From NCBI GenBank assembly GCA_937899645.1, contig CALCCD010000088.1, positions 1 to 43,650 on the forward strand: 43,650 nucleotides of DNA. Direction: 5' to 3'. Both the position numbers and the translations under genes were made by a program. Below the pieces are notes generated by a model. It was not told where the DNA came from. It did not search any database and worked only from the letters and a program-made list of their open reading frames with translations. The stretch comes from an uncultured cyanobacterium (GTDB lineage Bacteria; Cyanobacteriota; Cyanobacteriia; Cyanobacteriales; Geitlerinemataceae). Of the stretch, positions 1 through 43,650 are shown piece by piece; the first letter of the stretch is position 1, and each line of letters starts with the position of its first letter.

Positions 1-133
1 GGGTTCCGGCTCGGGTTCGGGTTCCGGCTCGGGTTCTGGCTCCGGCTCGGGTTCGGGTTCCGGCTCGGGTTCCGGCTCTGGCTCGGGTTCGGGTTACGGT
101 TCCGGTTCCGGCTCGGGTTCCGGCTCGGGCTCC
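1..133 (-). repeat. Pro-Glu coding repeat, CC(C/G)GA(A/G) hexamers
   Basis: On the minus strand a run of alternating Pro and Glu codons (CCC/CCG/CCA with GAA/GAG) extends from about position 129 to the left window edge in one frame. The hexamers are grouped into longer 12-18 bp near-identical units, so the tract is prone to slippage. One codon, at 94-96, is TAA instead of GAA. Confidence 0.9.
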
Positions 134-3100
134 GGAGTGGGGTTGTTGATCTGAATCGTATCGAGGATCAGGGGTTCGGTGACGATCGTGCCGACGGGTA
201 GGGTATTGGTTCCCGTCGTCAGCGCGCCGACCGTGCCGTTATCGTCCGCCAGGCTGCCGACAGAAAATGGCGTTCCGGCGGTAATCGCCGAGTTTTGGAT
301 GCGAATCGAGCCCGGTCCCGTGCCGCCTGCCGCGCCGATGCTGGCCACGAGACCGTTGCGATCGGTAAAGCTTCCGAACAGCTCCAGGGTGGCCGAGTCG
401 ATCGTGACGCTGCCGCCGGTTCCGCCGCCCTGGACGTCGATCGAGGCGATTTCGATCGACGACTGGCTTGACAAGCTCACGCTGCCGCCGTTGCCGGTGT
501 TGCCGCTCGCGGAAACCTGCTGGCTTTCGATCGCCCCGACGCTAGAAATTGCGATCGAGCCGCCACTGTTGACGCCGGTCGCCAGCAGGTTATCGAGTAG
601 CTCTACCCCGAAGCTGACGTTTATCGCCACCGAGCCGCCGCTGCCGCTGTTCGTGGCGCGGGCGTCGAGCGTCGTCCCCGTAAAGCCACCGAGATTTGAG
701 GAAATGGCGATCGAGCCACCGCCTGTCGTTCCCGTCACGTCGATCGACTCGATTTCGATATTTTCCGAGGCGCTGACCGTCACGCTGCCGCCCGTGCCGT
801 TGACACCGCGCGCGTCGATTTGAAACGGGCCCGCTCCGGTGACGCTCGGCTCTAGATCGCCGGAGTTTAGGTTCACCGCCACGCTGCCGCCGCTGATACC
901 CGAAGCGCGCAGCTCGCCGAAGCGGATCGGTGCGGTCGCGTCGCTAAAGCCGATCGCGAGACTGATGCTGCCGCCCGTGCCGCTGGCGGAGGTGGCGTCG
1001 AGCAGAAACGCGCCGAGGTCGAGGCCGCGCCCGCTCTGCACGACGATCGAGCCGCCCTGCTGGCTGCCGCTGACCCGGACGAGCGGCGTGGTGGCATTGC
1101 CGACGGTGGTGGTGGAAATTGTTTCGGTGGCCGTTAGTGAAACCGCACCGCCCGTGCCTTGGGTGCTGTTAGCGTTTAGCACCGGCGGCGGGCCGGAGGT
1201 ATCGAAGTTAATCTCGCCAGCGCTCAGGGTAATATTTCCGGCGGCGGTGAGGCCCTGGGTGACGATCTGTGGCACGGTCAGGGTGTCGGTCAGGGCGATC
1301 GTCACGTTGCCGCCCGTCCCGGCGCTCGACTCCGCCAGGATTGCCGCCTCGCCCTCATCGGTCACAAAACTAAGCGCGCCACTGCCGGAAGTTAGGGACA
1401 CGTCTCCGGCCTGGGTCTGGCCGCGCGTATCGAGCTGGCCGAGGTTATTGAGATCGTTGTTGGCGCTCAGGGTGATATTTCCGCCCGTGCCGCTGGTGAG
1501 GCTGGTGTTGACGCCGTCGGGGATCGATAGCGCGCCGCCACTGCTGGTCACTTCGACGAGGCCGCCTGCCGTGACGATCGAGCCCAGCGTAATATCGTTC
1601 TGGGCCGAAATCAGCACCGGGCCGCCCGCCGTGGTGATTTCGCCGATCGTAATGCCGTCGATATTGCTCGTAGACGGGGCGGAGAAGCCGAACGAGGCGA
1701 GGGCAACTGGATCGGCGTCACCAGATAGGCTGGTTTGAGCGCGTAGGATCAGCGTCGGCTGCGAAGAGAGCAGCGCTGCGTCCGGGTCGGTGTCGCCTGC
1801 TAGTGCCGTGTCGGCGGTCGTAATCTCGATCTCGCTACCGACGATGCCGCCGCCCGCTTCGATTTTGAGCGACGCGCCGGAGTAAATATTGAAAAAGACA
1901 TCGCCCGAAGTGCGCAGGATCGGGTCGAAAAAGCTCACGAACTGGCCGGGATTGCCGAGGGTATCGAGAAAGGCGATCGAGCCGCCGCTATCGAAGCGAC
2001 CATCGCCGGAGATCGCGCCGTCGCTGACTAGCAGTAGATTGCCGCCTGTCTGAAAGGCCGGTTCGACAAAGTTCAGCGTGTAAATATCGACCAGCAGGTC
2101 GCCTCGAACGATCGCGTCGCTCCCGGCGTTGAGGCGGAAAGGCGTTGCCGCTTCATCGCGGATCGTGACGGTCTCGCGGGCCTGGAGCTGGGCGGTTTCT
2201 TCAGCGACGATCGCGCTGCTAACGGCGATCGAGTCGCGCACGGCATCGAGCTGCACGTCGCGCCCCGCGATCGCCGCATCGATCGCGGCCACGTCACCCG
2301 ACCCAACGACGATCGTCTCAGCTCCGTTCGGCGTCGAATCGAGCGTCAGGCTCACCGTACCGTCTGGTGCAACGCTCAGGCGATCGGCGCTGGCGATCGT
2401 CGTTGCGGCCAACAGTTCGGCTAGAGAACTGGGCTCGATCGCGCCTGATGTTTCTAGATCTTCTTCAGCGAGCGGCTCGAACTCCAGCCCGAGAATCTGG
2501 CCGGGAACTTCCAAGCGCACCCAGCTCGAGCCGGGGACGGCCACGAGTCGCACGTCCGTTTCTGCTTCGATTTGCCCTGCGTTTAGCACCGTGCCGCCGA
2601 ACAGCCCGACGGCCTCGGCCCGGAGCGTCCCGAAGTTGGCGATCGCGGCGGGCGCGCCAAACCCAAAACTCGTCGGCGCGCCCGTCAGTGCGGAATAATC
2701 GTTTGCTCCCAGCAGATCCAGCTCGCCACCGCCGAAACCGACCCGCTCGGCGCTCGTCGCCCAAAACGCCCCCGGCACGTCCAAACTGGCAGTTTCACCA
2801 AAGATAATCCCCGCCGGATTGAGCAGATACAAATCCGCCGCAGACCCGGTGACGCGCAGCAGGCCGTCGATCGCCGAGGGCGAACCGCCGCTAACCGTCG
2901 AGAGGATGCGATCGATCGCGTCCGGTGCGAAGAAGCTGGCGCTCTGGCCCGCACCGAGCCCGAAGCTTTCAAAATCGTGAAACAGGTTGGTTCCGTCGCC
3001 CGAGGTGCTGCCACCGGTAATCTCAAAATTCTCGGCAGCGGCGTCCGGCGAAACCTGCGTGGCGTCGGAGCTGGGGACGATCTGCGCGTAACCGGCAGCC

Positions 3101-3219
3101 GGAAATGCCGAAATCGCCAGCGCCAGCCGGACGGCAGCCTTCGCGACTTCCGCAAGCGAAGGGACGGAGCGCGAACGGTCGCGGCGGCACGCGGAACTGA
3201 ACCCTCGGCCTCGATTCAT
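94..3219 (-). CDS. Two-partner-secretion exoprotein (filamentous haemagglutinin N-terminal domain), C-terminus cut in a Pro-Glu repeat
   Basis: A 1041-residue exported protein. I chose the ATG at 3219 because GAGGAA sits just upstream and a long signal peptide follows at once (Arg-rich start, hydrophobic core, cleavage near AGYA-Q, residue 45). An ATG-less upstream extension to 3279 looks non-coding. Residues of about 50-280 form the TPS/FHA secretion domain, with the NLFHDFESF and YLLNPAGIIFG motifs. Such proteins cross the outer membrane through a TpsB/Omp85-type pore and fold as a beta-helix. The rest is made of repeated Gly/Ser/Thr beta-strand segments of the GTGGSVxI type. The C-terminus is a Pro-Glu repeat that ends at a TAA (94-96), but the same frame carries 31 more P/E codons to the window edge. 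In other cyanobacterial proteins such a linker often leads to a further domain, so this gene may be truncated or the stop may be an error. No TpsB partner is visible here. Confidence 0.85.
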   Translation of the reverse strand: MNRGRGFSSACRRDRSRSVPSLAEVAKAAVRLALAISAFPAAGYAQIVPSSDATQVSPDAAAENFEITGGSTSGDGTNLFHDFESFGLGAGQSASFFAPDAIDRILSTVSGGSPSAIDGLLRVTGSAADLYLLNPAGIIFGETASLDVPGAFWATSAERVGFGGGELDLLGANDYSALTGAPTSFGFGAPAAIANFGTLRAEAVGLFGGTVLNAGQIEAETDVRLVAVPGSSWVRLEVPGQILGLEFEPLAEEDLETSGAIEPSSLAELLAATTIASADRLSVAPDGTVSLTLDSTPNGAETIVVGSGDVAAIDAAIAGRDVQLDAVRDSIAVSSAIVAEETAQLQARETVTIRDEAATPFRLNAGSDAIVRGDLLVDIYTLNFVEPAFQTGGNLLLVSDGAISGDGRFDSGGSIAFLDTLGNPGQFVSFFDPILRTSGDVFFNIYSGASLKIEAGGGIVGSEIEITTADTALAGDTDPDAALLSSQPTLILRAQTSLSGDADPVALASFGFSAPSTSNIDGITIGEITTAGGPVLISAQNDITLGSIVTAGGLVEVTSSGGALSIPDGVNTSLTSGTGGNITLSANNDLNNLGQLDTRGQTQAGDVSLTSGSGALSFVTDEGEAAILAESSAGTGGNVTIALTDTLTVPQIVTQGLTAAGNITLSAGEINFDTSGPPPVLNANSTQGTGGAVSLTATETISTTTVGNATTPLVRVSGSQQGGSIVVQSGRGLDLGAFLLDATSASGTGGSISLAIGFSDATAPIRFGELRASGISGGSVAVNLNSGDLEPSVTGAGPFQIDARGVNGTGGSVTVSASENIEIESIDVTGTTGGGSIAISSNLGGFTGTTLDARATNSGSGGSVAINVSFGVELLDNLLATGVNSGGSIAISSVGAIESQQVSASGNTGNGGSVSLSSQSSIEIASIDVQGGGTGGSVTIDSATLELFGSFTDRNGLVASIGAAGGTGPGSIRIQNSAITAGTPFSVGSLADDNGTVGALTTGTNTLPVGTIVTEPLILDTIQINNPTPEPEPEPEPEPEP

Positions 3220-3301
3220 TGTGATTTCCTCGATCGGCACAACTCGCGATCGCTGGGGGCGATCGGTGACGCACCTCAATGCTACCCGGCGCGAGCCGAG
3301 C

Positions 3302-3841
3302 TTAGGAACTTTGCTCGAAGTTCGGAGCGTAATCTTCCAGCAGTAGGCTGATCTGCGACAGCACTTCCGTCGGCTTGATTGCTGCCAGGGCCTGACGCTC
3401 GGGGTAGAACTCGGGCTTCTCGACGTTTTTGTCGATCGCGTCGCTCACCTGCTTGGCGATTAGATCGGAGAGCTGCTCGCGGGCGCGCGATCGCTGGAAG
3501 TTCGCCCCCTCTTCGGTGGTGGCGTACAGCGGCGGCAATCGGTTGAGCGCGTAGGCCGCAATATCGCCCACGTCGAGGGTTTTCTCCGTTGTGGCCTCGA
3601 TCTCAGCCACCTTGGTGATCGCCTCCGAGAGAACGAGCTCTTCCATCACGTTGATGAACTGCTTGCGCGGCAACACGACCACATCGCCGGTGAGCAGCGC
3701 ACCCATCAACCGATCGAGCGCCATATATTCTTCGATCGAGAGTTCCGATGCCGTGTTGCAAATGCGGCCGACCTCGGCCTCCATCACGGGAGTCAGGTAG
3801 CCATCTGACAGGGCCTGCTCGACAATTTTGACGATGCTCAT
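3302..3841 (-). CDS. comFB: ComFB family protein (late competence development, c-di-GMP receptor family)
   Basis: A 179-residue soluble protein with the ComFB pattern: N-terminal MSIVKIVEQALSDGYLTP, a central helical region with VVLPRKQFINVMEELVLSEAI, and ALNRLPPLYATTEEGANFQR. This last segment is the Pro-Pro-x-Tyr region typical of the family. The start at 3841 fits the family N-terminus; the 40 residues upstream in frame are Arg-rich and unlike the family. No strong ribosome binding site is visible. Cyanobacterial ComFB proteins have been shown to bind cyclic di-nucleotides, notably c-di-GMP, and to affect cell size or motility; this is family knowledge. It lies 82 bases upstream of the secreted exoprotein on the same strand, so co-transcription is possible but unproven. 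Confidence 0.85.
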   Translation of the reverse strand: MSIVKIVEQALSDGYLTPVMEAEVGRICNTASELSIEEYMALDRLMGALLTGDVVVLPRKQFINVMEELVLSEAITKVAEIEATTEKTLDVGDIAAYALNRLPPLYATTEEGANFQRSRAREQLSDLIAKQVSDAIDKNVEKPEFYPERQALAAIKPTEVLSQISLLLEDYAPNFEQSS

Positions 3842-4123
3842 GGGTTTTTGTATTAAACAGTGCGGCGAAGAATCTCGTCGTGAATCCTTAATGGTGGCGT
3901 AAGTGCTCGAGTCGAGCGCTCGGCGGCGTCGCGATCGCCATTTCGGGTCGATCGAGGCCATTCGAGCTTAAAACCAGGCGAATTGCAGCGCTTGCGACGT
4001 GCCTTCGCACGCGCGCGGCGAATCACGGCATTGGCCACTCAGTCGCCATTCAATCCCTCGGACTGCATTTCCGTAAGGTCTCTGGATTCTCAACAATAAC
4101 GCAACCGAGCGCGACACCCTGGC

Positions 4124-5083
4124 TTATTTTATCCCCTGTCTTTGCCAATCCGCCGGATCGACCGCTTCGCCGTGGACGAAGAAGCCCCAGTGCAGGTGTG
4201 GCCCGGTGGAAATGCCCGTGGAGCCGATCGCGCCGATGGTCTCGCCCGCCTGCACGCGATCGCCTTCGCTGACGTAAATCTCGCTCAGGTGCAGATAGGT
4301 GGTCGTGACGCCCTGTCCGTGGTTGAGGCCGATCGTGTTGCCGTGGATCTCGAAGCCGTTCGACTCGTAGTCCACCAGCCCGACGATGCCGTCCGCCGCC
4401 GCGTAGACCGGCGCGCCCATCCCGGCGGCATAGTCGAGGCCGCGATGGTAGTAGTTCGCCGCCCACTCGCCGTTGTAGTAGCGCCGTACGCCAAAGGGCG
4501 TCGAGATCCAGCCGTCGCTCGGGTCGATAAACGCGCCCGTCCAGAGGCGATCGGGCGTCACTTCAGCGCGGAAGGCGTCCATGCGATCGAACTCGTAGTC
4601 GGTTCCCTGGAGGGCGTTGACGGCGGGCGGCAGCCAGATGCTCTGCACTGGAAAGTCGCGCGCGGCCACGTTGACGCTGAGGCTGGCGCGATCGCCGCTA
4701 TCGATCACTTCGATCGTCCGCGCACCCGAGGCTTGTAGTGGCGTCGTCGGAATAAAGGCACGGTAGCGATCGGGACCGACGGGGAAGCTCGGGAAGTCGC
4801 GATCGCCTACGGTCACGGTCGGAGCCGTGCCGTCATCGGAGACGATCGACAGCGTAATCGTGTCGCCGAGGCGCGGTGCATTGGGCGACACGCTCACGTC
4901 GAGCGCATCGGCGGGGAGGGCCGTGAAGGTCGCGATTGGTATGGCGACCGGAGCGGCGATCGACAGCAGCGATCGAGCGCGATCGGCAAGGGTAAAAGAC
5001 AAGAGCAAAGCAGGCGCAACGCCTGAACGAAGCGTAATGAAGTCGGGAGTATCTGCCAGAAATAAAGTCTTTCGCGTCAGCAT
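4124..5083 (-). CDS. Exported M23 (LytM-type) metallo-endopeptidase
   Basis: A 319-residue protein with a hydrophobic export segment ending near ALPADA (about residue 60), a beta-sandwich middle region and a C-terminal M23 peptidase domain. The zinc and catalytic signature is visible: HRGLDYAAG (first His and Asp), TYLHLSE, and GPHLHWGF (HxH). These enzymes cut peptide cross-links in peptidoglycan. The end, VDPADW, matches the usual M23 C-terminus. A GGAG lies about 16 bases before the ATG at 5083, rather far for a good site, so an internal start is possible. It follows hfq on the same strand by 93 bases. A second M23 enzyme occurs at 20788-21687, but that one has a coiled-coil and bactofilin partner and probably a different role. 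Confidence 0.9.
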   Translation of the reverse strand: MLTRKTLFLADTPDFITLRSGVAPALLLSFTLADRARSLLSIAAPVAIPIATFTALPADALDVSVSPNAPRLGDTITLSIVSDDGTAPTVTVGDRDFPSFPVGPDRYRAFIPTTPLQASGARTIEVIDSGDRASLSVNVAARDFPVQSIWLPPAVNALQGTDYEFDRMDAFRAEVTPDRLWTGAFIDPSDGWISTPFGVRRYYNGEWAANYYHRGLDYAAGMGAPVYAAADGIVGLVDYESNGFEIHGNTIGLNHGQGVTTTYLHLSEIYVSEGDRVQAGETIGAIGSTGISTGPHLHWGFFVHGEAVDPADWQRQGIK

Positions 5084-5176
5084 GTCAGAAGTCCGCTCTC
5101 TCCAAAAAGTCAGACCTCTTCTCGCGTCCCCCGTGAGGATCTCTATACGCTGGCGACATGCTGGCCGCCTGAAAGT

Positions 5177-5389
5177 TTACTGCGGCGCGATCGTCGCAAC
5201 AGAATCGCGATTGACCAGCGTTTGCTTCTCCGCCGCATCGGCAACGCAGAAAAAGTACGGATCGAGCCAAGCCAGCCGACCCGCCAGAGTCGAACCATCG
5301 TTGAGGCGCACCTCGATCGCGCTCTTCTCCTTAATAAACCCCTGAAAAATGCGGGTGCTCGGCAAGCTGGTATCCAGTTCGACGCTCAT
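5177..5389 (-). CDS. hfq: Cyanobacterial Hfq-like RNA-chaperone-fold protein
   Basis: A 70-residue Sm-fold protein. The pattern LDTSLPSTRIFQGFIKEK, followed by a strand-turn-strand core (LAGRLAWLDPYFFCVAD) and TLVNRDSVATI, is that of cyanobacterial Hfq. The start is the ATG at 5389, because AAAAAGG lies about ten bases upstream; an in-frame TTG two codons earlier is less likely. Cyanobacterial Hfq is divergent and, in Synechocystis, is known to affect type IV pilus motility through the pilus ATPase rather than mainly to bind sRNAs. The gene is divergent from dapF, with 231 bases between the two starts. Confidence 0.9.
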   Translation of the reverse strand: MSVELDTSLPSTRIFQGFIKEKSAIEVRLNDGSTLAGRLAWLDPYFFCVADAAEKQTLVNRDSVATIAPQ

Positions 5390-5460
5390 GCGCAATTACC
5401 TTTTTTCTAATACCTGTTGTCTGACTTTCGATCGCCGGACGGTTCTGACCGACAATAGAG

Positions 5461-5477
5461 GCCGGTGGCGAACCGGC
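5461..5477. promoter_or_regulatory. Short inverted repeat between hfq and dapF
   Basis: GCCGGT (5461-5466) and ACCGGC (5472-5477) form a perfect 6-bp inverted repeat with a 5-base loop in the divergent hfq-dapF spacer. It could be a leader hairpin or an operator. No U-run follows, so it is not an intrinsic terminator. Confidence 0.3.
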
Positions 5478-5620
5478 TCGACCGTACTGCCACGATAGCG
5501 TTAAATCAAAGCCAGTTCTGCCGCGCGTCGGTGCGTCCGATTCGATCGGCCGATCGCGCCTTCCACAGCACCGCCCTCCCCTCGCGACCTGTCTTCGCAT
5601 CCCCACCGTCCACGGAGTTT

Positions 5621-6508
5621 ATGGAAATCCAGTTCGATAAGTACCAAGGTCTTGGAAACGACTTCATTACGATCGACAACCGCGATCGCACCACACCCAG
5701 CTTGACCCCCGCCCAGGCCGCTCAGCTCTGCGATCGGCACTTCGGTATCGGCGCAGACGGCGCGATCTTCGCGCTCCCCGGCAAACCGGCAGAGTCCGGC
5801 GAATCGGGCAGCTCGGCCACGGACTACACGATGCGTATCTACAACTCCGACGGCTCCGAGCCGGAGATGTGCGGTAACGGCATCCGCTGCTTCGCCAAAT
5901 ACCTCGCCCAGCTCGACGGCATCGAAGCGCCCCACACCTATAGAATCCACACCCTCGCTGGGACGATTTCGCCAGAGCTGCGCCCAGACGGCCAGGTGCG
6001 CGTCGATATGGGCGAGCCGCGCCTGACCGCTGCCGAGATCCCAACGACACTTGCGCCGACCGACAAGCCCGCGATCGCCATGCCCCTAACAGTCGATGGC
6101 GAAGTCTACACCGTCACCACCATCAGCATGGGCAACCCCCACTGCATCACCTTCGTCGAGAACGTCGCCGACTTCCCCCTCGAAGCGATCGGGCCGAAGT
6201 TCGAGACGCACCCGGAATTCCCCAAAAAGATTAACGCCGAATTTATCGAAATCGTCCGCCCGAACTACATCAAAATGCGCGTCTGGGAGCGCGGTGCGGG
6301 CATCACCCTCGCCTGCGGGACTGGGGCCTGTGCCTCGGTCGTCGCCGGAGTCCTGAACGGTCGCTGCGAGCGCCACACCACCGTCGAGCTACCCGGCGGC
6401 CCGCTAGAGATCGAGTGGTCGGCGGAGAATAACCACATCTACATGACTGGCCCCGCCGAACTGGCCTTTCGCGGCCAGTGCGAGCTGAGCGATCCCGATT
6501 CGGCCTAA
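5621..6508 (+). CDS. dapF: Diaminopimelate epimerase
   Basis: A 295-residue DapF converting LL- to meso-diaminopimelate, for lysine and peptidoglycan synthesis. It opens with the family N-terminus ([11 protein letters not shown]). It carries both catalytic cysteines: Cys84 in [16 protein letters not shown] and Cys232 in [10 protein letters not shown]. The start at 5621 is preceded by ACGGAGTTT and matches the family N-terminus. The 52 codons upstream in frame are not conserved-looking. The spacing between motifs and the total length are normal. Confidence 0.97.
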
Positions 6509-6614
6509 TTGCGGCCTCAGACCGATTAGGATAAAGGCGGCTCGGCGCAACCCACCAGCCACGCACGACAATCACAAGACCACGCACAATGCACTCAGAC
6601 GGAGAGCCAAGCTG

Positions 6615-7757
6615 ATGAGCGGCGGCATATACCTCATTCAAGACGACGATCGGCTAATCGAGATGAGCGAGCAAGCCTATCCTTCGGAGGAACAGCTCCA
6701 AGAATTACTAGAGCAGTCGCCCCATCTCCTGGCGGGCGAGCAAATCGACGGGTCGATCCCGCGTCAGTGGTTGCTCGTCAACCGCGAAGCCAGCGGAGCC
6801 AGCGAAGAAGAGGCCACGAGCCGCTGGGCGCTCGATCGCCTGTTTCTCGATCGCACGGCCATTCCTACCTTCGTGGAGGTGCGCCGCCTCAACAACCGCC
6901 GCACCCGCCAGGAATGCATCGGTCAAATGCTCGACTACGTGGCCAACGCCGAAACCTACTGGTCGATCGATACGATCGTCACCCAGTTCGAGGCCAACTG
7001 CCGCGAGCAGGGGCGCGATCCCGAGCAGGTATTTGAAGAATTCCTCGGCAGCGACGCCAGCGAAGAGGGCTTTTGGGACGGTGTGAAAACTAATCTCCAG
7101 GCCGGAAAGCTGCGCGTAATCTTCGTGGCCGACGAGATTCCGACGCCAATGCGCCGCGTCGTCGAGTTCCTCAACGAGCAGATCGATCCAGCAGAAGTTC
7201 TGGCGCTAGAGGTCAAGCAGTACGCCGACGCCGACGAGGGACTGCGGGTGCTCGCACCGCGCCTGATCGGGCAGACTGCCGGAGCCCGCCAGAAGAAAAC
7301 CAGCGCCACCCGCGAGCGACGCCGCTGGGACGAGTCGTCGTTCTTCCAGGAGTTCGAGGCGCGACGCGGCGGCGAAGAGGTCAAGGTCGCGCGGCAAATC
7401 TACGACTGGTCGAAGAGCGTGCCGATGCTCGACGTGGAGTGGGGCAAGGGCGACACCTACGGTGGCTTTACGGTGCAGCCGTCTCTAACCGGCTACGACG
7501 CGCCGCTATTTTCTGTGGGCATCTGGGGTGGGCTGGAGGTGTCATCGAGCAGCTACGCCAAGCTCCAGCCCTTCGATCGCAAGGAAAAGTGGACGGAGCT
7601 GCGCGGCAAATTCGGCTCGATCGGCCTCGCGCTGCCGACGACACCGGGCGCAACGCGCTTTCCCTATCTGCGGCTCTCGACGCTACAAGCGCGCGAAACC
7701 CTCGATCAGGTGCTACAAACCCTCGACTGGGTCATGCAGGAACTCGAGGCGGAGTGA
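6615..7757 (+). CDS. PD-(D/E)XK nuclease-like protein of unknown function
   Basis: A 380-residue cytoplasmic protein with no signal or membrane segment. Residues 71-112 (ALDRLFLD, then PTFVEVRR, then GQMLDY) resemble the nuclease core of the PD-(D/E)XK fold: acidic residues near D74/D79, the E-x-K strand at 88-90 and the Q-x-x-x-Y helix at 104-108. In place of the usual catalytic Lys there is Arg90 (E-V-R). The C-terminal half (about residues 240-380) is a separate alpha/beta region that I do not recognise. GGAGAG lies about nine bases upstream of the ATG. It stands alone between dapF and the exb genes. Function is unknown; the nuclease-fold call is by motif reading only. Confidence 0.6.
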   Translation: MSGGIYLIQDDDRLIEMSEQAYPSEEQLQELLEQSPHLLAGEQIDGSIPRQWLLVNREASGASEEEATSRWALDRLFLDRTAIPTFVEVRRLNNRRTRQECIGQMLDYVANAETYWSIDTIVTQFEANCREQGRDPEQVFEEFLGSDASEEGFWDGVKTNLQAGKLRVIFVADEIPTPMRRVVEFLNEQIDPAEVLALEVKQYADADEGLRVLAPRLIGQTAGARQKKTSATRERRRWDESSFFQEFEARRGGEEVKVARQIYDWSKSVPMLDVEWGKGDTYGGFTVQPSLTGYDAPLFSVGIWGGLEVSSSSYAKLQPFDRKEKWTELRGKFGSIGLALPTTPGATRFPYLRLSTLQARETLDQVLQTLDWVMQELEAE

Positions 7758-7818
7758 GGTCGTGCGCCGCGATCGAAGCGGCGCGAGTCCCCGTGATTAA
7801 CCACGGTTTCATCAACTA

Positions 7819-7833
7819 TTAAGCCAGGCTTAA
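7819..7833. promoter_or_regulatory. Candidate operator: perfect palindrome upstream of exbB
   Basis: TTAAGCC-A-GGCTTAA is a perfect 7-bp inverted repeat with a single central base, 71 bases before the exbB start. TTAACA at its right flank could serve as a -35 element with TATAGC (7855-7860) as -10, but the 19-base spacer is long. It does not match the Fur consensus. Confidence 0.4.
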
Positions 7834-7903
7834 CACCAATTACCCGATGATTCCTATAGCCTAAGCTGTGTTTTTAGCGCCGCCCTCATATCGGCTTCAC
7901 GCC

Positions 7904-8731
7904 ATGTTGCTCTCTCCACTCTTGGGTCAAGCTTCACCAATCGTGGAGGAAATCACCCAACAGGCCACGCCACGCATTATCGATGAATTCCTTAAGGGCG
8001 GCCCGGTCATGTGGCCGCTCTTGGGGCTGTCGATCTTTACGCTGGCGACGGCCTTCGAGCGAGGTTGGTTCTGGATTCGTCTCGTCAGCCAGGAGCAGCG
8101 CATCGTCAACGACGTGCTCGACGCCGCGCGCTACGACCTGGGTAAGGCAGAGGACATTGCGGAATACGCCCGCCACCTGGCGATCGGGCGGTTTCTGCTC
8201 GCGCCGCTTCGGCTACGCCAGCCGACGCCGGAGACCTTCCGGCTGGCGATGGAGTCGGTTGCGGACAAAGAGTTCGTCAAGATGCGTAAGGGCGACAAGC
8301 TTTTGGAGACGATTATCGCCGTTGCGCCGCTGCTGGGACTGCTCGGGACGGTAACGGGTCTGATCCGCACGTTCGGCAACCTGACGATTGGCGGCGGCGG
8401 CTCGGCAGAAGAAACGGCCAAAGCCGCCGCTGGTATCGGTGAGGCGCTGGTGACGACGGCTGCCGGGATGCTGGTGGCGATTTTGGCGCTGCTGGTGTTT
8501 CGGGTGTTCGTGACGCTGCAATCCCAGCAAATCGACTACTTTGCCGAGGTGGGCAGCGAGCTGGAGCTGATTTACCGTCAGATTTGGTACGAGCCCGGTC
8601 AGGCGATCGGGCAGCAGCTTCAGATGGTCGCCAATCGAGACGCCACCAAAACTTCTGCCGAGTCTAGCGCTTCTTCCGGCGCTCCCCCTGGTTCGACGAT
8701 CGCCCCCAGCCGCCAAATCGAAGGCTCCTAG
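7904..8731 (+). CDS. exbB: ExbB/TolQ/MotA-type proton channel protein
   Basis: A 275-residue inner-membrane protein with three transmembrane stretches: VMWPLLGLSIFTLATAF near the N-terminus, and two C-terminal segments containing IIAVAPLLGLLGTVTGLI and TTAAGMLVAILALLVF. The APLLGLLGTVTG motif is diagnostic of MotA/TolQ/ExbB proton channels. Together with ExbD it harvests the proton gradient to drive TonB. I chose the ATG at 7904; an in-frame GTG at 7868 lengthens it by 12 residues, and neither start has a clear ribosome binding site. Two exbD genes follow on the same strand. Confidence 0.93.
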   Translation: MLLSPLLGQASPIVEEITQQATPRIIDEFLKGGPVMWPLLGLSIFTLATAFERGWFWIRLVSQEQRIVNDVLDAARYDLGKAEDIAEYARHLAIGRFLLAPLRLRQPTPETFRLAMESVADKEFVKMRKGDKLLETIIAVAPLLGLLGTVTGLIRTFGNLTIGGGGSAEETAKAAAGIGEALVTTAAGMLVAILALLVFRVFVTLQSQQIDYFAEVGSELELIYRQIWYEPGQAIGQQLQMVANRDATKTSAESSASSGAPPGSTIAPSRQIEGS

Positions 8732-8794
8732 CCGTTCGGTCGAGCGGATATTCCGCCGCTCGATATTTGCGTTAATTCTCGTCGAGGTTCGACC

Positions 8795-9208
8795 GTGCGA
8801 TCGCATCAGGCCCCATCGAAAATCCCCCAGGTTAATCTCGTGCCGATGATCGACGTGCTGATGTCGGTGCTGACCTTCTTCGTGATTATGGCGATGAATA
8901 TGAACGGGATGCTCGTACCCGATGTGACGCTGCCGACCCTCGAAGATACCCAAGACAGCCTTGCTTCAGAGGACGAACAAAGGCCGGAGCTGCCCGTCGG
9001 CCTCAACGTCAACGGCGAAATCGTCCTCGACACCACCGTCGTCGATTTGGCCACGCTGGAGACCGAGATGCGGACTTTTCTGGAAACCGAACCCGAAGGC
9101 GTTATCAAGGTGCGCGCCGATCGCGGCCTCAAATACGAGCAGATCGACACCCTGTTAATCCAGCTTGCAGAAATCGGCGGCGATCGCGTGCTGCTTGTGG
9201 TTCAGTAA
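8795..9208 (+). CDS. exbD: ExbD/TolR biopolymer transport protein, copy 1 (canonical Asp)
   Basis: A 137-residue protein with a short cytoplasmic N-terminus, one transmembrane helix (VPMIDVLMSVLTFFVIM) and a periplasmic domain ending GGDRVLLVV. Asp20 in PMID is the conserved proton-carrying residue, equivalent to Asp25 of E. coli ExbD. It starts with GTG at 8795, with GAGG about ten bases upstream. It lies 63 bases after exbB, probably in the same transcript. Confidence 0.92.
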   Translation: MRSHQAPSKIPQVNLVPMIDVLMSVLTFFVIMAMNMNGMLVPDVTLPTLEDTQDSLASEDEQRPELPVGLNVNGEIVLDTTVVDLATLETEMRTFLETEPEGVIKVRADRGLKYEQIDTLLIQLAEIGGDRVLLVVQ

Positions 9209-9246
9209 TTTCAGATCTAGTTCTCAACGCCTGCCCTCGATCGAGC

Positions 9247-9310
9247 GAAACCGAGCCGAATCAAATCAAACCAGACCAAACCGAGCCGAATCAAACCGAA
9301 CCGAACCACC
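9247..9310 (+). repeat. Pentanucleotide tandem repeat (consensus CRAAY) abutting the second exbD start
   Basis: Twelve consecutive 5-base units (GAAAC, CGAGC, CGAAT, CAAAT, CAAAC, CAGAC, CAAAC, CGAGC, CGAAT, CAAAC, CGAAC, CGAAC) run from 9247 to 9306. CACC then leads directly into the ATG at 9311. The tract is almost free of T and has no Shine-Dalgarno sequence. A larger 18-base block is repeated 30 bases apart within it. Confidence 0.85.
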
Positions 9311-9766
9311 ATGCGCTTCCGCTCCCAAAACCGAACCCTCGGCGAGATTCCCGAAGTGGATATCACGCCCATGCTCAACGTGATTATGGTTGTGCTGGCT
9401 TTCTTCGTGGTCGTTTCGACAACGCTCGGCTCGCCCCCCAGTCAGCTTCAGGTCGGGCTTCCCGAAACCGGCGGGGAAGACACACCGCCGCCCGATGGCG
9501 AACAGCCCCTCGTTCTGCGCATCCAGCTCAAAGCCGACAGCCGGCTGCTCGTCGATGAAGCGCCGATGGAACTCAATTCGATTCTGGCGGGGCTGCCGGA
9601 GTTTTTGCAGAATAACCCCGACAGCACGGTGTTTCTCATCCCCGACAGCGCCGTGGACTACCAGTCGGTGTTAGAGGTGTTCGTGAAGCTACAGGCGATC
9701 GGAGGCGATCGCATTTCGCTGGCCGTGGGCGCGAACGACGACGAAGACGCTTCGCCCCTGGAATAG
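9311..9766 (+). CDS. exbD: ExbD/TolR-like protein, copy 2 (transmembrane Asp replaced by Asn)
   Basis: A 151-residue ExbD paralogue: IPEVDITPMLNVIMVVLAFF transmembrane entry, a Pro/acidic linker (TGGEDTPPPDGEQ) and the periplasmic domain (LQAIGGDRISLAVG). The essential transmembrane acid found in copy 1 (PMID) is Asn23 here (PMLN, codon AAC). In E. coli, replacing this Asp inactivates ExbD, so the copy may be a structural partner in a mixed dimer rather than a proton carrier; this is inference. It has no Shine-Dalgarno sequence and is preceded by a pentanucleotide repeat. The gene ends shortly before a bidirectional terminator. Confidence 0.88.
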   Translation: MRFRSQNRTLGEIPEVDITPMLNVIMVVLAFFVVVSTTLGSPPSQLQVGLPETGGEDTPPPDGEQPLVLRIQLKADSRLLVDEAPMELNSILAGLPEFLQNNPDSTVFLIPDSAVDYQSVLEVFVKLQAIGGDRISLAVGANDDEDASPLE

Positions 9767-9806
9767 ACAAAACAGGCTCTTCTCGGATCGACTGTATCGT
9801 CCAAGC

Positions 9807-9861
9807 AAAAACCGCAGCAGCCCGCACCCATCAGCGGACTTCTGCGGTTTTCCGAGGCTTT
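9807..9861. terminator. Bidirectional intrinsic terminator between exbD copy 2 and the TonB-like gene
   Basis: AAAACCGCAG (9808-9817) pairs perfectly with CTGCGGTTTT (9842-9851). CCGC/GCGG (9822-9825 and 9834-9837) can form an inner stem. T-runs follow on the plus strand (TTTT, then TTTTTT near 9860) and A-runs precede the stem, giving T-runs for minus-strand transcription. It fits termination of both converging genes. Confidence 0.8.
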
Positions 9862-9892
9862 TTTAGCTTGCTGAGTGAGGTCTCAAACTTCG

Positions 9893-10870
9893 CTATTCCA
9901 GCGGGTTTTCGTTCCAGAGAACAACCAAGGTTTGGCCGCCGCCGAAGATTTTTGCGAACCCGATATAGAACTCGATATCGCTGTTATTTCCCTCTCCAGG
10001 CGTCACGTGATAGACCTTCGCCGATCCGCGATCGCCGATGCGACCGATAAGCTCGGACTCGAATCGCAACACCTCGAAAATGCCTTCGGAATTCGGGTCG
10101 CCTCCCACAACCATCAACTCGGCTTGGCCTTGGGGGATCTGGGGTAGACGCAATGCACCGTAGGCCGTGCCGCCCGCTACCGGATCGCACACCTCGTCCG
10201 CGCCGCGCTCGGGGCAGATTTTGGAGCGATCGGCTTGCGCGTCCACATCATCGACCTTCGGGAACGAGTCGAGCTGCTGGCGAATCGCCTGGGTGTCGTT
10301 GACGCCGTCGCCGCCCGCGGTTAGACGGCTGAATACGCGGTCTTTGAGTAGGTCGATCGTGCCCGTGTCGCCGCTACCGCCGCCGCCATCATCGTCGCCC
10401 CCACCATCGTCGCCGCCGTCATCGCCGTCCCCACCATCTTCATCGCCGCCGTCTTTGTCATTCCCTTTATCGTCTGGCTCTTCGTCTTCAGCGTCCTTGG
10501 GTTCGTCGTCCTCGGGTTCGTCGTCCGGCTCGGGCTCCGGGTCGGGGTCGGGGTCGGGGTCGGGATTTGGCTCCGGTTCGGGCTCCGGCTCGCTGTCGCC
10601 TTCGCTCTTTTCGGGCTTGCTGTCGTCTTTCGGTGGGGGCTCGCCGTCGCCGACCAGTGCCGTGATCTCGACGAACTCTTCTTCGACCGGCTCGAGGGGC
10701 AGCGCTTCTTCCTCGACGACATCTACGCTCTCGACGCTGTCACCGGGCAGGCGCGCGCGCAAGAGCAATACGTGCGCCGCCAGCGCCAACAACAACATCG
10801 GTCGCCAAAAGACGCGCATGGCGAGCAACGTCGCCCAGCCTTTCTCGCCGAGCAGTCGAAAGAATCTCAT
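9893..10870 (-). CDS. TonB-like energy-transducing protein with acidic linker
   Basis: A 325-residue protein with one N-terminal transmembrane helix (about residues 20-37, PMLLLALAAHVLLL) containing a single His, as TonB has. A periplasm-spanning low-complexity linker follows: Pro-Glu/Pro-Asp (about 95-118), then Asp/Glu/Gly-rich (about 118-170). The globular C-terminal domain (about 175-325) has two Cys near KICPERGADEVCDP. The usual TonB linker is Pro-Glu/Pro-Lys; this one is almost purely acidic. It converges on exbB-exbD-exbD, which supports a TonB role. The C-terminal domain has no TonB motif that I can recognise, so the call rests on architecture and location. The ATG at 10870 has no clear ribosome binding site. 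Confidence 0.65.
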   Translation of the reverse strand: MRFFRLLGEKGWATLLAMRVFWRPMLLLALAAHVLLLRARLPGDSVESVDVVEEEALPLEPVEEEFVEITALVGDGEPPPKDDSKPEKSEGDSEPEPEPEPNPDPDPDPDPEPEPDDEPEDDEPKDAEDEEPDDKGNDKDGGDEDGGDGDDGGDDGGGDDDGGGGSGDTGTIDLLKDRVFSRLTAGGDGVNDTQAIRQQLDSFPKVDDVDAQADRSKICPERGADEVCDPVAGGTAYGALRLPQIPQGQAELMVVGGDPNSEGIFEVLRFESELIGRIGDRGSAKVYHVTPGEGNNSDIEFYIGFAKIFGGGQTLVVLWNENPLE

Positions 10871-11027
10871 AGTGAATCGAAGATCGAGTCAGAGGCGTGC
10901 GCGTGGAGGGCACCACGAATCGCGCCTCTGACTTTTGTGAATTTCGTGAATTTTGTGCAGGTCGATATACAAACCGGCGCTCGACTTCAGATCGAGCCGA
11001 TCGCCAGCAGATACTCGGTGCGGGTTG

Positions 11028-11079
11028 AAAAAACTGTGAGGGGCTGGAAACCATTCCTCAAAATCGTCTGCCCAGCCCC
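11028..11079 (-). terminator. Intrinsic terminator downstream of pstS
   Basis: Read on the minus strand, GGGGCTGG (11072-11079) pairs with CCAGCCCC (11040-11047), and TCACAG then TTTTTT (11028-11033) follow. The stem is 8 bp with a 24-base loop, 56 bases after the pstS stop codon. Confidence 0.75.
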
Positions 11080-11135
11080 AACCTCAACGGCGATCGGCAT
11101 GGAAACCCAGCTCGATCGCGTGGCTCCGTCGAGAC

Positions 11136-12164
11136 TTAGTTGTCTGCGACGATTTCAGCGTCTGAGTCGAGGATGTAGCGACCCGCCTGCAGTGCGGCCA
11201 GGTGCGCTAGAGCATCGGTGTAGACTTCATCAGCCAGGGGAACGTAGCCGACTTCACTCACGAGACCGGCTGCGACGGCGTCGGTCAGATAGTAGGTCAC
11301 GAAGTCGAGCACGGCTTCGCTGTAGCTGTCCGAGGTCGGATCGACCAGCGCTTTGTTGACGTAGATGTAGATCGGACGCGCCAGCGGATAGGAGTTATCG
11401 ATCACCGTTTCAGCGGTGGGCGCGACGAAAGTTTCGCCGTCTTTGCTGACGGGCAGTGCGTAGAGCGAGTCTTGGTTTTCGAGGTAATACGCAAGACCGA
11501 AGTAGCCCAGTGCAGCAGCGCTGCCCGAGACACCACCGACGAGGATGTTGTCGTCTTCGCTGGCGGTGTAGTCACCACGGCTCGCGCCTTCTTCACCGTT
11601 GATTTTTTTGGTGAAGTAGTCGAACGTACCCGAGTCCGAACCGGGCGCGAACAGGCCGAGGGGTGCGTTGGGCGCGCCGGTGATGGCGGGATCGACGTCC
11701 TGCCAGTTCATAACGGAAGCTTGCGACGCGGGATCCCAGATCGAGTTCAGTTGATCGAAGGTGATGCCGTCGATGTTGCCGCTTTCAATCTCGGAGATCA
11801 TGAAGTTGGCGTTTTCGCGGCTGACGACGACGCTCAGTGCGTCGTAAGCCACCGGCAGGGCGATGAATTCGGTGCTGCCTTCTTGGCAAAGCTCGATTTC
11901 AGAATCTTTGATGGGGCGAGACGCGCCGGAGATGGCGGTTTCACCGGGGCAGAATTTCTTGAAGCCGCCGCCCGTACCGGATACGCCGACCACGACGCGG
12001 TGTTCGGGGTTGTCGGCCATGAACTCTTCCGCCACGGCTTCGGTGATCGGGAAGACGGTGCTAGAACCGTCGATCAAGATGAGTTCGGCGTGGGCTGCGG
12101 TTGCCGACAGTGTCGCAGCCGCGATCGCGGCTGCGGCTAAGCAGTATTCAATCTGAGTCTGCAT
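11136..12164 (-). CDS. pstS: PstS/SphX-type phosphate ABC transporter substrate-binding protein
   Basis: A 342-residue periplasmic binding protein. The signal peptide ends at ATAAHA-E (about residue 26). Phosphate-binding motifs are visible: [32 protein letters not shown] and [17 protein letters not shown]. These are the loops that hold phosphate in PstS; the IDGSSTV form is common in cyanobacterial SphX/PstS. No pstC, pstA or pstB is next to it, so it must work with a transporter encoded elsewhere. A Pho-box array lies about 100 bases upstream, implying induction by phosphate starvation through SphS-SphR. A terminator follows the gene, so it is monocistronic. Confidence 0.93.
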
Positions 12165-12634
12165 TGGTTCTGGTCACAAAAGTCTTGTTAGTTACCGACG
12201 GATTTTTCACTATCCGCTAAGGCATGCTGACTTTATGTTTTGCTAGTTAATGCCAGAACAACGGCAGATTAAGAAATCAAAGAAATTGAATTAATATCTC
12301 ATTAAGAGTCTGTTTTTCATGACTCTTTTTCGCTTGCTTTATGCGGCCTTAATATTAGCACTATTGAGAATATCTCGTAGCAAGAGATTAAGCCCGGTGC
12401 AGGACAAACGCATGCTCCAAACCCTTGGCGCTGAGAGCCAAGATGTTGAGGTTGAGCATCGTCGTTTCGCAAAGTCGAATGGCGTATTAGAAAAAGCCCC
12501 ACGAAGAAACTGAGAAGGCTATGATGGGTCGTGGTTTACAGGGTGATGGGCGATCGCGGCGGCAGATAGCGCCTGAGATTGCGGCAAGGAACGAGATCGC
12601 AACAAAGAAATTTTCAAAGTTCAGTGCGGGTGAA
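12165..12634. other. Divergent spacer between pstS and the DUF1565 gene
   Basis: The left half (12165-12310) is AT-rich and holds the pstS control region with the Pho box. The right half has short open frames on both strands (for example ATG at 12319), but none has a ribosome binding site and coding character together. I see no RNA gene here. Confidence 0.6.
12266..12306 (-). promoter_or_regulatory. Candidate Pho box (SphR/PhoB site) of pstS
   Basis: On the minus strand four 8-bp units follow each other with 3-bp spacers, an exact 11-bp period: CTTAATGA (12299-12306), ATTAATTC (12288-12295), TTCTTTGA (12277-12284, weak) and CTTAATCT (12266-12273). The cyanobacterial Pho box is described as tandem PyTTAAPyPy(T/A) repeats with 3-bp spacers. 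CTTAATCT is a full match and two others match at most positions. The array lies in AT-rich DNA about 100 bases before the pstS start. Confidence 0.7.
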
Positions 12635-14578
12635 ATGAAGCGCATGAAGGTTGGACAGTCGTCGAGCATTGGTTGGCGCGGGTTTTGTCGCCGGACGATC
12701 GCGACGATCGGGGCGACTGCGCTGGCGGGACTCGGGGGCGGCGACGTTCGGGCGGCGGACTTCGCGACAGACCTCAGTGCACCGGTGGACGGTGTGGCGG
12801 AGTTTCACCTGGCGGACGAGCGTACTGCTCTCGAGGCTGTCGAGCTGTATGTCAACCCGGTCTCCGGCGACGATCGCACCGGAGACGGTAGCGCCGCGAG
12901 ACCGTTTCAGACGATTACCCAGGCGCTCGAGCTGGCCCAGCCGGGAACGATCGTGCGGCTCGCGCCCGGCACTTACGGCGCGGGCGAGCAGTTCCCGATC
13001 GTCTTGCGGCCAGAGGTGACGCTGCTCGGCGACCCCGATCGCTTCGGCGCGGATATCGAGATTATCGGCGGCGGCTGGTTGATGACACCGACCGCTGGCG
13101 AGCAGAATGCGGCGATTTTGGGCTTCGGCGGCGCGGGCTTGAGCGGGGTGACGGTGCGTAATCCCAGTGGTAGTGCGATTTGGGTTGCGGGCGGCACGCC
13201 TTGGCTGGTGGCGAATACGATCGCAGGGAACGCTCGTCACGGCATTGCGGCCCACGACGGCACGCCCTATATCCTTAACAATCGCTTTGAGGACAACGGC
13301 GGCGCGGATATCGAGCTATCTGAAGGCGCGACGCCGCAGCTCCAAGGCAACCAGCTCGACGATCGCAATCCGCGATCGCTGGCCTATCTTGGCGTCGAAA
13401 TCGGCATCGAAACCAGCGTCGAAACCGCGCGGGTGGCCGAGGCTGGTTTCGATGCTGGCGCATCCCCGAGACCGATCGCCGCCCGCGAACCCGAAGCGTC
13501 GGACGAAGTCGTTCCCTGGCAGGGCGAGTCGAGCTTTCCGCCCCTCGTGCGTCCGAGCGTGGCGCGATCGAGCAACGCGTCTGCCGATCGCCCAACCCCC
13601 GATCGCCCAACCCCCACCACCGCCCTACCTATCGACCCCGATCTGGGCGATCGCGCCAACCGCGCCAACCGCGCCGAAGCGAGAACGGAGAGCCGCGCCG
13701 AAGCACCGATCGAAGTTCGTGCTTGGGCCAGCGCCGATCGCGCCGCAACGCAAATCCCCGCACGCGCTACCGAAGTGCCCGCCCGCCCGACGGGTACGCC
13801 GAACCGTCCGCTCGCCGCTCGCTCGGATAGCCCGCCCACCGCGATCGCGCGCCGAACGCCGAGCGACGCTCCCGAGCCGGACGTGCTGAGCTGGGGGGCG
13901 AGTGTGGCGGGCGAGGCGGATGATGCTGCTCGCGACTCACTGCTGCGCTGGGAGGGGCTAGACGGCTCGGATCGCACGACGCAAGCCCCGAACTTACCGC
14001 CGCCCATCGTCGATCGGGAGCGGTCGCGCACCCAGCCGCCCAGCCGTTCGATCGCCGCTCTCGATCGCCCCGCTGCGCCCATCGAGCCCGTCACCCATGT
14101 CGCACCCGCCGAGCTGCCCGTCGATCGAGTCGAACCCGCCGAACTTATCGAGCCGCTCGCGCGCACCAGCCTGCCGCTGGCCTACCGACCGAGTAACGCC
14201 GACCCCTTCTGGCCAGAGCCTAGCGCGCACCCGATCGTCGGCCCCGTGCCGTTGCCCGTCCCCGATCCGTACCCACCGATCGGCAATTCGGGACAGCTAC
14301 CGTCCCCGCCGCTTGGTACGACGAATGCAGGCGACCCGCCGCCGCCGCCGGGGATTTCGTTCTCGCCGCTGGCCACGCGGCTGCGCTATCGCCTGTTGGT
14401 GAGCCCCAGCGCCGGACTCGATGACGTGCGGGCGATCGCCGGAGATGCGATCGAGACGGAAATCGACGGGAACGCCGCGATTCAAGCCGGAGTTTTCAGC
14501 GATCGTTGGCGTGCCGAGAGCCTGCTTGCCGCGCTCCAAGCAGCAGGCTTGACCGCCTGGATCGTCGATGTGGACTAA
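12635..14578 (+). CDS. Exported DUF1565 right-handed beta-helix protein with C-terminal SPOR-like domain
   Basis: A 647-residue protein. The ATG at 12635 is chosen because a twin-Arg-like basic stretch and hydrophobic core (RRTIATIGATALAGLGGGDVRA) follow as a signal peptide; an in-frame ATG 38 codons upstream gives an unlikely N-terminus. Residues of about 68-130 are DUF1565 (LYVNPVSGDDRTGDGS, then PFQTITQALELAQPGTIVRL). This leads into a parallel beta-helix to about residue 250 (ANTIAGNARHGIAAHDG, PYILNNRFEDNGGADI). A long disordered region rich in Pro, Ala and Arg comes next, with short repeats such as NRANRA and DRPTP. The last 65 residues resemble a SPOR domain (YRLLVSP, IQAGVFSDRWRAESLLAALQAAGL). 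SPOR binds denuded glycan strands of peptidoglycan, so this is probably a wall-anchored surface or periplasmic protein. Confidence 0.8.
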   Translation: MKRMKVGQSSSIGWRGFCRRTIATIGATALAGLGGGDVRAADFATDLSAPVDGVAEFHLADERTALEAVELYVNPVSGDDRTGDGSAARPFQTITQALELAQPGTIVRLAPGTYGAGEQFPIVLRPEVTLLGDPDRFGADIEIIGGGWLMTPTAGEQNAAILGFGGAGLSGVTVRNPSGSAIWVAGGTPWLVANTIAGNARHGIAAHDGTPYILNNRFEDNGGADIELSEGATPQLQGNQLDDRNPRSLAYLGVEIGIETSVETARVAEAGFDAGASPRPIAAREPEASDEVVPWQGESSFPPLVRPSVARSSNASADRPTPDRPTPTTALPIDPDLGDRANRANRAEARTESRAEAPIEVRAWASADRAATQIPARATEVPARPTGTPNRPLAARSDSPPTAIARRTPSDAPEPDVLSWGASVAGEADDAARDSLLRWEGLDGSDRTTQAPNLPPPIVDRERSRTQPPSRSIAALDRPAAPIEPVTHVAPAELPVDRVEPAELIEPLARTSLPLAYRPSNADPFWPEPSAHPIVGPVPLPVPDPYPPIGNSGQLPSPPLGTTNAGDPPPPPGISFSPLATRLRYRLLVSPSAGLDDVRAIAGDAIETEIDGNAAIQAGVFSDRWRAESLLAALQAAGLTAWIVDVD

Positions 14579-14792
14579 TGCTCCTGAGGCTTTGCCCCTA
14601 AACCAAAGCGGGCGCATTGTGGGGCGGAACTCGGCGATACATTCGATTAGATTTGCGGTTAGATTCGTCTTCTGGCGTGTTTTTGAGATTTTTACGAGGT
14701 TTCGCCAAATCGAGCGGAGAAACGCAGTGAAAACACGCTAAAACATACAGTAAGCAGTTTTACAGCCGATCGCGCGATCGCGAGGTGCAGTC

Positions 14793-15662
14793 ATGTCGTC
14801 AGCTTCTGAAAACTCCTCCAATATCACGGGCGATCGGTCCGGAGCCTCGCCGGGCACGGACGATGCCAACCTCGAGCGGCAAATCGCCACCAAGCTCGAT
14901 CGCCTGGAAGAGATGAACCGCGACATCGAGCAGCTCGACGCCATCACCAGCGAAATTTCCCAGAACGTGTCGGCGAGCGGCGACGTGCAGTCGGTGTCGC
15001 AGCAGGTGTCGCTGCTAGAGCCGCGCCTTTCGACGATTCAAAATTCGCTATTCGAGCATCAAGTCGAGCTGCGATCGGAGCTGCACGCCATGCGCGCCGA
15101 GTTCGGCAAGCTCCAGCAGCAGCAAGATCGCGAAATGTGGCAGCTCGAGAAGGTGCGCGATCGCCTGCAAGAGAAAATGAACACCCTGGGGCTCTCCCAG
15201 AAGACGCAAAACTGGCTGATGGCCATCATCGGGCTGGCGTTGCTGACGATGTTCGGCTGGATCGGCCTGACGCTCATCGAGAACCTACGCCGCGCCAACG
15301 CCCCCGTCGAAATGGGCAGCCCCGAAGCCTTCGTGCTCGAACACCTGCAAGATATCCGCGATGGCAAGCTCGAAGAAGCCTGGGGCCAGGCCGCCGTCAG
15401 CTTCCAGGAGCAAGCCTCACAGGGAGATCTCGAAGCCTACAAAGACTGGTGGACGCAGGTGGCCTATCCGATAACGGAAAACACCGTCACCAGCGTCGCC
15501 CAGGTGAAGCTGTATACCGAGTGGTCGTACTGCAATCGCGAGACCAACAAGGTGATTCAGAATACCGGCTTCTGGCACCTCTCGAAGGTCGGCGGCTTCT
15601 GGCAGCTCGATCGCATCGAAATTCCGCCCAACCGCCCCGCCCGCGAAGTCGGTAGCTGCTAG
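14793..15662 (+). CDS. Coiled-coil membrane protein with C-terminal NTF2-like domain, unknown function
   Basis: A 289-residue protein. GAGGTG precedes the ATG at 14793. Residues of about 25-140 are a charged, heptad-like coiled coil (LERQIATKLDRLEEMNRDIEQ; LHAMRAEFGKLQQQQDRE). A single transmembrane helix follows at about 142-162 (WLMAIIGLALLTMFGWIGLTL). The C-terminal 120 residues (MGSPEAFVLEHLQDIRDGKL to FWQLDRIEI) look like a DUF4878/NTF2-type cone domain that would sit outside the cytoplasm. I do not recognise a named family. It lies between the SPOR protein and leuA, with spacers of over 200 bases on each side, so it is probably transcribed alone. Confidence 0.7.
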   Translation: MSSASENSSNITGDRSGASPGTDDANLERQIATKLDRLEEMNRDIEQLDAITSEISQNVSASGDVQSVSQQVSLLEPRLSTIQNSLFEHQVELRSELHAMRAEFGKLQQQQDREMWQLEKVRDRLQEKMNTLGLSQKTQNWLMAIIGLALLTMFGWIGLTLIENLRRANAPVEMGSPEAFVLEHLQDIRDGKLEEAWGQAAVSFQEQASQGDLEAYKDWWTQVAYPITENTVTSVAQVKLYTEWSYCNRETNKVIQNTGFWHLSKVGGFWQLDRIEIPPNRPAREVGSC

Positions 15663-16003
15663 CCGCGATCGCGGCGTCGGCGCTAGGATCGCAGCATTTC
15701 AGATCTGAGACACGTGCCTCGCGATCTTGACTGCCGGATCGGGCAGTTCGCTCGAGCGCCGCTCTGGAATTGACCCGCCATATGTCGGTTCGCTATTTGC
15801 TCTGCGGGCAGCGAGCGACGGGATACTCCCGAGTCGGCGAATCGGCTCCAAGTTGGCGTTTCAAGACGTCGCTATCGATCGCTGCTAACGTCGATCGTGC
15901 TGCTGTCATACACTTGTAGCACCGTACTTTTTGTATTGTTTTCACGTAGCGGGAACACCGCGATGACCGTGTTTCACCACCCCCCTGGAGGTAACGCAAC
16001 ACC
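15663..16003. other. Non-coding spacer upstream of leuA
   Basis: No gene is supported here. ACTGCC (15730-15735) and GGCAGT (15742-15747) can form a small hairpin without a T-run. The 100 bases before leuA become T-rich (around 15925-15945), as a promoter region would, but no -35/-10 pair with proper spacing is clear. Confidence 0.5.
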
Positions 16004-17608
16004 ATGACCAGTCCAAACGAGCGCATCATTATCTTCGACACGACCCTGCGAGACGGCGAGCAGTCTCCGGGTGCGACGCTAAACAAAGACGAGAAGCTAA
16101 CGATCGCCCGTCAACTAGCTCGACTGGGAGTGGACGTTATCGAAGCCGGTTTCCCGTTTGCCAGTCCCGGCGACTTTGAGGCGGTGCAGCAGATCGCCGA
16201 GCAGGTGGGCACGCCCGACGGCCCGACGATTTGCGGTTTGGCGCGCGCCGCGAAGAAAGACATTGAAGCGGCGGGTCGGGCGCTGGCTCCAGCGGCGAAG
16301 GGTCGCATTCACACCTTTATTGCGACTTCGGATATTCACCTGGAGTACAAGCTCCGCAAGAGCCGCGCGGATGTGTTGGCGATCGTGCCGGAGATGGTCG
16401 CTTACGCCAAGACCTTCACCGACGATGTGGAATTCTCGCCCGAGGACGCCGGACGCTCCGACCCCGAGTTTCTCTATCAAGTGCTCGAAGCGGCGATCGC
16501 GGCGGGAGCCACCACGGTCAATATTCCCGACACCGTCGGCTACACGACTCCGAGCGAGTTCGGCGGCCTGATTCGCGGCATCAAAGACAACGTGCCGAAT
16601 ATCGACAACGCCATTATTTCGGTTCACGGCCACAACGACCTCGGCCTGGCGGTGGCAAACTTCCTGGCGGCGATCGAAAACGGTGCGCGCCAGCTCGAAT
16701 GTACGATCAACGGCATCGGCGAGCGCGCCGGTAATGCCGCCCTCGAAGAGCTGGCGATGGCGCTGCACGTCCGTCGCGCGTTCTACAATCCGGCGCTGGG
16801 TCGCCCGATCGAGTCCGAGGAGCCGCTGACCAATATCGATACGCGCCAGATTTATAAAACCTCGCGTCTGGTGTCGAGCCTGACGGGCATGTTCGTGCAG
16901 CCGAACAAGGCGATTGTCGGCGCGAATGCCTTCGCCCACGAGTCGGGCATCCACCAGGACGGCGTGCTGAAGAACAAGCAAACCTACGAGATTATGGACG
17001 CCGAGTCGATCGGCCTTCAGGAAAACCAAATCGTTCTCGGAAAGCTCTCCGGTCGCCATGCGTTCCAAAGCCGTCTGAAGGAATTGGGCTTCGAGCTGTC
17101 GGAGACCGAGCTAAATAAGGCGTTCCTGAACTTTAAGAAGTTTGCCGACCAGAAGAAAGAGATTACCGATTGGGATCTCGAGTCGATCGTCAACGACCAA
17201 ATCCAGCAGCCGCCGGAGCTATATCGCGTCGAGCACGTGCAGGTCTCCTGCGGCAACCACGCCAAATCGACAGCGACGGTGTCGATCCGTACGCCAGAGG
17301 GCGAGGAGCACACGCACGCGGCGATCGGCACGGGGCCGGTGGATGCAACGTACCGCGCGATCGATCGCATCGTGGCGCTGGACTACGAGCTGATCGAGTA
17401 CACGGTGCAGTCGGTGACGGCGGGTATCGATGCGCTGGGTGAGGTGACCGTGCGGTTGCGCCACGAGGGGCGGATCTTCTCGGGGCACGCGGCGAATACT
17501 GACGTGATCGTGGCGTCGGCGCAGGCGTATGTGAATGCGATCGGGCGGCTGTACGGTGCGCTGAGCGCGCCGACAGCGGCGACGCAGAAGGAGGTTGCTA
17601 AGGTGTAG
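16004..17608 (+). CDS. leuA: 2-isopropylmalate synthase
   Basis: A 534-residue LeuA, the first committed enzyme of leucine synthesis (acetyl-CoA plus 2-oxoisovalerate). It contains the [15 protein letters not shown] active-site motif at about residues 12-26, the metal-binding [12 protein letters not shown] motif, and the [13 protein letters not shown] loop. A C-terminal LeuA allosteric domain follows (about 390-520, [12 protein letters not shown] to [21 protein letters not shown]), so feedback inhibition by leucine is expected. GGAGGT lies about 12 bases before the ATG. Length is normal for the cyanobacterial enzyme. Confidence 0.97.
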
Positions 17609-17688
17609 ATCGAGCCAGTTCCAAGTCTCTGCGGTGCATCGGTTGGTCGATGTTGTGAAGGATCGTTACCCCTTGCGGGTCTGACGCC

Positions 17689-20271
17689 ATGAAATTTCCT
17701 AAGTTTTCCCTGCTGGCGATTCTGGCGGGGACGGCTAGCTTTTGCACCGCAGTTGCGTTCGGGGCTCCGAGCCGCGCGATCGAGCCCGGTGAAACCAGCG
17801 GCCAGCTCGATGTGAGTAACCCCACGCTCCAAGACGGCAGCTATTACTCGACCCACGATATGCCCATCGAGGCCGGGGAGGGTCTGGCGATCGACCTGGT
17901 GTCCGACGAGTTCGACCCCTACCTGCTACTGCTCGACCCCGACGGCAACCAGATCGCCAGCGACGACGACAGCGGCATCGGCGACGACGCCCGTATCCTG
18001 CTGACCGTGCCCCAATCGGGGATCTACCGCATCTTTGCCAACACCTATTCGGCAGGCGAAACCGGCGGCTATGTCCTGCGCTGGGGCGAAGCGAGCCCAG
18101 AGGCGATCGCTCAGTACGACGCCAGCAAAGAATTCGAGCGCGGCATTGCGCTCTACGATCGCGGTCAGTACCAGGCGTCGGTGCAGCCCTTCGAGACGGC
18201 GCTGGTGGCGCTGCAAGACATCGGCGATCGAGCGGCGGAAGCGCGGCTGCGGTCGTACCTGGGGATGAGCTACTACTTCCTCGGAAATCTGTCCGGCTCG
18301 CTGTCGATGTTGCAGGAGTCCGTGACAATCGCCGAGGCCGAGGGCAATACGGCGCAGCTTTTGACCTCGCGGCTCAATCTGGCATCGGTTTACAACGCCT
18401 TGGGCCGCTACGAAGACAGTCTGGAGTCCAATCGCGAAACCCACGAGCTGGCCAGTGCGGCGGGCGATCGCTTTGTTGAGGCGGCGACGGCGGGCAATAT
18501 GGCGCTGATTCACCGCCGCCTCGGGCAATACGATCGGGCGATCGTGCTGCACCGCGAAGCCCACGACCTGTTTCAGGAACTCGGCGAGGTGCGTGATGCG
18601 GCCTACGCGCTGAGCAATCTGTCGCTGGTCTACCAGCAAACCGACCGCTACGTCGAAGCCGTCGAGGTGGGGCGCGAGCTACTGGTGCTGTTCGAGGAAA
18701 TCGGCGATCGGCGCGGCCAGGGTCTGGTGCTCGGCAACCTCAGCGCAGCGCACAACAATCTCGACGAGTTCGATGCGGCGATCGAGGCTTCCAAGCAAGC
18801 GATCGCCATCTTTCGCGAGATTGGCGATCGGCGCGAGCTGGCCTTCGCGCTCCACAATATCGGCAGCGTCTACAAGCAGACCGACGAACTCGATAAGGCC
18901 GAAACCGCGCTCTACGAAGCGATCGACTTGCTCGATGAAATGCGATCGCCCGACCTGAGCGACAGCGATCGCGTCTCGCTGTTCGAGACTCAGCTCGGCT
19001 CCTTCGAGCTATTGCAGGACATCCTGCTTCGCCAGGGTAAATGGGACAAAACCCTGGAGGTCACCGAACGCAGCCGCGCCCGCGCCTTTGTGTTTTTGCT
19101 CGAGCAGCAACTTCAGCAGGACACGGCCGCCTTCGAGCCGACGCCGCCGACGGTCGACGACATGCGCGCGATCGCCCGCGAGCACGACGCCACCCTCGTC
19201 CAGTACCTCCAGCTCAACAATTACATCATCGTTTGGGTCATTCACCCGGACGGGCGCATCTTTGGGGAAGGTATTCCGCTCGACGATCTCGAGATCTCCC
19301 TCGACGGATTGATTATGGCCTCGCGCTGTCCGACCGCGCGCTGCGAACATCGCGTGCTATCCGATATGCGAGGCTCGGGAACGTTCGACCCGCAGGTGAC
19401 GCGCGATGCGGTTTCGGACTTCGATCGCGGCGCGATCGCCGAGTCCAGCGGCCTCCAGCAGCAGCTTCACGAAATCCTGATCGACCCGATCGCCGAACAT
19501 TTGCCCACCGACCCGAACGACACCGTTATTTTTATCCCCGACGGCTCGCTATTTCTGGTGGCCTTCCCCGCGCTGCAAGATTCAGCGGGCACGCACCTGA
19601 TCGAAAAACATACGATGTCGATCGCTCCGGCGATCGAGGTACTGGGAAAAACTCGCCAGCTCGCCGAGCGCCGCCTCGACAACGACTCGATCCTGATCGT
19701 CGGCAACCCGACCATGCCCGCTGGGCTGACGCCACTGGCCGGAGCCCAAGACGAAGGCGAGCAAATCGCCGATCTCTGGTCGACGGTCATGCTGACCGCC
19801 AACGAGGCGACCGAAACGCGGATAATTTCCGAGATGCCCGACGCGCGGGTGATTCACTTAGCGACCCACGGAATTTTCGACGATCGGGCCGGACTCTCGA
19901 GTGCGATCGCCCTCGCACCCTCGGGTGAAGACGACGGCTGGCTGACGGCGGCAGAAATTCTCGACCTGTCGCTAAATGCCGACCTCGTGGCGCTGAGTGC
20001 GTGCAGTACCGGTCTGGGAAGAATCTCGGGCGATGGCGTTATCGGTCTATCGCGATCGCTGATGGTCTCCGGCGTGCCGAGCGTGCTGGTCTCGCTCTGG
20101 AATGTCAACGATCGCGCCACGACTGAGTTGATGGTGGAGTTCTATAAAGCCTGGCAGAGCGACGAGCTCACGAAAGCCCAGGCGCTGCGGCAGGCCATGC
20201 TCGCTGTCAAAGAGCAGTACCCGAGCCCGTACTACTGGGCGGCGTTCGCGCTGATCGGCGAGCCGGAGTAA
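17689..20271 (+). CDS. Exported PPC-TPR-CHAT protein (caspase-like protease fold)
   Basis: An 860-residue protein. The signal peptide ends near AFGAPSRA (residue 30). Residues of about 35-135 form a pre-peptidase C-terminal (PPC) beta domain (DPYLLLLDPDGNQIASDDDSG, GIYRIFANTY). About 145-420 hold seven or so TPR repeats (for example NLASVYNALGRYEDSLE, NIGSVYKQTDELDKAETAL). From about 490 to the end is a CHAT domain. The His-Cys dyad is intact: His727 in HLATHGIF and Cys772 in LSACSTGLG. CHAT peptidases are caspase relatives; gene context often links them to programmed death or conflict, and substrates of cyanobacterial exported forms are unknown. It ends three bases before the convergent bactofilin gene. 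Confidence 0.92.
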   Translation: MKFPKFSLLAILAGTASFCTAVAFGAPSRAIEPGETSGQLDVSNPTLQDGSYYSTHDMPIEAGEGLAIDLVSDEFDPYLLLLDPDGNQIASDDDSGIGDDARILLTVPQSGIYRIFANTYSAGETGGYVLRWGEASPEAIAQYDASKEFERGIALYDRGQYQASVQPFETALVALQDIGDRAAEARLRSYLGMSYYFLGNLSGSLSMLQESVTIAEAEGNTAQLLTSRLNLASVYNALGRYEDSLESNRETHELASAAGDRFVEAATAGNMALIHRRLGQYDRAIVLHREAHDLFQELGEVRDAAYALSNLSLVYQQTDRYVEAVEVGRELLVLFEEIGDRRGQGLVLGNLSAAHNNLDEFDAAIEASKQAIAIFREIGDRRELAFALHNIGSVYKQTDELDKAETALYEAIDLLDEMRSPDLSDSDRVSLFETQLGSFELLQDILLRQGKWDKTLEVTERSRARAFVFLLEQQLQQDTAAFEPTPPTVDDMRAIAREHDATLVQYLQLNNYIIVWVIHPDGRIFGEGIPLDDLEISLDGLIMASRCPTARCEHRVLSDMRGSGTFDPQVTRDAVSDFDRGAIAESSGLQQQLHEILIDPIAEHLPTDPNDTVIFIPDGSLFLVAFPALQDSAGTHLIEKHTMSIAPAIEVLGKTRQLAERRLDNDSILIVGNPTMPAGLTPLAGAQDEGEQIADLWSTVMLTANEATETRIISEMPDARVIHLATHGIFDDRAGLSSAIALAPSGEDDGWLTAAEILDLSLNADLVALSACSTGLGRISGDGVIGLSRSLMVSGVPSVLVSLWNVNDRATTELMVEFYKAWQSDELTKAQALRQAMLAVKEQYPSPYYWAAFALIGEPE

Positions 20272-20274
20272 AGG

Positions 20275-20706
20275 TCAGGCGCGCGGGCGATCGAGCGGGG
20301 CGATCGATTCGGGAAGCTGGAGGCTGGGCTCGCTAGGCGGTAGCGCCGGGCCGCCTTCCTCTTCCGTGGAGATATAGCCGATGTAGTGCGCGCCTTCGTT
20401 GATTTGCAGTGACTGGGCGCTAACGTCGCCTTCCAGGTAGGCCGTGCTGCTGAGGGTTAGCTTACCCGTCGCGATCGTGCGAGCCTTAACGCGACCGTAG
20501 ACGAGAATATTGTGGCCGCGCAGTTCAGCGCCCTCGATCGAGCCCTCGACGGAAATTTCGATATCGCCCTGCGCTTCGACGTTGCCGCGTAGCGCGCCAT
20601 CCACGCGCAGGGCTCCCGCTGTCTTCAGGTTGCCGTTAAACTCGCTCCCCGACCCGAGATAGGTCATCGAAGACTTTGCAGAGGCAGACTTGCGCTTGAA
20701 AAACAT
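20275..20706 (-). CDS. Bactofilin
   Basis: A 143-residue bactofilin (polymer-forming cytoskeletal protein). Its core is a beta-helix of short repeats: FNGNLKTAGALRVDGALRGNVEAQ, IEISVEGSIEGAEL, NILVYGRVKARTIATGKLTLS and AYLEGDVSAQSLQINEGA. A short basic N-terminal tail may touch the membrane, and a Pro-rich tail follows the core. Bactofilins form nucleotide-free filaments that position wall enzymes. An M23 endopeptidase gene lies 81 bases upstream on the same strand, a pairing found in many bacteria and known to set cell shape. Confidence 0.93.
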   Translation of the reverse strand: MFFKRKSASAKSSMTYLGSGSEFNGNLKTAGALRVDGALRGNVEAQGDIEISVEGSIEGAELRGHNILVYGRVKARTIATGKLTLSSTAYLEGDVSAQSLQINEGAHYIGYISTEEEGGPALPPSEPSLQLPESIAPLDRPRA

Positions 20707-20787
20707 AGTCCAACAGGTGAAGAGCTGAATGCGCCAAAACCGAACGAAGAAAACTTCCGGATTTATGGTGAGCGATCGAAAGCTAAC

Positions 20788-21687
20788 CTACGGGCGGTTT
20801 GCCTCGGGCGGACGGGCCGCGGACGGCGACGGCGGCTTGAGGAAGTTTTCCGGATCGAGGTGCTTGTCTTCGAGACGAACCTCGTAGTGCAGGTGCGGCC
20901 CGGTCGAGCGGCCCGTATTGCCCAGCTCGCCGACCGTGTCACCTCGCTTCACCGCATCGCCAACCTCGACGCTAATTTCAGACAGGTGAGCGTACACCGT
21001 CTGGTAGCCGTATTCGTGTTGAAGAGTCACCTGATTGCCGTAGCCGCCGTAGTAACCCGCCTCGATCACGGTTCCCGGTGCGGTCGCCAGGATCGGCGCG
21101 CCGTAATAATCGACAAAGTCGATTCCCCGATGGAACTCCGTACCGCCCCAGCCGAACGGATTCGGCCGCTTGCCGAAGTGCGAAGTGATCTCTGCCGAAT
21201 CGGCGATCGGCATACTGTTGGGAATCGCCTCTTCGTAGGCCAGCGTCGCTTCAATGGCCGGACGCACGTCGTTGGAAAGCTGGCGCTGGAGATAGGCCGA
21301 AAGCTGACGGGCGTTGGCGAGCTTCGCGAGGGTGTCAGCCTCGAGGTCGGGCAAATCGCTGGAGATCGAACCGCCACGTCCGCCGGTTTCGTCGGTCTGG
21401 CGCGAAGAGGTTACGTCCGTGTCGCCGGAGCGCTCGCGTAGCAGGTCGAGTTCGCGCTCGAGGGCCTCAATCTGCTCGATTACTTCCTGAGCCTGACGGT
21501 TTAGCTCTACCTGTCGGGCGCGGATATCGGCGCGCTGGTGGTGTATCAAGCTAGCAGTCGCCGCTCCGGCCAGGGCTACCGCGATCGCTGCGCGCGTCAA
21601 CCAAATGGGCCTGAACCGCAAGACCCAGGGATTTTGTCCCGTGCGGCTCAGCCATAGTGTGTAGTACTCAGGGATGCGTCGCTTCAT
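20788..21687 (-). CDS. Membrane-anchored M23 endopeptidase (bactofilin partner)
   Basis: A 299-residue protein with a basic cytoplasmic N-terminus, one transmembrane helix (about residues 30-50, WLTRAAIAVALAGAATASLI), a coiled coil (about 58-90, IEQIEALERELDLLRER) and a C-terminal LytM domain. M23 residues are present: HRGIDFVDYYG (His, Asp), YAHLSEISV and GPHLHYEV. The active site faces the periplasm and cuts peptidoglycan cross-links. The ATG at 21687 begins the typical family N-terminus MKRRIPEYYTLWLSR; a longer frame to 21858 is not supported. The bactofilin gene follows, so the two probably form an operon. Confidence 0.92.
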   Translation of the reverse strand: MKRRIPEYYTLWLSRTGQNPWVLRFRPIWLTRAAIAVALAGAATASLIHHQRADIRARQVELNRQAQEVIEQIEALERELDLLRERSGDTDVTSSRQTDETGGRGGSISSDLPDLEADTLAKLANARQLSAYLQRQLSNDVRPAIEATLAYEEAIPNSMPIADSAEITSHFGKRPNPFGWGGTEFHRGIDFVDYYGAPILATAPGTVIEAGYYGGYGNQVTLQHEYGYQTVYAHLSEISVEVGDAVKRGDTVGELGNTGRSTGPHLHYEVRLEDKHLDPENFLKPPSPSAARPPEANRP

Positions 21688-21916
21688 AGGAATTAAGAGG
21701 CCCGGATTGGAAAGCTTGACGACAGGACGTGTAACGTAGGTTGCAACATCGCTCGGCGCAAGCCATTCGGCTGGCGTACTGGCGATCGATCGCAGGCCGA
21801 CCGCAGTTTTACCTAGATTGAATCCGCAATGCGCAAAATTCAGATTCAAAACTAGCACTAATCTGCGGAAAGATTAAATTTTAAGAAAGATCCGGAGCGG
21901 CACGGGGATCGCGACG

Positions 21917-23683
21917 TTAGGACGATCGTGCGCCTTCAAGCGGGTCGATCGCCTCCGTAGGAACGCTTTTGGAATGACTGTTGGGCGGGGCGGAATTCGC
22001 CTGCGAGCGCAGCTCGACGGTGGGGATGGCGATCGCGATCCCGGCCTGCTCGAAGGCGTGTTTGAGGCGGCGGCGATATTCACGCCCCACGTCCCACTGC
22101 GAGAGCGGCGCGGTCTTGATCCACTGCAAGATCTCCACGCCGCGATCGTCGAGGCGATCGATGCCAATTAGCAGCACCGGTTCAATGATGCGAGCGCGCC
22201 AGTCCGGGTCGGCGTGCAGCGCTTCGCTGACCTCGCGCATCAGCGCCATCGCTTCGGTCGGATCGGCCTCGCGACTGATACGAATCCGGAAGTCCGTGCG
22301 CGACCATTCGTTGGTCATATTGTGAACGTAGGCAATCTGGCTGTTGGGAATGACGCTGAGGCGACCGCCATCGCCGCGAATTTTCGTCACCCGCAGCCCG
22401 ACGGCCTCCACGAGACCGAAAGCGACCCCCACGTCAATCACGTCGCCGACCGCAAATTGGTCTTCCCAAAGGATCAAGATGCCGGTGATGAAGTCTTTGA
22501 TCGGGTTCTGAAGGACGACGGTCAGCGCCGCACCGAAGATTCCCGCCCCGGCCAGCACCGAGCCGATCGAAAATGGCTGCAAACTGAGGAGAACCGTCAG
22601 GCCGATCGCGCCGACGATCAGCCGCATCAGACCCGAAAGGGCGACGGAGAGGGTCGGCAGGCGTTGGGACACGCGCTTCGAGGCGACGGTGGTCAGCGCT
22701 TGCTGCTCGCCCCAGGCTTCCAGGCTGCGATCGATAAAGATGTCGCCGATGCGGTTCACCAGACGGGTGATAAGGACGATGGTGGCGAGCTGAAGCGGGA
22801 AACCTAGCAGCCACCCGGCCACCTCGCGCGTGGCGGAAAACTGCGCCAGGATCGCGATCGAGCTGCCGAGCCAGACGACGACCTCCGCGATCGTCACGAT
22901 ATTGCTCACGAGGCGATAGACCTTTTTCCGCCGCTGCGGAGACTCGTACTGGAGGGCGGACTCTTCGCTTTGTCCGGGGAGCGGGCAGGCGAGACGTTCG
23001 CGCAGGCGGCGTTCCTGACGGTCGATCGCCTTGTTCAGTCGGTACAGCCCGAAACCGAGCAGCAGCGCGACGATGCCCGTGACGATCGCGATTTGCTTGC
23101 GACGGTTGCGTGCTTCCGGTTGGCGAGCTTCATGGGCGGTGACGATCGCCCGATCGAGTTCTTCGCGCCAGGTTTCGGCGAGCGACTCTTGGGACTGGCG
23201 CGCCCAGCGAGCATCGAGGGTGGTGACGGTGAGGATGACTCGCGAGCTGAGGTTTTCCGCGTCCGACGCCATCAGGACAGGCTGGCTGTTGAGCTGGGCG
23301 ATCGAGACGGTGAAGCTTTCGGGTTCGAGACCTTGGGACAGGATCGTTTCGATGTCGGCTTGGATGCTGCGGGTGCGGCGCTCGACGCGTCGGATGTCGG
23401 CGGTATTTTCGGTGAGTTCGGCGGTCAGGACGATCGCGGTGGCGGTTCCGTCGATGGTCAGGGGCACGTATTCGAGGTCGGCGGTTTGTTTGACGGTGGT
23501 GTTGGCAGGGGCAGTGATGTTGAGCTGGGCGAGGGGGGTGTTTTGCGCGTGGAGGGGCAGGATGGCAATCGCGAGGGTCAGCAACACGGCGAGGCTGAAG
23601 GTGACGACCGACGCTCTGAAACGGCGGCTCGATCGCGCGACGATCCGCTGGGCTGTACGAACGAGCGATCGAATTAGCACCAC
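21917..23683 (-). CDS. Small-conductance mechanosensitive channel, MscS family
   Basis: A 588-residue protein. It starts with GTG at 23683 (GGAGAAG just upstream). A signal peptide or first helix ends at LPLHAQ, followed by a periplasmic domain of about 140 residues and four or five transmembrane helices. The MscS core is clear: pore-lining LAGAGIFGAALTVVLQNPIKDFITGILI, then the beta domain VGDVIDVGVAFGLVEAVGLR with IPNSQIAYVHNMT. The C-terminal alpha/beta cage ends at about residue 560, before a disordered tail. It releases solutes on osmotic down-shock. The extra periplasmic part marks it as one of the long cyanobacterial MscS-like proteins. Confidence 0.93.
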   Translation of the reverse strand: MVLIRSLVRTAQRIVARSSRRFRASVVTFSLAVLLTLAIAILPLHAQNTPLAQLNITAPANTTVKQTADLEYVPLTIDGTATAIVLTAELTENTADIRRVERRTRSIQADIETILSQGLEPESFTVSIAQLNSQPVLMASDAENLSSRVILTVTTLDARWARQSQESLAETWREELDRAIVTAHEARQPEARNRRKQIAIVTGIVALLLGFGLYRLNKAIDRQERRLRERLACPLPGQSEESALQYESPQRRKKVYRLVSNIVTIAEVVVWLGSSIAILAQFSATREVAGWLLGFPLQLATIVLITRLVNRIGDIFIDRSLEAWGEQQALTTVASKRVSQRLPTLSVALSGLMRLIVGAIGLTVLLSLQPFSIGSVLAGAGIFGAALTVVLQNPIKDFITGILILWEDQFAVGDVIDVGVAFGLVEAVGLRVTKIRGDGGRLSVIPNSQIAYVHNMTNEWSRTDFRIRISREADPTEAMALMREVSEALHADPDWRARIIEPVLLIGIDRLDDRGVEILQWIKTAPLSQWDVGREYRRRLKHAFEQAGIAIAIPTVELRSQANSAPPNSHSKSVPTEAIDPLEGARSS

Positions 23684-23830
23684 GTAAAACTTCTCCGGAG
23701 CAGAACCTCCCCTGTCCTAACGTTTCGGTCTCGAAAGGTTCATCTACCGTTGGGCAGAGGCGGCGAGTTTGTCTGTGGAGAATGTTAGCAATTGCGCGAT
23801 CTTTGACGACAAACGGAGTTTCTTGCCACT

Positions 23831-24028
23831 AGACCTCTTGCACGGATTGCAAAGGTCGGGATTCGAGCACTGAGCGGAGTCGTTGGCGTAGCCTTCGCGC
23901 AACGAATAGTGCGGCCACTTTTCGCGATATCACCCAGGCTATCGGCGAGGCCGACGCTTCGCGAACGACTCCGCTCAGCCTTCGAGATTTCGTTTTTTCT
24001 GAGCCCACAATCTTTGTGCAAGAGGTCT
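23831..24028. mobile_element. MITE-like element A (198 bp, non-autonomous)
   Basis: AGACCTCTTGCAC at the left end and its exact complement GTGCAAGAGGTCT at the right end bound a 198-base segment with no gene. Both ends are flanked by ACT, a possible 3-bp target duplication. A second inverted pair lies inside: CTGAGCGGAGTCGTT near 23870 against AACGACTCCGCTCAG near 23964-23978. The whole unit can therefore fold into one long hairpin, as MITEs do. The parent transposase is not in the window. Confidence 0.75.
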
Positions 24029-24120
24029 ACTGACGATCGAAGAGAAAGTTTGACTGAGACGATCCCGAGGGGGAATTCGATTCGCAGAGGGAATTAGGGC
24101 CGCAACAACAAAAAGAGAAC

Positions 24121-24228
24121 TAATACCAATCACTCAAAGTCTAGCTACAGATGGTAAGTCTAGGACTGAAGCTTGGCTGGTAATCTAGGTCACCCATCTG
24201 TAGTTTTACTTTCCAGGCTTGGTATAAG
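24121..24228. mobile_element. MITE-like element B (108 bp) overlapping the end of the FGE-like gene
   Basis: The first and last 34 bases are imperfect inverted repeats. The shared blocks are TACCAA at the tips, AAAGT in the middle and CTACAGATGG (24145-24154) against CCATCTGTAG (24194-24203). The tip TAATACCAA resembles ends of small palindromic elements common in cyanobacteria. The right arm covers the last codons and stop of the neighbouring gene. Confidence 0.7.
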
Positions 24229-25093
24229 ATTCGTTTGCAGGCCGTAGGACGTCGGACGCAGAACAAGCTACCCGAACCCCCAGATGGGAGTTGCGTGCTT
24301 TGCGCGTCTCGCAGAACCGATATGCAGAGCGGCAATACTTCGGGCTGCTGAGCCAAGCACCGCCACGCTTCACCCGCCTCGTTGAGTTTCGATGCTGCCA
24401 GGGATCTTCACACCACTCGAAGACGTTGCCGTGCACGTCGTACAGTCCCCAGGCGTTGGGCGGAAAGCTGCCAACCTCGATCGTGCCCTGACGGAATTCG
24501 CCGACGGAGCCTTTTGCATAGGTGTGCGTCCCGTTGTAGTTCGCGATCGCAGTCGTTAACGTCCCGCCACATGCAAACGGGGTCGTCGTCCCGGCACGAC
24601 AGGCATATTCCCATTCGACATCGCTCGGCAAGCGGTACATGTTCCCCGTCAAGCGCGACAGTCGCGCGCAAAATTCTTTCGCTTCATCCCAGCTGACTTG
24701 TTCTACAGGATGTCGCTCGCCTTTGAAGCGAGAAGGATCGAAATCGAGCGTGCACTTCACCGGCGGTAATTGCGCGACGGCTTGCCATTGTGCTTGCGTC
24801 ACGGCGTAACGCCCCATCCAAAACTCCGACACGCTTACTTGAAGCTCGTAGCTTTCTACCCAGTCCCAGCGTCCCTCTTCACTTTTTGGCGAGCCGCCTA
24901 AAAACTTTCCACCCGGAATCGCAACCATATCGAGGCTCACCGCTCCGATCTGCTCGGTGAAATACCGCACCACGATCGGCTTGCGCTCGAGAACGTTTCC
25001 CGCATCGTCTACCCTGACGGTCTCTTCGCCGATCGTGGCAATCGCCCCTGGTTTTCGGCTCGGCACTAAATCTTCTCCCGAAAGCCGATCCAT
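24206..25093 (-). CDS. FGE-sulfatase (SUMF1/EgtB/PvdO-fold) family protein
   Basis: A 295-residue protein. The fold's landmarks run in order: MVAIPGGKFLGGSP (about residue 56), MGRYAVTQAQWQAV, HPVEQVSWDEAKEFCARLS, YRLPSDVEWEYACRAG, PNAWGLYDVHGNVFEWCED and VKRGGAWLSSPKYCRSAYR. Such cyanobacterial proteins are usually called formylglycine-generating-enzyme-like. However, the second of the two active-site Cys of true FGE (five residues after YC) is absent, so sulfatase activation is not supported. The ATG at 25093 and a TTG at 25102 are both possible starts. After the usual end (LGVRVACS) there is an odd tail of about 20 residues, and its last six (YTKPGK) and stop come from MITE-like element B. 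Confidence 0.85.
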   Translation of the reverse strand: MDRLSGEDLVPSRKPGAIATIGEETVRVDDAGNVLERKPIVVRYFTEQIGAVSLDMVAIPGGKFLGGSPKSEEGRWDWVESYELQVSVSEFWMGRYAVTQAQWQAVAQLPPVKCTLDFDPSRFKGERHPVEQVSWDEAKEFCARLSRLTGNMYRLPSDVEWEYACRAGTTTPFACGGTLTTAIANYNGTHTYAKGSVGEFRQGTIEVGSFPPNAWGLYDVHGNVFEWCEDPWQHRNSTRRVKRGGAWLSSPKYCRSAYRFCETRKARNSHLGVRVACSASDVLRPANESYTKPGK

Positions 25094-25191
25094 ACCGCAC
25101 AAAACGCAACCACCCCATCATGCCCGATCGCCCCACTGCCGAACCGCAATCCCGACCGCTACTCTAGAGACGCAGCATCCCCCCAAAGTCG

Positions 25192-25506
25192 ATGATCCAA
25201 CAGCTCTTCGATCGCCTTTCCGGCAAAACCGACGATCGCGTCAAAGCCAACATTGAAATCTACACCTGGCAAACTTGCCCCTACTGCATCCGCGCCAAAA
25301 TGCTCCTCTGGTGGAAAGGCGCAAACTACACCGAATATAAAATCGACGGCGACGAAGATGCCCGCGCCAAAATGGCCGATCGCGCCAACGGTCGCCGCTC
25401 CGTGCCGCAAGTCTTCGTCAACGACGCTCACCTCGGCGGCTGCGACGATATCCATGCCCTCGACGCACGCGGCGAACTCGACCCGCTCCTGGCACAGCCC
25501 GCCTAG
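25192..25506 (+). CDS. grxC: Glutaredoxin 3
   Basis: A 104-residue dithiol glutaredoxin that reduces disulfides and glutathione adducts in the cytoplasm. The active site TCPYCIRAK places the Cys pair at 29 and 32. The glutathione-binding RRSVPQVFVNDAHLGGCDDI region has the cis-Pro and the GG-CDD motif. About 20 extra N-terminal residues (MIQQLFDRLSGKTDDR) precede the thioredoxin fold, as in several cyanobacterial GrxC. It is divergent from the FGE-like gene, with 98 bases between starts. Confidence 0.95.
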   Translation: MIQQLFDRLSGKTDDRVKANIEIYTWQTCPYCIRAKMLLWWKGANYTEYKIDGDEDARAKMADRANGRRSVPQVFVNDAHLGGCDDIHALDARGELDPLLAQPA

Positions 25507-25587
25507 CTCGTTTTTTTGCGTTCCGCCCAGCCCACTAGCCTGCGAGTACCCTTACCGTCCGGGGTCGAGAGATCCCGAGTTCTTGCC

Positions 25588-26877
25588 GTGTTTGCCCAAC
25601 GCCTCTCCTGTTTGCTGCGATCGCCCCGCGCCCTCGGCAGTGTGGCGCTGTTGCTGCTGCTCTCCTCCTGCGCCAATCTGCCGGGAAGCGAAGCGCTGCA
25701 AGACTCGCTCGAAGCCGACCCGGCGCTGCAAACTTCGCCGCTGAACGATTCCGCTACGCCCGAGCCGGACGCCACGCCCGAGCCGGACGAACCCGATGCG
25801 CCCAACGACACCCTGACGCTTCCCGCCAGCTTCCCCGACAGCCTGCCGCAATATCCCGACGCGCAGCTCGTGGACGTGACCGACGACACCGGCTCTGAGG
25901 ACGCCGACCCGCAGACCGTGCGCTGGCAGAGTGATGACGGTCTCAAGACGATACGCGACTTCTACAAGCGCGAACTGGCGCGGCAAAACTGGGCGATCGA
26001 GCAGCGCGTCTGGGGCGCGACCGACTCGAGCTTTACGGTAAATCGCGAGGGCGTGCGGGCAACGGTGACATTAACCGCGCCTGACGATGGCCGTGTCACG
26101 GACATTGCGATCGACTACGCGATCGCCACGGCCAACGAACTCGACCTGGCCGACTCGACCGAAAGCGACGCCGACACAAAGCCAAAAGCTGAAGCCATCG
26201 ATCGCCAGACCGACTTCTCCGATCTCGATTCCGTCGCCGAGCCGCTGCGAGCCAGCGTCGCCGAGGTCGCCGGTTTGGGCATCCTGAGTGCCCAAACTGG
26301 CGACACCTTCGCTCCTGGCGAACCCGCCACGCGCCGCACCTACGTCCGCTGGCTGTTCGACGCCCACAACCGCATCTACGCCGATCGCCCATCGGAGCAG
26401 ATCCGCCCGGTCGAAAACAGCGCCACGATCGCCTTCCAGGACGTACCGAAATCCGACCCCGACTTCGCGATCGTTCAGGGCTTGGCCGAAGCAGGAATCT
26501 TGCCCAGCCCGCTCAACGGCAACGACGCCACGACCCAGTTCCGCCCCGACGAGCCGCTGACCCGCGAGACGCTGGTGGGCTGGAAAGTACCGCTCGATCG
26601 CCGTCGCAGCCTGCCCACCGCTACGATCGACGCGCTGCAAAACACCTGGGGCTTCCAAGACACGGAGCAGATCGATCCGCTGGCGCTACGGGCGCTGCTG
26701 GTGGACTTCCAAAATGGCGATCTATCGGTGGTGCGCCGCACGTTCGGCTATACGACGCTATTCCAGCCGAAGAAGGCGGTGACGCGAGCGGAGGCGGCGG
26801 CGAGTCTGTGGTATTTCGGGTTTCAGGGCGACGGGCGATCGGCGAAAACGGCGTTGGAGTCGGCGGAGATTGACTAA
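25588..26877 (+). CDS. SLH-domain lipoprotein
   Basis: A 429-residue protein. I prefer the GTG at 25588 because it gives a clean lipoprotein signal (RSPRALGSVALLLLLSSCANL, acylated Cys28). A TTG at 25516 would add 24 residues. After the Cys come an acidic Pro-Glu-Pro-Asp linker and a domain of about 90 residues beginning FPDSLPQYPDAQLVDVTDD. Two or three S-layer-homology-like segments follow (about residues 215-405: VAGLGILSAQTGDTFAPGEPATRRTYVRWL; FQDVPKSDPDFAIVQGLAEAGILPS; FQPKKAVTRAEAAASLWYF). SLH repeats attach proteins to wall polymers in cyanobacteria. The gene starts soon after grxC on the same strand. Confidence 0.82.
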   Translation: MFAQRLSCLLRSPRALGSVALLLLLSSCANLPGSEALQDSLEADPALQTSPLNDSATPEPDATPEPDEPDAPNDTLTLPASFPDSLPQYPDAQLVDVTDDTGSEDADPQTVRWQSDDGLKTIRDFYKRELARQNWAIEQRVWGATDSSFTVNREGVRATVTLTAPDDGRVTDIAIDYAIATANELDLADSTESDADTKPKAEAIDRQTDFSDLDSVAEPLRASVAEVAGLGILSAQTGDTFAPGEPATRRTYVRWLFDAHNRIYADRPSEQIRPVENSATIAFQDVPKSDPDFAIVQGLAEAGILPSPLNGNDATTQFRPDEPLTRETLVGWKVPLDRRRSLPTATIDALQNTWGFQDTEQIDPLALRALLVDFQNGDLSVVRRTFGYTTLFQPKKAVTRAEAAASLWYFGFQGDGRSAKTALESAEID

Positions 26878-26939
26878 CATCTGATTAGCATCGAATACCT
26901 CAAGCGTTACCGCTAATCTTGGGATAAATAAGTTTAGAG

Positions 26940-27899
26940 ATGTGGAACAGGAAAAATAGAAAAAAACTAAGAGAGTCTTTGCTAGAGGGATTTAAGACTT
27001 ATAGCGCCTTGAAAATTTTCCTGTCTGATGAACTCGATATAAGTCTGGAAAGTCTTGCCTCAGAGTCCGACGGACTGGAAGTTGCTACGTTCAGATTGAT
27101 AGAGAGTGCCATAGCTCAAGGCTTTGCAGACCAACTTTACGTCTGTTTCTGTGAATCGAGACCACACCTACGCTTTGATTTAGTTGAAAATCTTGACTCA
27201 GGCAAGCGTGAAGCAAATCTTCAAGATAGATTAGGTCTACTCTTGATGAAGGTATTTTCTAATATACCTTTTGCAAAAAGGAGGCGAAAGATGATCTATT
27301 TCAAACTAGAGGGCAAGCTAGAAGAGACACAGATCAATAATGCAATTCTCAGAAAATGGGAAGAAGAGTTACGGGAAATATCGGGAGACTTCAGCATTAA
27401 AATTGTCGAGGTTGAAGAAGGAAGCATAAAGCTCAAACTGAGCATATCCCCTGAAGGCTTAGAAGCGCTTAAAGAGGCTATACAATCAGGTTTGCTCACG
27501 CAAATTGGAGGAATACCTATTTCTGATTCAGAGACCATTTCTGACGCAAGGATCAGTTCATACCATGGGGCAGATGAGGATGATATTGATGCAGGTCGTA
27601 TGAGGGAAATTCGTTCAGTAAAACGTCTACTGACACAGTCGAGACTAGGGGAACGTAAGCTTAAATCATCTAATCTAGACGTTCTAGTATTGCCGCATGA
27701 GTTGGTAGATACGAATCTTCAGAAGTATGCCATAAGTGAATTCAAACCACCCTCACCGCCGCTGGCGAAAGAACCACCCAGATGGCCAGTGATAATCTTC
27801 TTTCTTCTTTTGATTTTTGCCATTCCAAACGTTTCTATTTCAATCTCATTTAGAGAGAGGTGTGTTGGCAGTCTCTGCGCGCTAATTCCTGAGGAGTAA
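26940..27899 (+). CDS. EAD1 (effector-associated domain 1) protein with C-terminal membrane helix
   Basis: A 319-residue protein in visibly AT-rich DNA without any CGATCG core. Residues of about 8-76 match the EAD1 pattern: LRESLLEGFKTYSALKIFL, then a Leu-rich turn, then VATFRLIESAIAQGFADQLYVC. EAD1 is an adaptor domain defined in multi-component bacterial conflict systems, where it brings an effector to NTP-dependent or protease components; this is established for the family by comparative genomics. Residues of about 115-195 form a second alpha/beta unit (IYFKLEG, IVEVEEGSIKLKLSISPEGLEALKEAIQSGLL). I have seen this EEGS-strand pattern next to such adaptors but cannot name it. A transmembrane helix lies at about 280-300 (WPVIIFFLLLIFAIPNV). 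No ATPase or protease partner is adjacent. It was probably acquired by transfer. Confidence 0.65.
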   Translation: MWNRKNRKKLRESLLEGFKTYSALKIFLSDELDISLESLASESDGLEVATFRLIESAIAQGFADQLYVCFCESRPHLRFDLVENLDSGKREANLQDRLGLLLMKVFSNIPFAKRRRKMIYFKLEGKLEETQINNAILRKWEEELREISGDFSIKIVEVEEGSIKLKLSISPEGLEALKEAIQSGLLTQIGGIPISDSETISDARISSYHGADEDDIDAGRMREIRSVKRLLTQSRLGERKLKSSNLDVLVLPHELVDTNLQKYAISEFKPPSPPLAKEPPRWPVIIFFLLLIFAIPNVSISISFRERCVGSLCALIPEE

Positions 27900-28145
27900 G
27901 GAGAGATAGACGTCGAGCAACAAAACGCACTCATGTCGGCAAGCTGCTTGACTGACAAAAATGAAACCCTTGCGCAGCAAGCGTTACAGCGATACTCAGA
28001 AGGTTCCCAATCAGCAGAGAAACACGTACAAAAAACTAGGATTCCCTCAAGTAACTCAGATTTGCCAGGAATCAGCAAATTTGGCCGCAACCTCTCACTT
28101 GAGCCGCTCGAATTTGATGCCTTAACGAGGGCTAAACGCTTGTAG
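27900..28145 (+). pseudogene. Possible in-frame continuation or remnant after the EAD1 stop
   Basis: Directly after the TAA at 27897-27899 the same frame stays open for 81 codons to TAG at 28143-28145 (GEIDVEQQNALMSAS onward). It has an internal ATG at 27933 but no ribosome binding site close to it. The composition is as AT-rich as the EAD1 gene. It may be the lost C-terminus of a longer protein, a tiny separate gene or chance. I recognise no domain. Confidence 0.25.
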
Positions 28146-28366
28146 GGAAAAGGATTCAAGGCTTTTGTCAGTCAATCAGGTCGGCAAGTGTTACGTTCTC
28201 GACGCTTCATATCCTCGTTCTACTGCTTTGGCTGCGTAACTACTCAGCTCCAGCGGCGAAGGAGAGCTGAGCGGTTACCATTCGCCAAGCGATATACGAG
28301 CGTTTTAGCTAAAGCTTGCCCGTGACGAGACGCACCGTGGACTCCGCAGATTTGAAGCCTCACACG
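28146..28366. other. Spacer with a strong hairpin (28236-28278)
   Basis: CTCAGCTC (28243-28250) and GAGCTGAG (28264-28271) form a perfect 8-bp stem. GTAAC (28236-28240) and GTTAC (28274-28278) extend it after a 2-base mismatch. No T-run follows on either strand, so a terminator is unlikely; a repeat-element remnant is possible. I see no gene in the rest. Confidence 0.5.
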
Positions 28367-29236
28367 CTACGTCACCGCCCGATCTCCGCGACTCAAAATC
28401 CAGGCAAACGCACCACTCGTCACAAACATCAGCAAACTATAAATCGCCGCCGGAATTGCCATCGTCGGCTCGTTCAGCAGCGTACTCGCCACCGCGATCG
28501 CCAGTGTCCCGTTCTGGATGCCCACCTCCACCGAAATCGACTTTGCGCTCGCGTCCGACAGCCGCGCGACCTGCGCCAACCCGTAGCCCAGCCCCATCGC
28601 CAGCAGATTCAGCGCCAGCGTCACCGCGCCCACCTGTGCGAAAAATCCCGGCAGATTCTCTCGCTCTTTCGCCAGCAGTCCGACAATAATCAGCCCCAAA
28701 AACGCCAGCGACAGCCACTTGACACTCTTCTCGATGCGCGCCGCCAGCTCGGGCGCGAAATGATAGACGGTCATTCCCAGCGCGACCGGCACGATCGTAA
28801 TCGCGGCAATCTGCACCACCGTCGTTCCAAAAGGCAGCTCCAGCGCTACCGCAGTCCCGGCGAACTGCTGCGTTGCGAAGTTGACGATCAGGGGAATCGT
28901 GAACACCGTCACAAGGCTGCTGATGGCCGTGAGGCTAATCGAGAGCGCCACGTTGCCTCGAATGAGATAGACGATCGAGTTGGAGGTCGGCCCGCCGGGA
29001 CAAGCTGCGAGAATCATCACCCCGATCGCCAGCTCCGGCGACAGCGGAAACACCTGCGCCAACAAAAATCCGAGGATTGGCAAAACGACGAGCTGCGCCC
29101 CTAGCCCCAAGAGCATCGCTTTCGGCTCGACCCAAACCCTTAGAAAATCGCGCGGCGTCAAGCCCAGCCCCATCCCGAACATGATGACGAACAGCGCCAG
29201 CGGCAAAAACACCGCCGTTAAAAAATTGGACTCCAT
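28367..29236 (-). CDS. Bile acid:sodium symporter (BASS) family transporter
   Basis: A 289-residue membrane protein with nine to ten hydrophobic helices. The two crossover motifs of the family are visible: ACPGGPTSNSIVYLIRGNVALS and EVGIQNGTLAIAVAS, which hold the sodium ions and substrate in this fold. Relatives carry bicarbonate, pyruvate, other organic acids or bile acids with Na+; the substrate cannot be told from sequence. GAGAGGG lies just upstream of the ATG at 29236. It is divergent from the LRAT-like gene. Confidence 0.9.
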   Translation of the reverse strand: MESNFLTAVFLPLALFVIMFGMGLGLTPRDFLRVWVEPKAMLLGLGAQLVVLPILGFLLAQVFPLSPELAIGVMILAACPGGPTSNSIVYLIRGNVALSISLTAISSLVTVFTIPLIVNFATQQFAGTAVALELPFGTTVVQIAAITIVPVALGMTVYHFAPELAARIEKSVKWLSLAFLGLIIVGLLAKERENLPGFFAQVGAVTLALNLLAMGLGYGLAQVARLSDASAKSISVEVGIQNGTLAIAVASTLLNEPTMAIPAAIYSLLMFVTSGAFAWILSRGDRAVT

Positions 29237-29430
29237 AAACCCTCTCGCCCCTCACGTGGGAAATCTCGGCAACATGCAACAGATTACGGCGCGATCGTGT
29301 GGCAATTCCCACCAATAAGGTCGCATTACGCCAATCTCTCTCTGAAGGCGAAGCCGATAGGATGGGGCTGTCTGCTGCGCGATCGAGATGCTCCCGATCG
29401 CTCGAATCGCATCTGTCACCCACTGCGACT

Positions 29431-30111
29431 ATGGCCTACGGCGATCAAATCTACGTAACCCGCCCCTTCTTGGAAATGGAGGGCATCTACGAACACCACG
29501 GCATCGACTGCGGTGACGGCACGGTGATTCACTATTCCAAACGCCCGGAAGAGGCGACCGTCCTGCAAACCTCGATCGAGGCATTCGCCCAGGGTCGGAC
29601 GATCCAGACGCGCGACTATGCCACCAGCTACATCGCCGACAGCGTCGTCAGCCGGGCCCGCAGCCGCATCGACGAGCGCAAATACAACCTGCTGTTCAAC
29701 AACTGCGAGCATTTCGCCACCTGGTGCAAAACCGGCGTCAGCTCCAGCCGCCAGGTGCGCGAGTTTGCGCCGATCGTCGCCAATATGCAGCCGGAGAGCG
29801 TCGAGCGCGAAGTCTTCCAGTCGCTGCAAGGCAAACCGGGCGCGGCGCAACTGCTTGAAGGGGCGCTGGCCGATATCAAGCTCTCCTGGGACGAGCTGCA
29901 GCCGCAATATAACGAAGCCGTCCGCGAGCTGAGTGCCTGGGAGGCAGTGGCGCAGAAGGCCGTGGCCTCGGGGCGCGACGATCTGGCGCGGGCGGCGCTG
30001 CACAAGAAGCGAACGAACCGGAAGAAGGCCGAACGCCTCAAGCCCCAGCTCGATCGCCTTGCGGAACTGACGGAAAAACTCGTGCGCGATCGCGGCCAAC
30101 TGCTTCGCTAA
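29431..30111 (+). CDS. LRAT-like (NlpC/P60-superfamily) protein fused to a PspA/Vipp1-like helical hairpin
   Basis: A 226-residue protein starting at the ATG at 29431 (the frame is open upstream but lacks family features). Residues 1-100 are an LRAT domain: DQIYVTRP, YEHHGIDCGDGTVIHYS with catalytic His22 and second His34, and NNCEHFATWC with Cys92. LRAT enzymes form a thioester on that Cys and transfer or remove acyl chains of phospholipids. Residues of about 160-226 closely follow the PspA/IM30 pattern: WEAVAQKAVASGRDDLARAAL, then charged repeats and LKPQLDRLAELTEKL. That region in PspA/Vipp1 is the helical hairpin of an ESCRT-III-like membrane-remodelling protein. The fusion suggests an acyl-chain enzyme targeted to stressed membranes; this is inference. 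Confidence 0.8.
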   Translation: MAYGDQIYVTRPFLEMEGIYEHHGIDCGDGTVIHYSKRPEEATVLQTSIEAFAQGRTIQTRDYATSYIADSVVSRARSRIDERKYNLLFNNCEHFATWCKTGVSSSRQVREFAPIVANMQPESVEREVFQSLQGKPGAAQLLEGALADIKLSWDELQPQYNEAVRELSAWEAVAQKAVASGRDDLARAALHKKRTNRKKAERLKPQLDRLAELTEKLVRDRGQLLR

Positions 30112-30194
30112 ACGATCGCATTCGATCTCTGTAAATCGGGCTAGTCTGGGTGAGGGGCAGCGCCCCGCTGTCGCACTTCATATCGGTAAACGCC

Positions 30195-31352
30195 TTGACT
30201 TCCACGACCGCCGCCGCAGTTGCCGTCCCGTTCGTCGATTTCGCGCCCATGCACGACCCGCTCGAAGCAGAGTTCGCAGCGGCGATCGCCCGCGTCCTGG
30301 AGCGCGGCGACTTCATCCTCGGGAAGGACGTGCGCGAGTTCGAGGCGGCGTTTGCGGAGGCCACCGGTGTCGCCCACGGCGTCGGGGTGGCAAGCGGCAC
30401 GGACGCGATCGCCCTCGGTCTGCAAGCTTGCGGCGTCGAGGCGGGCGACGAGGTCATCGTCCCGGCGAACACGTTCATCGCCACGGTCATCGGCGCGATC
30501 CATGCGGGTGCGAGGCCGGTGCTGGTGGACTGCGACCTGGCAACGGGGCTAATCGACCTGGACGCAGCCGAAGCGGCCATCACTCCGAAAACGAAGGCGA
30601 TCGTGCCGGTGCATCTTTACGGTCAAGTCGTCTCGCCGCGCCGTTTGCTGGAGATTTCCGAGCGCCACGGCGTCACGATCTTTGAAGATGCGGCGCAAGC
30701 GCACCTGGCCGATCGCGACGGCTACACGGCGGGCACGATCGGCAAAGCCGCCGCCTACAGCTTCTACCCTGCGAAAAATCTGGGTGCGTTCGGCAACGGC
30801 GGGATCGTCCTGACCCGCGACTCCGCCGTCGCCGACAAGGTTCGCAGCCTGCGGAACTACGGCGCGCCGAAGAAATATCTCCACGTCGAGCATGGAACTA
30901 ACAGCCGCCTCGATACGATTCAGGCTGCGATCCTCAACGTTAAGCTGCCGCACCTGCGGGAGTGGAACCGCGATCGCAACGCCTGCGCCGCCGAGTACGA
31001 TCGGCTCCTCGCACCCTTAGCCGATCGCGGCATCGTCCCGATGCGCAACGACAGCGGCGGCGGCCACATCTACCATCTCTACGTCCTGCACCTGAGCGAT
31101 CGCGCACCCCTCGATCGCGACGCCCTCGCCAGCGCCCTCCAAGAGCGCAACATTTCCACGGGCATTCACTACCCGATCCCCTGTCACCGCCAGCCGGGAT
31201 ACCTCGATCTCGGCTACCCGGAAGGTGCGTTCCCGAACGCCGAAGCACTGTGCGGCGAAATTCTATCGCTGCCGATGTTTCCCGGACTGGGGCTCGATCG
31301 CGTCGAAACCGTCTGCACCGCGATCGAGGAAATCATCGCGACCTGCGGCTAG
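30195..31352 (+). CDS. DegT/DnrJ/EryC1/StrS sugar aminotransferase
   Basis: A 385-residue PLP enzyme that transaminates a keto-sugar nucleotide, usually for surface polysaccharides. It opens with VPFVDFAPMHDPLEAEF and ILGKDVREFEAAFA, the family N-terminus. ASGTDAI binds the cofactor phosphate, EDAAQAH carries Asp165, and SFYPAKNLGAFGNGG carries the PLP Lys194. The start is uncertain: TTG at 30195 fits family length, while GTG at 30150 would add 15 residues. The next gene, an exosortase, lies 166 bases downstream on the same strand; exosortase systems are generally linked to exopolysaccharide. Confidence 0.93.
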   Translation: MTSTTAAAVAVPFVDFAPMHDPLEAEFAAAIARVLERGDFILGKDVREFEAAFAEATGVAHGVGVASGTDAIALGLQACGVEAGDEVIVPANTFIATVIGAIHAGARPVLVDCDLATGLIDLDAAEAAITPKTKAIVPVHLYGQVVSPRRLLEISERHGVTIFEDAAQAHLADRDGYTAGTIGKAAAYSFYPAKNLGAFGNGGIVLTRDSAVADKVRSLRNYGAPKKYLHVEHGTNSRLDTIQAAILNVKLPHLREWNRDRNACAAEYDRLLAPLADRGIVPMRNDSGGGHIYHLYVLHLSDRAPLDRDALASALQERNISTGIHYPIPCHRQPGYLDLGYPEGAFPNAEALCGEILSLPMFPGLGLDRVETVCTAIEEIIATCG

Positions 31353-31518
31353 CCCGGACGCCACGTCGGCAAAAGCCAACAAAATTCGACAGTTTGCAAT
31401 CCAGCAGCGCCGTCAGTGCGAATAGAGTAGAGAGGGTTGCACGCTCGCAAACTGTTAGCTCTCCGCACCACTCGTCCACCGCTCGTACCTCCCCGCCCGG
31501 TTCGCCCGGTTTGCCCCC

Positions 31519-32400
31519 ATGCAAGTTGCTCGCCTCACCAAGCGATATCCCCTCGAGATTGCCATCTTCACGGCGGTCGCCGTCCTGTACGCACCGATCG
31601 TCCTTCACTGGGTCGATGGCTGGCTGAATAAAAGCATCAGCATCGAACACGAATACTTCAGCCACGGCTTGATCGGCCTGCCTTTCGCGGCTTATATTGC
31701 CTGGACAGAGCGCGATCGCTGGCGCGAACTGCCCGATCGCTTTGATGTATTCGGCGCGGCCTGCCTCGGCCTCAGCACCGCTTTCTACGCCAGCAACATC
31801 TGGGACTTCGTCAACCTGTCGTTTCCGCTGACTTTGGTGGGGCTGATCCTCTGCATGAAGGGCAAGGCTGGCGTCAAGCTGCTGGCCTTCCCGCTAATTC
31901 TGACGCTGTTCGCCACGCCGACGAACGTGCCGTACCTGCTCGCGCCCTATACGCTGCCGCTTCAGAAGTTTATCGCTGGGACGGCGGGCTTCATCTTGAC
32001 GCAGTTCGGCATGGATGTGGACGTGCGCGGCATTCTGCTATTCGTCAACGATCGCGTAGTGGAAGTCGCACCTTACTGTGCCGGGTTGAAGATGCTGTTC
32101 ACGACGCTCTACGTTGCGTTTATGCTGCTGTTTTGGACGGGGGCGGCGGAGTCGCGTAAGACGATCGTGATTTTCATTACCGGCGCGATCGGGCTGAGCG
32201 TCTTTATCAATATTCTTCGCAACACGTTGCTGACCTACTTCCACGGTACGGGAAACGATGCGATGTTCCACTGGGTTCACGATAGCTGGGGCGGCGATAT
32301 GATTTCGGCGGTGATGCTGCTGATGCTGATTCCGATGCTGAACGCGCTGGAGTGGCTGCGTCACGCTTTCACCGGCCCCGATATGAGCGGCGAGATCTAG
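31519..32400 (+). CDS. crtB: Cyanoexosortase B (exosortase family transpeptidase)
   Basis: A 293-residue polytopic membrane protein of the exosortase/archaeosortase family, which processes PEP-CTERM tails of exported proteins. The catalytic triad is visible: Cys in VAPYCAGLKML, Arg in NILRNTLLTYFHG and His in VHDSWGGD. The N-terminal motif SISIEHEYFSHGLIGLPFAAYIAW and the phrase APYTLPLQKFIAGTAGFIL match the cyanoexosortase B group. The symbol is shared with phytoene synthase, which this is not. The usual adjacent system-associated protein is not found here; the following DNA is a repeat region. No PEP-CTERM substrate is seen in the window. Confidence 0.9.
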   Translation: MQVARLTKRYPLEIAIFTAVAVLYAPIVLHWVDGWLNKSISIEHEYFSHGLIGLPFAAYIAWTERDRWRELPDRFDVFGAACLGLSTAFYASNIWDFVNLSFPLTLVGLILCMKGKAGVKLLAFPLILTLFATPTNVPYLLAPYTLPLQKFIAGTAGFILTQFGMDVDVRGILLFVNDRVVEVAPYCAGLKMLFTTLYVAFMLLFWTGAAESRKTIVIFITGAIGLSVFINILRNTLLTYFHGTGNDAMFHWVHDSWGGDMISAVMLLMLIPMLNALEWLRHAFTGPDMSGEI

Positions 32401-32460
32401 TCAGAACACCAGAGAGCGCTGAGCCTGTTGTTTGTATGACCTTTTTCGTCGTTCATCGTT

Positions 32461-32575
32461 TCATCACTACCACGCTCTGCGTGGGAATGCCTCAGTAGAC
32501 GCTCCGCGTCGAGTGATGACGTGACGCAGAGCGTCTGCGGATTGCGTTGCTCGCGCAGAGCGTAGGTAACGATGC
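32461..32575. repeat. Cyanobacterial short dispersed-repeat cluster (ACGCTCTGCGT type)
   Basis: Several related short palindromes lie together: ACGCTCTGCGT (32472-32482), GACGCTCCGCGTC (near 32498), GACGCAGAGCGTC (32523-32535) and GCGCAGAGCG (near 32552). TCATCACT (32461-32468) and AGTGATGA (32512-32519) enclose the first two. Such units recur in spacers of many cyanobacterial genomes. No gene is present between 32401 and 32619. Confidence 0.65.
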
Positions 32576-32619
32576 GATTACCTTTGCAGCACGACCGAAT
32601 TACCGAATTGACGATACAA

Positions 32620-32961
32620 CTATGGCAACTTGCGTCCGATCGCGCTGAGACCCGGAACCCGCAGCGACTTACGCTGCCAAACGCGCACCATCAACCCGAA
32701 CTCGATCGCGATATAGCCTGTCGTCCAGAGGCTGCTGGCGATTAGCAAAGGCAGGCCGCTCTGGCTCTGTCCCGCGCCAAACTCCGCCAGCAAGTGACCC
32801 GCCAACCACACCAGACCGAGAGTCACGCTCAACCGGCTGGCGTCGCGCCGTTCGGTATCGAGCGTGCTGCTTCTGCGATAGCGATACAGCGTCCACCAGG
32901 CTGGGAAAAAGCCGAACACGGGAATCAGATAGAGGTAGAGCGAACGGCGTTCGGCGTTCAT
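32620..32961 (-). CDS. Small membrane protein of unknown function, downstream of the sensor kinase
   Basis: A 113-residue protein with three likely transmembrane helices (LYLYLIPVFGFFPAWWTLYR; LGLVWLAGHLLAEFG; LIASSLWTTGYIAIEFGLM) and a basic C-terminal tail. I know no function for it. It starts 24 bases after the histidine kinase stop, so it is probably co-transcribed with it. Its start codon lies in a 14-bp tandem duplication that also creates a five-codon upstream frame whose TGA overlaps this ATG. Confidence 0.65.
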   Translation of the reverse strand: MNAERRSLYLYLIPVFGFFPAWWTLYRYRRSSTLDTERRDASRLSVTLGLVWLAGHLLAEFGAGQSQSGLPLLIASSLWTTGYIAIEFGLMVRVWQRKSLRVPGLSAIGRKLP

Positions 32962-32991
32962 AGTTCGGCGTTCATAGTTCGGCGCTCAGGA
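32950..32991 (-). repeat. 14-bp tandem duplication spanning a start codon
   Basis: TTCGGCGTTCATAG (plus strand) occurs at 32950-32963 and again at 32964-32977, followed by a degenerate third copy. On the minus strand this gives two ATG codons in different frames. The upstream one (32975) encodes M-N-A-E-L and stops at a TGA overlapping the ATG at 32961. Confidence 0.85.
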
Positions 32992-35900
32992 TTCGGACTT
33001 TGGCGGGCGATTGACGGGCGGCGTGCTGGCAGGCGCGTTGGGCAAGACGATCGAGAAGGTCGTACCCATTCCTGGGTTTGAGTTGCAGTGGAGCTGTCCG
33101 CCGTGTCGCTCGACGACGATTTGGTAGCAGATCGACAGCCCCAAGCCGGTTCCTTTACCGATTTGTTTGGTGGTGTAGAACGGATCGAAGATGCGATCGC
33201 GCACCTGGTCGGGGATACCGCCGCCGTTGTCGGTAATTTCGATAGTGACAAAGGCCAGATCGATGCGCGTGGCGATTTCGATGCGGCCTTTCGTCTCCGT
33301 GCGACCGGCGGCGCGATCGGTTTCGAGCTTGCTGTCGATCGCGTCGATCGCGTTGGCCAGCAGGTTCATAAATACCTGATTGAGCGGGCCGATGTAGCAA
33401 TTTACTGACGGCAGCTCGCCGTAGTCGCGGGCGATCTCGATTTCCGGGCGCTCCGAGGTGGCGCGCAGCCGACTTTGCAAAATGGTCAGCGTCGAGTCGA
33501 TATTGGCGTGAAGATCGACGCGCTTGCGATCGGCTTCATCGAGTCGCGAGAACGTCCGCAGCGACTTGACGATATCTTTGATGCGCTCGGCTCCGATTTC
33601 CATCGAACTCATCAAGCGCGGCATGTCCTCCATCAGGTAGTCCAGCTCGATCTCGTCGATGTATTCCGCCAACTCCGGCGACGGGGTCGGGCAATCGCGC
33701 GCGTAGCGCTCCACCAGGCCGAACAGATCGTGGGCGTACTGGGTGGCGTGGGAGACGTTGCCGTAGATAAAGCTGATGGGATTGTTGATTTCGTGGGCAA
33801 CCCCGGCGACGAGCTGACCGAGACTCGACATTTTTTCAGCCTGGACGAGCTGACTTTGGGCGGCCTGGAGCTTGTGGATGGCGTCGCTGAGCTCTTGGCT
33901 GCGGGCGCGGGCGCGGCGCTCGGCATCGCGGGATTTTTGGTACAGCTCGGCTTGGGAGACGGCGATCGACAGGCGATCGCAGACGGCACGCAGCAACGTC
34001 CGCTCGCGCTGTTCCCAGTGGTGGGGCTCGTTGTCCTTCGAGCACAGGAGCATGCCAATTTCGCCGTTCTCGGTTTGGAACGGCTCGACTAACATCGACT
34101 GATGACCGAAGACTCGCATCAGCTCGCGCAACTCAGGCTCGTCTACAAGATGCTCGATATTGTCGATTCGGAGTTCTTCGAGCCGCTGTACGTAAGCTGC
34201 CATGGCGCGGTTTGCACTGCCGATCGGATAGAAGCCGATGCGCGAGACGGCGTCAGGAGGCTTGGCTTCGGCCACGATCTGAAAATACCCCTCGGGTGCG
34301 TCCTCAACGGCGGACAGCGGGGCTTTGCGCTCCAAAAGGATCGCGCTCGCATCGCTCTCAAGGTTCGGGCTATCGGGAGTCGGAACTGGGGGGGAATACC
34401 ATATGAAGCTACAGCGATCGATTTGCAGCAGATCGCGCACGGCAGTGACAGCCGTCTGTCGGATCGTTTCCAAATTGAGGGAGTTGCGAATCTGTTCGGT
34501 GACGCGGTTAATTAGCTCCTCTTGCTGGGCCAGCAGGCGGTACTTGCGCTCGGATTGGCGCAGGCTGGCTTCGGCGGACTTGCGCTCGGTGATGTCGCGG
34601 ACGATCGCATAAATCGCGCGATCTTCAACGATCGGTGCGGCATTCCAAGAGAACCAGCGGCTCTTGCCGGACTTGGTTTTGCAGCGGGTCTCCCAGCCGA
34701 CGATTGGCGTATTTTCCTGGAGCTGCTGGAGGATATCCCACGACTCAGACCGATCGCCTGGAGCGAGGAAATCCACAACCGATCGCCCGACGCTCTCGCT
34801 GGCGCTGTAGCCGAAGTGCCGCTCCCAGGAAGGGTTGCAGCGCTTAATCTGGCCGTCGAAGTCGAGAATTACGAGTGGGTCGAGCGACATCGCAAAGAAG
34901 CGATCGCGATCGGCCTCGGCCCGCGCCCGCTCGGTGATATCGAGCACCGTACCGAACAGCCGCACGATATTGCCGTCGCGATCGAACTCCGCCTGTCCCT
35001 TGCCAGTGACGTAGCGCACCTCGCCCGAAGGCCGCACGATGCTGTAGTCCAGCTCCAGCGCTACGCCCAGCTCTAAAGTCCGAAACACTGCCTGACGCCA
35101 GCGCTGGCGATCGTCGGCATGAATCAGCTGGAGCATCTCGCTAAAGGTGGGCGTCGGGCTGTCGGGCGAGAGGCCGAAAATCCGAAAGTGCTCCGGCGAC
35201 CAGACCACCTCTTTGGTCTGCGGCACGTACTCCCAGTTGCCGAACTGGGCGAGCTGCTGGGCTTCCTGGAGCCGCCGGGTTATGTCGCGGATCTGGGCGT
35301 CGGCGTTGTGGCGCTCGGTCATATCGCGCGCGCAGGTCAAGATGCCGTAAACGCCGCTCTGCTCGTTACGCAGCGGCATTTTTCGCGTATCGAAGACGCG
35401 CAGGTTGCCGTCGATGTCGGTCATTACCTCGCTCGGGTTGGAGATGGCGCGTCCCTGCAACACCAGCTCGTCGTCGGCGCGCAGCCCCTGGGTTCCCAGC
35501 TCAGAGTTACCGTAAACGAAGTCTTCTGAAAGGCCGATATCGATATCGGTCTTCCCGAGCAGTTCGGCCACTGACATTCCGAAAAGCTGCGAGGTGCTCT
35601 GGTTCGCGAAGATATAGCGAAACTGCTCGTCCTTGGCAAAGATGCAGTCCGGCGAAGAGTCGATGACGCTCGAGAGCAAGCGGTGCGATCGCTCGGCGTC
35701 GAGTGACGTCTGCTGTAGAACGATTTCGGCCTGTTTGCGCGGCGTGATATCGAGAAAAATTCCGTCCCAGATAATGTCACCGTTGGCCTGACGCTCCGGC
35801 TGGGCGACGCCAGCGATCCAGCGCACCCGGCTGCCCAGCGAGATCCGCCACTCGTACGTCCACTGCTGGAGCGTCTGGGCCGACTGAAGCACCGATAGTT

Positions 35901-36522
35901 CCAGAGGTTCGAGATCTTTCGGATGAACGAGCTGCCAAACGGTGCGGGCATCGCGCCGGATTGCATCTGCCGGAACGCCGCAGAGATCCTCGCTGCCCGA
36001 GCTGACGTAGGAAAAGCACTCGGAGCCGTCAACGCGCAGCATGTAGCGGTACACCACACCCGGCAGATTGGCCGTCAGCCGCTCGAAGCGCGTATTGCCC
36101 GATTCGCCGTCATCGCTGCTCTCGGCGCTGAGTCCTTCGATCCAGCGATCGCCTGCCTCCGACGCGCACAGCCACGCCCGCGATCGCAGCGTGCGATCGG
36201 ACCCATCCGGCAGCTCGACGGCGTATTCAAATTCGCAGGTTTCCCCGTCCGCCTCGGCCACCTCGCACAGCCACTGGCGCACGCGCGGCCGATCTCGGTC
36301 GCGCACGCACCTCAACCATAGCTCCGCGTCAGCATCGAACAGGTGCGCCCCGCGCCCGAGCAACTGCTCCATCACGGGGTTGAGATACAGCAATATGCCA
36401 TCGAGTGTCACCGACCAAGCCCCCTCCCGCGTCTCCCGCAGAAAGCGACTGAGTTGGGGCAGCTCGCGCTCGGGAGTCGCTGGAGAATCTGGCGGTATCG
36501 AGGAGGATGGAACGCGCGTCAT
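32986..36522 (-). CDS. Hybrid-free multi-PAS/GAF sensor histidine kinase
   Basis: A 1178-residue soluble kinase with no membrane helix. Five PAS domains come in series, each followed by its PAC: about 24-140, 150-265, 285-405, 425-535 and 540-660. The linkers end in DITPRKQAE, DMTERHNAD, DITERARAE and DITERKSAE. A GAF domain follows (about 690-865) with a Cys in IDRCSFIWY, but the context is not clearly that of a bilin site. A coiled coil leads to the HisKA domain with phospho-acceptor His910 (GVAHEINNP). The ATPase boxes are intact: NQVFMNLLANAIDAI (N), DNGGGIP (G1), FDPFYTTK (F) and GKGTGLGLSIC (G2). There is no receiver domain and no response regulator gene nearby. The ATG at 36522 and an in-frame GTG at 36612 are both possible starts. 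Confidence 0.92.
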   Translation of the reverse strand: MTRVPSSSIPPDSPATPERELPQLSRFLRETREGAWSVTLDGILLYLNPVMEQLLGRGAHLFDADAELWLRCVRDRDRPRVRQWLCEVAEADGETCEFEYAVELPDGSDRTLRSRAWLCASEAGDRWIEGLSAESSDDGESGNTRFERLTANLPGVVYRYMLRVDGSECFSYVSSGSEDLCGVPADAIRRDARTVWQLVHPKDLEPLELSVLQSAQTLQQWTYEWRISLGSRVRWIAGVAQPERQANGDIIWDGIFLDITPRKQAEIVLQQTSLDAERSHRLLSSVIDSSPDCIFAKDEQFRYIFANQSTSQLFGMSVAELLGKTDIDIGLSEDFVYGNSELGTQGLRADDELVLQGRAISNPSEVMTDIDGNLRVFDTRKMPLRNEQSGVYGILTCARDMTERHNADAQIRDITRRLQEAQQLAQFGNWEYVPQTKEVVWSPEHFRIFGLSPDSPTPTFSEMLQLIHADDRQRWRQAVFRTLELGVALELDYSIVRPSGEVRYVTGKGQAEFDRDGNIVRLFGTVLDITERARAEADRDRFFAMSLDPLVILDFDGQIKRCNPSWERHFGYSASESVGRSVVDFLAPGDRSESWDILQQLQENTPIVGWETRCKTKSGKSRWFSWNAAPIVEDRAIYAIVRDITERKSAEASLRQSERKYRLLAQQEELINRVTEQIRNSLNLETIRQTAVTAVRDLLQIDRCSFIWYSPPVPTPDSPNLESDASAILLERKAPLSAVEDAPEGYFQIVAEAKPPDAVSRIGFYPIGSANRAMAAYVQRLEELRIDNIEHLVDEPELRELMRVFGHQSMLVEPFQTENGEIGMLLCSKDNEPHHWEQRERTLLRAVCDRLSIAVSQAELYQKSRDAERRARARSQELSDAIHKLQAAQSQLVQAEKMSSLGQLVAGVAHEINNPISFIYGNVSHATQYAHDLFGLVERYARDCPTPSPELAEYIDEIELDYLMEDMPRLMSSMEIGAERIKDIVKSLRTFSRLDEADRKRVDLHANIDSTLTILQSRLRATSERPEIEIARDYGELPSVNCYIGPLNQVFMNLLANAIDAIDSKLETDRAAGRTETKGRIEIATRIDLAFVTIEITDNGGGIPDQVRDRIFDPFYTTKQIGKGTGLGLSICYQIVVERHGGQLHCNSNPGMGTTFSIVLPNAPASTPPVNRPPKSES

Positions 36523-36913
36523 ACCGTCCGACGGATCAGTCCTGTAAAGAAAGCTTGCAGCAGTACGAACAGTAGCGCCTAGATGGTGAAGATCTGAGTT
36601 TACGGCGGGCACTCAAACCCCGGCAAAGCGGACGTTTCAGAATTTCAAGCTGGTGCGAGATTCGGTCGGAAGTCGAGTAGATGGAGCGATATCGTACTGG
36701 CTCTTCCATTCTAGTACCCTTCGCTCGGTCTCTAAACCCGCCAATTGCCAGTCGCTCTTCCGGTGCGTACGCTAAGACGAGCCCGATCGCCGCCCGTGAA
36801 TCGATCGCCGCCCGTGAATCGATCGCGATCTGCAGTCGCTTACCAATATTGACTTTTCCATATTGGCTTCACCCAACCGCCCCGATCCTTCTCTCAGACT
36901 TTTCTTTATCAGT
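36523..36913. promoter_or_regulatory. Divergent control region with tandem repeat and CCAATAT-N10-ATATTGG operator candidate
   Basis: An 18-base unit (CGATCGCCGCCCGTGAAT) is tandemly repeated at 36784-36801 and 36802-36819. CCAATAT (36843-36849) and ATATTGG (36860-36866) form a perfect 7-bp inverted repeat with a 10-base centre, 47 bases before the SH3 lipoprotein start. TTGACT (36849-36854) lies inside it and could be a -35 element, though no -10 at the right distance is clear. No gene is supported here. Confidence 0.45.
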
Positions 36914-37801
36914 ATGACCCGCTTCGCTTCTCGCCTGCGCCTCGTCCACCTCGCCGCGATCGCTGCGATTGCCACTAGCGCGATCGGCTGCGCCGCCTCG
37001 AACGAACAGCCCCCTGCTAGTAGCACCGCCTCGAACGGACAGCCCCCCGCCACCGAGCAGACCGCCCCCGGCCAAGCTCCCGGACAGGCTCCCGGTCAAG
37101 CCCCCGGTCAAGCCCCCGGTCAGGCTCCGGCCCCCGCCGCGCCTCCCCAAGCCGCCGCGCCGCCGCAAACGCCTGCCGCCCCGGCCCCCGTCGCCGTCGA
37201 TATGGCTCCCATCGCTGGCTACCTCACCAGCCAAGACCCCAACGCGCGCATCAATATTCGCCAAGCACCGACCACCAGCGCCGCCACGCCCCACTACGGC
37301 GTTCAGGGCGATAGCGTGACCCTGCTTCAGTACGCTGACGCCAGCGACGGCTACATCTGGTACTACGTTAGCTTCGATGCGTCCGGCTCGACGGGCTGGG
37401 TGCGCGGCGACTTTGTCGCGACCGAAGGAGTCCCCGCCGCCAACAACAGTGCCCCAGCGGCTGGCGCGTCGGGCGTCGTCGAGACGGTGCAGTTCGCGCC
37501 GGGGGCGTCTGCCGCCACGATGTACAACAGTGTCGTGCGCGGCACGCAGGACACCTACTATCTTTCCTACGGGACGAATCAATATTTGTCGGCCAGCCTC
37601 GGCTCGACGGAAAGTAACGCTGTTTTTCAGCTCTACGTCAATAGTGAAGGCGAGTGGGTGGCGCTCGACGGAGCCCTACCGGGTCAAGATGCGACATCTT
37701 GGTATGGCCTGTTGCCCTACGACGCAGGGAACGAGTTGATGGTGATCGTGAGCCCGACGCGCGGCAATGCCGAGTACGAGCTGTATCTCGGTATTGAGTA
37801 G
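36914..37801 (+). CDS. SH3-domain lipoprotein with APGQ repeats
   Basis: A 295-residue exported protein. The ATG at 36914 gives a lipoprotein signal peptide (RLRLVHLAAIAAIATSAIGC, acylated Cys26). About residues 50-75 are five APGQ repeats within a Pro/Ala/Gln-rich tether. About 105-170 form a bacterial SH3 domain (SQDPNARINIRQAPTTSA; YIWYYVSFDASGSTGWVRGDFV), a fold that binds peptidoglycan peptides or glycans. The last 120 residues (VQFAPGASAATMYNSVVRGTQDTYYL onward) are a beta-rich domain that I do not recognise. It resembles PPC-like outer domains of other cyanobacterial SH3 proteins. Probably bound to the outer membrane or wall. Confidence 0.85.
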   Translation: MTRFASRLRLVHLAAIAAIATSAIGCAASNEQPPASSTASNGQPPATEQTAPGQAPGQAPGQAPGQAPGQAPAPAAPPQAAAPPQTPAAPAPVAVDMAPIAGYLTSQDPNARINIRQAPTTSAATPHYGVQGDSVTLLQYADASDGYIWYYVSFDASGSTGWVRGDFVATEGVPAANNSAPAAGASGVVETVQFAPGASAATMYNSVVRGTQDTYYLSYGTNQYLSASLGSTESNAVFQLYVNSEGEWVALDGALPGQDATSWYGLLPYDAGNELMVIVSPTRGNAEYELYLGIE

Positions 37802-37914
37802 GCTCTCCGGTTGGCATCGCGGTCGGCCCATAACCCAACGATCGCTGGACTGAAGCGCGCGTGGTCGATATCCTCGATCGCACGCCTCTCGCCCGTTCCG
37901 CCGAACGCGATCGC

Positions 37915-38940
37915 ATGTCACGTGCCAAAGCCTTGCAATATTACGTCGCGTCGCGGGTGCTGCTCGCGCCGCTGATGCTCTGGGTCGTTACGACGGCTGT
38001 ATTCCTGCTGCTGCGGGCGACGCCGGGCGATCCGGTGGATGCGATCCTCGGGCCGCGCGCGCCGGAAGCCTTTAAAGACGAACTGCGCGATCGCCTCGGG
38101 CTCAGCGGCTCGATCGCGCAGCAGTACGCTACCTATATGCTGCGGCTGGCGCAGTTCGACCTCGGCGAGTCGGTCTCCAGTCGCGGTCAGAGCGTCTGGG
38201 ACATCGTCCGCGAATTTTTTCCGGCGACGCTGGAGCTCGCGGTGTGCGCGTCGCTGGTGGCATTTGGGGTGGGTATTGCGATCGGTACGATCTCGGCGTC
38301 GCGTCCGAATACGGCCTGGGACTTGGGCGGTCGGTTGTTTGGCATTGTCACGTATTCGATGCCGATGTTCTGGGCGGGTATGGTGCTGCAATCGCTATTC
38401 GCCGTACAGCTGGGCTGGTTTCCACTCGGGACGCGCTTTCCGCTGGGGATGGCCGCGCCCGACGGGCCGACTGGGCTCTACGCGATCGACAGCCTGCTCC
38501 ACGGCAACCTGCCCCAATTCGCCGCGACGATTCACCATCTGGCTCTGCCTTGCCTGACGTTGGGGCTGCTGCTCAGTGGCATTTTCGAGCGCATCGTACG
38601 GGTCAACCTCCGCAAAACTCTGACGAGCGACTACGTGGAAGCGGCGCGCGCGCGCGGCATTCCCGAGCGGACGATTTTGATTTCCCACGCCTTGCGGAAC
38701 GCGCTCATTCCGACGGTAACGGTAATGGGGCTGACGGCGGCGGCGCTACTGGGCGGAGCAATTTTGACGGAGGTGACGTTCTCGTGGCCGGGGCTGGCGA
38801 GTCGGTTGTATCTGGCGATTTCGGCGCGGGATTACCCGACGGTGCAGGGCATTGTGGTGTTTTTCGCGGCGATCGTGGTGGTGGTGAGTATCGCGATCGA
38901 TATTTTGAACGCGGCGATCGATCCGCGTATTCGGTATTAG
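37915..38940 (+). CDS. ABC transporter permease, DppB/OppB type
   Basis: A 341-residue inner-membrane permease with about six helices. It opens with the DppB-type pattern (VVTTAVFLLLRATPGDPVDAILG; LRDRLGLSGSIAQQYATYM). Near the C-terminus it carries the EAA loop that contacts the ATPase (YVEAARARGIPERTILISHALRNALIPTV). It would import peptides, nickel or glycosides together with a DppC-type permease, ATPases and a binding protein; none of these is adjacent, which is common for cyanobacteria. The ATG at 37915 is preferred over the GTG at 37861. Confidence 0.92.
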   Translation: MSRAKALQYYVASRVLLAPLMLWVVTTAVFLLLRATPGDPVDAILGPRAPEAFKDELRDRLGLSGSIAQQYATYMLRLAQFDLGESVSSRGQSVWDIVREFFPATLELAVCASLVAFGVGIAIGTISASRPNTAWDLGGRLFGIVTYSMPMFWAGMVLQSLFAVQLGWFPLGTRFPLGMAAPDGPTGLYAIDSLLHGNLPQFAATIHHLALPCLTLGLLLSGIFERIVRVNLRKTLTSDYVEAARARGIPERTILISHALRNALIPTVTVMGLTAAALLGGAILTEVTFSWPGLASRLYLAISARDYPTVQGIVVFFAAIVVVVSIAIDILNAAIDPRIRY

Positions 38941-39241
38941 TTAGAGCTAGGCGAGATCGCGGGCCAGTTCGATCGCGCGCTTTGTCAGACTTTGCGATCT
39001 CGAGATTGCGAATCGTTAAGGGATTGTGCAGCTCCGACCGACAGTTCGGCTCGATCGCGGGCCGCCGAGCGGCCAGACGCTCCGCTAACGCCAATCGCGC
39101 GATCGCTGCCCAGCTCTGACACAGAGACGCCGCAGACGAGGCGCACCGAGTCACGATCGTCCTATTACATCGACTCGGGCGACCAATTTCATGCATGTTA
39201 AGATATGCAAAGTTTGCTGAAATTCGGAATTGCGCCCGACG
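38941..39241. other. Spacer without a supported gene
   Basis: The stretch is rich in CGATCG cores and short GC-rich palindromes (for example GCGATCTCGAGATTGCG near 38994-39010). Open frames on both strands here lack start signals and family features. I see no RNA gene or clear promoter. Confidence 0.5.
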
Positions 39242-39436
39242 ATGTTCGTTATTTTGCTTGTTGTTATTGCATTAATCGCGTGGGCGCTGCACCTGATGCA
39301 GGAGGCGATCGATCGTCAAGAGTTCTCGCTGATGCTGGCTGGGCTACTCGTGGCTGCTGCGGCATCGGGAATGATGAGCGCCTACATTCTCGTCAACCAC
39401 TACGTTGGGTTTTCTTGGGAAGTAGCCGCGTCCTAA
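39242..39436 (+). CDS. Small two-helix membrane protein
   Basis: A 64-residue hydrophobic protein starting with the ATG at 39242 (MFVILLVVIALIAWALHLMQ). A short polar loop (EAIDRQEFS) and a second helix (LMLAGLLVAAAASGMMSAYIL) follow. The layout looks like a genuine small membrane protein rather than chance, but I know no family and there is no clear ribosome binding site. It ends 31 bases before the tRNA promoter. Confidence 0.5.
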   Translation: MFVILLVVIALIAWALHLMQEAIDRQEFSLMLAGLLVAAAASGMMSAYILVNHYVGFSWEVAAS

Positions 39437-39467
39437 GCGTGGATTCCGAGTCGCGGCATTTTTTGGC

Positions 39468-39496
39468 TTGACGCTGCTTGTGTCGTCCGGCATAAT
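39468..39496 (+). promoter_or_regulatory. Promoter of tRNA-Ala
   Basis: TTGACG (39468-39473) and CATAAT (39491-39496) are separated by exactly 17 bases. The first base of the tRNA lies 15 bases after the -10, so transcription would start a few bases upstream of it. Confidence 0.8.
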
Positions 39497-39510
39497 CTAA
39501 CTCGGTTTAC

Positions 39511-39583
39511 GGGGCTATAGCTCAGTTGGTAGAGCACTTGCATGGCATGCAAGGGGTCAGCGGTTCGAGCCCGCTTAGCTCCA
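39511..39583 (+). tRNA. trnA: tRNA-Ala (anticodon GGC)
   Basis: A 73-base tRNA with all arms intact. Acceptor GGGGCTA pairs with TAGCTCC (one G-U); the D arm is GCTC-AGTTGGTA-GAGC; the anticodon arm is CTTGC-ATGGCAT-GCAAG, with anticodon GGC at the loop centre. The T arm is AGCGG-TTCGAGC-CCGCT. The discriminator is A, and the CCA end is not encoded. A T-run (39584-39589) follows and may end transcription. Confidence 0.97.
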
Positions 39584-39696
39584 TTTTTTAGATTCATACC
39601 CGTCTGGATAAGCTCTGCTAGAGGAGGTAAAGGCGGGAAAGTACGCTACGCTTCTCTACCGTTGTCGCGATCGAGTTCGGCTCGGTTTTAACGGTC

Positions 39697-40947
39697 ATGA
39701 GTGCGGAAATTATATGCGTCGGGACAGAGCTGCTGCTCGGAGACATCCTCAACGGCAACGCCCGACATCTCGCTCGTCAACTGGCCGACCTGGGCATTCC
39801 GCACTACTACCAAACCGTGGTCGGCGACAACCCGGCGCGCATCCAGGCCGCGATCGCGATCGCGATCGAGCGGGGCGCAAAAATTTTGATTTTCACTGGC
39901 GGTCTCGGCCCTACGCCCGACGATCTGACGATCGCGGCGATCGCCGACTACTTTAAGACACCGCTGAGCGAACGGGCAGAAATCATCGCCGATATCGAGG
40001 CGAAGTACCGGCAGCGCGGCCGCGTTATGAACCCGAGCAACCGCAAGCAGGCGCTGATCCCCGACGGGGCGGATGTTTTACCGAATCCGGTCGGCACGGC
40101 TCCCGGCATCATTTGGCGCGCCGCCGACGACGTGACGATCCTGACATTTCCCGGCGTCCCGGCGGAGATGCGCGCCATGTGGACGGAGACGGCGATTCCG
40201 TATCTACAGGAGCAGGGCTGGGGCGATCGCGTCCTGACCAGCGAAATGCTGAAATTCTGGGGCATCTCGGAGTCGGTGCTGGCCGAGCGGGTCGGCGACC
40301 TGTTCGACTCGGAGAACCCCACCGTCGCGCCCTATGCCAACTACGGCGAGGTCAAGCTGCGCGTGGCGGCCCGCACGGAAGACGAAGCGTCGGGTCGCGC
40401 GCTTATCGCCCCGATCGCCGCAAAGCTCCGACAGCTCGGTGCGCCTCACTATTACGGCAGCGACGATGCCACGCTCGCATCGGTGGTCGGGAAGCTGCTG
40501 GGCGATCGCAGCCAGACCCTCGCCGTGGCCGAATCTTGCACCGGTGGCGGGCTCGGCCAATCGCTAACCGCCGTTCCCGGCAGCTCGGCCTACTTCTGGG
40601 GCGGTGTTATCGCTTACGACAACTCGGTCAAGGCGAATCTGCTGGGCGTCGATGCCGACGACCTCGCCCGCGAGGGTGCGGTTTCGGAGGTCGTGGCGAT
40701 GCAGATGGCGGCGGGCGCGCAATCGCGGCTCGGGACGGACTGGGGGCTAGGCATCACCGGTGTGGCGGGGCCGGGCGGCGGCACGCCGGACAAGCCGGTC
40801 GGGCTGGTGTACGTGGGGCTGGCATCGCCGGACGGCACGGCGATCGCGCGAGAGCTGCGCCTGGGCGACACGCGCGGTCGCGAGTGGGTGCGACGAGTCA
40901 GCGGCAACAGCGCTCTCGATTTGCTGCGGCAGGCGCTGCTGGCGTAG
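39697..40947 (+). CDS. cinA: CinA family protein (competence/damage-inducible)
   Basis: A 416-residue two-domain CinA. The N-terminal molybdopterin-binding-like domain opens with AEIICVGTELLLGDILNGNA and contains FTGGLGPTPDDLT, the ADP-ribose pyrophosphatase part in studied homologues. The C-terminal domain (about 255-416) has AVAESCTGGGLGQSLTAVPGSS and GLGITGVAGPGGGTPDKPVG, the NMN deamidase part. The enzyme recycles pyridine nucleotide by-products; a link to natural competence is known in other bacteria. It starts with ATG at 39697 and has normal length. Confidence 0.95.
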   Translation: MSAEIICVGTELLLGDILNGNARHLARQLADLGIPHYYQTVVGDNPARIQAAIAIAIERGAKILIFTGGLGPTPDDLTIAAIADYFKTPLSERAEIIADIEAKYRQRGRVMNPSNRKQALIPDGADVLPNPVGTAPGIIWRAADDVTILTFPGVPAEMRAMWTETAIPYLQEQGWGDRVLTSEMLKFWGISESVLAERVGDLFDSENPTVAPYANYGEVKLRVAARTEDEASGRALIAPIAAKLRQLGAPHYYGSDDATLASVVGKLLGDRSQTLAVAESCTGGGLGQSLTAVPGSSAYFWGGVIAYDNSVKANLLGVDADDLAREGAVSEVVAMQMAAGAQSRLGTDWGLGITGVAGPGGGTPDKPVGLVYVGLASPDGTAIARELRLGDTRGREWVRRVSGNSALDLLRQALLA

Positions 40948-41014
40948 GAGCCACCAGTCGAACGCACCCAAGGCCAAGCCCGCCGCCCGATCGCCTGCCC
41001 GATCTTCAGTGCTG

Positions 41015-41563
41015 CTAGCTGCCGATACGCAGCAGTTCGACATCAAAAATTAGCGTGGCTCCCGGCGGGATAACGCCGCCCGCGCCGCGCTCGCCGTAGC
41101 CGAGTTCGGAAGGAATGGTGACTTCCCAGCGATCGCCGACGTGCATCATGCTCAGCGCTTCGTCCCAGCCGCGAATCACCTGGCCGACGCCGACTTTAAA
41201 GGAGAACGGACGACCGCGATCGCGCGAGCTGTCGAATTGCGTGCCGTCTTCGAGCGTGCCGGTGTAGTGAACGAGGACGGTGTTGCCGCGCTGGGGCTGC
41301 GCGCCCGTCCCTTCGGCGAGCTTGCGGTATTGCAAGCCAGACTCGGTGGTGAAGATTTCGTCTTCGTCGGCGTCGGCGTCGGTCGCGGCGTCGGCTTCCG
41401 GAGCGTCTTCGGCGGCGTCGGCGCTGGCGATTTGTTCGACGGGCTGCTCGGTGGCGGTCTGTTCGCTGGCGATCGCCGGTGCTGACGAGCTGGTCACTTG
41501 GGCGACGACGAGAACGACGCTGAAAAAGAGCACCAGTCCCAGACTGATAAGAACGGGTTTCAA
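41015..41563 (-). CDS. FKBP-type peptidyl-prolyl isomerase, exported
   Basis: A 182-residue protein. The start is TTG at 41563, supported by GGGAGG seven bases upstream; no nearby ATG fits. An N-terminal helix ([19 protein letters not shown]) exports or anchors it. An acidic Ala/Asp/Glu linker (about 35-70) follows, then an FKBP domain (about 72-182). FKBP residues are present: [40 protein letters not shown] and [11 protein letters not shown]. It catalyses proline isomerisation of proteins in the periplasm or thylakoid lumen. It converges on cinA. Confidence 0.94.
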
Positions 41564-41693
41564 GGGTCAACCTCCCGAAAGGGAATCTAGATAAGTCACG
41601 CGATTTTCGCGATCCCGATCTTAGGCTAAAGCTGCCGGGAGGCGTTTGGGTTTTGTCTGGAGATCGCCTGGAGATCGCTTAAGGAACGCGACA

Positions 41694-42023
41694 CTATCGC
41701 CGCTCCCAGAGCTTGTTTTCCAGCTCGCGCACCTGGCGCTCGAGGCGATCGATGCGTCCGCGCAGCTCGTCCATCTCCGCCTGACGGGGCACGCCCAAAT
41801 CCTGGAGCGTGTTGCGAATCTGCCGCTCGAACTGTTGCTCCCAGTTGCCTTGCTCGGCCTTAAGGTTCTCGATCGTCTCGTTAACGAAGGTTTTCGCGCC
41901 CTCGGGATCGAGTTCGCCGTTTTCTACCAGACGATCGCTGGCCTCGCGTAGGCGATCGGCTACCATCGAGGTCGTCCCGAGTCCGAGAATCAAAAGCTGT
42001 TGGATGAGGTTCTGGTTTTCCAT
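41694..42023 (-). CDS. Phasin-like / granule-associated helical protein
   Basis: A 109-residue, almost wholly helical protein. It begins with a short hydrophobic segment (NLIQQLLILGLGTTSMVADRL), then an amphipathic helix with VENGELDPEGAKTFVNETIENLK, and ends in a coiled coil (RGRIDRLERQVRELENKL). This is the pattern of the PhaF/PhaI-like phasin family found in cyanobacteria, including species without polyhydroxyalkanoate. The ATG at 42023 is preferred because the family N-terminus begins there. The function here is not determined. Confidence 0.7.
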   Translation of the reverse strand: MENQNLIQQLLILGLGTTSMVADRLREASDRLVENGELDPEGAKTFVNETIENLKAEQGNWEQQFERQIRNTLQDLGVPRQAEMDELRGRIDRLERQVRELENKLWERR

Positions 42024-42174
42024 TGGTTCGGTTAGAGCTTCGGTGAGCGAGAACGCCAAGCAAACGAAGGGCAACTTCTTTGCTCTTCGAGCGTAACCTT
42101 TCCCTCTCGTGCTTTGCAGGTGAGTCGTGCGGGCGAAAACCGTCGATTTTCTGTGGCGCTCGCATCCGGACGGG

Positions 42175-42777
42175 TCAGGACGCGGGCGGCTCGCTCGGCT
42201 CGCTCGACAATCGGGCGATCGCCTGCAAGTTCTGACAGCGAATCAGCTCGGCGAATTCCAGCGACGCGCGACCTTCGAGTTCGGCAGAACGCTCGATCGC
42301 CCGAATCAAGGCCCGCGCCGCAGCTTCCGCACCGTAGCCTCGCCGCTGGGCAATACTCACCGCAGCCTCGTCCGCCTCTATCTCGCGCGAAGAGTTTTTA
42401 TTGTTCTGCCAGACCTGGCGCGCTGCGAAGGCCGTTAAGCCACCCGCAGCGAGGATGCCCAGTGGGTCGCCCTGGAGCGTTTCGGCCACTGTCGCCAGCG
42501 TTCCGGCCACCGCCGCCCCGCGATAGAGATCGAGCGTAAACCACTGCACGCCCGTCACCCAGCTTACCGTCCGCAACAGCAGCAAGTCGCGCTCCGATCG
42601 CGAGAGCTGCGACCAGTACTGCAAGTTCAGATAAACCTTGCGCGATCGCTGCCACGGGTACGGAAAAGGCGCTTCGATCGCCCGCTCGCGATCGCCCTTC
42701 GCAATCAACTTGACGCTCATCCGCCCGGACGCAGGCATCAAATCGCGCAGGTGTTGGATTTCTTTCGCAACGTTCAT
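42175..42777 (-). CDS. DUF3318 family protein
   Basis: A 200-residue protein specific to cyanobacteria. The family start (EIQHLRDLMPASGRMSVKL) and core (PFPYPWQRSRKVYLNLQYWSQL, then RDLLLLRTVSWVTGVQWFTLDLYRG) are clear. Two hydrophobic stretches follow (about 105-140). The C-terminal helix region with SREIEADEAAVSIAQRRGY resembles a degenerate zinc-peptidase helix, but no HExxH is present. The function is unknown. The ATG at 42777 is chosen by the family N-terminus. Confidence 0.85.
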   Translation of the reverse strand: MNVAKEIQHLRDLMPASGRMSVKLIAKGDRERAIEAPFPYPWQRSRKVYLNLQYWSQLSRSERDLLLLRTVSWVTGVQWFTLDLYRGAAVAGTLATVAETLQGDPLGILAAGGLTAFAARQVWQNNKNSSREIEADEAAVSIAQRRGYGAEAAARALIRAIERSAELEGRASLEFAELIRCQNLQAIARLSSEPSEPPAS

Positions 42778-43008
42778 GGCGCGACGCTCGTGGGATGACG
42801 CTTGACGGTGACGCTCGGCGGTGGCGCTCAAACAGGTTTAAACAGGTTCGGGCAGCGCAACGAGCCGACGCTGAAGTAATCATAAACTGCACGTAGACCC
42901 CGAGCCCGCCCACCGCGCTTTTTTCGTGCGCCCGCCGCCGATCGCCGCGATACTCTTTAAATAAGCCCCGTTCCCGACAGATTCATAGACTAAACATCCC
43001 GCGCTGCT

Positions 43009-43509
43009 ATGACTTCTCCCGTACCCTCCGCCGATCGGCCGATCGAACGCGATGCCGCCTTTGGCATCGTGCCGATCTTTATTCCCGAAGACGCCACTCT
43101 CGAAGACGTAGACTACTTCGAGTACCTGGTCATCCAGCACCACGCCGGTCACTGGGGCTTTCCAAAGGGCCACGCCGAGGGTAATGAAACGCCCCAAGAG
43201 AGCGCCTGCCGCGAGTTCGTGGAAGAGACCGGCATTGCCACCAAAGACTTTACGCTACTGCCCGGAGCGGACCTCCAAGAGACCTATCGCATCGACAAAA
43301 CGAAGCGCGCGATCGACAAAACCGTTACCTATTTTCCCGCCAGAATCTGGACGCGCGAAGTGAACGTCCAACCCGAAGAAATTCAAGCCTTCGCTTGGGG
43401 CAACTACCAGCAAACCCTGGAGCGTTTGACCTACGACGCCAACAAAAAAGTGCTGCGCGAAGTTCACGCCACGGCGATCGAGCGCCTCGATAAAAGCTTG
43501 TGGACGTAG
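43009..43509 (+). CDS. Nudix hydrolase
   Basis: A 166-residue Nudix protein. The full Nudix box is present: G-x5-E-x7-REFVEETGI, within about residues 54-76 (GHAEGNETPQESACREFVEE). The WGFPKGHAEGNE entry and the following beta strands resemble bis(5'-nucleosyl)-tetraphosphatases of the Ap4A type, which hydrolyse dinucleoside polyphosphates. The substrate assignment is by resemblance only. ATG at 43009. Confidence 0.9.
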   Translation: MTSPVPSADRPIERDAAFGIVPIFIPEDATLEDVDYFEYLVIQHHAGHWGFPKGHAEGNETPQESACREFVEETGIATKDFTLLPGADLQETYRIDKTKRAIDKTVTYFPARIWTREVNVQPEEIQAFAWGNYQQTLERLTYDANKKVLREVHATAIERLDKSLWT

Positions 43510-43587
43510 GGTTTTCGGTGCGGGGTCAATCTGTGGACTTAAGAACGGTGAGACAAAGCTGAATCGGCGCTAGCACAGCTGCCCAGC

Positions 43588-43650
43588 CTACTCTCCCAGG
43601 GTAAACGCATCTAAAAAGGGGGCGAGATTGGTGTAGGTTAGGGGGCTATT
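43588..43650 (-). CDS. Probable 3' end of a gene entering from the right edge
   Basis: On the minus strand the last 20 codons before a TAG at 43588-43590 are open to the window edge and read NSPLTYTNLAPFLDAFTLGE. The composition looks like a real protein terminus, but 20 residues are too few to identify it. Confidence 0.35.
   Translation of the reverse strand, partial: NSPLTYTNLAPFLDAFTLGE

Follow-up and report, generated by a model that had tools for sequence, protein, structure and literature searches.

A cyanobacterial LRAT-like enzyme carries a truncated PspA/Vipp1-type hairpin conserved at its tip

The window, the whole stretch of 43,650 nucleotides of cyanobacterial DNA analysed here, encodes a protein in which an LRAT enzyme domain is joined to a piece of the bacterial ESCRT-III proteins PspA/Vipp1. 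Judging from its sequence, the tail of this protein is a hairpin fragment that has retained the tip and not the stem, and this is what our study adds. The LRAT domain, its catalytic residues, the homology of the hairpin, its truncation and the conservation of the tip alone are features of the sequence or of the structural model. We propose, with a probability of roughly 0.4, that an LRAT/PLAAT-like lipid acyl enzyme is docked through its ESCRT-III hairpin tip on Vipp1/PspA, on the membrane, or on both. The features concerned are as follows.

29431..30111, + strand: LRAT-PspA hairpin fusion gene, an ORF of 226 aa plus stop; the start is backed by the starts of relatives
29437..29742, + strand: LRAT domain, residues 3-104 (Pfam PF04970, E 1.9e-24; model residues 1-104 on PLAAT3 4dot)
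29494..29496, + strand: His22, presumed catalytic, equivalent to the first conserved His of PLAAT3 (74/74 sequences; PLAAT3 alignment)
29530..29532, + strand: His34, presumed catalytic, equivalent to the second conserved His of PLAAT3 (74/74 sequences; PLAAT3 alignment)
29704..29706, + strand: Cys92, presumed nucleophile, in the motif NCEHF (74/74 sequences; PLAAT3 alignment)
29743..29841, + strand: linker, residues 105-137, with two short helices that are poorly predicted (block pLDDT about 62-71) and without a transmembrane segment
29842..30108, + strand: helical hairpin of PspA/Vipp1 type, residues 138-226, with helices at 138-179 and 183-219; it aligns without gaps to Vipp1 39-127 of this genome
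29938..30009, + strand: conserved hairpin tip, residues 170-193, W...A..AL...REDLARAAL..K (10/12 tip against 1/21 stem positions kept)

The open reading frame was observed exactly where the first-pass annotation had placed it, at 29431-30111 on the + strand, with 226 aa plus a stop. The ATG at 29431 is preferred to a GTG at 29299 because most relatives begin with MARGDQ or the like. On one side the gene adjoins a gene of the bile-acid-symporter family on the opposite strand, and on the other a DegT/DnrJ aminotransferase gene followed by an exosortase gene; a scan of 29100-30400 for promoters and terminators found none. The genome holds one LRAT gene, one clear Vipp1 gene and, elsewhere, one weak PspA_IM30 match below the cut-off. 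When one genome per species was scanned, 456 stretches were obtained, 413 of them encoding a relative, and the best 80 were retained. These 80 and the window make up 81 loci, among which no conserved gene neighbourhood was found: the most widely shared neighbour family occurs in 11/81, within flanks of up to 6 kb that were often shorter. Upstream in the window, a further gene (26940-27899, +) encodes a TRADD-like N-terminal domain (E 2.2e-11) and, by eye, a hydrophobic stretch near the C-terminus.

What kind of enzyme might this be? The PF04970 score of the window protein is 86.7 bits, above the cut-off of 24.3. His22, His34 and Cys92, which the first-pass annotation had named as the full LRAT catalytic set, lie at the positions claimed and are invariant in 74/74 aligned sequences, the window protein included; this set consists of hairpin-bearing representatives of 172, with tails of at least 112 residues, and a hit with the LRAT profile was required for admission. 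The model of the enzyme part aligns with PLAAT3 4dot over 95 residues (Z 13.5, rmsd 1.8) and with 7zom over 97 (Z 13.5, rmsd 2.1), and both by sequence profile and by model its nearest solved structures are PLAAT phospholipases/acyltransferases. We infer that the fusion protein, with its LRAT/PLAAT fold, is an enzyme with a predicted acyl activity on membrane lipids. Could the domain instead belong with the thiol peptidases or amidases of the broader NlpC/P60 group? LRAT-like proteins are listed as one of four NlpC/P60 families in a review (PMC6403190), and the window protein has weak Pfam matches to the RTE1-like and PPPDE peptidase families, both below their cut-offs. However, the nearest solved structures are the PLAAT lipid enzymes just named, and the fusion to a fragment of a membrane protein, together with the hydrophobic stretches found in relatives, points to membrane substrates, so that we regard a peptidase or amidase as very unlikely. 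In the structure search, the best Foldseek match of the whole model was chain E7 of 8iuf, a subunit of the Euglena respiratory supercomplex that perhaps has an LRAT-like fold with helices. We treat it as no more than a lead: the match (E 3.3e-4, Z 12.8) has an rmsd of 9.5, there is no sequence match at E <= 1, and the words LRAT, acyltransferase, phospholipase and H-rev107 are all absent from the main text of the 8iuf paper.

Behind the LRAT domain no transmembrane anchor was found, the highest hydropathy over 19 residues being 0.38, and the tail is instead a true homologue of PspA/Vipp1, as the first-pass annotation had claimed. First, Pfam matches residues 142-217 of the window protein to positions 42-117 of the 220 in the PspA_IM30 profile (PF04012, E 1e-7); the score of 32.3 bits is just below the cut-off of 33.9 bits, and there are relatives above it (e.g., in genomes G036, G050 and G027). 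Second, the profile comparison that the annotation had suggested gave a significant match: hhalign of 51 tails against 45 Vipp1/PspA sequences returned a probability of 98.3 and E 1.6e-14, as against 0.045 with the Vipp1 side reversed, 0.029 with the tail reversed and 0.53 with the LRAT part. The pattern is retained in the orthologues, since 51/51 aligned sequences, drawn from the 81 loci with near-copies and cut genes excluded, match both Pfam families at E <= 0.001. With the 74 tails, the profile-profile comparison gave E 4.9e-17 over 90 columns without a gap. Third, the tail shares 27/89 identities with the Vipp1 of the same genome over Vipp1 residues 39-127, again without gaps, and W170 aligns with Vipp1 W71. 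Finally, a sequence search of solved structures returned Vipp1 8qbr (residues 133-223 on 35-124, E 2e-6) together with human PLAAT enzymes. The homology thus stands; the length of 65 residues given in the annotation does not, and about 75-90 residues (138 or 153 to 226) are involved. AlphaFold2 models the hairpin block with a pLDDT of 78-98 over residues 141-220 and of 97-98 over 161-200. For the whole model the pLDDT is 85.0 and the pTM 0.54, and because of this pTM the placement of the hairpin relative to the enzyme is unreliable. Structure matches of the hairpin to Snf7, CHMP1B, chemoreceptors and LSD1 (Z 9-11) were set aside as evidence, because helical pairs reach such scores by their arrangement.

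How much of Vipp1 has been kept in this tail? Alpha0, alpha4, alpha5 and alpha6 are missing, as the limits of the profile match and the end of the tail at Vipp1 127 indicate, and the LRAT domain and linker occupy the place of the amphipathic helix alpha0. The positions conserved in Vipp1/PspA are kept by the LRAT tails at 10/12 sites in the tip and at 1/21 in the stem (Fisher 7e-6; the p-values for the tip are descriptive, the sequences being related and the boundary having been drawn after the conservation pattern was seen, and three boundary choices agree). Here the tip is residues 160-195 (Vipp1 61-96), a position is conserved if it is so in at least 80% of the 45 Vipp1/PspA sequences, and it is kept if the same residue is equally conserved in the tails. 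At thresholds of 70% and 90% the counts are 11/16 against 3/26 and 6/11 against 0/14; measured against the 30 Vipp1-type sequences alone they are 11/16 and 1/20, and after removal of one duplicate Vipp1/PspA gene (L134, L162) 10/12 and 1/20. Full-length proteins have no such tip bias. The 15 PspA-type sequences compared with the 30 Vipp1-type sequences keep 11/16 tip and 17/20 stem positions (11/16 and 16/19 without the duplicate gene), and seven deep-branching compared with 23 cyanobacterial Vipp1-type sequences keep 11/22 and 15/29 (the same without the duplicate). Per sequence, the LRAT tails (n=74) keep on average 82% of the tip residues and 18% of the stem residues, whereas Vipp1/PspA keep 96% and 92%; the window protein by itself keeps 9/12 and 5/21. 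Within the 74 tails, columns conserved at 80% or more number 16/36 in 160-195, and 2/22 and 3/31 in the flanks.

These observations bear on what the hairpin could do. Vipp1 lacking alpha5 and alpha6 has been reported to form neither rings nor filaments (PMC8281802). Because alpha4-alpha5 is missing from the fusion protein and removal of alpha5/alpha6 abolishes the Vipp1 assemblies, Vipp1-type polymerisation of the fusion protein is not expected. In Vipp1 polymers, the helix alpha5 of a neighbour is described as docking across the hairpin tip (PMC8281802, PMC11919738), and since the tip that receives alpha5 is the part retained, recruitment of the fusion enzyme to Vipp1/PspA assemblies, which the first-pass annotation had raised, is plausible. 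Conservation of the tip alone is the pattern expected of an alpha5 acceptor that is not itself packed into a filament, and, less specifically, of a turn with demanding folding. Indeed, the tip might be conserved for the folding of the turn, which would speak against docking, although in the full-length paralogues the stem is conserved too. That a genome also holds Vipp1 says nothing for docking, because Vipp1 is found in genomes without the fusion as well, and the gene neighbourhood lends docking no support either. Helical hairpins frequently pair, and the hairpin taken alone is modelled with confidence, so that its role might simply be to dimerise the protein as a coiled coil or to stabilise its fold, thereby holding the LRAT active site in shape. 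The stem, which would be the pairing surface, is however the least conserved part and the tip the most conserved, and we consider this explanation improbable.

According to the docking model, Cys92 would remove an acyl chain from a glycerolipid with the aid of His22 and His34, and water, another lipid or an amine would then receive it. The truncated Vipp1/PspA hairpin would substitute for the transmembrane anchor found at the C-terminus of animal PLAATs; through its tip the enzyme would dock on assemblies of Vipp1 (or PspA), accepting their alpha5 without polymerising itself, perhaps with the hairpin also in contact with the membrane, and acyl chemistry might thereby be delivered at the sites of these assemblies. 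A role in membrane stress or at damaged membrane may follow from such recruitment. As a conserved enzyme into which a piece of the Vipp1 hairpin is built, the fusion protein is a direct candidate for linking lipid acyl chemistry with bacterial ESCRT-III, and the residues to target are singled out by the conservation of the tip alone.

Might the hairpin act as a membrane-binding anchor alone, replacing the PLAAT transmembrane helix, with no contact to Vipp1/PspA? The isolated alpha1-3 hairpin of IM30 is reported to bind anionic membrane in vitro, and labelled IM30 fragments to have bound the cyanobacterial cytoplasmic membrane only with the hairpin present and exposed (PMC12636044). The tail of the window protein has a net charge of +4, equal to that of the matching Vipp1 segment; across 51 tails, however, the mean is +2.5 and the range -3 to +8, which weakens an electrostatic attachment to the membrane, and electrostatic binding would not require a conserved tip motif. 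The tails of the LRAT proteins bear on the same question. In a set of 218 unique LRAT ORFs, which is skewed toward relatives of the window protein, 176 have the hairpin only, 15 a hydrophobic stretch only and three both, as if the two were interchangeable, but by our thresholds 24 have neither, so that the exchange is not strict. Of the 176 hairpin-only ORFs, 174 match a Vipp1/PspA profile built without LRAT tails. The 24 with neither comprise 14 from one family of small genomes (f24, presumably picocyanobacteria), with a half-hydrophobic stretch (0.66-1.32), and 10 with short or different tails. A strict rule of hairpin or transmembrane anchor, which our first set had suggested, was therefore abandoned for a tendency: hairpin and hydrophobic anchor mostly replace one another, as they should if each serves to take the enzyme to the membrane. 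On balance, we regard anchoring without any Vipp1/PspA contact as rather unlikely. For docking on Vipp1, the same data mean that it is dispensable in some lineages, since the LRAT proteins of f24 (21 genomes) have no recognisable hairpin, and the three ORFs with both hydrophobic stretch and hairpin also speak against its being needed in every lineage. Four LRAT proteins (L120, L121, L122 and L124) were seen to carry a long Gly/Ala-rich hydrophobic tail in the hairpin's place.

The fusion is conserved and probably old. When 194 genomes were drawn evenly from the phylum, the full fusion was present in 31 (in two of them the match reads through an internal stop), and two more genomes have LRAT, hydrophobic stretch and hairpin; on our reading of the table, all 33 belong to the window's class, which contributes 92 genomes (33/92), with 0/102 elsewhere in the phylum. 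Matches that take in Vipp1 hits were seen in 92/194 genomes, a tally separate from the 92 genomes of the class. This survey, proposed by the first-pass annotation, does not bear out its description of the fusion as unexpected: it is widespread in cyanobacteria, and such a fusion was in print in 2024 (PMC11237479). An LRAT gene is present in 157/289 genomes of the class. The LRAT gene was fetched from 138 genomes, a part of those with an LRAT match in the 194-genome draw and the 289-genome class scan, and 105 of these have the hairpin, 13 only the hydrophobic stretch and 20 neither; f24 accounts for 21 of the 33 hairpin-less genomes. In a tree of the LRAT domain, all 78 hairpin-bearing rows cluster with f24 in a group of 101 rows (SH-aLRT 96) that is separate from eight other LRAT genes, and the presence or absence of the hairpin requires four changes; this was a quick tree of 109 rows and 101 columns, in which 55/106 forks are open, two long branches are flagged and some short-tailed ORFs were omitted. 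The simplest reading is that the fusion arose once, early on, and that f24 later lost its recognisable hairpin; the tree is too weak to serve as proof of it. The tails of f24 were also considered as worn-down hairpins, an idea that we dropped because the reversed control (0.0022) scores at least as well as their match to the 74 tails (E 0.0086); against the three ORFs with stretch plus hairpin they give E 7.3e-8, the shared hydrophobic stretch included.

Several individual loci deserve mention. Decayed copies of the LRAT fusion with many stops occur in two small genomes (L135 in G177 and L136 in G141), and the gene of a genus-mate (G137) is intact. Between two genomes of the family f20, L130 has the hairpin and L257 diverges soon past 'LLVTET' in a frameshift-like manner, possibly through a sequencing error. 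The fusion was also found in records titled Gracilibacteria and Chloroflexaceae (L041, L049), which are probably misbinned cyanobacterial contigs.

Truncated hairpins of this kind are found in other proteins as well. The protein P0003 (L117:969-1769, -; relatives L276-L284) begins with a Vipp1-like alpha0, which is followed by a hydrophobic stretch of ~120 residues rich in Gly/Ala and then by a PspA hairpin; it is without LRAT and without alpha4-alpha5, and PspA_IM30 is its sole Pfam family. Its hairpin matches the LRAT-fusion profile at 6.4e-21, and three full PspA/Vipp1-type ORFs do so more weakly, at 2.9e-10 to 2.9e-12. Relatives occur in 9/117 genomes of its family, P0003 itself included (E <= 3.3e-66; two with a stop inside the match). 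It is conceivable, though we think it doubtful, that truncated ESCRT-III hairpins are a general cyanobacterial adaptor, in which non-polymerising alpha5 acceptors with the tip only tie an LRAT enzyme or the Gly/Ala-rich membrane segments of P0003-type proteins to Vipp1/PspA polymers. If this were true, lipid acyl remodelling would be delivered to Vipp1/PspA polymers, or would cap them. As separate observations, all three pairings of LRAT, Gly-rich stretch and hairpin were seen (L120/L121/L122/L124, P0003 and the window gene), and a 388-aa ORF (L118) encodes an almost complete PspA/Vipp1 in which a Gly-rich hydrophobic insert separates alpha0 from alpha1. An ORF of ~580-600 aa (L277:1-1152, L296-L300) lies near some P0003-type genes and has the Gly-rich stretch in common with them; by eye, its L277 part has WD40-like repeats and a J-domain-like end. 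At G030:C37:64449-65129 (inside L299), one 289-aa frame contains two PspA_IM30 hairpin matches and may encode a tandem hairpin protein.

How does the window protein compare with known systems? We found no paper on the LRAT proteins of cyanobacteria in the open-licence PMC literature. Cyanobacteria are not known to contain phosphatidylcholine. A 2024 survey of PSP proteins names a PspA_IM30-NlpC/P60 fusion (example AFZ52345.1) and predicts a lipid-modifying role for it (PMC11237479); it resembles the window protein in having the same two modules in one protein, so that, by this account, the architecture is not new and was already in print. The two very probably belong to the same family, because the LRAT-like proteins are a branch of NlpC/P60 and because the substrate predicted in the survey, phosphatidylcholine (lecithin), points to LRAT. 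The survey's text on this fusion, as far as it was available to us, is without its distribution, the truncation of the hairpin or the conservation of the tip alone. Cyanobacterial thylakoid membranes are described as consisting mainly of MGDG, DGDG, SQDG and PG (PMC5897459), and since these are the thylakoid lipids, PG, SQDG or a galactolipid would be a more likely substrate than phosphatidylcholine, the sole published guess, against which our analysis therefore speaks.

The animal PLAAT (HRASLS) enzymes, such as PLAAT3, share with the window protein the fold, the two His and the Cys, and the NCEHF motif, and in both a C-terminal membrane-targeting part, predicted in the case of the window protein, stands behind the enzyme domain. 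In PLAATs this part is a putative transmembrane domain, whereas in the window protein a soluble ESCRT-III hairpin takes its place. PLAAT3 has been reported to be recruited by membrane damage (PMC9338259), and the window protein may offer a bacterial parallel to the PLAAT enzymes that go to damaged organelles. With Vipp1/IM30 and PspA the tail has in common the alpha1 + alpha2/3 hairpin, a gapless register and the tip motif; unlike the tail, those proteins have alpha0, alpha4, alpha5, alpha6 and a conserved stem. The P0003-type proteins resemble the tail in their truncated hairpin, which retains the tip (10/12 of the positions conserved in Vipp1/PspA) and mostly not the stem (7/21), and differ from the window protein in that the Gly/Ala-rich hydrophobic stretch of ~120 residues stands in place of the LRAT domain.
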